Shown here piece after piece: positions 1 through 64,000 of a DNA stretch of 64,000 bases. Under the pieces are notes generated by a model that was not told the origin of the DNA, searched no databases, and was given only the letters and a program-made list of their open reading frames with translations. Source of the stretch: Gallionella sp. (lineage in GTDB: Bacteria; Pseudomonadota; Gammaproteobacteria; Burkholderiales; Gallionellaceae); contig JAQTTY010000008.1 in assembly GCA_028710525.1 (NCBI GenBank), forward strand, positions 88,136-152,135, in the 5' to 3' direction. Numbering within the stretch: position 1 is the first letter of the stretch; every line of letters starts with the position of its first letter. The position numbers were made by a program, and so were the translations under genes.

Positions 1-639
1 CCCATGGAATTTGGCAAGCTCCTCCACCAGCAAGCTAGGACAAAGATGTTTGGACAACACCGCCAAGTCTTTTTCGCTGTTAGAGAAAGCCGTTTCGACG
101 ATCATGTATTTAAGGTTGCTTACGCGATTGGCTATCGCCCACAGTGCATCATTTGTCGTGGTATCGCCGCTGAATATCAAACTACTCCTGCCGCCATCTA
201 GGTGGTAGCCGACTGCGGGAACTACATGGTTAGCAGGTATGGCTGTGATCTTACGACTTTGTAAAACGATCTCTTCACCGACCTTGATCTCCTGATAGCG
301 CATGAAGGGCTGTTGCGCATTGGGAATCTCGCTAAAGTCAGGCCATATCTTCCAGTTGAAGATGTGCTGTTTCAACGTATCCAAAGTATCAACTGTGCCG
401 TAAAGCGTAATTGGTTTGTCACGCATGAATCCGACACTATCGACGAGCAAAGGGATGCAGGCGATATGATCCAAATGGGAATGCGTGATGAAGATGTGAT
501 TGACCATGCTGAGCTCAGTCAAACTGAGCTCGTTGATACCAGTTCCAGCATCTATGAGGATATCGTTATCGAGCAAGAACGAAGTGGTGTGCAGATTGCC
601 ACCTATCCCCCCACTGCATCCCAACACTCGGAGTTTCAT
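1..639 (-). CDS. MBL-fold cyclic-nucleotide phosphodiesterase (class II-like), partial
   Basis: This gene is missing from the ORF track because its 3' end runs off the window. Translated from the ATG at 639, it begins MKLRVLGCSGG and carries the metallo-beta-lactamase metal motif HSHLDH near residue 60, then further family features (NHVVPAVGYHL, FSGDTTTNDALW). This pattern fits class II 3',5'-cyclic-nucleotide phosphodiesterases, which hydrolyse cAMP or cGMP with two metal ions. At least 213 codons are present. It begins 17 bases after the stop of the upstream cyclase, so the operon would both make and destroy a cyclic nucleotide. The fold is certain; the substrate is inferred from the family resemblance and the adjacent cyclase. 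Confidence 0.85.
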   Translation of the reverse strand, partial: MKLRVLGCSGGIGGNLHTTSFLLDNDILIDAGTGINELSLTELSMVNHIFITHSHLDHIACIPLLVDSVGFMRDKPITLYGTVDTLDTLKQHIFNWKIWPDFSEIPNAQQPFMRYQEIKVGEEIVLQSRKITAIPANHVVPAVGYHLDGGRSSLIFSGDTTTNDALWAIANRVSNLKYMIVETAFSNSEKDLAVLSKHLCPSLLVEELAKFHG

Positions 640-656
640 CGTCTTGTCTGCCTCGA

Positions 657-2879
657 TTATTTTGTTTCGAATACGTATACGCCATCCCAATCACTGGCAG
701 GCGCTTGTTTTCGAAAGTGCGCGATACGCTCAACGTAGATCCGATATAGCTCGGTTTGCGGTGACATACGCTGCAGGTTGATTAATTGTAGCTCTGCTTG
801 TTCCCAATTCTGTTTGCGGTACAACCGGCGCATCTCATGAAATACCTTAAGTTCATCCAGCGTATCCTTACTCACTTCGGCAACCAATCCCAAAGGTTCG
901 TATATTGCAATGGGCTTATCTTTACCTTTTACACGTACATGGTCAAGCTCGCGATAAACAAATTCCGGCACGGCCGCCTTGGTATTCTCACCAACGATGA
1001 TGCCGACCCCATATTGCTTGGTGATGCCCTCTAGGCGCGAAGCCAGATTTACTTCGTCCCCCATCACAGTGTAAGCGACGCGAACCTCTGAGCCCATATT
1101 GCCTACGCTGACTCGGCCGGTATTGATACCCACACCGATTTTGATAGGTGGCCAACCGCGCTCTTTGAATCTTTCCTGCAAAGTATTCAAAGTTGCAAGC
1201 ATCTCCAAACCGGCCTGGATGGCATTGCGCGCATGAGATCCATCAGGCAGAGGTGCCCCCCAAAAGGCCATAATGCAATCACCCATATACTTGTCTATCG
1301 TACCTCTGTGCTTATAGACCACTCGTGAGAGCGGAGTGAGGAATTCGTTCATGAGCAAAGACAACTCTTTGGGGTCCAAGCCTTCCGAGATAGTCGTGAA
1401 CCCACGTACGTCGGAGAACAAGACCGACATCTCGCGACTCTCACCTTCCATCGATACACTTTCCGGATGCTTGCTCATCTCGTCAACCAATTCGGTCGGT
1501 ACGTACTGCCCAAACAGGTTGGTGATCTGACGCTTAGTGCGCGACTCGACAAAATAACCGTAAGACATATTCAGCGCGAACAACAATGCGATCATGACCA
1601 GACTGTTCGCGATCGGCATCACAACATCTGCATATTGCCAGATCATCTGACTCAAACCTTGACTGATCGCAAACATCACGATGGATACCAAAATCGCCCG
1701 CATCGGAGACAGCAGCGGCAATAGTACGCTGAGCATTACACCCACAAGTAATAACCATAGCACCTCGGCGCCCAGCATATACGCTGGCTGCTGCTTGAGG
1801 TCCTGATCCAACATCCCCGCAATCATATTCGCGTGGATCTCCACACCAGGATAGACCTCAGAGACCGGAGTAGAGCGCATATCGAGCAAGCCCGGAGCCG
1901 TAGTACCCACCAGCACAATCTTTCCTTTAAGTTGAGCCGGATCTATTCTGTCGTGCAACACATCCGTGATAGCAAGGTAGGTGAAGCTACCTTGCCGACC
2001 TCGATAGGGGATGAGTGAAGCTACATCCTGATCGACTGGTACACGCAGGTTGCGCTGCCCTCCACTCAACTCCAACCACTCTAGGCCAGAGTAGCCAGCA
2101 TTCTTACCGTCGGCATATCCCAACACGATGGGGGGTTCGCCCATCAAGGCTTGGACCATCGCCAAAGACAGCGAAGAGTAGTAGGCGCCATTACATTCCA
2201 CCAGCATGGGCACACGGCGCACCACACCATCTTCATCGACCAGAGGATTGAAATGCCCTGCCCCCAAGGCAGCACTCTGCAACTCTGGCAGATTCGCGCC
2301 ATAACCATTCCAAGTAGTAAAACCTATCAGCGAATTTTTGAACATCCCCTGCGGGAAGGCTGGGGCAGGTAACAAACCGGAAGCGCTATGGTCTTTCTGA
2401 TTGGTCAGATAGAAGCCCAATACGACTTTGCGGTTCTTGATCTTATCTGCGAACAATTTGTCGTATTCCAGTTGCGGTGTGATCTGGTTAAGAGCGACTT
2501 GGAAACCAACGTCATTCTTTAGCTGATCCTGCCCCAACCTTTGCAGCACCGACAGACCCGAGCTATTGTCTCGTTCCGCGAATACCACGTCGAAGCCGAC
2601 CACCGCCACACCGTATCGATCGAACAACTGATCCATTAATAAGGCCATACGGTCGCGACTCCAAGGCCAGCGACCTTCTTCTTTCAGGCTTTTTTCATTG
2701 ATATCCAAAATGACAATGCGGTCGTCATGCGTATTGGGCATGCTGATACGCAAGCGGTAGTCATAGAGGATGGCGGATAATCTGTCGACGAAATGAAGGC
2801 GGTAGAAATGTGCGGCGTTGCCCACGAAGAGCAAGACCAACATCACACCCAACGCGATCAAAATTGCATTTTTCTTCAA
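657..2879 (-). CDS. CHASE2-domain class III adenylate/guanylate cyclase
   Basis: Membrane-bound signal-transducing cyclase of 740 residues. It has an N-terminal signal-anchor helix (~5-22), a periplasmic CHASE2 sensor (~30-350), about three transmembrane helices (~360-435) and a C-terminal class III catalytic domain (~480-665). Catalytic motifs are intact: the metal-binding FSDVRGFT, KYMGD and YTVMGDEVNLASRLEG. The Lys of KYMGD and Asp of MGDEVN are the residues usually associated with adenine specificity, so cAMP is the likely product. It is the fourth gene of the kinase/phosphatase/FHA operon and is followed at once by a phosphodiesterase gene. The CHASE2 ligand is unknown. Confidence 0.93.
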   Translation of the reverse strand: MKKNAILIALGVMLVLLFVGNAAHFYRLHFVDRLSAILYDYRLRISMPNTHDDRIVILDINEKSLKEEGRWPWSRDRMALLMDQLFDRYGVAVVGFDVVFAERDNSSGLSVLQRLGQDQLKNDVGFQVALNQITPQLEYDKLFADKIKNRKVVLGFYLTNQKDHSASGLLPAPAFPQGMFKNSLIGFTTWNGYGANLPELQSAALGAGHFNPLVDEDGVVRRVPMLVECNGAYYSSLSLAMVQALMGEPPIVLGYADGKNAGYSGLEWLELSGGQRNLRVPVDQDVASLIPYRGRQGSFTYLAITDVLHDRIDPAQLKGKIVLVGTTAPGLLDMRSTPVSEVYPGVEIHANMIAGMLDQDLKQQPAYMLGAEVLWLLLVGVMLSVLLPLLSPMRAILVSIVMFAISQGLSQMIWQYADVVMPIANSLVMIALLFALNMSYGYFVESRTKRQITNLFGQYVPTELVDEMSKHPESVSMEGESREMSVLFSDVRGFTTISEGLDPKELSLLMNEFLTPLSRVVYKHRGTIDKYMGDCIMAFWGAPLPDGSHARNAIQAGLEMLATLNTLQERFKERGWPPIKIGVGINTGRVSVGNMGSEVRVAYTVMGDEVNLASRLEGITKQYGVGIIVGENTKAAVPEFVYRELDHVRVKGKDKPIAIYEPLGLVAEVSKDTLDELKVFHEMRRLYRKQNWEQAELQLINLQRMSPQTELYRIYVERIAHFRKQAPASDWDGVYVFETK

Positions 2880-2950
2880 GCGGATCCCTCAAAATTATGC
2901 GATTGAGTCCCTATGCTCAATTGGTGATGACTATGCAAATTTAGGCGCAA

Positions 2951-3697
2951 TCAACTCTTGAAGTAAAACTCCATTTTCACGCCAGCCAGATCGATCAAGT
3001 CATGATCGTTCAGCTTATGTGGCTGTTCATTGAGTGGCTGTCCATTCAGCAAGGGGAAAGTCTCACCTTCCACATGGGTGATGAAATAACCATGAGGACG
3101 TTTTGCCAGCACGGCGACTTGTAATCCAGGCTTACCCAAAGTTGTCAGATTTTTAATCAATTCCAACTCCTTACCCGCATTAGGACCCGTCAGGATCTGC
3201 ACCACGGCAACTTGAGCCGTTGCAACCGGTGCATCAAGCTTGTCGGTCTGCTCCGCTTTTGGGGTGGCCGGCTTGTTCGCGATAATTTGAGTCTGAGTAA
3301 ATCCAGGGTTGGGCTCCGCGATTTCCACTGGTGCAGGTGCTTGCATTTTCACCGGTCCACGCAACACCATGGTTTTTTCGAAGTCAGCAGCACTGGTCTT
3401 GCTCACTTGATCATTCACATATTTCAATGAATGCTTACCGATCTCGATAAGGTCGTTGTTTTGTAGAAAATGCTTCTTGGTGGCAACGCCATTTACGACC
3501 AAACCATTGGTGCTGTCCAAGTCTTCCAAAAAGGAATCGTGCAAGATGGTGATGATGGCAGCATGCTCGCCACTCACAGCCAGATTGTCTATCACGATAT
3601 CGTTGCTGGCCTTACGTCCTATAGTCATCCGCTCCTTCTCAAGAGCGTATTCCTTGATAGCGACCCCATCCATACTCACAATCATCTTTGCAGCCAT
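2951..3697 (-). CDS. Tandem FHA-domain protein
   Basis: A 248-residue cytosolic protein with no signal or membrane segment. The N-terminal forkhead-associated domain (~5-95) has the phosphothreonine-binding signatures: Gly-Arg in TIGRKASND, the Ser/His pair in SGEHA, and DSTNG. A linker rich in Pro, Ala and Thr (~105-160) leads to a second, more degenerate FHA-like domain (~163-246) that keeps LLNGQPL and DLIDLAG but lacks a clear Arg/Ser/His set. FHA domains bind phosphothreonine peptides, so this is the likely phospho-reader for the kinase encoded two genes upstream. It sits between the PP2C gene and the cyclase gene in one minus-strand operon. Confidence 0.9.
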   Translation of the reverse strand: MAAKMIVSMDGVAIKEYALEKERMTIGRKASNDIVIDNLAVSGEHAAIITILHDSFLEDLDSTNGLVVNGVATKKHFLQNNDLIEIGKHSLKYVNDQVSKTSAADFEKTMVLRGPVKMQAPAPVEIAEPNPGFTQTQIIANKPATPKAEQTDKLDAPVATAQVAVVQILTGPNAGKELELIKNLTTLGKPGLQVAVLAKRPHGYFITHVEGETFPLLNGQPLNEQPHKLNDHDLIDLAGVKMEFYFKS

Positions 3698-3717
3698 AGC
3701 GATACCTCTTAACTCCG

Positions 3718-4545
3718 TTATTTTTTAAACCAACTCAACAATTTTGCCTGCCAGCTGCGGGTCTCTCCGAAATCTCCCAGCACCTTTACTAGAATGACCG
3801 AGACGTTATCCCGACCACCGTTATCATTCGCCATCTGTATCAGCTGCTGCGCGGCCAACGGCAGATTGCCCTGCATCGCATAGAGAGCAGCCTCGATATC
3901 CATATCCTCTACCATATCGTTCAGTCCGTCTGAACATAGCAGATAGATATCGCCGACCTCTACGTCATATACATGCACGTCCGGCAATACATTCTCATCT
4001 ATACCAACCGCGCGCGTGACCAAGTTCTTGTTCTTTGAGAAGCGCGCATCCTCCAGACTAATCATTCCGCTATCTATCTGTTCTTGCAATAAAGAGTGAT
4101 CTTTAGTCACCGTGCTGAGTTTTTCGCCGCGCAATAGATACATGCGCGAATCTCCCACGTGACCGACAGCCACTCTGTTGTCATAGAAAAGACCTGTGAC
4201 TATGGTAGTTCCCATACCCGCATATTGCGGTTGACTCTGTGATGCGTGATAGATGGATGAATTCGCTTTGCGTATGTTGTTACGCAACAAAGTGACTGCC
4301 AACTCTTCTCGACTTTCGTTGTCGATATCGGTAGGACTGGCGAACTGCAAACGGTGCGCGATCTCGGTAGCCGTTACTGACACTGCGATACCGCTTGCGA
4401 CCTCACCTGCGTTGTAGCCACCCATACCATCGGCCAACACTGCAAGCCCACATGCCGCCTCCACTCCCACGCTGTCCTCGTTGTGCGTACGCACCATGCC
4501 AGGATGGGTTAGGCTGACTATCTGCAACGCCTCAGCTATCTTCAT
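3718..4545 (-). CDS. PP2C-family Ser/Thr protein phosphatase
   Basis: A 275-residue soluble PPM/PP2C phosphatase. Metal-coordinating motifs are in the usual order: the TRTHNEDS segment near residue 20, LADGMGGYNAGE near 40, VGHVGDSRMYL near 130, LCSDGLND near 205 and NGGRDNVSVIL near 245. It should dephosphorylate Ser/Thr residues using two Mn/Mg ions and probably counters the adjacent kinase. It follows the kinase gene with only three bases between them and precedes the FHA gene. The kinase-PP2C-FHA arrangement recalls the regulators of type VI secretion, but no T6SS structural gene is in this window. Confidence 0.94.
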   Translation of the reverse strand: MKIAEALQIVSLTHPGMVRTHNEDSVGVEAACGLAVLADGMGGYNAGEVASGIAVSVTATEIAHRLQFASPTDIDNESREELAVTLLRNNIRKANSSIYHASQSQPQYAGMGTTIVTGLFYDNRVAVGHVGDSRMYLLRGEKLSTVTKDHSLLQEQIDSGMISLEDARFSKNKNLVTRAVGIDENVLPDVHVYDVEVGDIYLLCSDGLNDMVEDMDIEAALYAMQGNLPLAAQQLIQMANDNGGRDNVSVILVKVLGDFGETRSWQAKLLSWFKK

Positions 4546-4548
4546 GTT

Positions 4549-7071
4549 CTATCCTTCTATCCCAGCCACACAGCTACGCAATGCTGCCGCGACTTGAGCC
4601 CCATCCGCATAACGATCTTCAATCTTCTTCGCCAACATCTTCTCTAATATCTCCGCTAAACAGGGTGGCAAATCAGGATTCACACTTAGGATGCTCGTAG
4701 GGGGCTCGTTCGCGATGCAATACATCAATTGCGCCATCGAATCACCTTCGAACGGGAGCTTACCACAAGCCAATTGATACAGACTCACGCCCAACGAGAA
4801 CAGATCGGAGCTACCTTGTATCTTTTTACCTGCCAACTGCTCTGGTGACATAAAGGAAGGTGTGCCCAACACCATACCGGTCTTAGTCTTACTCGAATCG
4901 GTGATACGCGCGATGCCGAAGTCAGTCACCTTAGGCGTATCGGTGTCGGGGTCGTACATGATGTTGGCCGGTTTGATATCTCTGTGCACCACATTCTGCT
5001 TGTGCGCATAGTCCAACGCGTCAGCGACTCTTGCGACAATATTGATGACCTTGGGCAGTGGCAATAGGTTATCCGGCTTGGTGTAAGGCACTAGATCTTT
5101 GCCTTTGAGGAACTCCATGGCGATATAAGCCAAATCATGCTCCTCACCGGCATCGTATATAGAGACTATATTGGGATGATTGAGCCTACCGGCAGTCTCA
5201 GCTTCACGGAAAAAACGCTCCTTCACATCTACCAACTCATCTGCCTCGAACTCTTGCGACAAAGCAACGGTCTTAATCGCGACGACACGACCGATCTTGG
5301 GATCTTTACCAAAATAGACCACACCCATTGCACCCTTACCCAACTCCCTCTCGATCTCATAACGGCCCAACATAGGTTTGGACATTCCCGACTTACCCAG
5401 CACTAGGGTGCTGGAATTACCGCGCGTATTACCACCACCCAGAATGATGGTCTCAGCCATCTCATGCGCCGAACTCAAACGCTCTGCCAGGTCACGGAAC
5501 TTGGCATTGTGTACGGACATATATTTGAATACCGACTCAGCCTTATTGAACTGACGCTTGCGCTCGAAATCCAGACCTAAGTTGTACATCACTTCCATAA
5601 GACTGTCGTCGAGTGGCACTTTGCGGAATTTATCGAAAGCCATATCGAGCTGACCCTGACCTTGGAAGGCCAGACCCAGCATACGATTACTTTCGGCAGA
5701 GTCTGCATCTGATTTTTGCTTACCTTGCTCGGTCAGAAGGAAGCGCTTGGTAGTCAGCAACAGATGACCAACCAACAGCAAAGATGCTGATAACATCAAT
5801 TGCAGCCACATCGCCTGAGTCATCATCAATGCAAAATGCGCCCCCAAGAGCGACACAAAAAGACCTGCCGTAACTAATGCACCAACGCCTGCACTCAAGC
5901 GCGGTAAGAGCAGAATCAGATACAGAGCAATCACCAAGAACACGCCCATTTCGGCCAATGAAGCCCACGCCGGCGTGATGAAATAGTCACCTTTAAGAAT
6001 ACTGGATACAGAGTGAGCAAGTATCAACACCGGCGACATCGCTGGCGAAATAGGCGTGACTTGCATAGTGCCCACTCCCGCAGCCGACGCACCTATCAGA
6101 ACGATCTTGTCGCGATATTTATCTGCCGATATCTTGCCGCTGTAGACATCATAGAAAGAGTCCACTGGGAAAGCGGATTTGCCGTCTTTGTCCTTGTAGA
6201 AGAAGCTGTGCATCTGCATCGCAGCATCGGTAGGTACCTTATGGTTACCCAGATCAACGCTCTCACCTAGATTCACGACGATGTCCTTGGCATCCAGATT
6301 GAGACTCTTGGCGGCCAGCATCAAAGACAACGAAGGATAGTATTGATCGTAGTAATTGACCAATAAAGGCTCGGTGCGTACTGCGCCATCCACATCAGGG
6401 ATACTGTTCAAATGCCCCATCGCCATGGCATTGCTACCCAGCATAGGTATCGGAATCAGCACGTTCCGTGCTGGCAGCGCCATCGCTCCCGCCACGTTAC
6501 TCATCTGCACATTAGGCAGACTGTTGCGTTCCATATAATCTGGTAGAGCCTGATCAGGCTTGCCTTGCGGTTCACCCAGTTCGAAGTAGGTGCCCAGCAA
6601 CACCTCGTTGGCCTTAGCCATGCTGTCGCTGAGCTTCTTGTCACTATTGAGATTCTGTACTGCTTCCAGCAACAGGCCATTCAGTTCTGCTGCTTCAGGT
6701 GTTTGCTGTATGGAAGGCCGGGTCACCAGATCGGCAATCTTGTAGATATAAGACAGACCGGCATCGACCTGCGGCTCAAAGAAGAACACCGTATAGCCTA
6801 TGACCTTGGCGTGGCCGGCGCTCAACACATCGATCATCTTGGCATGTATCTCGCGCGGCCAAGGCCAGCGACCAAGGTTTGCGATACTCTCATCATCGAT
6901 AGCGATAACGGCGATCTTATCGCTAGGGACGCGCGTGGTCTCCCTGACACCCAAGTCATAAGCTTTGCGCTCCAGACTTTGCATCAGGTCACTATTGGCG
7001 GAGAGCAAGAACACCAGTGTCACCAGTATTCCGACGAACCAATCATGCTTCCAGAACGACCAGTTTTTCAT
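4549..7071 (-). CDS. CHASE2-domain Ser/Thr protein kinase
   Basis: Membrane Hanks-type kinase of 840 residues and first gene of the signalling operon. Layout: N-terminal anchor (~12-30), extracytoplasmic CHASE2 sensor (~35-360), about three membrane helices (~365-440), a TPR-like linker (~455-540), then the kinase (~570-835). The kinase has GKGAMGVVYFG, the catalytic Lys in VAIKTV, HRDIKPANIM, DFGIA and the activation-segment motif GTPSFMSPEQ, so it looks active. I start at ATG 7071 rather than the track's 7086 because AGGGAG lies six bases upstream. The upstream ATG belongs to a short tandem duplication of GAGTCGTAATG. The operon's cyclase has the same sensor layout. Confidence 0.94.
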   Translation of the reverse strand: MKNWSFWKHDWFVGILVTLVFLLSANSDLMQSLERKAYDLGVRETTRVPSDKIAVIAIDDESIANLGRWPWPREIHAKMIDVLSAGHAKVIGYTVFFFEPQVDAGLSYIYKIADLVTRPSIQQTPEAAELNGLLLEAVQNLNSDKKLSDSMAKANEVLLGTYFELGEPQGKPDQALPDYMERNSLPNVQMSNVAGAMALPARNVLIPIPMLGSNAMAMGHLNSIPDVDGAVRTEPLLVNYYDQYYPSLSLMLAAKSLNLDAKDIVVNLGESVDLGNHKVPTDAAMQMHSFFYKDKDGKSAFPVDSFYDVYSGKISADKYRDKIVLIGASAAGVGTMQVTPISPAMSPVLILAHSVSSILKGDYFITPAWASLAEMGVFLVIALYLILLLPRLSAGVGALVTAGLFVSLLGAHFALMMTQAMWLQLMLSASLLLVGHLLLTTKRFLLTEQGKQKSDADSAESNRMLGLAFQGQGQLDMAFDKFRKVPLDDSLMEVMYNLGLDFERKRQFNKAESVFKYMSVHNAKFRDLAERLSSAHEMAETIILGGGNTRGNSSTLVLGKSGMSKPMLGRYEIERELGKGAMGVVYFGKDPKIGRVVAIKTVALSQEFEADELVDVKERFFREAETAGRLNHPNIVSIYDAGEEHDLAYIAMEFLKGKDLVPYTKPDNLLPLPKVINIVARVADALDYAHKQNVVHRDIKPANIMYDPDTDTPKVTDFGIARITDSSKTKTGMVLGTPSFMSPEQLAGKKIQGSSDLFSLGVSLYQLACGKLPFEGDSMAQLMYCIANEPPTSILSVNPDLPPCLAEILEKMLAKKIEDRYADGAQVAAALRSCVAGIEG

Positions 7072-7203
7072 TACGACTCCCTGCATTACGACTCAGTCGT
7101 CTACTAATTGCGGCCAATACTAATGTATTTTATGACAACACACCACAAACCCATTGATTCATTAAAGACTATCTAGATATTTTGAGTGCTATATGGAATC
7201 GCA

Positions 7204-7629
7204 CTACTTGACGACCAATACTGGAACCTCAGCCAGATGCAGCACTTTGCTTACTACCGAGCCCAGCAACCAAGACTGCAAACCTGCCTCGGCCTGCTTA
7301 CTCAGCACAATCTGCTCAATATCATGTTCACGCGCATATTGCACGATCGCTTCTGCGGGATTACCGATACTGATGTGATACTCATAAGCTAGACCCGCCG
7401 CATCCAATATGGCGCGCGCGCCAGCCAACTCCGCCATTCCCTGCTCACGATAATGGTCGTTGATCGTCTCCTGACTGATGAACAGCTTCACATTACCGGC
7501 AGCCACCTTCCACTGCACGTTCAGCAAGGCAATTTGGATAGGCTGACGTAAGCTTGCCGCACTGGCAATGACATACTCGACTGCTCGTTCCGCTCCTTTG
7601 GATCCATCCACAGGTACAAGAAATTTCAT
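7204..7629 (-). CDS. Universal stress protein, UspA family
   Basis: A 141-residue single-domain Usp protein. It begins MKFLVPVDGSKGAERAV and ends with a serine-rich nucleotide-loop region (IVLSKQAEAGLQSWLLGSVVSKVLHLAEVPVLVVK). The C-terminal motif resembles ATP-binding Usp proteins (GxGx9GS) but is not perfect: GLQSWLLGSVVSK. Its start overlaps the terC stop by four bases, so the two are translationally coupled. Usp proteins help cells survive stress and growth arrest; the specific role here cannot be read from the sequence. The 132 bases to the kinase gene presumably hold the promoter of the signalling operon, but I could not pick a convincing -35/-10 pair. Confidence 0.9.
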   Translation of the reverse strand: MKFLVPVDGSKGAERAVEYVIASAASLRQPIQIALLNVQWKVAAGNVKLFISQETINDHYREQGMAELAGARAILDAAGLAYEYHISIGNPAEAIVQYAREHDIEQIVLSKQAEAGLQSWLLGSVVSKVLHLAEVPVLVVK

Positions 7630-8369
7630 TCCGTTTTCTCCAAATTTAGATGTGCGACCTTCACATCGACCAAGTCCACGACCTTGCTAGCAGCAACACT
7701 ACGTGAGGATAGCCAGTGTCCCAACCCTAATACCAGCAGTGCGCATGACACAGGCACAACATAATGCAAATAAGGATAGGCCTCTGATAGAGGAGCGAAC
7801 AGAGACTCGCTCAGTAACATCTCACCTGCCACATAGCCTAATAGCGCACCGCCCGCGTTGATGACCAATGGAAAACGGTCTATGACCTTCAATACCAACT
7901 GACTACTCCAAGCAATCAATGGAATGCTGATGAGCAGACCGAACACCAGCAGAATGACATTGCCATGTGCAGCCGCCGCGACACCGAGCACGTTATCTAA
8001 ACTCATCACGAAATCGGCAATGATAATGGTCTTTATCGCACCAACTAACCTTGTATCCGCTTTGATGTTGTTAGCATCATGCTCATCATCTGGTAGCAAC
8101 AACTTCACGCCTATCCAGATCAGCAATAGCGCACCGATCAGCTTCAGATAGGGTAATGACAGCAGACTAACGGCGAAGAAAGTCAATATCACACGCAGCG
8201 CGATGGCACCGATCACACCGAACATGATGCCGCGCTTACGCTGCTCAGCAGGCAGATTGCGGCATGCAAGTGCAATGACCACGGCATTATCGCCGCTCAA
8301 CAGTAAATCGATCATGATGATCTTGGCGACATCTACCCAGAACTGGCCGTTAACAAGCATCTCCAACAT
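7626..8369 (-). CDS. TerC-family integral membrane protein
   Basis: A 247-residue membrane protein with about seven helices. It shows the two TerC signature stretches with conserved acidic residues in the membrane: IDLLLSGDNAVVIALACRNLP near residue 20 and ADFVMSLDNVLGVAAAA near 120. The family (DUF475/YjbE/TerC type) includes Mn2+ exporters and tellurium-resistance proteins. Transport of manganese or another divalent metal is plausible but not shown here. It is translated ahead of, and overlaps by four bases, the Usp gene. The promoter probably lies in the 77-base gap after sucD. Confidence 0.92.
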   Translation of the reverse strand: MLEMLVNGQFWVDVAKIIMIDLLLSGDNAVVIALACRNLPAEQRKRGIMFGVIGAIALRVILTFFAVSLLSLPYLKLIGALLLIWIGVKLLLPDDEHDANNIKADTRLVGAIKTIIIADFVMSLDNVLGVAAAAHGNVILLVFGLLISIPLIAWSSQLVLKVIDRFPLVINAGGALLGYVAGEMLLSESLFAPLSEAYPYLHYVVPVSCALLVLGLGHWLSSRSVAASKVVDLVDVKVAHLNLEKTE

Positions 8370-8446
8370 ATTTATCCTCTTAGCAACAATATTAAATCGG
8401 CATTACCGACGAGCGCGGCCTATCCGCTCGCCCTACCAATACGCCA

Positions 8447-9328
8447 TCAGCTTTTCAGCACCCGCTTCATGACCTTACCCATCTCGGCTGGGTTGCGTGT
8501 GATATAGATACCGCTCTCTTCCATCACCGCCAACTTGTCATCCGCTCCGCCTTGGCCGCCTGAGATGATCGCACCAGCATGACCCATGCGTTTACCAGGC
8601 GGAGCCGTGATACCTGCGATGAAACCGACTACCGGTTTGCGCATATGATCTTTGATCCAGCGTGCGCATTCTTCTTCGTCAGTACCGCCAATTTCACCCA
8701 CCATGATGACTGCATCGGTATCTGGATCATCGTTGAACAATTTCAACACATCCAAATGCTTCAGCCCATTGATAGGGTCGCCGCCTATACCCACGCAGGA
8801 GGATTGGCCCAAGCCTAAAGCACTGAGCTGACCGACCGCTTCATAGGTCAGCGTCCCAGAACGTGACACCACACCGATGCGCCCTTTGCGATGTATATGT
8901 CCAGGCATGATGCCGATCTTGATTTCATCAGGCGTAATCAGACCAGGGCAGTTAGGGCCTATTAGTATGGTGCGCTTACCCTGCATCTTGTAGCGAGTCT
9001 TGATCATGTCGTGCACCGGTATGCCCTCGGTGATACAGATAACCAAATCCAAATCGGCCTCTACCGCCTCATCTATCGCTGCCGCCGCGTAAGGAGGCGG
9101 CACATAGATCACCGAAACGGTCGCACCCGTCTGCTGCTTCGCCTCCAACACGCTGTCATAGATGGGTACACCTTCGAAGTTCTGGCCGCCTTTTTTGGGC
9201 GTCACGCCAGCTACGAAACAATTCGCACCGTTCGCATAGGCGATACAGTTTTGTGTGTGAAACTGGCCGACCTTACCGGTCATACCTTGCGTCATCACGC
9301 GGGTGTTTTTATCGATAAGAATAGACAT
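8447..9328 (-). CDS. sucD: Succinyl-CoA synthetase, alpha subunit
   Basis: A 293-residue alpha subunit of succinate-CoA ligase (TCA cycle), making ATP/GTP from succinyl-CoA. Visible features are the CoA-binding Rossmann start ([18 protein letters not shown]), the GPNCPG motif and the active-site phosphohistidine in the segment KRMGHAGAI near residue 247. Length matches the family. The ATG shares its first base with the last base of the sucC stop codon (TAATG), so the subunits are coupled and made in equal amounts. Confidence 0.98.
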
Positions 9329-10494
9329 TATTTACTCCTCGCAGCTGCAACGACTTTTTCAGCGGCATCCGCCATGTCACTGCCGGATATGATGGGTAAG
9401 CCGGACTCGGCCAGAATCTTCTTCCCGAGATCGACATTGGTTCCCTCCAAGCGCACCACCAGTGGCACAGTCAGATGAACCTCGCGCGCGGCAGCTACCA
9501 CGCCCTCGGCAATGACATCGCACTTCATGATGCCGCCGAAGATATTGACCAGAATGGCTTTGAGATTGGGGTTCTTAAGCATCAGCTTGAACGCTTCCGT
9601 GACTTTCTCTTTAGTCGCACCGCCGCCCACATCAAGGAAGTTAGCAGGACTGCCACCGTACAACTTGATGATGTCCATGGTCGCCATCGCCAAACCAGCG
9701 CCGTTCACTAGACAACCGATATCGCCATCCAGCGAGATATAACTCAGATCGAACTTAGAGGCCTCGACCTCTGCCGCATCCTCTTCATCAAGATCACGAT
9801 ACGCGACCACTTCAGGATGACGGTACAGGGCGTTGCTGTCGAAATTGAATTTGGCATCCAAAGCGATGACACGATTATCGGCAGTCAACACTAGTGGATT
9901 GATCTCGGCGAGCATCGCATCTTTTTCGACGAAAGCGCGATACAGGCCTTGCAACACCGTCACCGTCTCGGCGATTGCTGCGTCTGGGATGCCGATCTTC
10001 TTAGCGATCTGTGCAGCGTCAGCATCCTGCATACCGTGCAGCGGATCTATCCACAATTTGCGGATCTTCTCGGGATGATGCGCAGCGACCTCTTCGATTT
10101 CCATGCCGCCCTCACTCGAAGCCAACAACGCCACGCGCTGCTTGCTGCGATCTATCACCATACCCAGATAGAATTCTTTGGCGATGCGCGCGCCCTGCTC
10201 GATGAGCAACCTACGCACGACCTGCCCCTCTTTACCGGTCTGATGTGTAACCAGATGCATACCCATGATCTGCTGCGCAGCTGCGCGCACTTCATCGATA
10301 TTGCGCGCGACTTTCACACCGCCGCCCTTGCCGCGCCCGCCCGCATGTATCTGCGCCTTGACCACCCACACCTCGCCGCCCAAACGCTGCGCGGTGGCAA
10401 CCGCCTCATCCACACTGAAACATGCCGCACCCGACGGGGTAGGCACACCGTATTGACGCAAGATATCCTTGCCTTGGTATTCGTGAATTTTCAT
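9328..10494 (-). CDS. sucC: Succinyl-CoA synthetase, beta subunit
   Basis: A 388-residue beta subunit. The N-terminal ATP-grasp domain starts [18 protein letters not shown] and has the glycine-rich segment [12 protein letters not shown]. The C-terminal CoA-ligase domain holds [13 protein letters not shown] and [10 protein letters not shown]. It pairs with SucD to form the TCA-cycle enzyme at the cytosolic side. It is first in the sucCD operon. The 167 bases upstream lead to the tRNA-Thr terminator and probably contain the sucCD promoter. Confidence 0.98.
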
Positions 10495-10624
10495 ATTGAA
10501 TGATCGCTCGCTAAGAAGCGCACCAGGATGGAACGCGGGCTCAATCTTACCGAATTATTAGACGTCTAAGCGCATGAATGTTGTATATCTAAGCGACATC
10601 GCACAAGACACTCACGGCAGACAA

Positions 10625-10657
10625 GAAAAAACCCGCTAACTTGTGGTTAACGGGTTT
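10625..10657 (-). terminator. Rho-independent terminator after tRNA-Thr
   Basis: On the minus strand, arms AACCCG...CGGGTT with an inner GTTA/TAAC pairing form a hairpin just downstream of tRNA-Thr, followed by a run of six T. It would end the two-tRNA transcript and separate it from sucC. Confidence 0.8.
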
Positions 10658-10661
10658 AGAT

Positions 10662-10737
10662 TGGTGCCGCCTATCGGATTCGAACTGATGACCTACCGCT
10701 TACAAGGCGGTTGCTCTACCAACTGAGCTAAGGCGGC
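10662..10737 (-). tRNA. tRNA-Thr (anticodon UGU)
   Basis: A 76-nt cloverleaf on the minus strand. The acceptor pairs GCCGCCT with AGGCGGC and the 3' CCA is encoded. The D arm is TAGCTCAGTTGGTAGAGCA. The anticodon stem CCGCC/GGCGG encloses loop CTTGTAA, giving TGT, and the T loop is TTCGAAT. It lies 15 bases downstream of tRNA-Lys, so they are probably co-transcribed. Confidence 0.97.
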
Positions 10738-10752
10738 GATGAAACATAAAAC

Positions 10753-10828
10753 TGGTGGGTCGGGCGAGATTCGAACTCGCGACCAACGGATTAAAAGTCC
10801 GCTGCTCTACCGGCTGAGCTACCGACCC
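10753..10828 (-). tRNA. tRNA-Lys (anticodon UUU)
   Basis: A 76-nt cloverleaf on the minus strand with acceptor GGGTCGG/CCGACCC, encoded CCA, D arm TAGCTCAGCCGGTAGAGCA, anticodon loop CTTTTAA giving TTT, and T loop TTCGAAT. It precedes tRNA-Thr in the same orientation. Confidence 0.97.
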
Positions 10829-10893
10829 CTTCGAAGGAGCGCGAATTATACGTATACAGACTTTTCTGTCAACGCAAAATCAGCGCAAATTCT

Positions 10894-11571
10894 CTAATTT
10901 CTATAAGTCGTGGGATCCGCAACCCCTGCTGTAGCAAAACCAGCGCTGCGCAAACGGCATGAATCACACACACCGCAGGCGCGCCCCTGCTCATCAGCTT
11001 GATAGCAGGACACTGTCAGCGAGTAATCCACACCCAGACGCGTACCCTCAGTGACGATCTCCGCCTTACTCATATGCAACAGCGGCGCATGTATATGCAG
11101 TACCTGACCTTCCACCGCAGCCTTGGTGGCGAGGTTCGCCATGCGCTCGAAGGCTGCGATATAGGCGGGACGGCAATCAGGATAACCCGAGTAATCAACT
11201 GCATTGATACCGACGAAGATGTGATTGGCATGCAGCACCTCAGCCCAAGCTAGGGCCATGGACAACATGATGGTGTTGCGCGCTGGCACATAGGTGGAAG
11301 GAATGCCGGCACTGGGCAACTCTGGGACCGCGATCTTGTTGTCTGTCAGCGAAGAACCACCGAATCCGGTCAGATCGATATTGACCACGCGCAACTCTTG
11401 CGCGCCCAGACTGCGTGCCACACGTTGCGCAGCTGCCAACTCTGCGTGATGACGCTGACCATAGTCCACACTCAAGGCATAACAGGTATAGCCCTGCTCA
11501 CGTGCCATTGCCAGCACCGTCGCTGAATCCAAACCACCCGATAACAATACGACCGCGTTCTTCATAATCAA
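10894..11571 (-). CDS. queC: 7-cyano-7-deazaguanine synthase
   Basis: A 225-residue enzyme that converts 7-carboxy-7-deazaguanine to preQ0, using ATP and ammonia, in queuosine biosynthesis. The PP-loop [13 protein letters not shown] is near residue 8. The C-terminal zinc site is CYQ...CGVCDSC, with four cysteines. Its start overlaps the queE stop by four bases. An alternative ATG two codons downstream is equally possible. No preQ1 riboswitch was recognised upstream of the operon. Confidence 0.97.
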
Positions 11572-12227
11572 TGCCCCGCCGCATCACGCCACAGCAGCTT
11601 GTGCAACTGTACCTGCAGCCTGACTGGCAGATGGTCGCGCAATATCCACTCCGCCAGATGTGTGGGATTCACTGCGCCATGCACAGGGGAAAATAATATC
11701 GGGCATTTGGCTGCAAGGTCATATTGCTCGATGATGTCGCACGCCCACAGATAGTCAGCCTCATCACACAACACGAACTTGATCTCGTCATGCGGATTCA
11801 GCAGGGCCAGATTCTCCCAGCGATTCTTGGCCTCCTCACCGGACCCCGGAGTCTTGATGTCGACCACGCGCATCACACGCGCATCGACTTCACTGATATC
11901 CATCGCCCCGCCAGTCTCCAAAGACACTTCATAGCCGGCATCACACAAGGCGCGCAACAAAACAATGCAGTTCTTCTGCGCCAGCGGTTCGCCACCTGTC
12001 ACCGTCACATAGCGTGGCTTATAGTCTGCCACTTGCTCCAGTACGGTAGAGATGCTCACGGTCTCACCACCCGTGAAAGCGTAAGCGGTATCGCAATAGG
12101 TGCAACGCAAAGGACATCCAGTCAGGCGCACGAACACCGTAGGCAGGCCGACACGCTTGGTCTCGCCCTGCAGAGAATAAAACACCTCAGTGATGCGCAG
12201 TGTCGCGCTGGTATCGATAGCTAACAT
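11568..12227 (-). CDS. queE: 7-carboxy-7-deazaguanine synthase
   Basis: A 219-residue radical-SAM enzyme forming 7-carboxy-7-deazaguanine from carboxy-tetrahydropterin for queuosine synthesis. The cluster-binding motif is [10 protein letters not shown] (CX3CX2C) near residue 35, with the substrate segment SLQGE ahead of it and the SAM-binding VTGGEPL near 78. It overlaps queC downstream and follows cpoB by six bases, so the que genes may be read through from the tol-pal operon. Confidence 0.97.
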
Positions 12228-12233
12228 AAGGAA

Positions 12234-12983
12234 CTACTTGGCTGCAGCGAGTTTGCGAGCCTTGTCGGCAGCAGCTGAGTCTGGATATTTTGCGATGAGT
12301 TGTTTGAGCGTCTTTTGTGCAGCGGCGGTCTGTTTCAGCCATTGCTGACTGAGTGCCATGCCTAGCATAGCGTCGGCCACCTTGGCGGACTTGGGATAGT
12401 CGTTCAACATGCGTTCGTAACTTAACACCGCGCCTTTATGGTCTTTCGACCCCGCTTGTGCGCCGCCCAGCCAGTACAAGGCATTAGGCACATGCACAGA
12501 ATCGGGATACTTCTTGAGGAAGTCCTGAAAGGCTTTGACCGCATTCACATTATTCCCTGCCGGCACCCATGCGTACGCTGCCTCTATGGCGCGATTCTCA
12601 AGGGCGGGATCGGATGGATCGCCACTGGCGACAGTGGCATCCGAGCTGGGTGTCGCGGATTCGAACTTGCGCAAGCGCGTGTCCAGATCCACATAAAAAT
12701 CCTTTTCGCGTTTCTCGGCATCTTGCAAGCCGTGAGCGAGTTCTTCATTCTGACCGCGCAGATCGCGCAGCTGAGTCTTGATTTCGTCAAGCTGACCCTG
12801 TAAATCCAATAAGGACTTGGTCTGTTGCTTGGTGACATTTTCTACATTCAATGCTTCCAACTGCAGCACACGTGCCTCCAACTTATCAATCTGTTTATGC
12901 GCCTCGTCGTCCGAAAACAAGCCCGCTTGCGCGGGCAAGGCGATACATAGACCCAACAGAATGGAAGCACGCAGCTGTAGCAT
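12234..12983 (-). CDS. cpoB: Cell-division coordinator CpoB (YbgF)
   Basis: A 249-residue periplasmic protein. It has a signal peptide (LRASILLGLCIALPAQA), a coiled coil (~30-100) that in homologues trimerises and binds TolA, and C-terminal TPR repeats (~130-245; motifs such as ALYWLGGAQ and AMLGMALSQQWL). It coordinates outer-membrane constriction with peptidoglycan synthesis. It lies four bases after pal, the standard last position in tol-pal clusters. Confidence 0.95.
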   Translation of the reverse strand: MLQLRASILLGLCIALPAQAGLFSDDEAHKQIDKLEARVLQLEALNVENVTKQQTKSLLDLQGQLDEIKTQLRDLRGQNEELAHGLQDAEKREKDFYVDLDTRLRKFESATPSSDATVASGDPSDPALENRAIEAAYAWVPAGNNVNAVKAFQDFLKKYPDSVHVPNALYWLGGAQAGSKDHKGAVLSYERMLNDYPKSAKVADAMLGMALSQQWLKQTAAAQKTLKQLIAKYPDSAAADKARKLAAAK

Positions 12984-12987
12984 CTGA

Positions 12988-13503
12988 TTACTGAGCGTAG
13001 TTCAGATCGGTACGACGGTTCTGAGACCAAGCTGCTTCGTCATGACCAGTCGCTTTTGGCTTCTCTTCACCATAACTCACTGAACTAACTTGTGCAGAAG
13101 CTGCACCGCTCAACTTCAACAGCTTAGCAACGCCATCTGCACGACGCTGACCCAATGCCAAGTTGTATTCGTTGCTACCGCGCTCGTCAGCGTAACCAGC
13201 GACTTCTACTTTGCGTGCAGCATGCTCGCTCAAGTATTTGCCGTGCGCTTGCAGCATGGCAGTGTCTTCAGCAGGAACCGCATCTTTGTCGAAAGCATAG
13301 TAAATGCTACGCTTAGCCAAGATACTGGCTGGGTCGTTCAAAGGATCTACTGCAACTACTGGAGCCGGTGCTGGAGCGGGAGCTGGTGCAGCAACTGCAA
13401 CAGGTGCTGGAGCGGGAGCAGGTGCTGCAGCTTCAGGAGCCTTCTGGCTAGCACAAGCAGCTAACAGATTGACGAGTACAACACTGATAACAAGTTTCTT
13501 CAT
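12988..13503 (-). CDS. pal: Peptidoglycan-associated lipoprotein Pal
   Basis: A 171-residue outer-membrane lipoprotein. The lipobox is LLAAC at residues ~13-17. An Ala/Pro tract (~22-50) of repeated APAPA units forms the linker, and an OmpA-like peptidoglycan-binding domain follows (~65-171) with YFAFDKD-type start, GYADERGSNEYNLALGQRRAD and a C-terminal NRRTDL segment. It links the outer membrane to peptidoglycan and to TolB. The Ala/Pro linker makes long antisense ORFs, which are shadows. Confidence 0.97.
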   Translation of the reverse strand: MKKLVISVVLVNLLAACASQKAPEAAAPAPAPAPVAVAAPAPAPAPAPVVAVDPLNDPASILAKRSIYYAFDKDAVPAEDTAMLQAHGKYLSEHAARKVEVAGYADERGSNEYNLALGQRRADGVAKLLKLSGAASAQVSSVSYGEEKPKATGHDEAAWSQNRRTDLNYAQ

Positions 13504-13527
13504 GTTATTTCCCTTCTTAAAGATTGA

Positions 13528-14793
13528 TTAAAGATGTGGACCCCACACCGGTTCCCGTGCATCGCCGCTTTGTGTGAACATACGCTGCTTAACACGACCA
13601 TCGCTGGAAACGCTTGCCAATATACCACGACCATTGGCTTCGCTGGCGAAGAGGATGAGTTTGTCATTGGGTGCATAGCTAGGTTTTTTCTCCCAGCCTC
13701 CATCGCTAATGATCTGCATCTGACCGGTCAGGAAGTCTTGAGTAGTGATATAGAACTGGCCATTGGCACGATGCGTGAAAACAAAGCTCTTGCCATCGTG
13801 ACTATGACGCGGTGAGTAGTTACTCCCCTCGCCGAAGGTCAAACGCTGCACTGGACCACCTGCCACTGCCATGCGGTAGACCTGTGCGCTGCCGCCGCGA
13901 TCTGAGGTAAACAACAACCACTGCCCATCCGGCGAGAAGTTGGGTTCGGTATCTATCCCTTCGCTGAAGGTGAGACGTCGCAATTTGCTACCGTCGGCAT
14001 TCATCATATATATCTGCGAGCTCCCATCGCGCGTCAGCACCACGGCGAGTTGTTTGCCATCCGGCGACCAGGCTGGCGCACTATTGCTACCAGGAAAGTC
14101 TGCCAGCATCCTGCGCTGATTTGAGTACACCGATTGTGCGAAAACGGCCGCGTGGCCAGTTTCGAAACTGACATAAGCTATTTGCTTGCCATCAAACGAC
14201 CAAGCCGGCGACATGATGGGTTCGTTCTGTGCCAACACGGTCTGTTCGTTGTAGCCGTCACTATCCGCGACCACCAATCGATATTTGCTGCCATTACGGT
14301 TCACATAAGCGATACGGGTACTGAACACCCCTTGGTCTCCGGTGAGCTTTTGGTAGATCACATCGGAGATACGATGGCCGATTGCGCGCAGTTGCACCTC
14401 TTTTGCAGATACTACTTCGCCCACTATGCCCACTTGCTTGACCACATCGAGCAAGCGAAACTTGGCGCTGATGCGCCCCTGCTCCCGACTCACCGTGCCA
14501 ATAGCGATCGCCTCGGCACCACTGGCTTGCCAATCGGGATAGTTCACCTCGCCCGGCTCATGCGGGGTCTTACCTGCAACATCGACTAACTTGAATAAGC
14601 CGCTACGGGTCAAATCGCCAACCACCACTTCGTTGATCGCCGCCGCCAGCTTGGCATCTCCGCCCATAGGCACGATAGCGACAGGTATCTGATGCTCGCC
14701 TGCTCCTATGATCTCTATGGTCAGCTCGGCGTGTGCCGATACGGACAGAGCCAGTAGAGACGCACCCAACAGTGCGTGGAATACTTTCAACAT
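13528..14793 (-). CDS. tolB: Tol-Pal system protein TolB
   Basis: A 421-residue periplasmic protein with a cleavable signal peptide (FHALLGASLLALSVSAHA), an N-terminal alpha/beta domain (~25-160) and a C-terminal six-bladed beta-propeller with WD40-like repeats (SPAWSFDGKQIAYVSFE, APAWSPDGKQLAVVLTRDG and similar). It binds Pal and TolA. Gene order tolQ-tolR-tolA-tolB-pal-cpoB is canonical. Confidence 0.98.
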   Translation of the reverse strand: MLKVFHALLGASLLALSVSAHAELTIEIIGAGEHQIPVAIVPMGGDAKLAAAINEVVVGDLTRSGLFKLVDVAGKTPHEPGEVNYPDWQASGAEAIAIGTVSREQGRISAKFRLLDVVKQVGIVGEVVSAKEVQLRAIGHRISDVIYQKLTGDQGVFSTRIAYVNRNGSKYRLVVADSDGYNEQTVLAQNEPIMSPAWSFDGKQIAYVSFETGHAAVFAQSVYSNQRRMLADFPGSNSAPAWSPDGKQLAVVLTRDGSSQIYMMNADGSKLRRLTFSEGIDTEPNFSPDGQWLLFTSDRGGSAQVYRMAVAGGPVQRLTFGEGSNYSPRHSHDGKSFVFTHRANGQFYITTQDFLTGQMQIISDGGWEKKPSYAPNDKLILFASEANGRGILASVSSDGRVKQRMFTQSGDAREPVWGPHL

Positions 14794-14805
14794 CGATGAC
14801 TTTCC

Positions 14806-15534
14806 TTATTCGTTAGGTTTGAACTTCAATCTCAATTCACGAAAGCGATTGAACATATTTGGGTCGGACGGCAGCGGCAAAGGCTGCGACTTGAGGATGG
14901 CACGCTCCACGGCATTATCGTAAAGAGCGTTGCCACTGGACTGCGTCAGTCGTGCACTCAACACCGTGCCACCGGGTAGTAGTGTCACCGAAAATATCGC
15001 CAGTGCGTCCTTAGGTACAGATGACAAATCACCAGCAATGTTTCGCCGAATTTTATCGTGAATCTTTCCACTGTATTCATCCACTACTTTACCCACCGCA
15101 GCGGCTTGTGCAGCTTGTTCGGCGTGCAAACGCGCGGCCTCCAATTCCTGTGCGCTAGGCTGAATTGGCTTGGGTGGTGCCTTTACTTCAGGTGGTTTGG
15201 GTTTAGTGACTAACTTTTCCACGGGCTTAACTTCGACAGGCTTAGGCACAGGCTTCTTGGTGGGCAACACGATATCGGGTTTGATCACTACTGGCTGTTG
15301 CACAGGCTGAACTTCCGGCTCTATCTGTTTGACCGAGGGCGGCACAACCTTGGGCTGAGCTTGAGGCTCGACCACATCGTCCGGCAGACTCTGCCAAAGT
15401 TGCACGCTCATCACAGCGGGTTGTTGGTTCTGCCAAGTAAAACCAAAATACAGCAAAGCAAAAAATGCACCGTGCACGAACAGCGCGAGCATGCCCGCCG
15501 GTAAGCTGTAATTGTCAGTGTAGGTCGCGTTCAT
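14806..15534 (-). CDS. tolA: TolA inner-membrane protein (TonB-like)
   Basis: A 242-residue protein with one N-terminal membrane helix (~13-33), a Pro/Lys/Val-rich periplasmic stretch (~50-115, repeated KPV/PKP units), and a C-terminal TonB/TolA-type domain (~160-242) with GTVLSARLTQSSGNALYDNA. It transmits TolQR proton-motive energy to TolB/Pal. It is shorter than the E. coli protein, as is usual in betaproteobacteria. Its start overlaps the tolR stop (ATGA). Confidence 0.94.
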   Translation of the reverse strand: MNATYTDNYSLPAGMLALFVHGAFFALLYFGFTWQNQQPAVMSVQLWQSLPDDVVEPQAQPKVVPPSVKQIEPEVQPVQQPVVIKPDIVLPTKKPVPKPVEVKPVEKLVTKPKPPEVKAPPKPIQPSAQELEAARLHAEQAAQAAAVGKVVDEYSGKIHDKIRRNIAGDLSSVPKDALAIFSVTLLPGGTVLSARLTQSSGNALYDNAVERAILKSQPLPLPSDPNMFNRFRELRLKFKPNE

Positions 15535-15956
15535 TTACCTTTGGCTTGGGTCAACAGACCGATCTTCTGGATATTCTGCTGCTGCAGCATATCCATGACG
15601 TTAATCACTTCTTCGTAACGCACGTTCTTGTCAGCAGAGATCACCACCGCCTGATCGACCTTCTTACCCGTCCTAGCCTTGAGCATGGCGATCAACTCCC
15701 CCTTAGACACGCGAAACTCGCGCTCCCCCATGGAATGATCGCGCACCGCCAGTGTCGTGTCTTTCTTGATGATGACTTCCATCGGCGCAACCGCTGGCGC
15801 GATGGATTTGCCTAATTGCGGCAAATCGACCTGCCCCGGATTCATCATCGGTGCAGTGACCATGAAGATCACCAGCAATACCAGCATCACGTCGATATAA
15901 GGCACGACGTTGATCTCATTCATCAGGCGAGTCTTGGAACGACTATTCGATCGCAT
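15531..15956 (-). CDS. tolR: TolR, ExbD-type energiser subunit
   Basis: A 141-residue inner-membrane protein with one helix (~17-40) bearing the conserved Asp in NVVPYIDVMLVLLVIFMV, and a periplasmic domain. With TolQ it forms the proton channel driving TolA. The track starts at GTG 15977, but AAGGA lies about ten bases before ATG 15956, and MRSNSRSKTRLMNEINVVPYID is the normal N-terminus, so I use 15956. A hairpin repeat separates it from tolQ. Confidence 0.96.
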   Translation of the reverse strand: MRSNSRSKTRLMNEINVVPYIDVMLVLLVIFMVTAPMMNPGQVDLPQLGKSIAPAVAPMEVIIKKDTTLAVRDHSMGEREFRVSKGELIAMLKARTGKKVDQAVVISADKNVRYEEVINVMDMLQQQNIQKIGLLTQAKGK

Positions 15957-15972
15957 AACAACTATTCCTTGG

Positions 15973-16120
15973 AACACCGCTCAAAACCGTAGCGAGCAGG
16001 ATAGATGGCAAGGCGCGAGGACGGAGCGATTGAGGCATACCATAGCGGTAGACGATTGAGCGAGTAACGAGTAACGAGCAACGCAGCCAGCCTTCCGCGC
16101 AGTAGGTTTTGAGTGGTGTT
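15973..16120. repeat. Interspersed hairpin repeat, copy 1
   Basis: A 148-bp element between tolQ and tolR bounded by a 16-bp imperfect inverted repeat (AACACCGCTCAAAACC / GGTTTTGAGTGGTGTT, 15 of 16 pairing). The outermost base is also the last base of the tolQ stop codon. The core contains a small inner hairpin (TACCATAGCGGTA) and the stretch CCGCGCAGTAGG, both shared with the element at 21214-21353 in opposite orientation. It encodes nothing recognisable and splits two genes that normally abut. Confidence 0.8.
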
Positions 16121-16797
16121 CATGGCTGGCGTTGAAGCACATTGGAGAACTCCTCGCTGAAGCTCTCGAAGCGAGTCGCCAAACGGTCGATGTCATGCGC
16201 ATAGCGGTTATAGGCAACAACTGCCGGAATCGCGGCGAACAGACCCATCGCTGTCGCGACCAAGGCTTCTGCAATACCTGGCGCGACGTGTGCCAAGGTC
16301 GCCTGACCCACGTTAGCCAAACCACGGAAGGCATTCATGATGCCCCACACCGTGCCGAACAGACCTACATAGGGACTGACCGAACCCACCGAAGCAAGGA
16401 AAGCCAGATGAGATTCCAGCCTATCCATCTCGCGCTGATAAGTCGCACGCATGGCGCGGCGCGTGCCATCCATCACCGCACTCGGGTCCATGGCATGCTG
16501 CTTCTTGAGTTTGACGAACTCGACGAAACCCGCCGAGAAGATGCGCTCCAAGGCACCCACGTCTTTACGGCCCTGCGCGATGGAGAACTTGTACACCTCG
16601 TTGAGGTTAGGATTGCGCCAGAACGCCTCTTCGAATTCACGGGTCAGCTTGGCCTCACGACGGATTGTGAACATCTTCATGAAGATGTACCACCAAGACA
16701 TCATAGAGACGCCCAATAGCAACAGCATCACCAGTTGCACCAATACACTGGCGTTGGCAATTAGATGGATAAACGATAAGTCTTGAACCACTTCCAT
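16120..16797 (-). CDS. tolQ: TolQ, ExbB-type proton channel subunit
   Basis: A 225-residue inner-membrane protein with three transmembrane helices (~15-37, ~130-152, ~165-190). The characteristic family segment VSPYVGLFGTVWGIMNAF is near residue 140, followed by GIAEALVATAMGLFAAIPAV. It is the proton-channel partner of TolR. It follows ybgC by 13 bases, and the ORF ends inside one arm of a hairpin repeat. Confidence 0.98.
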   Translation of the reverse strand: MEVVQDLSFIHLIANASVLVQLVMLLLLGVSMMSWWYIFMKMFTIRREAKLTREFEEAFWRNPNLNEVYKFSIAQGRKDVGALERIFSAGFVEFVKLKKQHAMDPSAVMDGTRRAMRATYQREMDRLESHLAFLASVGSVSPYVGLFGTVWGIMNAFRGLANVGQATLAHVAPGIAEALVATAMGLFAAIPAVVAYNRYAHDIDRLATRFESFSEEFSNVLQRQP

Positions 16798-16810
16798 ATT
16801 TATTCCCTAC

Positions 16811-17221
16811 TTAAATCTTCCATTTTTCGCGTAAAACTTCCGGCACGCTCACCGGCTTGAAAGTCTCCAGCGCGACACAAACCAGATGCACTTCAGCTTC
16901 GGTCAGCAACTGCTCACCACGCCGTACGGTCTGCTTCAGCGTAACTCGACTACGGCCAATCTCTTTGACTTGCGCCGTGACTTCCAGCATGTCATCGAGC
17001 AAGGCGGGCTTGAGATACTCTACTTGCATGGAACGCACCACGAACACCACGCCAAACTCTTTCATCAGCGCGCCATTGCTAAAGCCGCACACATCACGCA
17101 ACCACTCAGTCCGTGCGCGCTCCATAAAGTTCACATAGCTACCGTGATAAACCACGCCACCAGCATCAGTGTCTTGGAAATACACACGCAGCGGCAAACT
17201 AAACACCTTATGTTTACTCAT
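16811..17221 (-). CDS. ybgC: Acyl-CoA thioesterase YbgC
   Basis: A 136-residue hotdog-fold thioesterase of the tol-pal cluster. The catalytic-loop motif [21 protein letters not shown] has the conserved Asp near residue 18. It hydrolyses acyl-CoA or acyl-ACP and is linked with phospholipid metabolism. I move the start from 17251 to ATG 17221, which overlaps the ruvB stop (GATGAGTAA) and gives the usual length. Confidence 0.95.
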
Positions 17222-18272
17222 CGAGCAGATCTCCGCTGACTGGGGTGGCATTCACCACCTTCAAGCCAAAATGTTGATAGGCATGTGCGGTCGCCATACG
17301 GCCACGCGGGGTACGTTGCAGATAACCCTGCTGGATCAAATAGGGTTCCAACACGTCTTCTATCGTGTCGCGCTCTTCGCCTATCGCAGCAGCAAGGTTA
17401 TCCACGCCTACCGGCCCGCCTAGGAATTTCTCGATGACAGTAAGTAGCAGCTTGCGGTCCATCAGGTCCAGCCCTTGCGAATCGACATCCAGCATGGTCA
17501 ATGCGGCATCGGCCACTGCGCGTGTCGCATCGCCGCCCGCCTTCACATCGGAGTAATCGCGCACGCGGCGTAACAAACGATTGGCGATACGCGGCGTACC
17601 GCGCGCACGCTTGGCGATTTCCAGCGCGCCATCATGCGCAAGATTCATCTCCAATAAACCCGAAGAGCGCATCACGATGCGCTGCAATTCTTCTGGCGTA
17701 TAGAACTCTAGCCGCGCCACGATACCGAAGCGGTCACGCAAGGGATTGGTCAACATGCCCGCTCGAGTAGTCGCGCCCACCAGCGTGAACGGCGGCAAGT
17801 CCAGCTTCACCGAACGCGCTGCTGGGCCTTCACCGATCATGATGTCGATCTGATAGTCCTCTAGCGCGGGATACAAGATCTCTTCCACCACCGGCGACAA
17901 ACGATGTATCTCATCGATAAACAACACGTCATTCGGCTCTAGGTTGGTCAGCAAGGCCGCGAGATCGCCCGCGCGCTCCAACACGGGCCCAGAAGTGTGG
18001 CGGATGTTCACACCCATCTCGCGCGCGATGATCTGCGCAAGCGTGGTCTTGCCTAGCCCCGGCGGGCCAAACAACAACACATGATCGAGCGGTTCGCTGC
18101 GCTGCTTGGCCGCTTGTATGAAAATCTCCAACTGCCCGCGTATCTTCTCCTGCCCGACATATTCGTCTAGCTGTTTGGGACGCAACGCGCGCTCCAATGC
18201 TTCCTCTTGCCTAGAAGCAACAGCGGGCGTCGTGAGGCGCGGTTCAGTGGTGAGATTGTCGCTGTGTATCAT
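17214..18272 (-). CDS. ruvB: Holliday junction helicase motor RuvB
   Basis: A 352-residue AAA+ ATPase driving branch migration with RuvA. The Walker A is [16 protein letters not shown], Walker [10 protein letters not shown], sensor 1 GATTRAG, and the C-terminal winged helix has TPRGR. The start overlaps the ruvA stop (ATGA). It is the middle of a ruvC-(UbiA-like)-ruvA-ruvB-ybgC-tol run, all on one strand. Confidence 0.99.
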
Positions 18273-18850
18273 GTTTTCGATAATGCTTTAAGTGCAAGTC
18301 GGATACCGTCCGACACGCTGCTGTCTTTAGGCAATTGCTTAGCCGCCCAATCCGCTTCTTTCTCGTTGTAGCCCAAAGCTTGTAGCGCATTGATGATATC
18401 GCTGCTGGCGGATGCGGCTACCGTGCTGTGCGCACTGGCTACACCCGTCACAGAGAACTTGCCTTGCAGTTCCAGTAGTAGACGCTCGGCTGTCTTCTTG
18501 CCCACGCCGGGTATCTTGGTCAGACGTGCTGCATCCTTATTCACTATCGCAACGGTGAGGTCGTTGATGCTCAGTCCTGACAACACGCTGAGTGCCAGCT
18601 TGGGGCCGACGCCGCTGATCTTAAGCAACTGGCGGAACGCGATGCGTTCCTCGTTCGTCAGAAATCCGTACAGCAGCTGCGCGTCTTCGCGCACCACGAA
18701 CTGCGTGTGCAGCACCACCTTCTCGTGCAGCGCGGGCAGGTTGTAGAAGGTGCTCATCGGCACATCCACTTCATAGCCCACGCCCTGCACGTCCAGCAAT
18801 ATCTGCGGCGGGTTCTTTTCCAACAAGATTCCTGCAAGCCTGCCTATCAT
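18269..18850 (-). CDS. ruvA: Holliday junction-binding protein RuvA
   Basis: A 193-residue protein with an N-terminal OB fold ([15 protein letters not shown]), the acidic-pin and two helix-hairpin-helix motifs ([36 protein letters not shown]) and a C-terminal RuvB-binding three-helix domain (~150-193). It tetramerises on four-way junctions and loads RuvB. Confidence 0.99.
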
Positions 18851-18854
18851 TCTC

Positions 18855-19787
18855 TCATCCCAAAATTAAACCCAACGACAACAGCGCGCCATGCGCCAAC
18901 ATTGCGACTATGGTCAGCTTGATGGCATCCGCCAAACGTTGCGGCTGTGCAGCGTGGCGAAACAACTCACGTGTCGCTTGCACACTCAAGGGCAGCGCAA
19001 TGAACGCTAACAGTGCCAACTTAGGCAACCAAAGCTGCGACACGCATAGTAACAACCATCCGTACGCCAGCAGCACGATCAATACATAACCCCAGCGCGC
19101 CTGATTCACTTCCAATCTAGCCACCCAGTGCAGCTTACCTGCCACCCTATCCGCAGTGCGGTCGGGGAACTGGTTGATATACAGCAGATTCGCCGTCAAC
19201 AAGGCATACGACAAGCCCGCGATAAAAGGCGTGCTGGAAAACCCTTTGCGCTGCACCATATCCGCTCCTACTGTGATCAACAGGATACCTGCTGTCACAC
19301 AGAACTCACCCAAACCGCGACCGACCAGCTTGAACGGCGGCGCGGAATACGCCCAGCCGATGAATAGTCCTGCCAACCCTACGTACATCAGTTGCGGCGT
19401 GGAGCGAGCCATCAACCACACACCCGCTACGGCCACGCCCAGCATCAGCGCAATACCGAAGTTGCGTGTCTGCGCCAGACTCAATACTCCGTTCTGTATA
19501 AAACGGCTGCCACCGGTAAAGGGGAAGATGCGTTCTGTGTTCTGCGCATCAGTACCGTTAAGCGCGTCATAGTAATCGTTCAACACGTTCACGCCGGCAT
19601 GCGCCATCAGCGCGAAAGACAAAGTGACCAAGGCAAGCACAGCATCAAATGCCACACCTTCGTGCCACAGCATCGCTAATCCAATCAGACCTGCCATCAG
19701 GCTAGCCGTCAGAAAGGCTGGACGGGTCGCGGCAAAATAACAGGCCCAAGGATTGCTGTAAGTACTGAGGGTCGGCTCCATACTCAT
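18855..19787 (-). CDS. UbiA-family prenyltransferase (MenA-like)
   Basis: A 310-residue integral membrane protein with eight or nine helices. The first Asp-rich motif is in [14 protein letters not shown] (~65-80), followed by [10 protein letters not shown], which is typical of 1,4-dihydroxy-2-naphthoate prenyltransferases. The second motif is [13 protein letters not shown] (~205-218). Such enzymes attach a polyprenyl chain to an aromatic ring in quinone synthesis. No other menaquinone gene is in the window, so the aromatic substrate is uncertain. It sits between ruvC and ruvA and overlaps ruvC by four bases. Confidence 0.88.
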
Positions 19788-20326
19788 ATCAGCCGCCCAC
19801 CTTTAACGCGAAATCCCTTGGTCGCCAAGGCACCCAAGCCTAACCCACCATGCGCATGACAAATCGCGCAGGCCAGCGCGTCGGCCGCATCGGGGCTGGG
19901 CGTGCCGGACAGCTTCAATAATCTTTGCACCATCGCTTGCACCTGCTCTTTATCCGCCAGACCATGCCCCACCACCGCCTGTTTCACTTGCAAAGCGGTG
20001 TACTCACCGACCGGAAGATTCGCCAACACTGCCGCGCAGATCGCCGCACCGCGGGCTTGCCCTAACAACAGCGTCGATTGCGGATTGACGTTGACGAACA
20101 CTTTTTCCACCGCCGCATGCTGCGGCTGATATTGCGCGATGACCTCGCCCAGCGATTCCAAAATGACTTTCAAACGCGGCGGCAAATCGCCAGCGGGCGT
20201 CTTGATGCAACCGCTGCCCACATAGTGCAGCTGCTGCCCGACCTTATCGATGATGCCAAAACCCGTACTACGCAAACCGGGATCGATACCTAGAATTCTG
20301 ATGGAGGATGAGGAAAGGGTACTCAT
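19784..20326 (-). CDS. ruvC: Holliday junction resolvase RuvC
   Basis: A 180-residue endonuclease. The catalytic acidic residues are in [15 protein letters not shown] (first Asp), VEKVFVN (Glu) and the C-terminal [14 protein letters not shown]. It cuts junctions processed by RuvAB. Its stop overlaps the prenyltransferase start (ATGA). Confidence 0.98.
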
Positions 20327-20473
20327 CTCAGGCTATTAACACTTATCACTTGTTCCACTTCGTCTGCGCAACGAGAACAAGGCAAGCGCGCAACGACGAG
20401 ACCGTACTGCCTACTACGGCACTGATTCGTACCCCATCGCCAACATTGTTATCGTGATGCAGACAGAGCGAAA
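20327..20473. repeat. Intergenic spacer with possible diverged hairpin repeat (copy 3)
   Basis: A 147-base gap between yebC and ruvC. Part of it (about 20360-20450) resembles the core of the repeats at 15973 and 21214: an AAGGC stretch, GAGACCGTA, and an inner hairpin CCGTA...TACGG. Outer arms (TATCACTTGTT-like / AACA...GTGAT) pair only weakly. It may be a degraded copy. Otherwise I see no gene here; it should also hold the ruvC promoter. Confidence 0.4.
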
Positions 20474-21199
20474 TCATTCTTCAAACACGGCCGAGGTATA
20501 GACCTCTTGCACATCGTCTAGGTCTTCCAGTGCATCCAATAGCTTTTGCATCTTTACCGCATCGTCGCCGGTGAACAGCACTTCGGCATCGGGCTTCATG
20601 ATGACTTCGCCGAACTCGGGTTTGTAACCGGCAGCTTCCAGCGCCTGCTTTACATTCATAAAGTCTGCGGGGGTGGTGATGACTTCGATACTGCCGTCAT
20701 CGTGACTCACGATATCTTCCGCACCTTCATTGAGCGCCACTTCCAACAGTCCGTTCTCATCGGTGCCGGGTGCGAAGATCATCTGTCCGCAATGTTTGAA
20801 CATGAAGGCGACCGAGCCATCGGTGCCGAGATTGCCACCGTATTTGGTGAAGGCATGGCGTACATCGCCCACGGTGCGGGTCTTGTTGTCGGTCATGCAG
20901 TCCACCATCACCGCCGCACCATTGATGCCATAGCCTTCGTAGCGCAACTCCATATAGTCCACGCCATCCAGCTCGCCCGCGCCGCGTTTGATAGCGCGCT
21001 CGACATTGTCCTTGGGCATGTTGTTGGCATAAGCCTTGTCCATAGCCAGACGCAGACGCGGATTGCCGGTCGCATCACTGCCGCCCATACGTGCCGCGAC
21101 AGTGATCTCCTTGATCAGCCGCGTGAATATCTTGCCGCGCTTCGCGTCCTGTTTACCCTTGCGATGCTGGATGTTTGCCCACTTGCTGTGACCTGCCAT
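20474..21199 (-). CDS. yebC: YebC/PmpR-family regulator / translation factor
   Basis: A 241-residue protein of the TACO1/YebC family starting [23 protein letters not shown], with [18 protein letters not shown] and an acidic C-terminal half. Homologues act as transcriptional regulators or relieve ribosome stalling at polyproline stretches. GGAG lies upstream of ATG 21199. It commonly precedes ruvC, as here. Confidence 0.97.
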
Positions 21200-21213
21200 T
21201 CGTATTCTCCGAA

Positions 21214-21353
21214 AACACCTCGAACAACCTACTGCGCGGCCCGATTGCGGCGTTGCGCGGTGCTCATTTCCTCGCCTACCAATGTGGTATGTCTCGTCAC
21301 TCCGCTCCGTGCGTCTTGCACTCGGGTCGCTCGCGACGATTGTTCGAGGTATT
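21214..21353. repeat. Interspersed hairpin repeat, copy 2
   Basis: A 140-bp element in the divergent yebC / yjgR intergenic region. Its arms are AACACCTCGAACAACC and GATTGTTCGAGGTATT (14 of 16 pairing). The core shares ACCTACTGCGCGG, an inner hairpin TACCAATGTGGTA and GGAGCGGAGTGACGAGACATACC-like sequence with copy 1, in opposite orientation. The arm sequences differ between copies, yet the differences are compensated on the other side. Confidence 0.8.
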
Positions 21354-21428
21354 AATAATTAATGACGTTCAAAAAAAAAGTTGCGCGATGGTATCATTTC
21401 CGCTTTGTTAACCCAAGAAGCGCAGACC

Positions 21429-22934
21429 ATGACCGATGCCATCCTGATAGCCAAGAACGACGAACAAGAACTCTTTCTGCTGCCCCATATGGCAAACCGC
21501 CACGGTCTGATTACCGGTGCAACGGGTACTGGCAAGACCGTCACCCTACAAACCATGGCCGAATCATTCAGCCGTATCGGCGTGCCGGTATTCATGTCGG
21601 ACATCAAGGGTGATCTGTCAGGTTTATCCAAAGCAGGCGGCAACAATGCCAAAGTCACGGCACGCGTCGAACAACTCAAACTAGAGGGCTACGAGAATCG
21701 CCCCTATCCAGTGACGTTCTGGGATGTATTCGGCGAGATGGGCCATCCACTGCGTGCCACCATCTCAGACATGGGCCCGCTGATGATAGGCCGTATGCTC
21801 AACCTCAACGAAGTGCAGCAAGGCGTGCTGGCACTGGTGTTTAAGATCGCCGACGACAATGGCTTGATGTTGCTCGACTTGAAAGACCTGCGTGCCATGG
21901 TACAGAGCGTGGGCGACAACGCCTCGGACTTCACTACCGAGTACGGCAACATCTCCACCGCCAGCGTAGGCGCGATCCAGCGCGGACTGTTGCAGATCGA
22001 GATGCAAGGCGGCGAGAAATTGTTCGGCGAACCCATGCTGAACATCGAAGACTTGATGCAGACCGACAGCAAAGGCTTGGGCATGGTCAACATCCTCGCC
22101 GCCGACAAGCTGATGACTTCACCCAAGGTCTACTCCACCATGCTGTTGTGGCTGTTGTCCGAGTTGTTCGAGAACTTGCCTGAGGCCGGTGACTTGGTCA
22201 AACCCAAGCTGGTGTTCTTCTTCGACGAGGCGCATCTGCTGTTCAACGACGCACCTGCCGCCTTGCTCGACAAGATCGAGCAAGTGGTGCGCCTGATACG
22301 CTCCAAGGGCGTGGGCGTGTACTTCATCACACAGAACCCTGCCGACGTACCGGACAAGGTGCTGGGCCAGCTCGGCAACCGCGTGCAACATGCACTACGC
22401 GCCTTCTCACCACGCGACCAGAAAGCCGTGCGTGCCGCGGCCGAGACCATGCGTGACAATCCCAAACTGAACGAAGAAGCCATCATCACCGAGTTGGGCG
22501 TGGGCGAAGCACTGGTTTCCTTCCTCGATGAAAAAGGCCGCCCCAGCATCGTCGAGCGCGCCCTTATCGTGCCGCCACAAGCACAGATCGGCCCAATCAA
22601 CGAAGACGAACGCAAAGCCGTGATACAAGGCTCGATGATCGCAGGGCATTACGAAAAGTCGGTGGACCGAGAGTCGGCTTACGAATTACTCAAAGGCCGC
22701 GCACAAGAGAAACAAGCGGAAACTGCCGCACCTGCCGCAACATCATCGGCTGGCGGCGGACTCGGTGGCATGCTTGGTGGCATCTTCGGCGGCAGCGCAA
22801 CCACACCGACCGGTCGGGCCAGCAATCGCCAGGGCGTAGGAGAAGCTTTCGCCAAGAGCGCGATGCGCTCGATAGGTTCGGCGGTGGGGCGCGAGATCAT
22901 ACGTGGCGTACTCGGCTCAATCTTTAAGAAGTAA
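21429..22934 (+). CDS. YjgR-like DUF853 ATPase (HerA/FtsK-type)
   Basis: A 501-residue P-loop ATPase. The Walker A is [11 protein letters not shown] near residue 35 and the Walker [13 protein letters not shown] near 265, followed by an arginine-containing segment ([13 protein letters not shown]). A Gly/Ala-rich linker (~450-480) precedes a short C-terminal helix. The family is HerA-related with unknown cellular role. I start at ATG 21429 ([11 protein letters not shown]), the usual family N-terminus, not at the track's TTG 21381, which has no ribosome binding site. Confidence 0.9.
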
Positions 22935-22984
22935 TCGCAGCAATAGCAGCAGCTTGAGCAAACCAATAACTACAGGGACTCGAC

Positions 22985-23851
22985 ATGCGCACCGATAACG
23001 AAAGAGAAAGCAGCAATATAGAAGACCGTCGCGGCGGTGGTTTTTCCGGTGGCGGAGGGGGCGGCAGGGGTTTAGGCCTAGGCACCATCGTGGTCGCACT
23101 GGTCGCCTCTTGGGTGTTGGGCGTGAATCCAATGACCGTGCTCAATATGCTCAGTGGCGGCGGCGCACCACAGACACAATCGGCACCCGCTCAGCAACCA
23201 CCCGCCAACGACAAAGATGCTCGCTTTGTTTCGGTGGTACTGGCAGATACCGAGGATGTGTGGCGCGACATCTTCCAGCAACACAACAGCCAGTACCGCG
23301 ATCCAAAACTTGTGTTATTCAGCGGCCAGACACCAACCGCTTGCGGCACCGGACAAGCCGCGATGGGGCCGTTCTACTGTCCCGGCGACGAGAAGGTCTA
23401 CATCGATCTGCGCTTCTACCAAGAACTACGCGATCGCTTCAAAGCACCCGGTGATTTCGCTCAAGCTTATGTCATCGCACACGAGGTCGGTCACCATGTG
23501 CAGAACTTACTTGGCACCAGCGGCAAAGTCGACTCGATGCGCGGCCGCATCAGCGAGGCACAACAGAACCAACTCTCAGTGAAACTGGAATTGCAGGCTG
23601 ATTGCTATGCCGGCGTCTGGGCCAACCATGCGCAAGAGATGCGCAACGTGCTCGAACCGGGTGACATCGAAGAAGCCCTCACTGCCGCAGCCGCAGTGGG
23701 CGATGACAGCATACAGATGGCCACACAAGGTACTATCGTGCCGGAAAGCTTCACCCACGGCAGCGCCGCACAGCGCAGCAAGTGGTTCAATATCGGCATC
23801 AAGAGCGGCGATATGCAGCAGTGCAACACTTTTTCGCAAAGTAGTCTGTAG
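22985..23851 (+). CDS. Neutral zinc metallopeptidase, YpfJ family
   Basis: A 288-residue membrane-anchored protein. A charged N-terminus and a glycine-rich stretch (RGGGFSGGGGGGRG) lead to one membrane helix (~35-55), then an extracytoplasmic domain with the zinc motif HEVGHHVQNLLG (HExxH) near residue 163 and a downstream Glu-containing LELQADCYAGVW, typical of this family (PF04228). The substrate is unknown. It follows the YjgR-like gene by 50 bases in the same orientation. Confidence 0.93.
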   Translation: MRTDNERESSNIEDRRGGGFSGGGGGGRGLGLGTIVVALVASWVLGVNPMTVLNMLSGGGAPQTQSAPAQQPPANDKDARFVSVVLADTEDVWRDIFQQHNSQYRDPKLVLFSGQTPTACGTGQAAMGPFYCPGDEKVYIDLRFYQELRDRFKAPGDFAQAYVIAHEVGHHVQNLLGTSGKVDSMRGRISEAQQNQLSVKLELQADCYAGVWANHAQEMRNVLEPGDIEEALTAAAAVGDDSIQMATQGTIVPESFTHGSAAQRSKWFNIGIKSGDMQQCNTFSQSSL

Positions 23852-23878
23852 AACGAGTGCTTCACACAAAGGGGTGAC

Positions 23879-24490
23879 ATGAAAACCATACTGGTAGCGA
23901 ATCCCAAGGGCGGTAGCGGCAAGAGCACACTATCCACCAACATCGCAGGCTATCTCGCACAACGCGGTGACAGTGTCGCGATGCTGGACTTGGATAGACA
24001 ACAGTCTTCGGCTTTATGGCTGGGCATGCGTGGGATACAGCTGCCCTTGATCGACTTGCTGGGCAACAAAAAATCCGACGGAGACTATGACTGGCTGGTG
24101 ATCGATTCGCCCGCCGGACTGCACGGCAAGAACCTCGCCCACGCTTTGAAACTCGCCAGCAAGATCATCGTCCCCATCGCGCCATCGCTATTCGATCTAG
24201 ATGCCAGCCGCACCTTCTTGGAAGAACTGGCCCATGAGAAATCCGTACGCAAAAACCAATGTCATATCGGCATCATCGGCATGCGTATGAGCCCCCGCAC
24301 CAAAGCCGCTCAGGCACTTGAGCACTTCCTCACCAGCTTCGATCTGCCTATCCTCGCTTATCTGCGCGAGACCCAGGTGTATGTGAACGCCGCCTTCGAA
24401 GGTAAATCTTTGTTTGACCTGCCGCACAGCCTCGCCGAGCGCGAGTTGGAGCAATGGGGTTTCTTGCAGGATTGGTTGGATCAAAAGTAA
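23879..24490 (+). CDS. Orphan ParA-family ATPase
   Basis: A 203-residue P-loop ATPase with the deviant Walker A NPKGGSGKST at the N-terminus, switch motif MLDLDRQQSSALWL near residue 38, and DWLVIDSPAGLHGK near 72. The small size and lack of an N-terminal HTH place it with type Ib/MinD-like positioning ATPases. No parB, parS array or plasmid gene lies nearby, so the cargo is unknown and I do not infer an origin. Confidence 0.88.
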   Translation: MKTILVANPKGGSGKSTLSTNIAGYLAQRGDSVAMLDLDRQQSSALWLGMRGIQLPLIDLLGNKKSDGDYDWLVIDSPAGLHGKNLAHALKLASKIIVPIAPSLFDLDASRTFLEELAHEKSVRKNQCHIGIIGMRMSPRTKAAQALEHFLTSFDLPILAYLRETQVYVNAAFEGKSLFDLPHSLAERELEQWGFLQDWLDQK

Positions 24491-24558
24491 TCATCTCGCG
24501 ATAACGACTAACGCTGCTTGCTCTACCATCAGCTGGGCACTTGAATCCACGTTATCCG

Positions 24559-24593
24559 GCGAAGCTTGGCAAGAAGTCGCCCGCAAGCTTCGC
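24559..24593. other. 10-bp inverted repeat in the spacer before the kor operon
   Basis: A perfect inverted repeat GCGAAGCTTG / CAAGCTTCGC with a 15-base loop, in the 266-base gap between the ParA gene and the kor operon. There is no T run, so it is not a standard terminator. A second, shorter inverted repeat (CTGAC...GTCAG) lies at about 24706-24720. I see no gene in the spacer. Confidence 0.55.
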
Positions 24594-24756
24594 ACCAACT
24601 CGACATCTACCAACAGCAAACGAAGCACTCATTCCGCGCCTCGATTGAAAATATATCTGCTAGTCCCTACTCGCAATGGTTACATTTTGCAGTGACTGCT
24701 AGTAAGCTGACGGCCAGTCAGTTTCACCCGCAAGTCCGTTCCATTAGGAGGTCACT

Positions 24757-26589
24757 TTGCAAGCTACCGACACCAGCGATCCGTCTTATTTCCATAAGGT
24801 CGTCGATTGCCAATGGGCCTGTCCCGCCCACACTCCCGTCCCAGAATACATACGCTTGATTGGTCAAGGTCGCTACGACGACGCGTATATGATCAATTGG
24901 GTCTCCAACGTTTTTCCCGGCATCTTGGGCCGCACTTGTGACCGACCTTGCGAACCGGCTTGCCGACGCGGGCGCGTCGAAGAGAACAATCATGCCAAAC
25001 CGGAACCTGTCGCCATCTGCCGCTTGAAACGCGTTGCGGCTGATTTTAAATCTGATGTCAGCGCACGCATGCCCAGCATCGCAGCACCCAACGGCAAACG
25101 CATCGCCTGTGTGGGCGCAGGGCCAGCCTCACTCACTGTGGCGCGCGACCTTGCTCCCTTAGGTTATGAGGTAACGGTATATGACAGTTCAGCGAAGGCA
25201 GGCGGTTTCATCCGCACCCAGATACCACGCTTCCGTCTGCCCGAAGAAGTGATAGACGAGGAGACTGGTTACATCCTCGATCTTGGGGTGCAGTTCAACA
25301 GCGGCCAGCGCGTGGACTCCATGCAGGCGCTGCTGAAACAAGGCTACGACGCGGTGTTCGTAGGCTGCGGCGCACCGCGCGGGCGCGATCTGGAAGTGCC
25401 CGGTCGCAAGGAGGCAGCAGAAAATATCCATATCGGTATCGACTGGTTGGCTTCGGTGTCTTTCGGTCACGTCACAAAAGTCGGCGAGCGCGTCATCGTG
25501 TTGGGCGGCGGTAACACTGCAATGGATTGCTGCCGTTCCGCCAAACGTCTGGGCGGTAAAGAAGTGAAGGTCGTTGTGCGCAGCGGCTTTGAAGAAATGA
25601 AGGCCTCGCCCTGGGAGAAAGAAGATGCGCAACACGAGGGCATCCCCATCCTCAACTATCACGTGCCTAAAAGTTTCCAGCACAGCAACGGCAAACTCAC
25701 CGGCATGACCTTCGAGCTAGTGCGCGCCGAATACGACGCGCAGGGCAAACGCAAACTAGTCTCCACAGGTGAGCCCGATGTGCTCATCCCCTGCGACGAA
25801 GTGTTGGTCGCGGTGGGTCAGGAAAACTCGTTCACTTGGATAGAAGCAGAGTGCGGCATCACTTTCGACAAGTGGGGACTGCCAGTGTTGGGCAAAGGCA
25901 CGTTCCAATCTACCTTGCCGCAAGTGTTCTTCGGTGGCGATGCGGCTTATGGCCCTAAGAACATCATCACTGCCGTGGCACACGGCCATGAAGCTGCGGT
26001 CTCGATAGATCGCTTGCTCAATGGTGAGGATGTGGCGCAACGCCCCGCCCCCATGACCAATCTGATGTCGCAGAAGATGGGCATACACGAGTGGAGTTAT
26101 CACAACGCGGTCTCTAACGACAACCGTTTCAAAGTGCCGTGGGCTGCTGCCGAAAAAGCGCTCGCCAGCATCCGTATCGAGGTGGAGCTGGGCTTCGATG
26201 CCGCTACTGCATTCAAGGAAGCGAGTCGCTGCTTGAACTGCGATGTGCAGACCGTGTTCAATCGTGGCACGTGCATAGAGTGCGATGCCTGCGTGGACAT
26301 CTGCCCGATGGACTGCATCACCTTCACGCCCAACGGCGACGAAGCCGAGTTGCGCGCGCGACTCAAGGCGCCCGCCGAAAACACCACGCAAGATCTTTAT
26401 ATATCCGCCGAACTTAAGACCGGCCGCATCATGGCCAAGGACGAGGACGTCTGTCTGCACTGCGGCTTCTGTGCCGAGCGCTGCCCGACCGGTGCATGGG
26501 ACATGCAGAAATTCCTACTCAACACCACACAAGCGGGGCCACGCAGTCGCGATATCGCCGCCCCCGTCATCACACCGGAGGCAGCATGA
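24757..26589 (+). CDS. GltD-like NAD(P)/FAD oxidoreductase with C-terminal 2[4Fe-4S] ferredoxin domain
   Basis: A 610-residue iron-sulfur flavoprotein. The N-terminal cysteine region (CQWACPAHTPVPEY; GRTCDRPCEPACRRG) and FAD site (CVGAGPASLTVARDL, ~112) resemble the glutamate-synthase small subunit. A second Rossmann motif VLGGGNTAMDCC is near 250. The C-terminus adds two ferredoxin clusters (CIECDACVDICPMDC and CLHCGFCAERCPTGAW). The TTG start is supported by AGGAGG five bases upstream. It overlaps korA by four bases. No gltB is present, so it more likely exchanges electrons between NAD(P)H and the 2-oxoacid oxidoreductase encoded next. Confidence 0.9.
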   Translation: MQATDTSDPSYFHKVVDCQWACPAHTPVPEYIRLIGQGRYDDAYMINWVSNVFPGILGRTCDRPCEPACRRGRVEENNHAKPEPVAICRLKRVAADFKSDVSARMPSIAAPNGKRIACVGAGPASLTVARDLAPLGYEVTVYDSSAKAGGFIRTQIPRFRLPEEVIDEETGYILDLGVQFNSGQRVDSMQALLKQGYDAVFVGCGAPRGRDLEVPGRKEAAENIHIGIDWLASVSFGHVTKVGERVIVLGGGNTAMDCCRSAKRLGGKEVKVVVRSGFEEMKASPWEKEDAQHEGIPILNYHVPKSFQHSNGKLTGMTFELVRAEYDAQGKRKLVSTGEPDVLIPCDEVLVAVGQENSFTWIEAECGITFDKWGLPVLGKGTFQSTLPQVFFGGDAAYGPKNIITAVAHGHEAAVSIDRLLNGEDVAQRPAPMTNLMSQKMGIHEWSYHNAVSNDNRFKVPWAAAEKALASIRIEVELGFDAATAFKEASRCLNCDVQTVFNRGTCIECDACVDICPMDCITFTPNGDEAELRARLKAPAENTTQDLYISAELKTGRIMAKDEDVCLHCGFCAERCPTGAWDMQKFLLNTTQAGPRSRDIAAPVITPEAA

Positions 26590-28427
26590 AGCCTAAAGAA
26601 GCCGTCCCTATCACGGCTATAAATGATTTCGTCATTAAGTTTGCCAACGTCAACGGCTCAGGTTCGGCTTCGGCCAACGAGTTGTTCGCCAAGGCCGTGA
26701 TGCGCATGGGCGTGCCCGTCAGCCCGCGCAACATCTTCCCCAGCAACATCCAAGGCATGCCCACTTGGTACGAAGCACGTATCTGCGAAAAGGGCTATCA
26801 CGGCCGGCGCGGCGGTGTGGACATGATGGTAGCGATGAATCCTCAAACATGGGACAGCGACCTCGCCGAGATCGAGCCGGGCGGCTATCTGCTTTACGAC
26901 AGCACTCGCCCGATGTCGCCGGAAAAATTCCGCGCCGATGTGCAAACCTTGGCCGTGCCGCTGACTGAGCTGGCCAATGCAGCTTACAGCGATCCGCGCC
27001 AGCGCCAACTATTCAAAAACATCATCTATGTGGGCGCGTTGTCCGTGCTGCTGGATGTGGATGTCGAGGTGTTCGATACTTTATTCGCGGAACAATATCA
27101 GGGGCGCGGCAAAGAACGGCTGCTTGAATCGAATCGTCAGGCGTTGCAACTGGGGCGCGACTATGTGAGCCAACATCTGCAAGCGCCTTTGCCGATACGC
27201 GTGCGCCGCTCAGACAATGTCGGCGACCAGATTTTCACCGACGGCAACAGTGCAGCCGCGCTGGGCTTAGTTTACGGTGGAGCGACCGTGGCGGCTTGGT
27301 ATCCCATCACGCCCTCCTCCTCTATTCCTGAAGCGTTCCAAAAATATTGCGCCAAGTATCGCGTTGATGCCAACACCGGACGTTGCAACTACGCCATCGT
27401 GCAAGCCGAAGACGAACTCGCTTCGATAGGCATGGTGGTGGGTGCGGGTTGGAACGGTGCGCGCTCTTTCACTGCCACCTCCGGGCCAGGCATCTCGCTG
27501 ATGACGGAGTTCATCGGGCTGGCGTACTTCGCCGAGATTCCCGTCACCATCATCAATGTGCAACGCGGCGGGCCATCTACCGGCATGCCTACTCGCACTC
27601 AGCAATCTGATTTACTGGCCTGCGCCTATGCCTCGCACGGCGACACCAAACACGTGATGCTGTTCCCGCAAGACCCGCACGAATGCTTCGAACATGCGGC
27701 GGCGGCACTGGATTTGGCTGATCGATTGCAGACACCCATCTTCGTGATGTCTGACTTAGACATCGGTATGAACCAACGCCTATGCAAACCTTTCGTGTGG
27801 GACGATGCGCGAAAGTACGACACCGGCAAGGTGATGACTGCCGAGGAGTTGGAAGCTGGCAAGGACTTTGGTCGTTACAAGGACGTGGACGATGACGGCA
27901 TCCCTTGGCGCACCCTGCCTGGCTCACATCCCAGCAAGGGCGCGTACTTCACGCGCGGCACTACCAAAGATTCTTACGCGCGCTACTCCGAACGCGGCCC
28001 CGACTACATCTACAACATGGAGCGGCTGGTGAAGAAATTCCAAACCGCTGCCACGCTGGTGCCGCCGCCCAAAATACGCAACGCCGCACTCGCAACACGT
28101 TTAGGTGTGATCTATTTTGGCTCCACTACACCGGCGATGCGCGAGGCCTTAGACGTACTGGAAGCGGAAGGCATCTATCTTGATGGTATGCGTCTGCAAG
28201 CCTATCCCTTCCCGCAGAGCGTGCGCGATTTCATCGCCGCGCATGACCGCGTCTTTGTCGTCGAGCAGAACCGCGACGCGCAAATGCGCACCCTGCTCAT
28301 CGATGAACTAGAAGTAGATTCTTCGCGCTTGGTGAAAGTGCTGCATTACGACGGCACGCCCATCACTGCGCGCTTCATCGCTGCCGCGATCCGCGCCAGC
28401 CTGCCTGTCTTGAGGGAGACCGTATGA
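26586..28427 (+). CDS. korA: 2-oxoacid:acceptor oxidoreductase, fused gamma-alpha subunit
   Basis: A 613-residue subunit. The N-terminal ~15-200 is the gamma domain (SGSASANELFAKAV, GYHGRRGG). The rest is the alpha (pyrimidine-binding) domain with YPITPSSSIPEAF, TATSGPGISLMTEFIGLA and QRGGPSTGMPTRTQQSD. With KorB it oxidatively decarboxylates a 2-oxoacid to acyl-CoA; 2-oxoglutarate is the likely substrate by similarity. I start at ATG 26586 (overlap ATGA with the previous gene, GGAGG upstream) rather than 26496. Confidence 0.93.
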   Translation: MKPKEAVPITAINDFVIKFANVNGSGSASANELFAKAVMRMGVPVSPRNIFPSNIQGMPTWYEARICEKGYHGRRGGVDMMVAMNPQTWDSDLAEIEPGGYLLYDSTRPMSPEKFRADVQTLAVPLTELANAAYSDPRQRQLFKNIIYVGALSVLLDVDVEVFDTLFAEQYQGRGKERLLESNRQALQLGRDYVSQHLQAPLPIRVRRSDNVGDQIFTDGNSAAALGLVYGGATVAAWYPITPSSSIPEAFQKYCAKYRVDANTGRCNYAIVQAEDELASIGMVVGAGWNGARSFTATSGPGISLMTEFIGLAYFAEIPVTIINVQRGGPSTGMPTRTQQSDLLACAYASHGDTKHVMLFPQDPHECFEHAAAALDLADRLQTPIFVMSDLDIGMNQRLCKPFVWDDARKYDTGKVMTAEELEAGKDFGRYKDVDDDGIPWRTLPGSHPSKGAYFTRGTTKDSYARYSERGPDYIYNMERLVKKFQTAATLVPPPKIRNAALATRLGVIYFGSTTPAMREALDVLEAEGIYLDGMRLQAYPFPQSVRDFIAAHDRVFVVEQNRDAQMRTLLIDELEVDSSRLVKVLHYDGTPITARFIAAAIRASLPVLRETV

Positions 28428-29479
28428 CCTATCTCGCCAAACCCAAGCTGCACCATCCCACCCTGCAGACCAACAAGGTGGGCTATACCCGCCGCGACTA
28501 CGAAGGCCCGGTGTCCACGCTTTGCGCAGGCTGCGGGCACGATTCCATTTCCGCCGCCATCATCCAAGCGTGCTGGGAATTGGACATCGAACCGCATCGT
28601 GTGGCCAAGCTCTCTGGCATCGGTTGTAGCTCCAAGACACCAACCTATTTCCTCGGCGCCTCGCACGGTTTCAACACCGTGCATGGACGCATGCCCTCGG
28701 TGCTGACCGGCGCGAATCTGGCGAATCGTGACTTACTCTATCTAGGTGTATCGGGCGACGGCGACTCCGCTTCGATAGGCTTGGGGCAGTTCGCCAACGC
28801 CATGCGGCGCGGCGTGAACATGGCTTACATCGTGGAGAACAATGGCGTGTACGGACTGACCAAAGGACAGTTCTCCGCCACGGCCGACCGTGGCTCTAAA
28901 AGCAAAAAAGGCATCATCAACACCGACAATCCTATCGACCTAGTGGGCATCGCACTACAGCTCGGTGCAACTTATGTGGCACGCAGTTTCTCCGGCGATA
29001 AAGCGCAACTGGTACCGCTGATCAAAGGCGCACTAGCGCACGGCGGCGCAGCTTTCATCGATGTCATCAGTCCTTGTGTCACCTTCAACAATCACAGCGG
29101 CAGCACCAAGAGCTATGAGCATATCCGCCAGAATAACGAGGCCGTGAGCGTGATCGATTTTTACACGCCAGGGCACGAAATCACTGCCGAATATTCGCCC
29201 GGCACCGTCATCGATGTGGAGCAGCATGACGGCTCGACGCTGCGTCTGCGCAAGCTGCACGAAGACTACGACCCCACCGACCGCTACGCTGCGATGAGCT
29301 ATATGAATGCCCATGCAGCACGTGGAGAGGTGGTGACCGGCCTACTCTATGTCGATGCCTTACCCACCGATCTGCATACTTCGCTTAACACCAGCGGACA
29401 TCCACTCAACAGCTTAGGCGTAGAACAACTTTGCCCCGGCGCACAAGCACTGGACAAGATCAACGCCGCACTGCGCTAG
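28424..29479 (+). CDS. korB: 2-oxoacid:acceptor oxidoreductase, beta subunit
   Basis: A 351-residue thiamine-diphosphate subunit. CAGCGHDS near residue 35 supplies cysteines. The TPP/Mg motif is GDGDSASIGLGQF ... YIVENNGVYGLTKGQ (~107-148). It overlaps korA by four bases (ATGA). Reaction: 2-oxoacid + CoA + oxidised acceptor to acyl-CoA + CO2 + reduced acceptor. No separate ferredoxin gene follows; the flavoprotein upstream carries ferredoxin-like clusters of its own. Confidence 0.93.
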   Translation: MTYLAKPKLHHPTLQTNKVGYTRRDYEGPVSTLCAGCGHDSISAAIIQACWELDIEPHRVAKLSGIGCSSKTPTYFLGASHGFNTVHGRMPSVLTGANLANRDLLYLGVSGDGDSASIGLGQFANAMRRGVNMAYIVENNGVYGLTKGQFSATADRGSKSKKGIINTDNPIDLVGIALQLGATYVARSFSGDKAQLVPLIKGALAHGGAAFIDVISPCVTFNNHSGSTKSYEHIRQNNEAVSVIDFYTPGHEITAEYSPGTVIDVEQHDGSTLRLRKLHEDYDPTDRYAAMSYMNAHAARGEVVTGLLYVDALPTDLHTSLNTSGHPLNSLGVEQLCPGAQALDKINAALR

Positions 29480-29502
29480 CCCATAATTTAGGAGAGAGCA
29501 TC

Positions 29503-29940
29503 ATGAACGAACGCACCGTCTACCAATCGATATCCAAACGTCACGTGCTCAGCGTGACGTCCTCCTCTACCGTCTATCACGCCGCCTGTGTGATGTCCGG
29601 CGCTAACTGCGGCAGCGTACTGATTATCGATGGCAACACCTTGTTGGGCATCGTTACCGAGCGTGATCTGATGGTTCGTGTGCTAGCCAAAGCTGTCGAC
29701 CCAGCCACGACCACCGTGGCCGACATCATGACGCGCAACCCAGATTGCGTGACGCCTGAAACCAAAGTGGCCGATGCGGTGCTGATGATGATAGAGCGCG
29801 GCTACCGACATCTGCCCATCGTCGGTCATGGCAATAAGATTATGGGCGTGTTCTCCTCGCGTGACGCGATGCCGCAAGAGATGCAGGCCGCAGAGAGTTT
29901 GGCCAAGTTCAACGACAATCTGAATGATGCTCTAGGTTAA
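29503..29940 (+). CDS. Tandem CBS-domain protein
   Basis: A 145-residue cytosolic protein made of two CBS repeats (VTSSSTVYHAACVM...GIVTERDLMVRVL and DCVTPETKVADAVLMM...GVFSSRDAM). CBS pairs bind adenosine nucleotides and usually act as energy sensors. The start is moved from 29431 to ATG 29503, which has GGAGAGA upstream and begins MNERTVYQSIS. It is 23 bases after korB and is probably co-transcribed, which hints at adenylate control of the oxidoreductase (inference). Confidence 0.9.
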   Translation: MNERTVYQSISKRHVLSVTSSSTVYHAACVMSGANCGSVLIIDGNTLLGIVTERDLMVRVLAKAVDPATTTVADIMTRNPDCVTPETKVADAVLMMIERGYRHLPIVGHGNKIMGVFSSRDAMPQEMQAAESLAKFNDNLNDALG

Positions 29941-29951
29941 GGTCTAGCCAT

Positions 29952-29976
29952 GCGGCACGTGCTACCCGCGTGCCGC
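29952..29976. other. GC-rich hairpin between convergent genes
   Basis: Perfect 8-bp inverted repeat GCGGCACG / CGTGCCGC with a 9-base loop, overlapping the last codons of the rquA-like gene and lying just after the CBS gene. There is no flanking T tract, so terminator function is uncertain. Confidence 0.45.
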
Positions 29977-30687
29977 AGTCTCGAAACGCATGATGCGGTA
30001 GAAGCCCGAAAATCTATGCTCTTCCACGAACGCCTCCTGCATATACTTACCCTGCGCAGCAAAAGCTGAACTCAAATAAGCCTGTACATCCTCCTGCCAG
30101 AAGCCTGGCAGAAACGGCTCCAGATGTCCTAGCACCCAACGGAATGGAACAAAGCGATACAACAGATGATGACGCGGAGTGGACGCATACTCAGTGATGA
30201 GTAGCGAGCCACCGGGGCGCAACACTCGCGCGATCTCAGCATAAGTACGATGCCTCGCTTCGGCGGGCATCTCATGGAACAAGAAGAACACGATGACCTG
30301 ATCGAAGCTATCGTCCGCATAGCCGAGACACTCGGCGTTCATACGCGTCAGTTGGCAGCGGTCGCCATAACTCTGCGTCTTGCTGCGTGCCAAACGTAAC
30401 TGGCCATTGGCGATGTCGCACAGATGCACTTCGCACGGCGTGCTGGATAACAAGGAAGGCGTGAGCTTGCCGTATACGCAGGTAAGTTGCAGGATGCGCG
30501 CACCGCTGCGGGTCTCTACGCGTGACAAGGTGTTACGCAGTAAACCGTCGTATTGGCCGAATAGAATAGCGTTGATGATGGGTTGATGGTCGAAGAACCA
30601 GATACCCCAGTCCCACAGATAAGCCCACCAGTAATACCGTGCCAGATAGTCGGGCACACCGTCGAGAAACTTTTTATAGAGTGACAT
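29962..30687 (-). CDS. Class I SAM methyltransferase, RquA-like (candidate rhodoquinone biosynthesis)
   Basis: A 241-residue methyltransferase-fold protein. The N-terminus VPDYLARYYWWAYLW and the motif LQLTCVYGKLTPSL near residue 67 resemble RquA, which converts ubiquinone to rhodoquinone and has a CVYG segment at the SAM-binding position. A conserved FFLFHEMPAEARHRTYAEIARVLRPGG follows, then YRFVPFRWVLGHLEPF. The gene stands alone, convergent with the kor operon. A general ubiquinone/menaquinone-type methyltransferase of unknown substrate is the alternative. The recognition is from memory of the family, not a search. Confidence 0.65.
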   Translation of the reverse strand: MSLYKKFLDGVPDYLARYYWWAYLWDWGIWFFDHQPIINAILFGQYDGLLRNTLSRVETRSGARILQLTCVYGKLTPSLLSSTPCEVHLCDIANGQLRLARSKTQSYGDRCQLTRMNAECLGYADDSFDQVIVFFLFHEMPAEARHRTYAEIARVLRPGGSLLITEYASTPRHHLLYRFVPFRWVLGHLEPFLPGFWQEDVQAYLSSAFAAQGKYMQEAFVEEHRFSGFYRIMRFETAARG

Positions 30688-30940
30688 TGCGTCTGCGTTT
30701 GCTAACGAACTAAGTTGTTATATTTCATTGGCTACATTGTGTTCCTGATTGGATAGACCACAAACCATCTCCCACTAAATCGCTTAAGTAAATGAGACTA
30801 TGCAAAACGGTGTGCACATTTAAACGACCGCTATGCGGCGATGAGAAATGATGGGTAGACTTCACCAATAGACCAGCAAGTGACTTATTGAGCATCGCCA
30901 AATGCGACTGCTGTTCGGCCATTGCTGCCGTTGGCATCAG
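30688..30940. other. Intergenic region without a supported gene
   Basis: About 250 bases between the RquA-like gene and the exbD terminator. A 74-codon minus-strand ORF (30725-30949) begins inside the terminator and lacks a ribosome binding site, so I do not call it. The rquA promoter should lie here. Confidence 0.5.
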
Positions 30941-30980
30941 AAAAACCAACGGCCGCTTTGAAAACTATAAGCGGCCGTTG
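30941..30980 (-). terminator. Strong terminator of the TonB operon
   Basis: On the minus strand a 12-bp stem (CAACGGCCGCTT / AAGCGGCCGTTG) is followed closely by TTTTT, ten bases after the exbD stop. It marks the end of the seven-gene TonB operon. Confidence 0.9.
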
Positions 30981-30989
30981 ATTGCCTAT

Positions 30990-31391
30990 CTATTTTGCTA
31001 GTGTGATGAAAGAGAGCCTCTCCACACCTGCATGCTGAGCCAGTGCCATCAACTCGGCTATACGCCCATAATTGACCGCACTATCCGCCTCGATCTGCAA
31101 TTGGAACTGAGGATCCAGCGAGTATTGACGCAACTGTTCTGCCAAGCTCTGGTCACTGACATGCATATTATCCAACGCGACGTTACCTTGTGCGTCCACT
31201 TGCAGGCTAAACTTTTTCACCGCTTCTTGCTGCTGCACTGCATCCGTTTTAGGTAGCTTTATCTTGAGTGCCTGAGGTGTCAACAACGGTGCGGTGATAA
31301 TGAAGACCACCAGTAACACCAGCATCACGTCCACCAGAGGTGTGACGTTAATCTCGCTCATCATTTCGCCATCAGAACTATTGCCCGCCAT
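30990..31391 (-). CDS. exbD: ExbD-family biopolymer transport protein
   Basis: A 133-residue inner-membrane protein. One helix with the conserved Asp lies in SEINVTPLVDVMLVLLVVFIITAP (~12-35), followed by a periplasmic domain. With ExbB it uses the proton gradient to drive TonB. The track start at 31454 is too long; ATG 31391 (MAGNSSDGEMMSEINVTP) matches the family and overlaps exbB by 14 bases. Confidence 0.95.
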   Translation of the reverse strand: MAGNSSDGEMMSEINVTPLVDVMLVLLVVFIITAPLLTPQALKIKLPKTDAVQQQEAVKKFSLQVDAQGNVALDNMHVSDQSLAEQLRQYSLDPQFQLQIEADSAVNYGRIAELMALAQHAGVERLSFITLAK

Positions 31392-32052
31392 GCTGAGCAC
31401 CCCGCACATCTTGTTTTGTTGCCAGACGCATAAAGTCATGCGTGAAGTTCTCAAGCTCAGTCGTGCGCAACTTCAGGTTGCGTAAAAAATAGTTGTAGCT
31501 CAACACCGCTGGCAGTGCCGTCGCAATACCAATCGCGGTTGCTATGAGCGCCTCGCCTATAGGGCCGGCCACCACATCCAAGGAGGCCGCGCCGCTTTGC
31601 CCTATATTCTGCAGCGCATGCATGATGCCCCATACAGTGCCAAACAAGCCGACGAAAGGGGCTGTAGAGCCTATTGTCGCTAGCTCTGCGAGACCCCGCT
31701 CGTGATAGCGTTTGATATTCTCCATCTGTTGTCGCAATAGCCGTTCCAATACGTCTTGCGGCGCGCCGGAGTGCAATAGATCCTGACTCGTAGAGCTCAA
31801 AACATTGATTTCGGCGAAACCGGCCTGTGCAAGTTTCGCCACATCTCCAAAGCCTTGTGTGGCAATTTCTTCACCCTCCCGCCAGTCACGTGCGCCCCAG
31901 AACTTGTCATGAAATGCACGATTCAATTTCTTGTCCTGCACCTGACGCCATAGTTTAAAGAGTGCGATAGTCCACGTGACCACAGACAGTGACAGTAGTA
32001 TCACCAGCGTTGCAGCCACAATCGACGAGTCGACAGCAAAAAGTTCGTTCAT
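31378..32052 (-). CDS. exbB: ExbB-family proton channel protein
   Basis: A 224-residue membrane protein with three helices (~12-32, ~125-150, ~165-190). The MotA/TolQ/ExbB signature is STAPFVGLFGTVWGIMHALQNIG, then GPIGEALIATAIGIATALPAVLSYN. It is distinct from tolQ at 16 kb and forms the energising complex with this operon's TonB and ExbD. Its start overlaps the tonB stop (ATGA). Confidence 0.96.
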   Translation of the reverse strand: MNELFAVDSSIVAATLVILLSLSVVTWTIALFKLWRQVQDKKLNRAFHDKFWGARDWREGEEIATQGFGDVAKLAQAGFAEINVLSSTSQDLLHSGAPQDVLERLLRQQMENIKRYHERGLAELATIGSTAPFVGLFGTVWGIMHALQNIGQSGAASLDVVAGPIGEALIATAIGIATALPAVLSYNYFLRNLKLRTTELENFTHDFMRLATKQDVRGAQHGGQ

Positions 32053-32765
32053 ATTTCCTTGTCCTGTAATGAGAAGTTAATCGGCACCTTGAACCACTTG
32101 GTGACAGGGTGACCTGCATGACGTGCGGGAATAAAGCGCCACCCCTTAACAGTTTGTAGCGCAGCGTTATCGAACGATTCCCGCCCACTAGAGTTGAGCA
32201 CCTCAATCAAGCCACAAGTACCTTCCGCGAGCACCTGGACATTCAAAATTACGCGTCCCTCCCACCCCCAGCGCCTTGCGACAGAGGGATAAGGGGGCCT
32301 TGGGTTGTTGAGATAATCCGCTTTGAAATCTGGTTCGGTATCGGCCATTGCCGCTGTTGCTATCTTTGTTACCGGCACATCATCCGGCGCGTGAGCGGTA
32401 TCTGGTGTGCCTGGTTTGTCAACTACCGGCACGCTCGCTACCGCAGTGTCTGCAAGATCTCGGACTATGGGCATAACGCGCGCTGTTTTTATTCTTTCCT
32501 GCTTAGGGCTAGGTTCGACTGGAGAAACCAGAGGCTGCGCTTGCGCAATTTCGGCCTGCCGGATGGCGACAGAGACCGACATTTCATTCAGCGCTACCCT
32601 TGGTGGTTCTGAGCGCAGCAGGAATGGAAAAAAGGCAGCGATATGCATCAAGATGACTATGGTCAGCACAAGTAATCGCTCATAGTGAGGTGGCGGATTA
32701 AGTTGCACAGCAGGGAAACTCGCGTGCAATAGCAATGGGGTATCCATCGAAATCTCGTTCGACAT
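32049..32765 (-). CDS. tonB: TonB energy transducer
   Basis: A 238-residue protein. One N-terminal membrane helix (LLVLTIVILMHIAAFFPFLL, ~30-50) precedes a periplasmic linker and a C-terminal TonB domain (~160-235) with NNPRPPYPSVARRWGWEGRVILNVQV, the typical YP...R..G.EG.V signature. The track start 32855 lies inside the upstream gene; ATG 32765 (MSNEIS) is preferred, with 32747 as an alternative. It presumably serves the receptor encoded in the same operon. Confidence 0.93.
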   Translation of the reverse strand: MSNEISMDTPLLLHASFPAVQLNPPPHYERLLVLTIVILMHIAAFFPFLLRSEPPRVALNEMSVSVAIRQAEIAQAQPLVSPVEPSPKQERIKTARVMPIVRDLADTAVASVPVVDKPGTPDTAHAPDDVPVTKIATAAMADTEPDFKADYLNNPRPPYPSVARRWGWEGRVILNVQVLAEGTCGLIEVLNSSGRESFDNAALQTVKGWRFIPARHAGHPVTKWFKVPINFSLQDKEI

Positions 32766-32773
32766 GCTCACAC

Positions 32774-33433
32774 TCAGAGTGCTAATAGAATTCTGCGCAG
32801 CCCCAATACGATAAGTACCAGTGCTGCCCCCCAACGTATCCAACGCGTGATCCATGCTCGGTTATCGCGCAGATGCTTACCAAACAGGCTTATGAGTGGC
32901 AACAGTATCAATAACGGTGTGAGTGCCGCCCCTAGTCCGAATACCACACCGTTAGCCATCCCAAATTTGACACTGCCTGCGGCGGCACAGACAGCTAAAA
33001 GCGAGGCCAAAGGCGCACAAGGTGTCAGGCTCAAGGAAAAACCCAATACCAAAGGTGGCGTACTCCCAGCACTTCGTGCCACTCCGCACGGCGCATGCGC
33101 CTGACTAGAACGAAGTAACCACATGCCCGCCGCAATTGAGGAAAAACCAATGACAGCGTTGCCGAAACCACTTTGCATGGCGTGTGACAGCCATACACCA
33201 GCGCCACCCGCTATGGCCCCCAGCAAACTATAGGCAAACACACGCCCCGTCACGAACATGCCTGTATCACGCAGTGCCTGTAGTTGCGATCCTCCCCTGC
33301 CCAATATCCATGTTCCCATGAAAGGTAGACAGGTTGCGGTGCAAGCAGTCAGCCCCAGTGACACACCTAATAGCCATATTGCAAACAGCGTAGTCTCTTT
33401 GGGTAAGAGTTCTGGATTAAGGAACGCATCCAT
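32774..33433 (-). CDS. DsbD/CcdA-TauE-like membrane protein with conserved cysteines
   Basis: A 219-residue protein with six or more membrane helices. The N-terminal LGLTACTATCLPFMGTW and central SLSLTPCAPLASLLAV place cysteines next to prolines in the way seen in CcdA/DsbD electron-transfer proteins and in the related sulfite-exporter TauE/SafE group. It may pass reducing equivalents across the membrane to extracytoplasmic thiols, or export a small ion. The ATG at 33433 overlaps the stop of the Fe-S gene (TGATG). Function within the TonB operon is inferred only. Confidence 0.75.
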   Translation of the reverse strand: MDAFLNPELLPKETTLFAIWLLGVSLGLTACTATCLPFMGTWILGRGGSQLQALRDTGMFVTGRVFAYSLLGAIAGGAGVWLSHAMQSGFGNAVIGFSSIAAGMWLLRSSQAHAPCGVARSAGSTPPLVLGFSLSLTPCAPLASLLAVCAAAGSVKFGMANGVVFGLGAALTPLLILLPLISLFGKHLRDNRAWITRWIRWGAALVLIVLGLRRILLAL

Positions 33434-34479
33434 CACTTTTCTGCCTTAACTGGTTTAAGCCAGATGACGCCCCCTTTGGGCAACCCTTCGGGGCTCTCTT
33501 TTTTAACCCGCTTCTTGTAGTACTCGCGTGACGAACCAAATAGTTTCAAACCGAAGAACTTGATTTGAATCACATCATCATCTGGGCAATATTCTGCACA
33601 GCGTCCGCACAGCGTGCAGTCCTCATGAAATGCCTGTTTGCCATGTTCGCGAGCGATCTCATGGATATCCATCGGACATGCCTTTTCACAGACACCACAT
33701 TTTTCGCATTTTTCATGTTGCCGCTTCACCAGACGCATAGGCGAGAGTTTTTGAAACATTGCATTCCATGACAATAGCGGGCAAATACGGCAGAAAGGTT
33801 GCCTTGCAGCTAAGGCTGCGATGATCATGAAACCGAATAAGGCATTGCCTGCCGCCCCTAGAAAGAAGTTGATGCCCGTTGAGGTCCGCAGTGCGATTTG
33901 TTCTGCATCTGCAGTCAGCAATGTCGTTGCCAATCGAGAGGGACAGACCTGACAGTAAGGATCACCCAACTCATTCGATGCCACACCCATACCCGCTAGC
34001 AAGGGCAGCCCCAACACCAGCACCAACAACATAAGCCACTTCACAGGACGTACCCTGCCAATGTTATTTGGTTCGAATTGATGCAGAGGTCGACCTAATC
34101 GACGACCAATACGGAATAATAGTTCCTGCACTGTTCCAAGTGGGCAGACCCAGCCGCAGAACGCTTTGTTGAGAAAGACAAAGAACATGAAGAAAACGCC
34201 AACTGACATCAGAGTCGGGATAAAAACTTTAAGCGTAATGTCCTTAGCTTTAGTCAGCGCCTCACCGATGCGGTGGTGCAACTGATGTTGCGTGACAATC
34301 AAAATGCAGTGGTCACCGGTTTGCTTGTCAAAAGCACACGACAACGACGGCAAAGCCTGGGAAAGTCTATCGACTGTGTAGGTGCCCAGTAGGGCACCGC
34401 CATACACGGTAACAAACAACATAATGATTTGAACTGTGAAACGGAATCGCCCCAGCGTTGGGAATATGTTCTTGAGCAC
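33433..34479 (-). CDS. NapH/CcoG-like polyferredoxin membrane protein
   Basis: A 348-residue inner-membrane iron-sulfur protein. About five helices carry the membrane cysteine motifs FCGWVCPLGTVQE, CQVCP and CRICPLLSW. The cytosolic end has two [4Fe-4S] motifs, CEKCGVCEKACPMD and CTLCGRCAEYCPDDD. Family members (NapH, RdxA, CcoG) move electrons from quinol to periplasmic partners or reduce copper. The GTG start at 34479 has GGGGAGG upstream and leaves one base after the previous gene; the track start 34527 would overlap heavily. It is a second polyferredoxin besides CcoG at 39 kb. Confidence 0.88.
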   Translation of the reverse strand: MLKNIFPTLGRFRFTVQIIMLFVTVYGGALLGTYTVDRLSQALPSLSCAFDKQTGDHCILIVTQHQLHHRIGEALTKAKDITLKVFIPTLMSVGVFFMFFVFLNKAFCGWVCPLGTVQELLFRIGRRLGRPLHQFEPNNIGRVRPVKWLMLLVLVLGLPLLAGMGVASNELGDPYCQVCPSRLATTLLTADAEQIALRTSTGINFFLGAAGNALFGFMIIAALAARQPFCRICPLLSWNAMFQKLSPMRLVKRQHEKCEKCGVCEKACPMDIHEIAREHGKQAFHEDCTLCGRCAEYCPDDDVIQIKFFGLKLFGSSREYYKKRVKKESPEGLPKGGVIWLKPVKAEK

Positions 34480-34480
34480 G

Positions 34481-35419
34481 TTATGCCTCCCCGTTATTTT
34501 TAGGTTCAACTGCGGGTGACACCACATTCTCTTTTCGTGTGTTCTTGCGCTGCCTCAATAACGGCATCGCACCTAGCATGCCTAAGAATGTAAACCCCAA
34601 GCCCAAGGCCACACTGCGTTGGTCGTACGCATCAGGTCCATAACTGCTGTTGAAACTGCTCAGATAGTGTTTTCCTTCCGCTTCGAATTCGCTAGCAAGT
34701 ACAAAATCTGCACCTCGTCGTCCATGGTTATGTTCACCTGAATCAGGCTTCTCTTTATCCGCCGCGAAGTCATCAGGCACATGCAGACTGACTATCCCGA
34801 GTGCGTCACTTAGAAGTTCAAGCTTGGTGCCATTTGAAGTATTCAACTGCAATTTCTGGCCTGATAGCGACAGCCCTTTAAACCTCACCAAAAACTTCCA
34901 ATCTTCGTTAGCGCGATACCGAGAATGCTCGCGTGGAAAGGGTTGCGGAATGATTTCCAACTCAGCCTTCTGTTGCATGAACATCGCAGTAGGATTCTTG
35001 CCCCCTCTGTCGCTGAAGTAGTACACCGTATTTGCGACTTTTACGAAATCAGGCTGATCCTCACGTGCAGTTATCCAATGAAATCCCCCAGTTTCAGACT
35101 TATCCAAGTTTGCGGAAGTAAAACCCAGTGGTAGTTGCCTGTGTCCATGCGCGTCCGTCAGGTCATTTGAATATGCATCCACTGAGCGCACGCTGATATT
35201 TTTGGGTTCCATTGCCGGAACCGCTTTTTCACTTCGTTCACGGCTCATCCTTACCCTTAACATCGGATAGCTTGTCCAGAATTTGGGCTGCTCATCTGAG
35301 CTTTCATGCTCCGCATGAGAACTGTGTGACAGAGCATTCGGGGGAGTTTCAGCGTACGCGGCTATTGCATAACCGCTTCCTAGAAGCAAATATATGCCCA
35401 GTATCGATGCAATCTTCAT
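34481..35419 (-). CDS. Exported DUF4198-like protein, membrane-anchored
   Basis: A 312-residue protein. It has a signal peptide (MKIASILGIYLLLGSGYAIAAYA), a His-containing stretch (SHSSHAEHESSDEQ), an Ig-like middle with FLVRFKGLSLSGQKLQL and DALGIVSLHVPDD as in DUF4198 (cobalt/nickel-transport-associated) proteins, a GEHNHGRRG motif, and a C-terminal membrane helix with a basic tail (LGFTFLGMLGAMPLLRQRKNTRK). His-rich segments suggest metal binding. GGAGG is five bases before ATG 35419, which I choose over 35464. It probably works with the receptor upstream. Confidence 0.75.
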   Translation of the reverse strand: MKIASILGIYLLLGSGYAIAAYAETPPNALSHSSHAEHESSDEQPKFWTSYPMLRVRMSRERSEKAVPAMEPKNISVRSVDAYSNDLTDAHGHRQLPLGFTSANLDKSETGGFHWITAREDQPDFVKVANTVYYFSDRGGKNPTAMFMQQKAELEIIPQPFPREHSRYRANEDWKFLVRFKGLSLSGQKLQLNTSNGTKLELLSDALGIVSLHVPDDFAADKEKPDSGEHNHGRRGADFVLASEFEAEGKHYLSSFNSSYGPDAYDQRSVALGLGFTFLGMLGAMPLLRQRKNTRKENVVSPAVEPKNNGEA

Positions 35420-35433
35420 CATGTCCTCCCCAA

Positions 35434-37686
35434 TCAGAATTTGACCGTTAAGCCAGCCGTCCAAACGCGTCCACCGTTAACAGTGATAGAGGGATCATTG
35501 GCGTTGTATACCCCATCACCATTGCTATCCGAACCACCGCGTATCGTGGTGTAGTAGAAACGGTTAAAGATATTGTCCACACGGGCGAACAATGAAATTT
35601 TGTTACCGCCGGATGATTTAATCTCATAATTTGTAGCAAGATTGGCAACCGAACGACCACCCACCCACACGACATTAACTTCGTCGGCAAAGATGCCGGA
35701 TTGAGCATTGACTTCAGCAGTGAATGACCATGCCTCGGTCGCACGGTAACGTGAGCTCAAGTTAATCTTGTGCTTAGGAGAACGTGGCACGATATTGCCG
35801 GTGTTGTTGTATAGCTTGGAAGGTAACGGCGTTCCGCGAGGTCCCATCGCCATCCAGTAACTGTCATTTCGTGTGAACACCGCATTCAGATAGGTGTATG
35901 CGATATCCCCTGACCAGGTCTGCTTGGCATCCGTCTTGATCGCAACTTCAGCGCCCCGATTCCTGACTCCGCCGATGTTCTGATACTGTTCAATGCCAGC
36001 CAATGCAGGTGTAGTTTGATATTGACCACCAGTATTCAAAATGAAGTTCTTGCGGTCTATCTGATAAATCGCCACATCAGTATCGAGCTCAATTCCAAGT
36101 AGTTCACCTTTACTACGCAGACCGATTTCTTGATTGAAAGCTCGCTCTGGGGTCAAGTTCGGATTCGACAAAACTGCACCAGTAGGGGTGATGGTGCTAC
36201 CGTAAAGTTGCGTTGCTGTAGGCACACGGAAGCCAGTTGATAAGTTGCTATAAACCTCGTGCTTAGGCGACAACATATAGTTACCTCCCAATCGTTCGGA
36301 CCACACGCGGAAAGTCTTATCCCCACCAGCAATCTTGCCTGGTGCAGGGGGCAGGAAGCTCAGATATCCGGCCTTGATCTCGTCATAGCGCGTATTCAAA
36401 GTCAAAGTCAACGGTGTGCTGGCTTGCCACTTCAGTTCGCCGTACAAACCCTTGGTATTGGTACTGGTCGTATTGTCTGCAGACACACCGCCCGCCGTTG
36501 TTGCAGCAGTTGGCACCGAGATTGGTGCACCGCTGGCGCTGTAGGTGACCAGTGTGGTCGTTCTAGATCTATCGGTATCGGTGCGCAGATCCAGTCCAGC
36601 CATCAGGCCGACCACCTCTCCGCCTTTTCGCCACTCTGATTTCAACCCTTGTTGTACCTGATTGCCATCTATCGAATTCGCATAGACATCCTTGAATAAA
36701 GCCATATTGCTGGCGGCGGCCGTCCCATTCAGCGGAGCACCAGTTGCCGTACGCAATGTTCCGCTGGGGTTAGATTTATAAGCCGTATGATCGGTATATT
36801 GATAGACAGCAATCATCAGATTGCTGTCTACGCCCAGCTCCTTGTTGTAGTTCAGATTCAGCTTACCCAGATTGACATCGTACATACGCGCATAGTCCTT
36901 ACCGCCGCCAAAACTTTGCGGGTCTATCGCGGCATTGGTTACGCCGGTCACCGTGCCATGACTATCCTTGTTGCGCGCTGCTTGCTCGAATCCAAAGGAG
37001 AGGTCACTGGTCTCATCGATCAAGTATTGCAACTTGCCATTCAGATAGTGTCGGTAATAGTTACACTGGTCGCAGAAATCATCCGCGTATGCGGTACTAG
37101 TCTGTACATGGCCCAACCAATTGCCTTGGGCAAAGCCCACCCGCGCCAGATTCTTGTTGTAGTTGAAGCTACCCTTCTCGACGCTCGCTGTTACACCGAC
37201 CATCTTTGCACCACGCTTGGTAGTGATGATTACCGCACCGGATAGTGCATCTTCTCCGAATAGATATGAGGCGCCGCCCTTGATTACTTTGATGGAATCG
37301 ATGTTGTCCAAATCAATATTGACGCGACCATTTCGTTCATTCACCGGCACGCCATCTATGACTATCGCAACACCAGGTTTTTCGCCCATATAACGTTGAG
37401 CTTCCACTCCACGTAACATGATCTTGACCGAGTCGCCGCTTTGTAATTCGGCTGTCACACCTGGAATCGCCTCAAGAACATCAATGATGTTCTTGCCATG
37501 GGCATCATCCACTTGTTGACCACTGATGTTGCCTACATTACTTGCCTCACCTCGTTTGGAATCGAAACGATCATCTATCGTTGTTGATGTAACTTGCACT
37601 TCCTGCAACATGTCGTCAGTCGCATATGCGGACTGACTGATCGCCAACGTCAAAATGCTCAGTGCAAAATAGTTTCCTGCTTGCAT
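35434..37686 (-). CDS. TonB-dependent outer-membrane receptor
   Basis: A 750-residue receptor. Signal peptide (~1-22), plug domain (~45-160; NIIDVLEAIPGVTAEL, IMLRGVEAQRYMG, GGASYLFGEDALSGAVIITTKRG), and a 22-strand-type barrel ending WTAGLTVKF with terminal Phe. Near residue 720 is a calcium-loop-like DSNGDGVYNANDPS. The cysteine pair FCDQCNYYRHY near residue 205 is unusual. First gene of an operon with its own tonB-exbB-exbD. The substrate is not shown; copper is a guess from the adjacent Csp and CcoG genes. Confidence 0.93.
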   Translation of the reverse strand: MQAGNYFALSILTLAISQSAYATDDMLQEVQVTSTTIDDRFDSKRGEASNVGNISGQQVDDAHGKNIIDVLEAIPGVTAELQSGDSVKIMLRGVEAQRYMGEKPGVAIVIDGVPVNERNGRVNIDLDNIDSIKVIKGGASYLFGEDALSGAVIITTKRGAKMVGVTASVEKGSFNYNKNLARVGFAQGNWLGHVQTSTAYADDFCDQCNYYRHYLNGKLQYLIDETSDLSFGFEQAARNKDSHGTVTGVTNAAIDPQSFGGGKDYARMYDVNLGKLNLNYNKELGVDSNLMIAVYQYTDHTAYKSNPSGTLRTATGAPLNGTAAASNMALFKDVYANSIDGNQVQQGLKSEWRKGGEVVGLMAGLDLRTDTDRSRTTTLVTYSASGAPISVPTAATTAGGVSADNTTSTNTKGLYGELKWQASTPLTLTLNTRYDEIKAGYLSFLPPAPGKIAGGDKTFRVWSERLGGNYMLSPKHEVYSNLSTGFRVPTATQLYGSTITPTGAVLSNPNLTPERAFNQEIGLRSKGELLGIELDTDVAIYQIDRKNFILNTGGQYQTTPALAGIEQYQNIGGVRNRGAEVAIKTDAKQTWSGDIAYTYLNAVFTRNDSYWMAMGPRGTPLPSKLYNNTGNIVPRSPKHKINLSSRYRATEAWSFTAEVNAQSGIFADEVNVVWVGGRSVANLATNYEIKSSGGNKISLFARVDNIFNRFYYTTIRGGSDSNGDGVYNANDPSITVNGGRVWTAGLTVKF

Positions 37687-37750
37687 CTACTACTCCCCAT
37701 ATTTATCGTTTTTTTAACCGCACGAATTGTAGGGATGTAGCGCTGAGTTC

Positions 37751-37790
37751 GGAATGTGGCATATTGCCGCGCGACAATTTGCCGCATCAA
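37751..37790. promoter_or_regulatory. 40-bp direct repeat, copy A, upstream of the TonB receptor
   Basis: Lies 65-104 bases before the receptor start. It matches copy B at 38133 in 34 of 40 positions. It contains inverted GGCA-TAT-TGCC and the palindromic core CGCGCGACAATTTGCCGC. Position and symmetry suggest an operator for the TonB operon; the binding protein is unknown. Confidence 0.55.
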
Positions 37791-38132
37791 CCTTCAGATA
37801 AACTTATCAATCACACAGCCACCTAAGGACTTCTCAGTCACGTGTTCGGCATATCTCTGCAGTGTGTGCGGCTAATGGAAAATGTTGCCAAAGGTAATGC
37901 GCAACAAGGGAGAGGCAGACTAGTGCGGCGCAGCCGGACAAAACGAATAGCAGTGTTGACGTGCGTTTGCTGGAGTTATCTTTGCGCACGATTCCTCGGC
38001 GTAGAAATTGATGAGAGTTGCCTGTTGATGAAGGGCGATTCTTTCAGGAGAAGACCCAGCTGTTCAGGAGGAGACTGCGTCAGCCGTTCATCAACATGGC
38101 AGTACGGAATGTATAGGGAATATTCCGCGTGA
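37791..38132. other. Spacer between the two 40-bp repeats, no gene supported
   Basis: A 342-base segment. A 96-codon plus-strand ORF (37842-38132) ends within it, but its Arg/Ser/Cys-rich protein resembles nothing known and it lacks a ribosome binding site. GGAATATTCC is a short palindrome near 38117. It may hold promoter elements of the TonB operon. Confidence 0.5.
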
Positions 38133-38172
38133 GGAATGCGGCATATCGTCGCGCGACAAATTGTCGCAGCAA
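38133..38172. promoter_or_regulatory. 40-bp direct repeat, copy B
   Basis: Second copy of the repeat at 37751, 382 bp away. It holds two overlapping palindromes, GTCGCGCGAC and GCGACAAATTGTCGC. It lies between the copper-binding protein gene and the TonB receptor. Confidence 0.55.
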
Positions 38173-38202
38173 AAATGAGCTTTTAGGGTGGAGTTAGAGC
38201 CG

Positions 38203-38235
38203 CATACTCACCAACTAAAAAAGCTAGTGAGTATG
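38203..38235. terminator. Stem-loop after the copper-binding protein gene
   Basis: Perfect 9-bp stem CATACTCAC / GTGAGTATG with a 15-base loop containing an A6 run, 30 bases after the csp stop on the minus strand. There is no terminal T tract, so it may be a weak or Rho-dependent terminator. Confidence 0.45.
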
Positions 38236-38264
38236 GGTTTGTTACGCACTACCAATTGTGACGA

Positions 38265-38732
38265 TCAGATTGCGATAGCTTTGCATTCTTTGTAACACGC
38301 AGCACACGCCTCTCCGCATGCTTTGCATTCGGGATGTTTATCGGTCTTCTTGCATTCGTCCTCGCAATCCTTGCATGCATCCATAGCAACCTTGGCCAAC
38401 TGAGGAAGGTACTTGGATTCGGCTGCAGCCAATTGTTCGAGTGCGGTGCAAAGTGCCAATACTTGACTGGAGGATTTGGCACATGCTGCCATATCTTTGT
38501 CGCCTTGTCCCAGTAACACTATGCAGTGTTGCAAACAGATATTCGCTTTGAGTACACAGTCGGAAGCGACTTCGAGCAATTTTTCGTTGCGAGTTGATTT
38601 GTGATGGTGGTGATGCGACATATCCATACCCATGGGCATATCCTTCATGTCATGCTCTGAAGCGAAAGCTTTGCTTGTGGTTGCTGCCGCAAATAGCGAA
38701 GCTGCGCCTAATATCATTTCTCTACGGTTCAT
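38265..38732 (-). CDS. Exported four-helix-bundle copper-binding protein (Csp-like)
   Basis: A 155-residue cysteine-rich protein with a Tat-type signal (MNRREMILGAASLFAAA). The mature N-terminus has a Met/His segment (MPMGMDMSHHHHH), then repeated Cys pairs spaced as in copper storage proteins: CVLKANICLQHC, CAKSSSQVLALC, CKDCEDECKK, CKACGEACAACYKEC. Csp1-type proteins store many Cu(I) ions inside a four-helix bundle, and a Tat signal implies export of a folded protein. AGGAAA precedes the ATG. Neighbours are CcoG and the TonB operon, which points to copper supply. Confidence 0.9.
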   Translation of the reverse strand: MNRREMILGAASLFAAATTSKAFASEHDMKDMPMGMDMSHHHHHKSTRNEKLLEVASDCVLKANICLQHCIVLLGQGDKDMAACAKSSSQVLALCTALEQLAAAESKYLPQLAKVAMDACKDCEDECKKTDKHPECKACGEACAACYKECKAIAI

Positions 38733-38837
38733 GATTTTTCCTAAAGTTTAGGTTAGTTAAAACAGATTTATCAGCGACGCCCGCTACTAATCGCGCTAGC
38801 TAAGCCATTCGCATCTAAATTCGACTTTGCGAATAAC

Positions 38838-38975
38838 TTACTTTGCCGTAGCAGGAGTCACAGGTGCACTAGTACTAGACTTACTTTGGTGCGGATGGCT
38901 TGAGTCACATGCAAAAACACTACCTGCAACAGTTACGCTGAATACCATCATCATGGTGATTACGATGTTCTTCAT
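38838..38975 (-). CDS. Small secreted peptide, 45 residues
   Basis: Too short for the ORF track. ATG at 38975 has a good ribosome binding site (AGGAGATAAATATG). The product has a clear signal peptide (MKNIVITMMMVFSVTVAGSVFA) directly followed by CDSSHPHQ and a Ser/Thr/Pro-rich tail ending TPATAK. The single Cys and two His could bind metal; a lipoprotein is possible but the residues before Cys (VFAC) are a weak lipobox. It lies between csp and ccoG on the same strand. No function can be assigned. Confidence 0.7.
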   Translation of the reverse strand: MKNIVITMMMVFSVTVAGSVFACDSSHPHQSKSSTSAPVTPATAK

Positions 38976-39310
38976 ATTTATCTCCTAATCTTATCGAGTA
39001 AGCAAAAATAACTTCAACTGGCTCAGCTCGCAGGATTGAATCGTGCGCTTACTCTGATATTTTGGTCAAGGTTAGTGTTCTTGTTCAGGAAGAAAATCGG
39101 TACTATTTTGTAAAGTTGTACGTTACAAAGCTTCTACTTATTATGTCCACCATCCTATGGCAGATGTGGATTCCATAACAGTCGTACGACCACTCTGCAC
39201 CATCGGCAGCTATGGCCGAGGACCTGCCAGACTCTGCGTCGGCAAATGCGGTCGTTGGTGGTTTGCTATGTTTGGAGATAGGTTGGGACATTAATATGTC
39301 TGCTCTTTGC
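38976..39310. other. Intergenic region downstream of ccoG, no gene supported
   Basis: A 335-base stretch. ORFs on both strands here (39103-39420 minus, 39212-39487 plus) overlap the ccoG 3' end, have no ribosome binding site and match no family I know. It should contain the promoter for the small peptide and csp. Confidence 0.5.
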
Positions 39311-40726
39311 TCAAAGTGTCGGGCCACTAAACAGCGTGTTGTAGCTAGCCGACATTGTCGGGTATTCAATGCTCTGTACATGAAAGCTAAGCGGCGTAAC
39401 TCCTTTGGTGATGTTCTCACTCGGGGCTTTTACAAATACGGTAAAAGAAGCACCTCGCTCATGTGGAACGAATATGGTTTTTTCTGAGCCTATGATGAGC
39501 TGATCCTTTATGCCGCCCTCCGCAGATATGCGGATTTGCATATCCTTAGATGTCTTGTTAAGTAACTTGAATTCATATCGGTTCTGAATTGTGCCGTCGC
39601 TCATACGTACGAATGTGGGCTGGCGTTCCGGCCTGACAGTTAGTGTCAATGAGGTCATGTGAGTTAAGCCATAAACGATACCCATACACGAAGCTAGCAG
39701 AATGGCTGTATTAAACAAAACCATAGGATTTTGCAATCGACCTTTCCTAGGTTTACCTTCAATTTCATCAGACGATCCATAACGTATTAAACCGCGAGGC
39801 TTGTCGATTTTGTCCATCACAGAATTACATGCATCAATACACAAGCCACAGGTAATACAACCCAATTGATGGCCTTGGCGAATATCTACTCCCGTTGGGC
39901 AGACTTGGACACATTGGAAGCAGTCGATACAGTCACCTTGAGCTTTGATCGCATCATTACCCTTGCGCAATTTGCCACGTGGCTCGCCACGATGGATGTC
40001 GTAGATAGGCATGATGGTTTGTGTATCCGCCATGACAGACTGAAAGCGTGCATAGGGGCACATCCATTGGCACATCTGTTCGCGCATCAGCCCTGCATAA
40101 AGGTAGGTTCCTGTAATAACCAAGGCCAGCGTGACCCAACCAGCCTTCGATAATTGGAGATGAATCAGCTTGTTCCAGTAATCGAATGCATCGACAAACC
40201 AGATGGAAAAACTGATTGCTGTGAGCAGGGAAATGCCTAACCAGATGGCGTGTTTGGAAACTTTCTTTATGAGCTTGCCTGCACTCCACGGCGCTTCATC
40301 CAACTTTCGCCGCGCAGCAGTACTCCCTTCAACTTTCCCTTCTATCCATGTAAATAAGTCTACCCATGTCGACTGAAAGCAGAAGTAACCGCACCAAACG
40401 CGTGATGCGATGTTGGTTACCACGAACATGAGTACGGATCCTGCTATCGACAGCAACATCAACATCCATATATCGTCTGGCCAGATCGTCAGATTGAAGC
40501 AATGAAATTGACTATGTTCGATATCGATGATGATGGCTTGCCTGCCATCCCAGCGCAGATAGGGGAGTAATAAGAGCGGCAGCCATAAGGCGAGCTGCGC
40601 AAATGTTCTCAGCGACCGAAAAAAACCGGGCATGCGTTTGGCATGGATCGTTTTCTCTCCGATATTGACTGGGTATGACTCTAACTCTCGGTATAACTCT
40701 GTGACCGCGCCGACATCTTGTTGCAT
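39311..40726 (-). CDS. ccoG: Cytochrome c oxidase accessory protein CcoG
   Basis: A 471-residue membrane Fe-S protein (FixG/RdxA family). Membrane helices lie at ~40-60, ~85-110, ~155-180 and ~195-215, with VWCGYFCFQSTWVDLF and QMCQWMCPYARFQSVM. The cytosolic ferredoxin domain has CIDCFQCVQVCPTG and CITCGLCIDAC. After another helix comes an Ig-like periplasmic domain (SLTLTVRPERQPTFV...). CcoG helps reduce or deliver copper for cbb3 oxidase assembly. ATG 40726 with GGAG upstream (MQQDVGAVTELYRELESYPV) is the right start, not 40825. No ccoNOP genes are in the window. Confidence 0.93.
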   Translation of the reverse strand: MQQDVGAVTELYRELESYPVNIGEKTIHAKRMPGFFRSLRTFAQLALWLPLLLLPYLRWDGRQAIIIDIEHSQFHCFNLTIWPDDIWMLMLLSIAGSVLMFVVTNIASRVWCGYFCFQSTWVDLFTWIEGKVEGSTAARRKLDEAPWSAGKLIKKVSKHAIWLGISLLTAISFSIWFVDAFDYWNKLIHLQLSKAGWVTLALVITGTYLYAGLMREQMCQWMCPYARFQSVMADTQTIMPIYDIHRGEPRGKLRKGNDAIKAQGDCIDCFQCVQVCPTGVDIRQGHQLGCITCGLCIDACNSVMDKIDKPRGLIRYGSSDEIEGKPRKGRLQNPMVLFNTAILLASCMGIVYGLTHMTSLTLTVRPERQPTFVRMSDGTIQNRYEFKLLNKTSKDMQIRISAEGGIKDQLIIGSEKTIFVPHERGASFTVFVKAPSENITKGVTPLSFHVQSIEYPTMSASYNTLFSGPTL

Positions 40727-40826
40727 GTTGTCTCCATCCGATTTTGTACTTGCGTTCGAAACGCTGACGCATGGTAGAGAGTTGAGGGCAATAGTTACAG
40801 AATCAGAATTAGTTAAAAGGACCATA

Positions 40827-40843
40827 TCAGATTCATAATCTGA
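40827..40843. promoter_or_regulatory. Inverted repeat, candidate MocR operator
   Basis: TCAGATT-CAT-AATCTGA, a perfect 7-bp inverted repeat 25 bases before the regulator's start in the divergent ccoG/mocR region (142 bases). The position suits autoregulation and possibly control of ccoG. Confidence 0.55.
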
Positions 40844-40868
40844 CCTTTGCTACGCAGGTGAAATTGAT

Positions 40869-42296
40869 ATGAAGCGCTACGAACAACTAGCCGATGACAT
40901 CGCTCACTCCATCAAGGAGGGCCTGCTGGCGCGTGGAGAAAAACTACCTTCGGTGCGGCAAGCTAGCGCTGCCCGTAAGGTGAGCCCCTCTACCGTATTT
41001 CAGGCCTATTACCTGCTGGAAGCGCGTGGCCTGATTGCAGCTCGGGAGCGTTCGGGTTACTACGTTACCGGCGGCACACACCACATGCCGCCGCTTCCAG
41101 AGCCCGATGTCAACACGACTCTAGCGGTAACGCAGGTAGATGTCAGCGAGCTAGTGTTTGAGGTGCTGGAATCAACACGAGCGAGAAAAGTCGTTCCGCT
41201 GGGTTCTGCTTTTCCCAGTCCCTTATTGTTTCCGATGGCGCGATTGGCGAAAACGATGGCGACTTGCGTGCAAGCGATGGACCCGTGGCGTAGCGTGGAA
41301 GATATCAGCCCCGGCGACGCTGAGCTGCGTAGGCAAATTGCATTGCGCTACATGATCGACGGCTTACAGGTTTCCCCTGACGAAATCGTGATTACCAACG
41401 GCGCATTAGAGGGATTAAACCTCTGCCTTAATGCTGTAACGCAGCCCGGTGATACCGTACTGATCAGCTCTCCGACGTTCTACGCAGCATTGCAGGCGAT
41501 AGAGCGTAACGGATTAAAGGCTGTCGATGTGCCATGTCATCCGGCTGACGGTATCGATCTGGATGCACTGGAGCGTGCACTTGAGTTGCATAAACCTGCT
41601 GCCTGCTGGCTGATGACCAACTTTCAAAATCCAATCGGCAGCCTCATGACCGATGACAAGAAGAAACACATGGTGGAATTGCTCACACGCCACAAAGTGC
41701 CGCTGATTGAGGATGATGTTTACGGCGAGCTTTATTTCGGCGACAAGCGTCCAAAACCGGCCAAAGCATTTGATACCGATGGACTGGTGATGCACTGCTC
41801 CTCATTCTCTAAATGCCTTGCACCCGGTTATCGCGTCGGATGGGCTGCACCCGGACGTTACGCAAAAGCAGTCGAACGCTTGAAGCTCACCACTACCTTG
41901 GCTACATCTGTTCCCGCACAAATCACGCTCGCCAGTTACCTGAAGAAAGGCGGTTACGACAGACACCTGCGCGGGCTCCGCCACACCCTGTTGTTGCAAC
42001 AACTCAAATTCGTCGATGCGGTGGAGCGACACTTTCCACAGGGCACACATTTGTCTGCGCCCAACGGTGGCTATTTTTTGTGGGTGAAACTACCGGAAGG
42101 CGTTAATTCACTCGAAATGCATCGTGCTGCATTAAATCTCGGCATCAGCATTGCGCCTGGTCCAATATTCTCAGCGCAAAAAGGGTTTACCAATTATGTG
42201 CGTCTAAACTATGGTCACATTTGGAGCGAAGAGATAGAAGGCGCTATTGCAGTATTGGGGAAGATCACACACCGCTTGGCGATGCGCGCTGCTTAG
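40869..42296 (+). CDS. MocR-type GntR regulator with aminotransferase domain
   Basis: A 475-residue regulator. An N-terminal GntR winged helix (~1-70; YEQLADDIAHSIKEGLL, LPSVRQASAARKVSPSTVFQAY) is joined to a fold-type I aminotransferase domain with the PLP lysine in MHCSSFSKCLAPGYRVGW (~315) and EDDVYGELYF. Family members such as PdxR sense PLP or amino compounds. AGGTGA precedes the ATG. It is divergent from ccoG with a palindrome between them. Target unknown. Confidence 0.92.
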   Translation: MKRYEQLADDIAHSIKEGLLARGEKLPSVRQASAARKVSPSTVFQAYYLLEARGLIAARERSGYYVTGGTHHMPPLPEPDVNTTLAVTQVDVSELVFEVLESTRARKVVPLGSAFPSPLLFPMARLAKTMATCVQAMDPWRSVEDISPGDAELRRQIALRYMIDGLQVSPDEIVITNGALEGLNLCLNAVTQPGDTVLISSPTFYAALQAIERNGLKAVDVPCHPADGIDLDALERALELHKPAACWLMTNFQNPIGSLMTDDKKKHMVELLTRHKVPLIEDDVYGELYFGDKRPKPAKAFDTDGLVMHCSSFSKCLAPGYRVGWAAPGRYAKAVERLKLTTTLATSVPAQITLASYLKKGGYDRHLRGLRHTLLLQQLKFVDAVERHFPQGTHLSAPNGGYFLWVKLPEGVNSLEMHRAALNLGISIAPGPIFSAQKGFTNYVRLNYGHIWSEEIEGAIAVLGKITHRLAMRAA

Positions 42297-42449
42297 TCAG
42301 TCAAGCGAGTGAAAGGAATCCTTGCGTTCGAACGTTCCTAGTAGCTGTGCTACTCGTAAACTTCTGCTAGCACCTTAATCGGGTAACTTTCTTCCGACCG
42401 CCACCGTCTGCTTCAAGGCATTTCAAAAGCAATATTGAGCAACTCAAAT

Positions 42450-42480
42450 AAAAAATGCCCGTACTAGACGGGCATTTTTT
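42450..42480. terminator. Bidirectional terminator between mocR and ychF
   Basis: ATGCCCGT...ACGGGCAT stem flanked by an A run on the left and T6 on the right, between convergent genes. It works on both strands. Confidence 0.88.
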
Positions 42481-42498
42481 ATCGTTAGCTTAAGGCTG

Positions 42499-43590
42499 TT
42501 AGACGTTGAATAAGAAGTTCAGTACATCGCCATCCTGCACCACGTATTCCTTACCTTCCACGCGCAGCTTGCCCTTTTCCTTGGCACCCGCTTCACCGCC
42601 GCAGGCGATGTAGTCTTCATAAGAGATGGTCTGCGCACGGATGAAGCCACGCTCGAAGTCGGTGTGGATCACGCCTGCTGCTTGCGGTGCTGTGTCACCT
42701 TTATGAATGGTCCAAGCGCGCACTTCTTTTACGCCAGCAGTGAAGTAGGTCTGCAGCCCTAGTAACTCATAACCAACGCGAATCAGCTTGTTCAGTCCGG
42801 GTTCATCCAAACCCAGATCAGCGAGGAATTCCATCTTGTCGGCATCGTCCAGATCGGCCAGTTCTGCTTCGATCTTGGCGCACAAAGACACCACGGGCGC
42901 GCCCTCCTTAGCCGCATGTTCACGCAAGCGATCCAGATAGGGATTGTTCTCGAAACCGTCTTCCATCACGTTACCGACATACATCGCGGGCTTGATGGTG
43001 AGTAGGCACAAGGGCTTGAGCAGGAATATCTCTTCCGCACTCATCCCCAGCGTGCGCGCGGGCTTGCCTTCGTTAAGATGCGGCAACAATTTTTCCAATA
43101 TCGCCACCAACTTCAGTGCGTCCTTGTCACCGGAGCGTGCCTTCTTGGTATCGCGATGCAAGGTGCGTTCCACCACGGCCATATCTGCCAAGGCCAGCTC
43201 GGTGATGATGGTTTCGATGTCGGCGATAGGATCGACTTTGTTGGCGACGTGAATGACGTTCTCATCATCGAAGCAACGCACCACGTTGACGATGGCATCG
43301 GTCTCGCGGATGTTGGCGAGGAACTGGTTGCCCAGCCCTTCACCCTTGCTCGCACCCGCCACCAGACCGGCGATATCGACGAACTCGACGATAGCTGGTT
43401 GCATGCGGATAGGCTTGACGATCTTGGCCAAGGCATCCATGCGCGCATCCGGCACTTCGACGATGCCGACGTTAGGCTCGATGGTGCAGAAGGGATAATT
43501 TTCCGCAGCGATACCCGCCTTGGTCAGGGCGTTGAACATAGTGGATTTACCCACGTTAGGCAGACCGACGATACCGCATTTCAAACTCAT
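42499..43590 (-). CDS. ychF: Redox-regulated ATPase YchF (OLA1)
   Basis: A 363-residue Obg-related P-loop protein. G1 is [15 protein letters not shown]3 DIAGLVAGA; the NxKD position is altered as in YchF, which prefers ATP. A TGS domain ends the protein ([18 protein letters not shown]). It binds ribosomes and responds to oxidative stress. It usually lies next to pth, as here. Confidence 0.98.
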
Positions 43591-43635
43591 GGCTTCACTT
43601 CCTTAATAAAGATGTACTGGATAGCAACGCTATCC

Positions 43636-44211
43636 TTAACTGCTGTGTAACTTCAACATCGCCGCTTCGGTCTTGCCTTCTATGACCAGATGCGCGACAT
43701 GCTGCGCCTTGTCCATCGCGACATCGATCAACTCACGCTCTTCGCGGCGCGGGTTGTTCAACACAAAGTTGCTGACCTCGGCGCGGTCACCGGGATGGCC
43801 GATGCCGATGCGCAAGCGCCAAAAATCTTTGGTGCCCAGATGCGCGATGATGTCTTTCAAACCATTGTGGCCGCCGTGGCCGCCGCCCATCTTGAGCCGC
43901 GCAATGCCAGGCGCCAGATCGAGTTCATCGTGCACCACCAATATCTCGGCGGGTGTGATTTTGTAGAACTGCGCTAACGCGCCGACGGCACGACCACTCA
44001 CATTCATGAAAGTCTGCGGTTTAAGCAGCCACATCTCATGCCCGTGCAAAGCGCCGCGCGTGGTCAAGCCATGGAACTTCGCTTCCGCGTTAAAGTTCAA
44101 TTTGTGCGCACGCGCCAACTCGTCCACCCACCAGAATCCTACATTGTGGCGGGTGTCTACATATTCTCGTCCGGGATTACCCAGACCCACTATCAAACGT
44201 ATCGCTGTCAT
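43636..44211 (-). CDS. pth: Peptidyl-tRNA hydrolase
   Basis: A 191-residue enzyme releasing tRNA from peptidyl-tRNA. It shows GLGNPGREYVDTRHNVGF with the catalytic His near residue 22, Asn and Asp in FMNVSG and HDELDL, and GGGHGGHNGLKDI. It lies between ychF and rplY on the minus strand. Confidence 0.98.
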   Translation of the reverse strand: MTAIRLIVGLGNPGREYVDTRHNVGFWWVDELARAHKLNFNAEAKFHGLTTRGALHGHEMWLLKPQTFMNVSGRAVGALAQFYKITPAEILVVHDELDLAPGIARLKMGGGHGGHNGLKDIIAHLGTKDFWRLRIGIGHPGDRAEVSNFVLNNPRREERELIDVAMDKAQHVAHLVIEGKTEAAMLKLHSS

Positions 44212-44221
44212 CGCTTAAATG

Positions 44222-44256
44222 AAAAAACCCGCCGAGCTTTACAGCACTGGCGGGTT
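44222..44256 (-). terminator. Terminator after rplY
   Basis: Minus-strand stem AACCCGCC / GGCGGGTT with a 15-base loop followed by a T run, between rplY and pth. Confidence 0.85.
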
Positions 44257-44274
44257 CCCTCTTCTTGTGACTTA

Positions 44275-44895
44275 TTACTGCTTGTCTACTGCTGCAGCTG
44301 CTGCAGCATCTGCTTCTGCTGCTGCTTCTACTGCACCGCGTGGCACTTGTACGGTAGCGACCGCATCAGCAGCGTGGTGGTGACCAGCAATCTCAACGCC
44401 CTTAGGCAATGTCACATCAGACACATGGATAGAGTGACCCAGTGTCATGCCAGCCAAATCGATCTCGATGAAGGTAGGCAGATCTTTAGGCAAACAAGAA
44501 ACATCCAACTCGTTCAATACGTGGCTGATCTTACCGCCAGCTTTGACGCCAGGAGCGATGTCGCCATTGATGAAGTGCAAAGGCACCTTGATGTGTAGCT
44601 TCTTGTTCAGGTCGACGCGCTGCAAGTCGATATGCATAACTTGCTGACGGAACGGGTGCATAACGAATGCGCGCAACATGACAGCCTCTTTCTTGCCAGC
44701 CAGATCCAGAGTCAGCACGGAAGCATGGAACTCTTCTGAGCGCAGCTTGTAGTAGATCTCATTGTGATCCATGTCAAACATGACGGCGTCGCCCATGCCA
44801 TACACCACACCTGGCACGCGGCCGGTGTGACGCAGACGGCGGCTCGCACCCGTACCTTGCGTATTACGAATTGTTGCTGTGATTGCGATAGTCAT
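44275..44895 (-). CDS. rplY: 50S ribosomal protein L25 (Ctc/TL5 type)
   Basis: A 206-residue protein. The N-terminal L25 domain (~1-95; TIRNTQGTGASRRLRHTGRVPGVVYG) binds 5S rRNA. A C-terminal TL5 beta domain follows (~96-185). The last ~25 residues are an Ala-rich tail (AAAEADAAAAAAVDKQ) encoded by GCA/GCT-rich repeats. The longer form is standard outside enterobacteria. Confidence 0.97.
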   Translation of the reverse strand: MTIAITATIRNTQGTGASRRLRHTGRVPGVVYGMGDAVMFDMDHNEIYYKLRSEEFHASVLTLDLAGKKEAVMLRAFVMHPFRQQVMHIDLQRVDLNKKLHIKVPLHFINGDIAPGVKAGGKISHVLNELDVSCLPKDLPTFIEIDLAGMTLGHSIHVSDVTLPKGVEIAGHHHAADAVATVQVPRGAVEAAAEADAAAAAAVDKQ

Positions 44896-44936
44896 TTACT
44901 TCTCCAAAAATAGTACCGACCGCGACCAGTCGATAC

Positions 44937-44964
44937 AAAAAAACGACAACCCTTAAGGTTGCCG
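44937..44964 (-). terminator. Terminator after prs
   Basis: Minus-strand hairpin CAACC / GGTTG (GGCAACCTTAAGGGTTGTC) followed by seven T, just after the prs stop. It would modulate read-through into rplY. Confidence 0.8.
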
Positions 44965-44971
44965 CAAAAAC

Positions 44972-45922
44972 TTATTCTGCGAACAACGAGCTGACCGACT
45001 CTTCGCTATTGATACGGCGTATTGTCTCGGCCAACAACTCAGCGGTGCTCAGCTGGCGTATCTTGCTGCACTTGGCAGCTGCCTCACTTAAGGGGATGGT
45101 GTCAGTAACGACCAACTCATCCAGCGCGGACTTTTCGATGCGCTCTATCGCAGGGCCAGATAACACTGGATGCGTACAGTAAGCTAGTACTCGCGACGCA
45201 CCACGCTCCTTCAAAGCGTTAGCCGCCTCGCACAGAGTGTTGGCGGTATCCACCATGTCATCCATGATGATGCAGGTACGACCAACCACGTCACCGATGA
45301 TGTTCATCACCTTCGCCACGTTAGGCTTAGGGCGACGTTTGTCGATGATAGCCAGATCGGCGTCCAACTGTTTAGCCAGCGCACGTGCACGTACCACACC
45401 GCCTACGTCCGGTGACACCACGATCAAGTTGGGGTAGTCACGCTTCCATACATCAGACAACAGAATAGGGCTGGCGTAGATGTTATCGACTGGGATATCG
45501 AAGAATCCTTGGATCTGATCGGAATGCAGGTCCATGGTCAGCAAACGATTGACGCCCGCACCGGTCAGCATGTCGGCCACCACTTTTGCAGTGATCGCGA
45601 CACGCGCCGAGCGTGGGCGACGGTCTTGGCGCGCGTAGCCGAAATACGGCATCGCTGCAGTGATACGTCCGGCGGAAGCGCGCTTGAGCGCATCCACCAT
45701 AACCATCACTTCCATCAAACTATCATTGGTCGGGGCACAGGTTGACTGCAACACGAACACATCCTTGCCGCGCACGTTTTCCATCAACTCCACCATCACT
45801 TCTCCGTCAGAGAAGCGACCTACGTTGGCGCGACCTAGTGGAATGTGCAGATGCTGTGTAACTGCTTCAGCGAGCTTAGGATTGGCATTGCCGGTAAATA
45901 CCATCAAGCTGTCGTTGGACAC
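44972..45922 (-). CDS. prs: Ribose-phosphate pyrophosphokinase
   Basis: A 316-residue enzyme making PRPP from ribose 5-phosphate and ATP. Motifs: [10 protein letters not shown], the flexible loop [13 protein letters not shown] with catalytic residues, [24 protein letters not shown], and the PRPP-binding [13 protein letters not shown]. The track start 45988 adds 22 residues. GTG 45922 ([11 protein letters not shown]) preceded by GGGA gives the family length, so I use it. Confidence 0.97.
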
Positions 45923-46013
45923 GTGTGTTCCCTTTTCAAAAACATTGCGGGCACACGCCCAAGAATCTTTGGCCGGTTCGGACTCCAATAGGGTCCGGGC
46001 CAGTACTACGAAT

Positions 46014-46088
46014 TGGCTGAGGAGGTAGGGATCGAACCTACGAATGACGGGATCAAAACCCGTTGCCTTACCACTTGGCGACTCCCCA
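46014..46088 (-). tRNA. tRNA-Gln (anticodon UUG)
   Basis: A 75-nt cloverleaf on the minus strand. Acceptor TGGGGAG pairs with CTCCTCA (one G-T), CCA is encoded, the anticodon stem ACGGG/CCCGT encloses TTTTGAT giving TTG, and the T loop is TTCGATC. It lies two bases after ispE and before prs, the frequent ispE-tRNA-Gln-prs order. Confidence 0.97.
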
Positions 46089-46090
46089 AT

Positions 46091-46969
46091 TCACACCCAA
46101 TCTTGCAACGGATGTGCTACTAAACCTTGCGTGCAAACGCCACGCACATGATGCTGTTCCTGCAACTCTCGCAACGCCTGCTGGGCATCCGCCTTGGCGG
46201 CGAACTCTGCGAACACGCAAGCCCCCGAGCCGGTCATCATCGCTGCGCCGTACTGGCCTAGCAAAGCAATGTGACGTGCCACTTCCGGATAGAGCTTGCA
46301 TACCACTGCTTGCAGGTCGTTGCGAAGTTGCGATCCCGACTGATTGGCAGTGTGTTTCGTCTGCCATATCGAGAGGGCGCGCATTGTGATGGAAACCGAA
46401 TCGCGTGTCAATTCACTATGCGTAAATATTTTCGCGGTGGGTACATGCACCGGCGGGAACAGCACCACATACCAAGTGGCAGGCAAAGGGAAGGCCTGCA
46501 AGCGCTCGCCCACCCCTTCTGCAAAAGCACTCTGTCCGAACACGAACACCGGCACATCGGCGCCCAGACTGAGGCCCAACTCCATCAATCGCTCACGCGT
46601 CAAAGCCAGTGACCACAAGCGATTCAGCGCCAGCAAAGTGGTGGCCGCATCCGAGCTACCGCCCCCTAAACCGCCGCCCATGGGGATACGCTTCTCCAGA
46701 CCGATATCCACCCCCAGCTTGCAACCGGTCTCGCGCTGCAACAATCGCGCGGCACGCACGCACAGGTCCTGATCCTCGTCCACACCCTCCACCGCATTGG
46801 TACGCCTCACCAAGCCATCGCTGCGCAGATCGAAATGCAGGGTGTCATGCAGATCGATGAATCGGAACAGTGTCTGCAACAGGTGGTAACCATCATCACG
46901 CCGTCCCGTGACATGCAGGAACAGATTCAGTTTGGCGGGCGCGGGGCAGCTTAATCGGGTGGCGTTCAT
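46091..46969 (-). CDS. ispE: 4-diphosphocytidyl-2-C-methyl-D-erythritol kinase
   Basis: A 292-residue GHMP kinase of the MEP isoprenoid pathway. The active site PAPAKLNLFLHVTGRRDDGYH is at the N-terminus, the ATP loop KRIPMGGGLGGGSSDAAT near residue 95, and MTGSGACVFAEF near 250. I use ATG 46969, overlapping the lolB stop (ATGA), rather than 46987. Confidence 0.97.
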   Translation of the reverse strand: MNATRLSCPAPAKLNLFLHVTGRRDDGYHLLQTLFRFIDLHDTLHFDLRSDGLVRRTNAVEGVDEDQDLCVRAARLLQRETGCKLGVDIGLEKRIPMGGGLGGGSSDAATTLLALNRLWSLALTRERLMELGLSLGADVPVFVFGQSAFAEGVGERLQAFPLPATWYVVLFPPVHVPTAKIFTHSELTRDSVSITMRALSIWQTKHTANQSGSQLRNDLQAVVCKLYPEVARHIALLGQYGAAMMTGSGACVFAEFAAKADAQQALRELQEQHHVRGVCTQGLVAHPLQDWV

Positions 46970-47532
46970 TTTGGTGCGAGGTCCCATTCATCTATCAGGA
47001 GTCTTATTTGCAGATCATCGTGACTGAAGGTGATGCGCGTGGGCAGACTGTCGGCCTGCTCGGACGCATAAAGCAGATAGCGCACATCCCATCCAGCCTG
47101 TTGCAATAGTGTCAGCCGTCCGAGTTCGTCGCGCTCGATGTGAGAGGGTAGCGCGTCATCTACCGTACCCATCAACCAGTGGTGCAGCAGCGGCAGCGGC
47201 AAACCCCAGCTCAATACATCTTGCATCAAAGCTTCCACATCCTGCGCCTGATAGCGCTTGCCGTTCTGCTCCAGCATGGCCATCTCACTATCGCTAGTGA
47301 TGCGCGCGACGGTGATCCCCAGCGGGCCTTGCAGCAACAGCACGTCGCGCTGCGGCTGATGCTGCCAGCGCAAGGCTCCCGAATGACGCTGCCCGCCGTT
47401 GTTAACTGCGATCCTTCCGTTCAAATTGAATGGTGCGGTATCTCGCGCCTCCACAGGGGCAGAAGCTGGGGGCGGCGCTACCGAACTGCACGCGCTCAGC
47501 AACAGCAGCATGATGGGCAACAGGAGCCGCAT
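46966..47532 (-). CDS. lolB: Outer-membrane lipoprotein receptor LolB
   Basis: A 188-residue lipoprotein with lipobox LLSAC near residue 15 and an eleven-strand LolB beta-barrel (FNLNGRIAVNNGGQRHSGALRWQHQ). It receives lipoproteins from LolA and inserts them into the outer membrane. It lies between the TPR lipoprotein gene and ispE. Confidence 0.95.
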   Translation of the reverse strand: MRLLLPIMLLLLSACSSVAPPPASAPVEARDTAPFNLNGRIAVNNGGQRHSGALRWQHQPQRDVLLLQGPLGITVARITSDSEMAMLEQNGKRYQAQDVEALMQDVLSWGLPLPLLHHWLMGTVDDALPSHIERDELGRLTLLQQAGWDVRYLLYASEQADSLPTRITFSHDDLQIRLLIDEWDLAPK

Positions 47533-47534
47533 AC

Positions 47535-49277
47535 TCAGGGGATGAGGCGCTTGATGGTGCTCTGCAGCTGCTCGCTATCCGGATGTGCTTTCAAGCTATC
47601 TTGCAACAACTGTTTAGCTTCCGCCTTTTCGCCTTGCGCCCACAGCGCCTCGCCTAGATGTGCAGCGATCTCTGGATCCGGATTGGCCGCATGGGCGCGA
47701 CGCAGCATCTGCACACTCTCGGCTAACTTGCCACTGCGGAAATAACCCCAGCCCACACTATCCATAATGGCGATATCTTCGGGCGCAAGACGCAAGGCCT
47801 TCTCGACTAGCGCCACGCCCTCGGCGATGCGCACGTTGCGTTCCAAGAAGCTGTAACCCAAGGCGTTATAGGCATTGGCATCCTCAGGATTGAGCTGCAT
47901 CAGTTTGCGCAGATACTTTTCGGCTATCTCGTACTTGCCTATCTTGTCGGCCATCATCGCCGCCTCGTACAGCAATACCTGTTGATTAGGCAGCTTATCC
48001 AAGGACTTCTGCAACACCGCATACGCTTCCGCGTACTGCTTGTCGTCACGCAACAACTGCGCCTCTATCAAGCTGATCTGCGCGCGTTGCTCATTGCTGT
48101 TCGGCTGATAGTCATGCAGCAACTTCCGCGCTTCACCCAAACGATGCTGACGATTCAACAAAAATGCTTGGCGCATCTTGGCGGCGAACAAATGCTCCCC
48201 ACCCTTGACCTGACCATAATGAGAGATGGCATCCTCGTCACTCTTCTTGGCTTCACCCAACTGACCTAGGTAGTACTGCACTGTGTCCTGATCTTTTTTG
48301 CCATTCTCTAAGGCTAGTTTGAGTTGCGACTCCGCACCTTGCAGATCCTGCATCTGCAACGAGATCAGAGCGATTGCAAAAGCGAGGTCAGGGTTATCTG
48401 GATTCAGTTCAGAGACGCGCTGAAATTCAGCGCGCGCCTCAGGATATTGCTGCTGTTCCACCAGTGCACGCGCGTATTGCAAACGTAGTTCGTTCGCCTC
48501 GGGATTATCTTTAAGATAGCCTTTTAATACCTGCAATCCCTGCTGTGGCGCGGTCTTGAGCAGCAGTTCCGCTTCTAGGCTGACGGCTTGCACCCAATCG
48601 GTTCGCAACGAACGCGCTTGCTTGACTTCACCCAAGGCCAGCACATCATCGCCGGCAGCTTGCGCCAACTTAGCGACCGCCCAATGTGATTCAGCTAATT
48701 TCGGATAGGGCGCAGCCAGCTCGCGCATCATCTTGAGCGCAGCAGCCTTGTCTGGGTAGCTCATCAACAACTGTTGTATCTGCAACAGCGTATGAGGAGC
48801 GTTGTCGCCATCTTCTTTCAATACCTTGGCGAACTCAGCCTGTGCTTCCGCTAGCTTGCCGCCGCGCAACTGCAAGGAGGCCAGCATGCGAGTCGCTAAA
48901 CTTGCACCAGGATCCAACTCCTGCCACAACTTGAATGCCGTGACTGCTTTCACCATATCACCAGACTCAAAAGCGAGTTGTGCGGCGCGTTTGGCGAGAC
49001 GCGGATCACGGGTCTTAGTGGCAAGGTCCATGCTGCCTTCGACCGCCAGCTCTTTGTAACCGCGCTGGTTGCCCACTTCGGCGAGCAGATATTCGTAGAG
49101 CATCTCGTCGGTTAGCTCAAGTTTAGGAAGAACCGGCGACTCGATCTGTGCTGCCGATGTAGTCGCAACGGGCGTCGATACATCGCTGTGCGCGGGCGCG
49201 TCACCCACTTGCTGTGGCGCATGCGCGCAGGCGGTGAGCATAAGGCTGGCTGCGATTAGGTATTTGACTGAGCTCAT
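47535..49277 (-). CDS. TPR-repeat lipoprotein
   Basis: A 580-residue secreted protein. A lipoprotein signal ends in LMLTAC (MSSVKYLIAASLMLTACAHAP). The rest is about a dozen tetratricopeptide repeats, clearest at VLLYEAAMMADKIGKYEIAEKYLRKLM and NAYNALGYSFLERN. It probably scaffolds envelope protein complexes. I prefer ATG 49277 because it puts the signal peptide at the N-terminus. It lies two bases from lolB and is probably co-transcribed. Confidence 0.9.
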   Translation of the reverse strand: MSSVKYLIAASLMLTACAHAPQQVGDAPAHSDVSTPVATTSAAQIESPVLPKLELTDEMLYEYLLAEVGNQRGYKELAVEGSMDLATKTRDPRLAKRAAQLAFESGDMVKAVTAFKLWQELDPGASLATRMLASLQLRGGKLAEAQAEFAKVLKEDGDNAPHTLLQIQQLLMSYPDKAAALKMMRELAAPYPKLAESHWAVAKLAQAAGDDVLALGEVKQARSLRTDWVQAVSLEAELLLKTAPQQGLQVLKGYLKDNPEANELRLQYARALVEQQQYPEARAEFQRVSELNPDNPDLAFAIALISLQMQDLQGAESQLKLALENGKKDQDTVQYYLGQLGEAKKSDEDAISHYGQVKGGEHLFAAKMRQAFLLNRQHRLGEARKLLHDYQPNSNEQRAQISLIEAQLLRDDKQYAEAYAVLQKSLDKLPNQQVLLYEAAMMADKIGKYEIAEKYLRKLMQLNPEDANAYNALGYSFLERNVRIAEGVALVEKALRLAPEDIAIMDSVGWGYFRSGKLAESVQMLRRAHAANPDPEIAAHLGEALWAQGEKAEAKQLLQDSLKAHPDSEQLQSTIKRLIP

Positions 49278-49351
49278 ATCTGGGATGCTTTTGATGCGGG
49301 CGCACATATTAGGTTATATTTAGCGCAGTTCACAACCACGAGCGCCACACT

Positions 49352-50311
49352 TTGTCTAACGCCACTCCCGCTCTAACCCTTTCAGCCCAGCACCTTAAAC
49401 GCAGTTTCGGCAAACAAACCGTCATCCACGATGTCTCCCTGCAGCTGCATCGCGGTGAGGTCTTGGGTCTGTTGGGCCATAACGGCGCAGGAAAAAGTAC
49501 CACCATGCAGATGCTTACCGGCTGCCTGACCCCAGATAGCGGCAGCATAGCAATCTGCGGTATAGACCTGTTGCGCGAACCTACACTAGCTAAAGCACAT
49601 ATCGGCTATCTGCCCGAGACCCCACCGCTTTATAAAGAGATGACGGTCGCCGATTACCTGACGTTTGTTGCACGCTTGCATGGCCTTAAAGCAGAAGCTG
49701 CGCCGGAGGCGCTGGCGCTGGCGTTGCAACGTTGTGGCCTAAACGACAAACGCAACAAATTGATCGGCACCCTCTCCAAGGGCTACCAACAGCGCGTCGG
49801 TATCGCGCAAGCCATCATCCACCAGCCCGCCATCGTCATCTTGGATGAGCCGACAGTCGGATTGGACCCGACCCAGATACGCGAGATACGCACCTTGATA
49901 CGTGAGTTGGGCAACCAGCACAGCGTCATCCTCTCCACCCATCTGCTCAGCGAAGTGGAAAGCATCTGTGACCGCGTTGAAATCATGCAGAACGGCAAAC
50001 TCATCTATGGCGACACCAGTGCGCGCATGCAGCGTTACGGACAGATCTCCGGCTTCACTGTCAGTCTGCGCAACCCACCCGCGCTCAGTGAATTGCAGGG
50101 TATCGTCGGCGTGACTCGCGTCGAGCAGATGACCGCGCACGAGTTCCGTGTATTGCACGCACTCGAGCACAACCCCAGTGCAGAACTGCTGACACTGGCC
50201 GCTCAACAGGGTTGGCATCTGGAACAACTCACTCCTTTGCAGACACGTTTGGAAGATGTGTACGCCAAGATCACCGATGCCGAGACCAGCCATGCGGGAG
50301 AGTCAAATTGA
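49352..50311 (+). CDS. ABC transporter ATPase (GldA-like)
   Basis: A 319-residue ATP-binding subunit. Walker A is GHNGAGKSTTM, the signature LSKGYQQRVGIAQA, Walker B VILDEPTVGLD, and the His switch STHLLSE. A C-terminal extension (~225-319) resembles drug/gliding-type exporters. It begins with TTG at 49352 and is divergent from the TPR gene. The next two genes supply a permease and a GldG-like protein. Confidence 0.93.
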   Translation: MSNATPALTLSAQHLKRSFGKQTVIHDVSLQLHRGEVLGLLGHNGAGKSTTMQMLTGCLTPDSGSIAICGIDLLREPTLAKAHIGYLPETPPLYKEMTVADYLTFVARLHGLKAEAAPEALALALQRCGLNDKRNKLIGTLSKGYQQRVGIAQAIIHQPAIVILDEPTVGLDPTQIREIRTLIRELGNQHSVILSTHLLSEVESICDRVEIMQNGKLIYGDTSARMQRYGQISGFTVSLRNPPALSELQGIVGVTRVEQMTAHEFRVLHALEHNPSAELLTLAAQQGWHLEQLTPLQTRLEDVYAKITDAETSHAGESN

Positions 50312-51051
50312 TTAAGCTACTCGCCCTGCGTGAATTACGCTCGCTGTTTTCCGCGCCATCCACTTGGTTCATGCTCGCGGCCCTGCAATTTATCTTCGCC
50401 TGGTTCTTCCTTGCACGCATGGATGCCTATCTGGAACTACAACCGCAACTCGCACAACTGGCCAACGCACCCGGCGCGACCGCTAGCATCGCGGCACCCG
50501 TGTTCAATGTCGTGGCCCTGATGCTGATGATGCTGATCCCGATGTTCACCATGCGCGCCATCGCCGAAGAACGCCGCAACCAGACACTGCCACTACTGCT
50601 TTCTTCACCCTTGTCTAGTATGCAGATCGTGCTCGGCAAATTTCTCGGGCTGATGCTATTTCTAATGGTGCTGATGTCGTCTGCACCGTTGATGATCTAC
50701 ACGCTGCAACTGGGCACGCCGCTGGATCAAGGACTGTTGTGGAGCAATGTGCTGGGCCTGATTTTGCTCAGCGCCAGCTATGCCGCGCTGGGCTTGTATA
50801 TGTCCTCGCTCACCAATCAGCCCGTCATCGCCGCCATCAGCACCCTAGCTGTGTTACTCGGACTATGGTTGGCCGACATCAGTAGCAATGCACCTGATTC
50901 GCCTTGGCATATGTTCTCGCCGCTGTTTCACTTCCAGAACTTCAACTTCGGTCTACTCGATAGTGGAGATGCCGTGTTCTTCCTGTCTTTCAGCAGCGTC
51001 TTCCTGCTGCTGGCGATGCGCCGTCTGAACAACAACCGAGTGTACGGATAG
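50308..51051 (+). CDS. ABC-2 type permease (GldF-like)
   Basis: A 247-residue membrane protein with six helices. It starts LIKLLALRELRSLFSAPSTW and has MRAIAEERRNQTLPLLLSSPLSS, the typical GldF/NosY-type cytosolic segment. The track start 50212 lies within the ATPase gene. TTG 50308 overlaps its stop (TTGA) and has GGGAGAG upstream. Confidence 0.92.
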   Translation: MIKLLALRELRSLFSAPSTWFMLAALQFIFAWFFLARMDAYLELQPQLAQLANAPGATASIAAPVFNVVALMLMMLIPMFTMRAIAEERRNQTLPLLLSSPLSSMQIVLGKFLGLMLFLMVLMSSAPLMIYTLQLGTPLDQGLLWSNVLGLILLSASYAALGLYMSSLTNQPVIAAISTLAVLLGLWLADISSNAPDSPWHMFSPLFHFQNFNFGLLDSGDAVFFLSFSSVFLLLAMRRLNNNRVYG

Positions 51052-51054
51052 ACC

Positions 51055-52395
51055 ATGCTGAAAAAGATCCTCAACAATCAGGCCTTGCGTAACACGCTAT
51101 TCGTATTGCTACTGGTAGCGGTAGCAGGCGGACTAAGTTATCTGGCATCGCGCCATTCCTTACAGCGCGACATGACCTTTGCCGCCAGCAACAGTCTCAC
51201 CGAACCTAGCATCGCCTTGCTTGCCGAGCTCAAGGAGCCACTCAGCATCACCGTCTATGCCACCGAGCAGGACGCGCGTCTTGGCGACATCCGCAAGATC
51301 ATCCGCGAGTTCGTATCGCTTTATCAGCGTTACAAGCCAGACATCAAGCTGACCTTCATCGACCCGGAAAAGGAATCGAAATTAGCGCGCGATGCTGACA
51401 TCCAACTCAACGGTGAGATGGTGGTGGAATATGCTGGTCGCACCGAGCACATCACTCTTATCAATGAACAGCAGCTATCCAGCACGCTGCTGCGTATGGC
51501 GCACAGCAAGTCCGAAACCTTGATGTATCTGAGTGGTCACGGCGAACGCAAACTGGATGGCATCGCCAACTTCGATATGGGCAATCCTTTTGGCGCCAAG
51601 TTAAAACAGAACGGCTACCGTATCGCGCCGCTCAATCTAGCGATGGCACAGGAAGTCCCCAACAACGTCAGCACCTTGATCATCACCCAACCCCAAGTGG
51701 ACATGTTGCCCGGCGAGGTGGACAAGCTGCTGCAATACGTGGATCGCGGTGGCAACCTGCTCTGGCTCATCGATGTCGAACCGCTGCATGGCTTGGAACG
51801 TCTGGCGGAGAAGCTGGACTTGATCTTGCCGCCTGGTGTGGTACTCGACCCTACTGCAAACGAAATGCGCGCACCGGCCAACTGGGCCATAGGCACGAGC
51901 TACACGCCACATGCCATCACGCGCAACTTCACCCTCATCACCGCCTTCCCCAGCGCACGTCCGCTGACTTGGGGTGAAAATTCAGAATGGAAACGCCAGA
52001 ACTTGATCGAGGTCGCGGCCCGCGGCTGGGTCAGCCGTAGCGGTAAGCCACAGTTCGACAAAGCACACGACACGCGCGGCCCAGTCATCATCGCCACCGC
52101 GCTACAGCGCAACATCCAAGACCGCGAACAACGCATCGTGGTGGTGGGCAACGGTGCCTTCTTAGCCAACAGTTATGCGGGCAACGGCGGCAACGTGGAT
52201 ATGGGGATGAACATGCTGAACTGGCTGGCCGGTGAGGACAAACTCATCACCCTGCAACCGCGTAACGCCAGAGATGCAACTGTGACGATGAGCAAGACCA
52301 TGCTCGGCTTCATCGGGCTGGCTTTTCTGTTCGTGGCACCCTTGCTCTTAGCCGCCTGGGGTACGTGGTTATGGTGGAAGCGCCGCCGTAATTAA
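51055..52395 (+). CDS. GldG-like ABC-associated auxiliary protein
   Basis: A 446-residue protein of the Gldg/ABC_transp_aux family. One N-terminal helix (~12-30) precedes a large extracytoplasmic domain (DMTFAASNSLTEPSIALLAEL..., LMYLSGHGERKL, GGNLLWLIDVEPLHGL) and a C-terminal helix with basic tail (LLLAAWGTWLWWKRRRN). With the preceding ATPase and permease it forms an export module resembling Gld-type machinery, though gliding itself is not implied. It is three bases after the permease gene. Confidence 0.9.
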   Translation: MLKKILNNQALRNTLFVLLLVAVAGGLSYLASRHSLQRDMTFAASNSLTEPSIALLAELKEPLSITVYATEQDARLGDIRKIIREFVSLYQRYKPDIKLTFIDPEKESKLARDADIQLNGEMVVEYAGRTEHITLINEQQLSSTLLRMAHSKSETLMYLSGHGERKLDGIANFDMGNPFGAKLKQNGYRIAPLNLAMAQEVPNNVSTLIITQPQVDMLPGEVDKLLQYVDRGGNLLWLIDVEPLHGLERLAEKLDLILPPGVVLDPTANEMRAPANWAIGTSYTPHAITRNFTLITAFPSARPLTWGENSEWKRQNLIEVAARGWVSRSGKPQFDKAHDTRGPVIIATALQRNIQDREQRIVVVGNGAFLANSYAGNGGNVDMGMNMLNWLAGEDKLITLQPRNARDATVTMSKTMLGFIGLAFLFVAPLLLAAWGTWLWWKRRRN

Positions 52396-52401
52396 CAGTC
52401 A

Positions 52402-52505
52402 TTTCCCTCTCCTCTCAGGGGGAGGGCTAGGGTAGAGGTAAAGCGTAACGACACCAATAACTCTCAACCACCATCCTGACCTTCCCCCTTAAAGGAGGAA
52501 GGAAT
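52402..52505. repeat. Mosaic palindromic repeat
   Basis: Between gldG-like and mutM. CTCTCCTCTCAGGGGGAGGG and a second pair CTTCCCCCTTAAAGGAGGAAG form C/T-G/A palindromes. Related sequence occurs at 54510-54672. No gene is seen in this 148-base spacer. Confidence 0.6.
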
Positions 52506-52543
52506 CTGGCGATTCTTAAACTAGCTTTGGGTTGATACAAAAA

Positions 52544-53350
52544 ATGCCTGAACTCCCAGAAGTCGAAACCACGCGTAACGGACTCGCGCCGCACATGGTC
52601 GGCGCGCTCATCGTCGCAGCGGTGGTACGCAACCGTAGTCTGCGCTGGCCCATCCCCGATCTGCCCGTTGATGGACGCACCATCCTAGGCCTGACACGAC
52701 GCGCGAAATATCTGCTGATGGACTGCGGCAATGGCACCCTCATCCTGCATCTGGGCATGTCCGGCAGTCTGCGCATCCTACCGGTGGGTACACCGCCAGC
52801 CACCCACGACCACTTCGACCTCATACTCACTAACGGCAAGCTGATGCGTTTACGTGACCCGCGTCGTTTTGGTGCGGTACTCTGGCATGAAGGCGACATC
52901 AACAGCCACCCCCTACTTGCCAGCCTAGGCCCTGAGCCGCTGCAAGAGGACTTCGATGCACGCTATCTACATCAGGCCTTACGCGGTCGCAGCATCGCCA
53001 TCAAGCAAGCACTGATGGACAACCATATCGTAGTGGGAGTGGGTAATATCTACGCCAACGAATCACTGTTCCGTAGCGGTATCAAACCGCAACTCGCAGC
53101 GGGCAAAGTCAGCCTCAAACGCTGCGCAAGATTGGTCGAAGAGATACGCGCAACTCTCGCCGCAGCGATTGCCAAAGGTGGCAGCACCCTGCGCGATTTC
53201 GTGCATAGCGATGGTAGCAGCGGCTACTTCCAACAAGAGTATTTTGTCTATGGCCGCGCTGGCGTGCCTTGCCGACTCTGCGGCGCACCCATCAAACAGA
53301 TCAAGCAGGGGCAGCGCTCCAGCTTCTATTGCGGAAATTGTCAGAAATGA
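52544..53350 (+). CDS. mutM: Formamidopyrimidine-DNA glycosylase
   Basis: A 268-residue base-excision enzyme removing 8-oxoguanine. The obligatory N-terminal MPELPEVE supplies the Pro nucleophile after Met removal, so ATG 52544 is the start, not 52532. H2TH region: [15 protein letters not shown]. The C-terminal zinc finger is CRLCG...CGNCQ. It overlaps the next gene by four bases. Confidence 0.98.
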
Positions 53351-54183
53351 AATCGTATTTTTTATTTGCTAGCCTGCAGTTAGTTCTGCTCTGCACAACT
53401 ACAGTTCGTGCCGAACATCTGCCCCGCCCCGACCATGTAGTCGTGGTCATAGAAGAAAATCGCGGTTTTACGCAGATACTGAACATGGAACATGCCAACT
53501 CCACTATCGCTGCGTTGGCGCGGCGCGGCATGTTGTTCACACAATCCTACGGCGTGACACATCCCAGCCAGCCCAACTATCTGGCCCTGTTCTCGGGCTC
53601 CACCCAAGAGGTGACGAGCAATGCGTGCGGTTATAGTTTCTCTAGCGACACCCTCGCCAGTGCTTTGCTGGAAAAGGGTCTGAGCTTTGTTAGTTATTCT
53701 GAGGGCCTACCCGAGGTCGGCAGCCTAGCGTGTATGTCTGGCAGTTATCAACGCAAACACAATCCCGTCTCTAACTGGCAAGGCACACGTCTCCCCGCCG
53801 AGATCAATCGCCCGTTCAGTGACTTCCCACAAGACTATTCCAAACTACCCACGGTAGCTTTCGTCATACCCGACCAGCGCAACGACATGCATGACGGCAG
53901 CTTCGAGACCGCAGATGATTGGCTCAAAATGCATATCGTGCCTTATGTGGACTGGGCCTTTAAACACAACAGCCTGCTCGTGCTCACTTGGGATGAAGAC
54001 AGTGGCCGTGAAAATAATCGTGTGGTGACGCTATTGGTCGGCCCCATGGTAAAGCCTGGCACCAGCGCGCAGCACATAGACCACTACAGCGTATTACGCA
54101 CCCTGCTTGATTTCTATCACCTGCCCGCGATGGGCGCGAGCAAAGATGCGCGCCCCATCAGCGGCGTGTGGCGCAAACACTGA
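53347..54183 (+). CDS. Secreted phosphoesterase (acid phosphatase / PI-3-phosphatase-like)
   Basis: A 278-residue exported enzyme. Signal peptide [22 protein letters not shown], then the phosphoesterase-family (PF04185) motifs [26 protein letters not shown], and [14 protein letters not shown]. These match AcpA-type acid phosphatases and phospholipase-C-related proteins acting on phosphate esters. The start at 53347 overlaps mutM (ATGA); the longer track ORF starts inside mutM. Substrate unknown. Confidence 0.88.
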
Positions 54184-54184
54184 C

Positions 54185-54508
54185 ATGCCCTTGTTTGGCG
54201 GTAAACAGAGTGAGCCGTTCTGCCATTGGGAAGACAACGTGCTAGTGCTCAACATCCTGGGTCGTCCCAATTCCAAGGGCGATGCGATAGGCAAAGTGAT
54301 AGGACGCCAACTGGAAGTGTATGCTGCAGCGGTGCCGCGTCGCGGTGGTGCGACCGCTCACATGATGCGTTATCTGGCGGGCGAGTTCGGTGTGCCGGTG
54401 AGCGCAATCACCGTGGTATACGGCGAGAAGAACGTCAACAAACAGATACGCGTGAACGCCCCGAAAAAACTACCTGCGGTGATTGCGGCGATGCAAAAAA
54501 TTTCTTGA
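54185..54508 (+). CDS. DUF167 / YggU-family protein
   Basis: A 107-residue small cytosolic protein (EDNVLVLNILGRPNSKGDAIGKVIG... PAVIAAMQKIS) of the UPF0235 group, whose function is unknown. I use ATG 54185, one base after the phosphoesterase stop, instead of 54107. Confidence 0.85.
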   Translation: MPLFGGKQSEPFCHWEDNVLVLNILGRPNSKGDAIGKVIGRQLEVYAAAVPRRGGATAHMMRYLAGEFGVPVSAITVVYGEKNVNKQIRVNAPKKLPAVIAAMQKIS

Positions 54509-54509
54509 T

Positions 54510-54672
54510 TCCTTCCCCTGCAAGGGGTAGGTTTACCCGCAAGGGGCATGTCCGTGATTGGTAAGACAGCAAGCTGTCAACAACTCACGCCAAGGATGGG
54601 GGTAAGTGCAGATGGGCTGCGCAATTTCTACCACCTCCCTAGCCCTTCCCCTGCAAGGGGGAGGGAACAGAA
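54510..54672. repeat. Mosaic palindromic repeat
   Basis: A 182-base spacer between the DUF167 and DUF1304 genes. It begins with CCTTCCCCTGCAAGGGGTAGG and ends with CCCTTCCCCTGCAAGGGGGAG, so two copies of a palindrome with a TGCA centre face each other around ~110 bases. A related element lies at 52402-52505. Confidence 0.65.
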
Positions 54673-54690
54673 AATACCGAGGTACACACC

Positions 54691-55047
54691 ATGACCACAC
54701 TCGCCAATATAGCCGTTACTTTCGTGGCATTGCTTCATGTTTATTTTTTGGTGCTGGAGATGTTCTTTTGGGATAAACCGCTGGGGATACGCACCTTTCG
54801 CCTGACACCTGAGTTCGCGCAAGCCTCCAAAGCACTCGCGGCCAATCAAGGTTTATATAACGGATTTCTTGCCGCGGGTTTACTGTGGGGCTTGAGCATG
54901 GGCGCAACAGGAACGGCCGTACTGACGTTCTTTCTCAGCTGCGTCATCGTCGCAGGTTTGTATGGAGCTTACAGCGTGGGTCGCAAGATACTTTGGGTGC
55001 AAGCTGTGCCGGCGCTCATTGCCCTAGGATTGCTACTGCTGAGTTAA
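54691..55047 (+). CDS. DUF1304 membrane protein
   Basis: A 118-residue protein with four membrane helices (~5-27, ~50-70, ~73-93, ~97-116) and the family segment FFWDKPLGIRTFRL. Function unknown. It stands alone between a repeat and a bidirectional terminator. Confidence 0.88.
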   Translation: MTTLANIAVTFVALLHVYFLVLEMFFWDKPLGIRTFRLTPEFAQASKALAANQGLYNGFLAAGLLWGLSMGATGTAVLTFFLSCVIVAGLYGAYSVGRKILWVQAVPALIALGLLLLS

Positions 55048-55063
55048 CTTTTGCTGCGACAAT

Positions 55064-55098
55064 AAAAAATGCCACGCAAGCTATGCGTGGCATTTTTT
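55064..55098. terminator. Bidirectional terminator
   Basis: Perfect stem AAAAAATGCCACGC / GCGTGGCATTTTTT with a 7-base loop between the convergent DUF1304 and ferredoxin genes. Confidence 0.93.
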
Positions 55099-55107
55099 CA
55101 AACCGGC

Positions 55108-56416
<1,309 letters not shown>

Positions 56417-56420
<4 letters not shown>

Positions 56421-57742
56421 TTTCCTGCCTCCTGTGGTGCACCGACGATTACCGTCGCCATGTTCGCTGTATCGATATGCCGTTTAAACGCATCCCGTAT
56501 CTGAGCTACGGTGACCTGTTCGACTCGCTTAGTGAAGTCGTCCAGATAGCTTAACGGCAGACCGTAGAATCCGATGACACTGAGGTACTCAAGTATCTTG
56601 CGATTGCTATCTATACGCAGCGGAAAACCACCGACGATGTTCTGCTTGGCGGCCACTAACTCCTTTTCGGTCGGGCCTTGAGCTACAAAGCCATCCAATG
56701 TCTTACGCACTAGTTGCAGTGCATCATCGGCCTGCTCCTTCTTGGTCTGCAGGCCGATCTGGAATGCGCCGGTCTGTTTGAGCGGCATGAAATAACTGTA
56801 GACGCTGTAAGCCAGACCGCGCTTCTCGCGTACCTCGTTCATCAAACGCGACACAAAACCGCCACCACCCAAAATGTAATTGCCCACATACAGAGCGAAA
56901 TAGTCTGGGTCGCTGCGTGACATGCCTGGCACGCCCATCAGGATATGACTCTGACTGGCGGGATGGTCTATGCGCTGTTCGCTGGCTTTGATGTGTAATT
57001 CGACCGCAGGGAGTGCGGGCGACGCATCGGCTTTAGGCAACTCTGAAGTCAGACTCTGCGCTATCGCTTCGGCCTGCGCGCGCGTCACATCACCCATGAT
57101 GGCGACCACGGCGCGCTCGGCGTTGTAGTGCGTGCGGTAGAAGTCCTGCAAATCTTGAGCCGAAATCCCTTGTACCGTATCCACCTCACCCGACACCTGC
57201 AAAGCATAAGGATGCGTGCCATAGACGGCTTTCTGAAATGCGCGATCTGCGATGTTCTCAGGTTTGGTCTCGGCTTCTTTCAGACCGGCGATCACTCGCG
57301 TCCTCTCGCGATCCAAGATGTCAGGAGCATATACGGGGTGTTGCAACACCTTGGCCATGATAGCCAGAGCTTGCTCACGCACTGCTGGATTGCTCAGCGT
57401 GCGCAGCGAAATACTGGCGCGGTCCTGATCGAAGCCACCGCCCATCTGCGCGCCCAAATCCGCCAAGCCTCGTGAGGTTTCGTCTTCGTTCATCCCCAGC
57501 GAACCTAGGTCGAGCATATGGTGGGTGAGCGCAGCAACGCCAGACTTTTGGGCGCTGTCGTAACTACTTCCTGCTGGCACACTGACCGCCACATCTAACA
57601 TAGGAATGTCGTGATCTTCTACGAATAACACCTTCGCTCCGCTGGCACTCTGCCAATATTGGATGCTGGGTGTGGCGTGAGCAGCAGTGGCAATGACACA
57701 AGCGAACAGGGCTAGCGCTGGCGCGATGATCTTAGTGAGCAT
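56417..57742 (-). CDS. M16 peptidase-like protein, non-catalytic partner
   Basis: A 441-residue exported protein with signal peptide LTKIIAPALALFACVIATAAHA and two M16 domains. The zinc motif position reads ALTHHMLDLG instead of HxxEH, so it is probably inactive, while the C-terminal half has the R/Y-type segment REKRGLAYSVYSYF. In two-subunit M16 enzymes one partner lacks the motif and helps bind peptide. GGAGGAGAT precedes ATG 57742; the track's 57793 lies deeper in the upstream gene. Confidence 0.9.
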
Positions 57743-59090
57743 GGAAATCTCCTCCGGCGCGTTTGGGTTTATCGGTGATCGGTTGCGGATCAAGTACCGC
57801 CACAGTCAGTCTGTCGTCCAGCAACACTGCTTTCGCAGCTTGTTGCACTTGCGCTGCGGTGACTGCCTGAACTTTGTCTAGCATCACGGGGAGCGCCTTG
57901 TAACCCAGACCTATGCTTTCCATCTGGCCGATCTGCATGGCACGGTAGAAAGTTGAATCGAGCTTATAGACCTCTGCGGCCATCACCTGCGCTTTGACGC
58001 GCTGCAACTCCTCAGGTGTCACACCATTTTTAATCAGTAACGCGATCTCTTGGCGTATTGCAGCCTCCACGTCCTGCACCGTCTTGCCCGTTGAAGGTGT
58101 GGCTTCCAAAGTAAACAAACCGGGCCCACGTGCCACCGAGTCGTAGCCGGCACCCACATCGCTGGCGATCTGCTGCTCGCGCACTAGATGTTTATTCAGT
58201 CGTGCGGAATCATTACCGTTCAAGATACCGGCCAACACTTCCAGTGCGTAAGGGGTCTCGTCTTTTGCTGGATCTTGGATCATTGGAGCCTGATAGCTCA
58301 TCACCAGTTGCGGCAATTCGGCGGGTGCTTTGACGACCATACGCTTGATGCCGATCTGCGCGGGTTCACTCAGTTGACGGCGTATCGGCAGCACACTGCG
58401 CGGTATCTTGCCGTAGTAGCGCTGTGCCAATGCAAACACTTCTTTCGCATTTACATCGCCCGCGATCACCAGCGTGGCGTTATTGGGCGCATACCAGCGC
58501 TTATACCAATCACGTGCATCGGCCACTGTCATCGCTTCCAAATCGCTCATCCAACCGATTACCGGATGATGATAAGGATGCTCCTGATAGATGACCGCAT
58601 TCATACGCTCCTGCAACTTGCCGCTGGCCTGATCGTCAGTGCGCCAGCGACGCTCTTCCATAACAACCTTGATCTCCTTGGCAAACTCGTCAGCGGAAAG
58701 ATCCAGATTGTGCATGCGGTCTGCTTCCAACTTCATCGCAAGTGGCAATTTTGATTTGTGCAGTTGTTGGAAGTACGCGGTGTAATCGTTGCTGGTGAAG
58801 GCATTCTCACGCCCTCCCGCAGCAGCGATGCGCTTAGAGAACTCGCCCGCTGGCACGGCATGTGTGCCTTTGAACATCATGTGTTCCAATACGTGTGCGA
58901 TGCCGGTCTTGCCGCTCACCTCGTCCATGCTGCCGGCCTTGTACCAGATCTGTTGCACCACCACTGGCGCTCTGTGATCCTCGTCCACCACGACCTTGAG
59001 ACCGTTGCTTAGTGTGTGTTCGTATATCTTCGCTTGCGCCAGCGGCGCGAGGCAAAGCAGCAATCCAAAAGCGAGTAGTTGTTTTTTCAT
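57732..59090 (-). CDS. M16 zinc peptidase, catalytic subunit
   Basis: A 452-residue periplasmic peptidase. Signal peptide MKKQLLAFGLLLCLAPLAQA, then the inverted zinc motif in AHVLEHMMFKGT (HxxEH near residue 65) and the downstream Glu in VVMEERRWRTD. With the next gene product it should form a heteromeric pitrilysin/PqqL-type protease. ATG 59090 with AGGGCTAGGA upstream is preferred over 59120. Confidence 0.93.
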   Translation of the reverse strand: MKKQLLAFGLLLCLAPLAQAKIYEHTLSNGLKVVVDEDHRAPVVVQQIWYKAGSMDEVSGKTGIAHVLEHMMFKGTHAVPAGEFSKRIAAAGGRENAFTSNDYTAYFQQLHKSKLPLAMKLEADRMHNLDLSADEFAKEIKVVMEERRWRTDDQASGKLQERMNAVIYQEHPYHHPVIGWMSDLEAMTVADARDWYKRWYAPNNATLVIAGDVNAKEVFALAQRYYGKIPRSVLPIRRQLSEPAQIGIKRMVVKAPAELPQLVMSYQAPMIQDPAKDETPYALEVLAGILNGNDSARLNKHLVREQQIASDVGAGYDSVARGPGLFTLEATPSTGKTVQDVEAAIRQEIALLIKNGVTPEELQRVKAQVMAAEVYKLDSTFYRAMQIGQMESIGLGYKALPVMLDKVQAVTAAQVQQAAKAVLLDDRLTVAVLDPQPITDKPKRAGGDFHAH

Positions 59091-59171
59091 AGTCCTAGCC
59101 CTAACAGGTGTAATCGGCATAAAATGCCGCGCGCATTATCCGACATTTCCAGACCTAGACCACCTTAATCG

Positions 59172-60125
59172 ATGTTTAGTTTCCTCAAAAAGAAATCTTC
59201 CGACTCAAGCACTGCAAACACTGGCTGGCTGGCGCGCCTCAGGACGGGCTTAGCACGCACCGGCAGCCAGTTCGGTGAGCTGTTCAGTCGCGGTGGCAAG
59301 ATAGACGAGGACCTTTACGAGGAGTTAGAGACCATACTCATCACTTCCGATGTGGGTATGGATGCGACGCTAGCCTTATTGGCCGACCTGCGTAGACAGG
59401 TCAAAGAACAGCGACTCACCGATGTCTCCGAACTCAAGCAAGCGCTGGCTGAGTGCATGCTCAAGATGTTGCAGCCTTTGGCGCAGCCCTTGCAAGCACA
59501 CACACATAAACCTTACGTCATCATGATGGTCGGCGTGAACGGTGCAGGCAAGACTACCTCTATTGGCAAGCTGGCGAAGTATCTGCAAGGGCAAGGACTG
59601 TCTGTGCTGCTCGCGGCCGGTGATACCTTCCGCGCGGCGGCGCGCGAGCAACTAATCACTTGGGGTGAGCGCAACGATGTCGCTGTCATCGCACAACAAA
59701 GCGGTGACGCCGCTGCAGTGATGTTCGATGCCATACATGCCGCTCAAGCACGCAAGATCGATGTAGTGCTAGCTGACACCGCGGGTCGTTTGACTACGCA
59801 ACTCAACCTGATGGAAGAGATCAAGAAGGTCAAGCGTGTCATCGCCAAAGTCATTCCTGAAGCGCCCCATGAAGTGCTGCTGGTGCTGGATGCTAATACT
59901 GGACAGAATGCGCTGAGCCAAGTTAAAGCTTTCGACGCTGCACTCGGTGTCACCGGATTGATACTCACGAAACTGGATGGTACGGCCAAGGGTGGCGTCA
60001 TCGCTGCCATTGCAAAGGCGCATCCCATACCCGTGCGCTTCATCGGCGTAGGGGAAAGTCTGGACGATCTGCGTCCCTTCGTTGCTGAGGATTTCGTCAG
60101 CGCACTCTTGGGCCTAGATGCATGA
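59172..60125 (+). CDS. ftsY: Signal recognition particle receptor FtsY
   Basis: A 317-residue SRP GTPase. A short N-terminal region (MFSFLKKKSS) precedes the NG domain: G1 GVNGAGKTTSIGKLAK, G2 DTFRAAAREQL, G3 DTAGR, G4 TKLDGTAKGG. The acidic A domain is nearly absent compared with E. coli, as is common. It overlaps ftsE by four bases, giving the classical ftsYEX operon. Confidence 0.98.
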   Translation: MFSFLKKKSSDSSTANTGWLARLRTGLARTGSQFGELFSRGGKIDEDLYEELETILITSDVGMDATLALLADLRRQVKEQRLTDVSELKQALAECMLKMLQPLAQPLQAHTHKPYVIMMVGVNGAGKTTSIGKLAKYLQGQGLSVLLAAGDTFRAAAREQLITWGERNDVAVIAQQSGDAAAVMFDAIHAAQARKIDVVLADTAGRLTTQLNLMEEIKKVKRVIAKVIPEAPHEVLLVLDANTGQNALSQVKAFDAALGVTGLILTKLDGTAKGGVIAAIAKAHPIPVRFIGVGESLDDLRPFVAEDFVSALLGLDA

Positions 60126-60799
60126 TTAGCTTTAACCAAGTTCGCAAGCGTTACCCCGGCGGCTATGAAGCGCTCAGTAATGTCTCGTTTGAAATCGCGA
60201 CTGGTGAAATGGTTTTTCTAACCGGCCACTCGGGTGCGGGCAAAAGCACGCTGCTTAAGCTGGTCGCTGGAATCGAGCGTCCTAATTCCGGCAGCGTGCT
60301 GGTCAACAATCAGAACGTGGGGGTACTTAAGTCGTCTGCATTGCCCTTTCTTAGACGCAATCTGGGCATCATCTTTCAGGACCACAAGCTGCTGTTCGAC
60401 AGAAGCGTATTCGACAACGTGATCCTACCTTTGCAAATCTGCGGCTTCGATCACCGCGAGAGTGGTAAGCGTGTGCGTGCAGCTTTGGACAAGGTCGGCT
60501 TACTCAAACGCGAGAAGGCTAACCCCATCGCATTGTCAGGTGGTGAGCAACAGCGTCTGTGTATCGCACGTGCCATCGTCAATCGTCCCTCCATATTGCT
60601 GGCCGACGAACCCACCGGCAATCTGGATGCCGACTATGCACAAGACATCATGGATATCTTCAAATCTTTCCATCAAGTTGGCGTGACGTTGCTCATCTCC
60701 ACTCACGATGCAGGTGTCTTGCAAGATAACGACAAGATTCGTGTGCTCAATCTAAAACAGGGGGTTCTGCAAACCCCTACTCAGGTGGTGTCGTCATGA
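60122..60799 (+). CDS. ftsE: Cell division ATP-binding protein FtsE
   Basis: A 225-residue ABC ATPase: Walker [14 protein letters not shown], signature [14 protein letters not shown], Walker [12 protein letters not shown], His in STHDAG. With FtsX it controls septal peptidoglycan hydrolases. It overlaps ftsX by four bases. Confidence 0.98.
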
Positions 60800-61704
60800 G
60801 ACAGGGCTACGTACAGCATTTGAGTGTGATACGCACGGTCTTGCGCCGCATCTTCAGCCCGCCCCTCGCTGGGCTGCTCAATATTCTGGTAATCGGTATC
60901 GCGCTTAGCCTGCCCGCGGGGGTATATGTGCTGCTGCAGAATGCGCATGGACTGGTCGATGAACTTTCAGGTACACCTCAGATTAGTCTTTTTCTTAGTT
61001 TGGATGCTAAATCAGACGATATCGATAAGTTGCGTAAACAACTTGCTCAGAATTCAGATATTGCATCGATAGACTTTGTCTCTCGGGACGCAGCATTGCA
61101 AAACCTCAAGCAATCAACGGGGTTAGAGGATGTCATCGGCGGGTTAGAAAAGAATCCCCTACCCGATGCCTTCATCATCCATCCCAAAGCAAAGGGTGCG
61201 TCTACTCTAGAGGACTTGCGCTCTTCGCTCAGCAACCTACCCAAAGTAGACCTGGCACAATTGGATTCAGCATGGGCCTACAAATTGGAAGCACTGTTAC
61301 GCTTCGCTAATTTGGCAGTATTGATTTTGGCCAGCTTGCTCAGCTTGGCGCTGATTGCCATCACCTTCAACACCATACGTTTGCAGATACTCACTCAGCG
61401 TGATGAGATTGAGGTTGCCAAACTGATCGGTGCTTCTGACGGCTTCATTCGTCGCCCCTTCCTGTATTTCGGTGCTTTACAGGGGCTGATGGGCGGCATT
61501 GCTGCTTACCTCATCATCACCATCAGCTTGCTGCTGCTAAATGAACCGCTGCATGCACTATCACAGCTCTATGCTAGTCAGTTCTCACTAAAATCTCTAG
61601 GCTGGGGCGACAGCTTAGCTTTACTTATGTTCTCTCTCTATTTAGGCTGGCTGGGTGCTTGGCTATCCGTTGCACGCCATCTCTCCCTGATAGAGCCTCG
61701 CTAA
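60796..61704 (+). CDS. ftsX: Cell division membrane protein FtsX
   Basis: A 302-residue permease-like protein with four helices (~30-52, ~170-195, ~225-245, ~270-290) and a large periplasmic loop after the first helix (GTPQISLFLSLDAKSDDIDKL). It transmits FtsE ATP cycles to amidase activators. Confidence 0.97.
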   Translation: MRQGYVQHLSVIRTVLRRIFSPPLAGLLNILVIGIALSLPAGVYVLLQNAHGLVDELSGTPQISLFLSLDAKSDDIDKLRKQLAQNSDIASIDFVSRDAALQNLKQSTGLEDVIGGLEKNPLPDAFIIHPKAKGASTLEDLRSSLSNLPKVDLAQLDSAWAYKLEALLRFANLAVLILASLLSLALIAITFNTIRLQILTQRDEIEVAKLIGASDGFIRRPFLYFGALQGLMGGIAAYLIITISLLLLNEPLHALSQLYASQFSLKSLGWGDSLALLMFSLYLGWLGAWLSVARHLSLIEPR

Positions 61705-61732
61705 GTCCCTACGACAAGTATTCCGAGCAATT

Positions 61733-61812
61733 AAAGTCGTAAATTAGGGTCACCATTTGGCGCGGCTTCCAAGACAGGGAAAATCTAATCTGGCTAATGA
61801 AAAGTCGTAAAT
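61733..61812. repeat. 12-bp direct repeat pair
   Basis: AAAGTCGTAAAT occurs at 61733-61744 and again at 61801-61812 in the 120-base gap after ftsX, just beyond the 3' end of the primase-helicase gene. This could be a relic of integration or a chance duplication. Confidence 0.4.
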
Positions 61813-61824
61813 GCCTTTACGCGT

Positions 61825-63873
61825 CTAATTCTTAATCCTATACCCCATCGCTCGATAGCCTCGTTGCCGCTTCTCCCACATGCGCATCAATGCAGGGTGT
61901 CCATAATCCACAAAGTCAACAACGCGCACATCCGTCTTGCTTGCATGTTCGCGGTGCAAACGCCCTGCATATTGCTGCAAGGTTCCTTTCCATGAAACTG
62001 GCATCGCAAGAATCAGCGTATCCAGCGGCGGATGATCAAATCCTTCACCAACCAGCTTGCCCGTAGCAAGTAAGACACGAGGAGCATCCGGTGGCAACTC
62101 ATTGAGAGTTTCAATCAGTGTAGACCGCTGCTTCTTGGACATCCGTCCATGCAATATGAAAAGCGACTGAACTTTGCTTTCTAGGGTGGCCGCAATTGCA
62201 TCCAAGTGTTCGTTGCGTTCAGTTAACACCAGCAACTTACGCCCTTGGTTATATGCACTTTCGATTTCTTCAACGATCATATCTGTTCGAGCTGGATCGG
62301 TTGCGATGTGGCGGAACACGTCCTGAATCTTTGCATCCGTGGGCAGATCGATGTGCCTATTTATGGAATACGGCACCACTTCAAGATCATGTGGCGCGCT
62401 CTCAGGTTTGGCTGCCGTATAACGGATAGGTCCACATTGCATAAAAATGATCGCTTGCTGTCCATCACGCCGAAACGGTGTGGCCGTTAGACCCAAGACG
62501 TATTTTGCCTTGACGCGTTTTAAGATTGCGTCAAAAGAAGTTGCGCCGATGTGATGGCACTCATCGACGATTACATGCCCGTAGTCTTCAACTAGCGCAT
62601 TGATTTCATTTTTACGTGACAACGACTGCATCACGGCAATATCGATGATGCCAGTTGGTTTGGCTTTTCCGCCGCCAATCGTACCCACTATCCCTTTGCC
62701 GACACCTAGAAATGATTGCAACCGCTCCTGCCATTGCTTAAGCAATTCCGTTCGGTGCACTAAAACCAAGGTATTCACACCACGCTTCGCAATCATCGCC
62801 GCTGCGAGCACGGTTTTTCCAAAGGCAGTGGGCGCGCACAGAACACCTGCATCATGATGCAACATTCCTGCTGCTGCCGACTCTTGATCCAGTCGAAGTG
62901 TCCCCGCAAATGCAACATCGATGGATTTCCCAGTGAATCGTTCATCGCGCAAATCACACTGGATCCCATTTTCTTGAAGTAATGCTTGAGCGGCATCCAT
63001 GCAGCCACGTGGCAAACCAATATGAAGCGGGAAGTTTTCTGCTGAACATATAACGCGCGGCGTGTCCCAAACCGACATGCGCATAGCCTGATTTTTATAA
63101 AACTCGGGATTCTGAAAAGCTGCCAACCGAATCAGGCGATTTGCTAATGCTTGCGGCAACTGCGCTTTTTCAAAATAGATGAGGTTGGACAGGACTACCG
63201 TGAGCGAGTCAGGCATGCTGCCGACCAGCTTCTTGCTCACTGGCGCGGTACGCTTCCACGGCTCCTTATGGTCCTCCTCGTCTATAAAAGTCACATCCAG
63301 TGGATGTACTGCGCCAGTCGCGCGGAATATGGTGGGTTCAATATCTTCAGCAGACATGGGCTGGATTGAAGATAAGAAATCCCATTGCTCTGGATATGGT
63401 TGCAACGAATCATCGACGAACACACTAAAACCGTTCTCTCGGGGTTTCTTTTGTAATGGCAGGGCAATCAAATTGCCGAACCCTCCTTTGGGCATAGTGT
63501 CCTGATTAGGGAATAACCGATCATAGGAAGCAAGCTTCAATTGCCGAGTGCGCGCACAGGTGTGGCTGATGATGGCGGTACCTAATTTTCTAGCATCGCG
63601 TGCTGGAACATTGCGTTCAAAAAATACCCAGGCATGCGCACCATTACCCGAGCGTGATATTTCTAATGCGACCGGCACGCCAAGCTCACGACAGGATTGT
63701 ACAAACGCCTTGGCATCATCCCTCCATTCCGCCTCATCAAAATCGACAGCAAGAAAGTAACAGGTGTCGTCAGTAAGTAAGGGAAACACGCCTACTGTGT
63801 GATCACCAGTCAGGTGGTTATAAATAATGCTGTCTGTTACCGGCCTCAACAGACGATTATTACAGTCACCACA
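61825..63873 (-). pseudogene. AEP primase - SF2 helicase (TOTE-type conflict gene), 5' truncated
   Basis: A ~680-residue remnant. The N-terminal half is an archaeo-eukaryotic-primase-like domain with FLAVDFDEAEW (metal DxD-type), SGNGAHAWVFFE and KGGFGNLIALPLQ. The C-terminal half is a DEAD/DEAH helicase with APTAFGKTVLAAAM, VIVDECHH, GLTATPFRRDG and LQQYAGRLHR. The track starts at TTG 63849, but the frame continues upstream as CGDCNNRLL, a cysteine motif that family members have after ~100 further residues. It then meets TGA/TAG exactly at an apparent IS end. The gene thus seems to have lost its 5' part, though the rest could lie beyond the insertion. Confidence 0.8.
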
Positions 63874-63876
63874 TCA

Positions 63877-64000
63877 CTAGTGTCCGGTTAAGAATCGAAT
63901 AGATTCAGTTGGTTGCTGAAATCGGTGTTTGTTGCCTCGCCACGGATGCCCTGCAAGGCTTGTTGTATGGGCATTTTCTCGAACAGAGTGACCGACAGAA
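63877..64000 (-). mobile_element. IS4-family insertion sequence, end only
   Basis: The window edge holds one end of an element. On the minus strand the last 36 codons of a transposase-like frame (63888-64000, stop TAA) read VTLFEKMPIQQALQG...SNQLNLFDS, a C-terminus I associate with IS4-family transposases. Beyond its stop comes TTAACCGGACAC, a plausible terminal inverted repeat, ending where the primase-helicase reading frame resumes. Identification rests on this short tail; the other end is outside the window. Confidence 0.7.

Follow-up and report, generated by a model that had tools for sequence, protein, structure and literature searches.

A stand-alone primase-helicase gene at the ftsX-rpoH locus of a Gallionella genome is split by an IS4-family insertion sequence

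The closest described systems to the gene analyzed here are the TOTE conflict system, which comprises TPR, OB, TBP and Effector components (PMC12458937), and the CRISPR-associated CAPP set, among whose non-CRISPR relatives the helicase-type archaeo-eukaryotic primases (AEPs) are the commonest architecture and typically reside on mobile elements (PMC8211822). Our literature search found no assigned role for helicase-type primases outside CRISPR. We analyzed a 64,000-nucleotide stretch of DNA (the window) from Gallionella sp., which corresponds to bases 88136-152135 of contig C15 in a genome of 2.83 Mb (33 contigs, 99.96% complete) and whose right edge coincides with the contig end. At this edge lies a primase-helicase gene that is broken by an insertion sequence (IS), and the rest of the gene is found at the start of another contig of the same genome, C18. 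The features concerned are:

61825..63874, minus strand: C-terminal part of the primase-helicase gene, with the AEP catalytic core and the SF2 (XPB-like) helicase, running from CGD in the CGDC motif up to the stop codon; it contains one copy of the target duplication.
63849, minus strand: apparent TTG start, an internal codon and not the natural start; relatives begin about 110 residues further upstream.
63875..64000, no strand assigned: one end of the IS4-family element, with the terminal inverted repeat CACTAGTGTCCGGTTAA; the other end is C18 bases 1-127.
63888..63998, minus strand: transposase C-terminus (last 36 codons and the stop), in the same direction as the broken gene.
63866..63874, no strand assigned: 9-bp target-site duplication TCACCACAT, with its second copy at C18 bases 128-136 (L011).
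60796..61704, plus strand: ftsX, left neighbour of the broken gene; ancestrally it adjoins rpoH, a gene found on C18.

We propose that a primase-helicase gene, accessory and spread by horizontal transfer, was acquired between ftsX and rpoH, with or beside a DS8-type anti-phage gene that is now truncated. Its single-chain product combines a four-cysteine N-terminus, a primase-polymerase core of the archaeo-eukaryotic type and a superfamily 2 helicase resembling XPB. An IS4-family element some 1.3 kb long, which had multiplied recently, would then have landed within the CGDC-motif codons of this primase-helicase gene and duplicated 9 bp, leaving a 116-codon N-terminal frame (107 codons of its own and nine from the IS) together with a C-terminal piece without a proper start or the cysteine cluster. 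We assign a probability of about 93% to this overall account, in which a horizontally gained primase-helicase at ftsX-rpoH was recently split by an IS4-family insertion and is very probably inactive.

The gene carries Pfam matches to AEP-TOTE, the DNA primase small subunit, ResIII/DEAD and Helicase_C, and its structure matches connect the primase part to two solved CAPP-type primases (7nqd and 7nqf) and the helicase part to XPB-type ATPases. An earlier note on this DNA, made from the letters of the window, had called the gene TOTE-like. This label holds for the primase part, which strongly matches the AEP-TOTE domain (PF22548), but it fails as the name of a system: no TBP match was found in this 99.96% complete genome, no TPR, OB or TBP genes were seen beside the gene (reading frames on both sides, with Pfam and NCBIfam searches on the nearest ones only), and the upstream genes of its relatives are toxin-antitoxin or other mobile genes. 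We therefore dropped membership of a TOTE system and keep the term as a Pfam domain name only. Partner nuclease genes had also been expected beyond the gene; checking both of its sides revealed none, the left neighbours being ftsYEX and those on the C18 side a DS8 C-terminal fragment followed by rpoH. By comparison, the NCBIfam model PrimPol_Msp (CRISPR-associated primase-polymerase type A1) matches the AEP core, below its curated cut-off, and the PADLOC models for CAS-associated PrimPol match the gene. Like the non-CRISPR relatives of CAPP_A (PMC8211822), it carries its AEP core ahead of a helicase domain and is located outside CRISPR operons, and its own family, like the helicase-type relatives, often occurs on mobile elements. 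It differs from CAPP in its four-cysteine N-terminal region, in being a split copy, and in its genome, in which no Cas1 was found, and we dropped a CRISPR association on this last ground. A CAPP_A-type AEP core joined to a helicase in a genome without Cas1 makes the gene a relative of the CRISPR-associated set and not a member of it, and we class it as a stand-alone relative, outside CRISPR, of the CAPP_A helicase-type enzymes, which suits the protein better than the TOTE label. Judging from what is known of the family, the helicase of the intact protein would open or track along DNA and its primase domain would prime and copy strands, in conflict with mobile DNA or in its upkeep. The gene itself is probably a mobile-DNA-conflict gene.

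The split is visible on both contigs. Read from 61825, the minus-strand frame extends beyond the TTG (63849) through CGDCNNRLL before TAG and TGA close it, both at the border of the window's last 126 bases, where the IS end begins. The earlier note had likewise read the frame through CGDCNNRLL up to a break at an IS-like end. It had also predicted about 100 missing N-terminal codons to the right of the contig end, and 107 such codons are present at the start of C18, within a reading frame of 116 amino acids whose 107 gene residues end in KIKCGD and whose other nine are read from the IS. An AEP-TOTE profile search of the genome gave two matches, covering positions 48-228 (window) and 2-56 (C18:115-282, minus strand), and the two gene pieces score 264 and 72 bits against a cut-off of 27; in the Pfam domain annotation of the window piece, the AEP-TOTE match spans positions 50-228. 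Homologues have their start some 107 codons before the break. In an alignment with 14 homologues, the C18 piece stops at KCGD and the window piece starts at GDC; these residues overlap because the target bases are duplicated, and the gene and the IS share nothing beyond this duplication. When the flanks are joined, the frame across the junction is open for 604 codons over the stretch tested. None of the intact relatives aligned starts at the TTG, which had been named as the pattern that would speak against a disruption. A lack of transposase or inverted repeat past the window edge had been named likewise; the element has both. Since the window pieces differ at only 3 out of 255 family-invariant columns, as intact relatives do, and the IS ends are identical, the insertion is recent, as the earlier note had supposed.

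The identity of the element follows from its ends and its relatives. The 36-residue transposase end, which reads TDFSNQLNLFDS up to its stop, lies in a frame other than that of the primase-helicase, and this piece, ending in FSNQLNLFDS, matches the C-terminus of an IS4-family transposase from a genome of the same genus (L232), in line with the IS4-family insertion proposed from the window. We took the element to begin at CACTAGTG; the adjoining nine bases are TCACCACAT on both C15 and C18, which supplies the short target duplication that had been anticipated, and CACTAGTGTCCGGTTAA forms a 17-bp perfect inverted repeat at both IS ends. C15 stops 126 bp into the element, and these last 126 bases recur at five other contig ends with 99-100% identity, giving six ends of this type that are identical over 122 bp. 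The opposite end is found at C18:1-127 and at four more contig ends, all five of them identical over 122 bp. Five of the six ends of the C15 type pair uniquely, one-to-one, with the five opposite ends by identical 9-bp duplications (chance match of nine bases ~4e-6 per pair). Among these five duplication-matched copies, the window site alone gives an open frame of at least 90 codons across the junction, and the other four insertions fall outside long frames. The closest complete element (L232:2296-3620) is 1,325 bp long and has a 9-bp duplication of its own; its transposase (L232:2438-3607) has 389 amino acids with DUF4372 and DDE_Tnp_1 domains, and scores 289 bits against NCBIfam transpos_IS4_1 (cut-off 115). 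A DDE_Tnp_1 search of the Gallionella genome gave no match, so that the element was identified through relatives; its body is absent from the assembly, as expected of a collapsed repeat, and the junction is accordingly deduced from two contig ends and not read through. The element thus resembles IS4-family insertion sequences in its terminal inverted repeat, its 9-bp duplication and, in the closest complete copy, its DUF4372 and DDE transposase, and differs in that its own body is unassembled, the family being assigned through its own 36 C-terminal codons and L232. From this closest relative, its length would be about 1.3 kb.

The earlier note had proposed looking for intact alleles in sister strains. 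We found the AEP-TOTE domain in 18 genomes besides the one analyzed (150 genomes searched), and 11 out of 20 loci examined look complete; contig ends cut some of the rest. One intact relative is the Gallionella copy at L153:3213-5582 (JADGRL010000065). At least 5 of the 20 look broken, by frame changes (L054 and L056), truncation (L057), reduction to an N-terminal stub (L061) or a large internal gap (L062). It could be argued from this that a cost of the gene, or its toxicity to its own cell, gave the insertion an advantage, and that the window insertion is the sole gene hit among five resolved IS copies points the same way. However, selection cannot be read from a single event, a mobile gene that is dispensable would leave the same pattern if lost neutrally, and frameshifts in draft assemblies may be false, so that we consider a selective cause doubtful. 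The family is also found on plasmids. In two loci (L104 and L105) the homologue lies directly downstream of a resolvase, and L104 has a Tn3-family transposase on its other side, so that in L104 a transposon probably carries the gene as cargo. The copies in E. coli (L106 and L107) adjoin genes for AlpA, YfjI and inovirus-type Gp2. A phage origin was not supported, as the phage matches listed span only the helicase half, with 25-29% identity.

The position of the insertion within the protein bears on whether any activity is left. Ahead of the catalytic core are four cysteines (87, 96, 103 and 106 in L045 protein numbering), each of which is present in 68 out of 76 wider homologues; that the same number of homologues, 8, lack a cysteine at each position suggests that a metal site is kept or lost as a unit, and the four-cysteine N-terminal region is probably zinc-binding. 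The catalytic Asp pair, the SRS..H motif and the Walker/helicase motifs are likewise kept across the family. The element was inserted between the third and fourth cysteines, leaving three in the N-terminal piece and none of the four in the C-terminal piece as read from the TTG. Because the insertion parts this conserved cluster, the gene is very probably inactive, with no working enzyme made. The C-terminal piece could in principle still be produced as a shortened working helicase-primase, either by a start at the internal TTG (63849) or through a promoter in the IS end, given that it is open for 674 codons, keeps its catalytic motifs and has hardly drifted. We regard this as improbable, since two in-frame stops lie ahead of it, the cysteine cluster and N-terminus that it has lost are present in all intact relatives aligned, and its low drift is equally explained by a recent insertion. 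The locus would be a clear-cut example of how a recent insertion inactivates a mobile gene of the conflict type, at a site defined to the base and lying inside a probable metal-binding cluster. The event is of an ordinary kind, in a little-studied gene family.

The surroundings of the two contig ends place the gene at a housekeeping locus. C15 ends with ftsY-ftsE-ftsX followed by the broken gene, and C18 starts with the N-terminal piece, followed by a 222-amino-acid frame and rpoH. In several genomes of the same genus, ftsX and rpoH are neighbours, with a spacing of 68 bp in L126 and L128 and of 425-485 bp in L117, L125 and L127, which supports the adjacency of C15 and C18 independently. Further genomes hold different genes between the two, indicating that the junction is conserved and accepts cargo. 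We suggest that ftsX-rpoH gathers and sheds such conflict-type genes. An exact duplication in an otherwise intact frame would in principle permit the element to act as a reversible switch, whose precise exit would bring back the gene in some cells of the population, yet there is no sign of excision and all intact alleles found belong to other species, and we consider such a switch very improbable. That the split is an assembly artefact, a chimaeric contig end or misattached repeat with the chromosomal gene intact, is hardly credible: both junctions are indeed contig ends, with the other side invisible from the window alone, but the 9-bp duplication with exact frame continuity, the four further IS copies that behave alike and the ftsX-rpoH order all agree, and a contig that stops 125-127 bp into a repeat is usual assembler behaviour. 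With the absent N-terminal part, the target duplication and intact relatives all located, the IS4-family insertion can be regarded as secure, and the earlier note was right in its reading of the sequence; its system label and its expectation of partner nucleases were not borne out.

The 222-amino-acid frame (L011:637-1305 on C18, minus strand) lies 41 bp from the start of rpoH. It matches positions 838-994, the last 157, of the 994-position DS8 anti-phage model NF053861 (3e-35), with 121 bits against a full-length cut-off of 790. It is alike to DS8 in this C-terminal match and differs in that the first ~840 residues are absent, and it looks like the remnant of a defence gene of about 1000 amino acids. 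A search of the 150 genomes found no close relatives of it, the best hits having 21-25% identity.

In relatives, the gene immediately ahead of an intact primase-helicase copy is often a toxin-antitoxin gene, whose family varies (AbiEii, HigBA, ParE, HipA, TumE, PIN or YhcG), as seen across L044, L047, L052, L053, L055, L058 and L060 together with 80 further loci (L150-L229); no such cassette lies beside the gene in the window. Counting the nearest open reading frames only, Pfam matches among 81 upstream genes included AbiEii (7), ParE toxin (5), HTH_37 (HigA-type; 5), Fic (2), and HipA, HigB, AbiEi_2 and YhcG (one each), and those among 68 downstream genes included Fic (3), PIN (2) and Phd/YefM (1). 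Without Fic, toxin-antitoxin components make up 20 out of 81 upstream versus 3 out of 68 downstream genes (Fisher p ~5e-4), a value to be read as indicative, since the loci are related and the families were chosen after inspection. Individual toxin-antitoxin cassettes were confirmed. Eleven upstream genes form one cluster that encodes an uncharacterized protein, without a Pfam or NCBIfam match, and most of them overlap the primase-helicase start by 8 bp:

L100, L101, L102, L151, L152, L155, L159, L160, L168, L184 and L189, upstream of the primase-helicase: gene for the ~181-amino-acid protein.

This protein is a possible dedicated partner of the primase-helicase. We tentatively speculate, while thinking it unlikely on present evidence, that the intact family works as a module serving defence or a mobile element, made up of a primase-helicase with exchangeable toxin-antitoxin cassettes or the 181-residue partner. 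In such a module, sensing or processing of foreign DNA would fall to the helicase-primase, and the role of effector or addiction part to the cassette. Our literature search returned nothing direct on a toxin-antitoxin link. The recurrence of a stand-alone primase-helicase behind varied toxin-antitoxin families would matter if the pairing is functional.

In addition, four more contig joins in this assembly (C23/C31, C29/C10, C22/C23 and C15/C1) are implied where the 9-bp duplications beside two IS ends agree. A second, related IS, with the inverted repeat AGTAGTGTCCGGTTAAAAG, also breaks the assembly, at contig ends C22R, C16L, C11, C8 and C16R.
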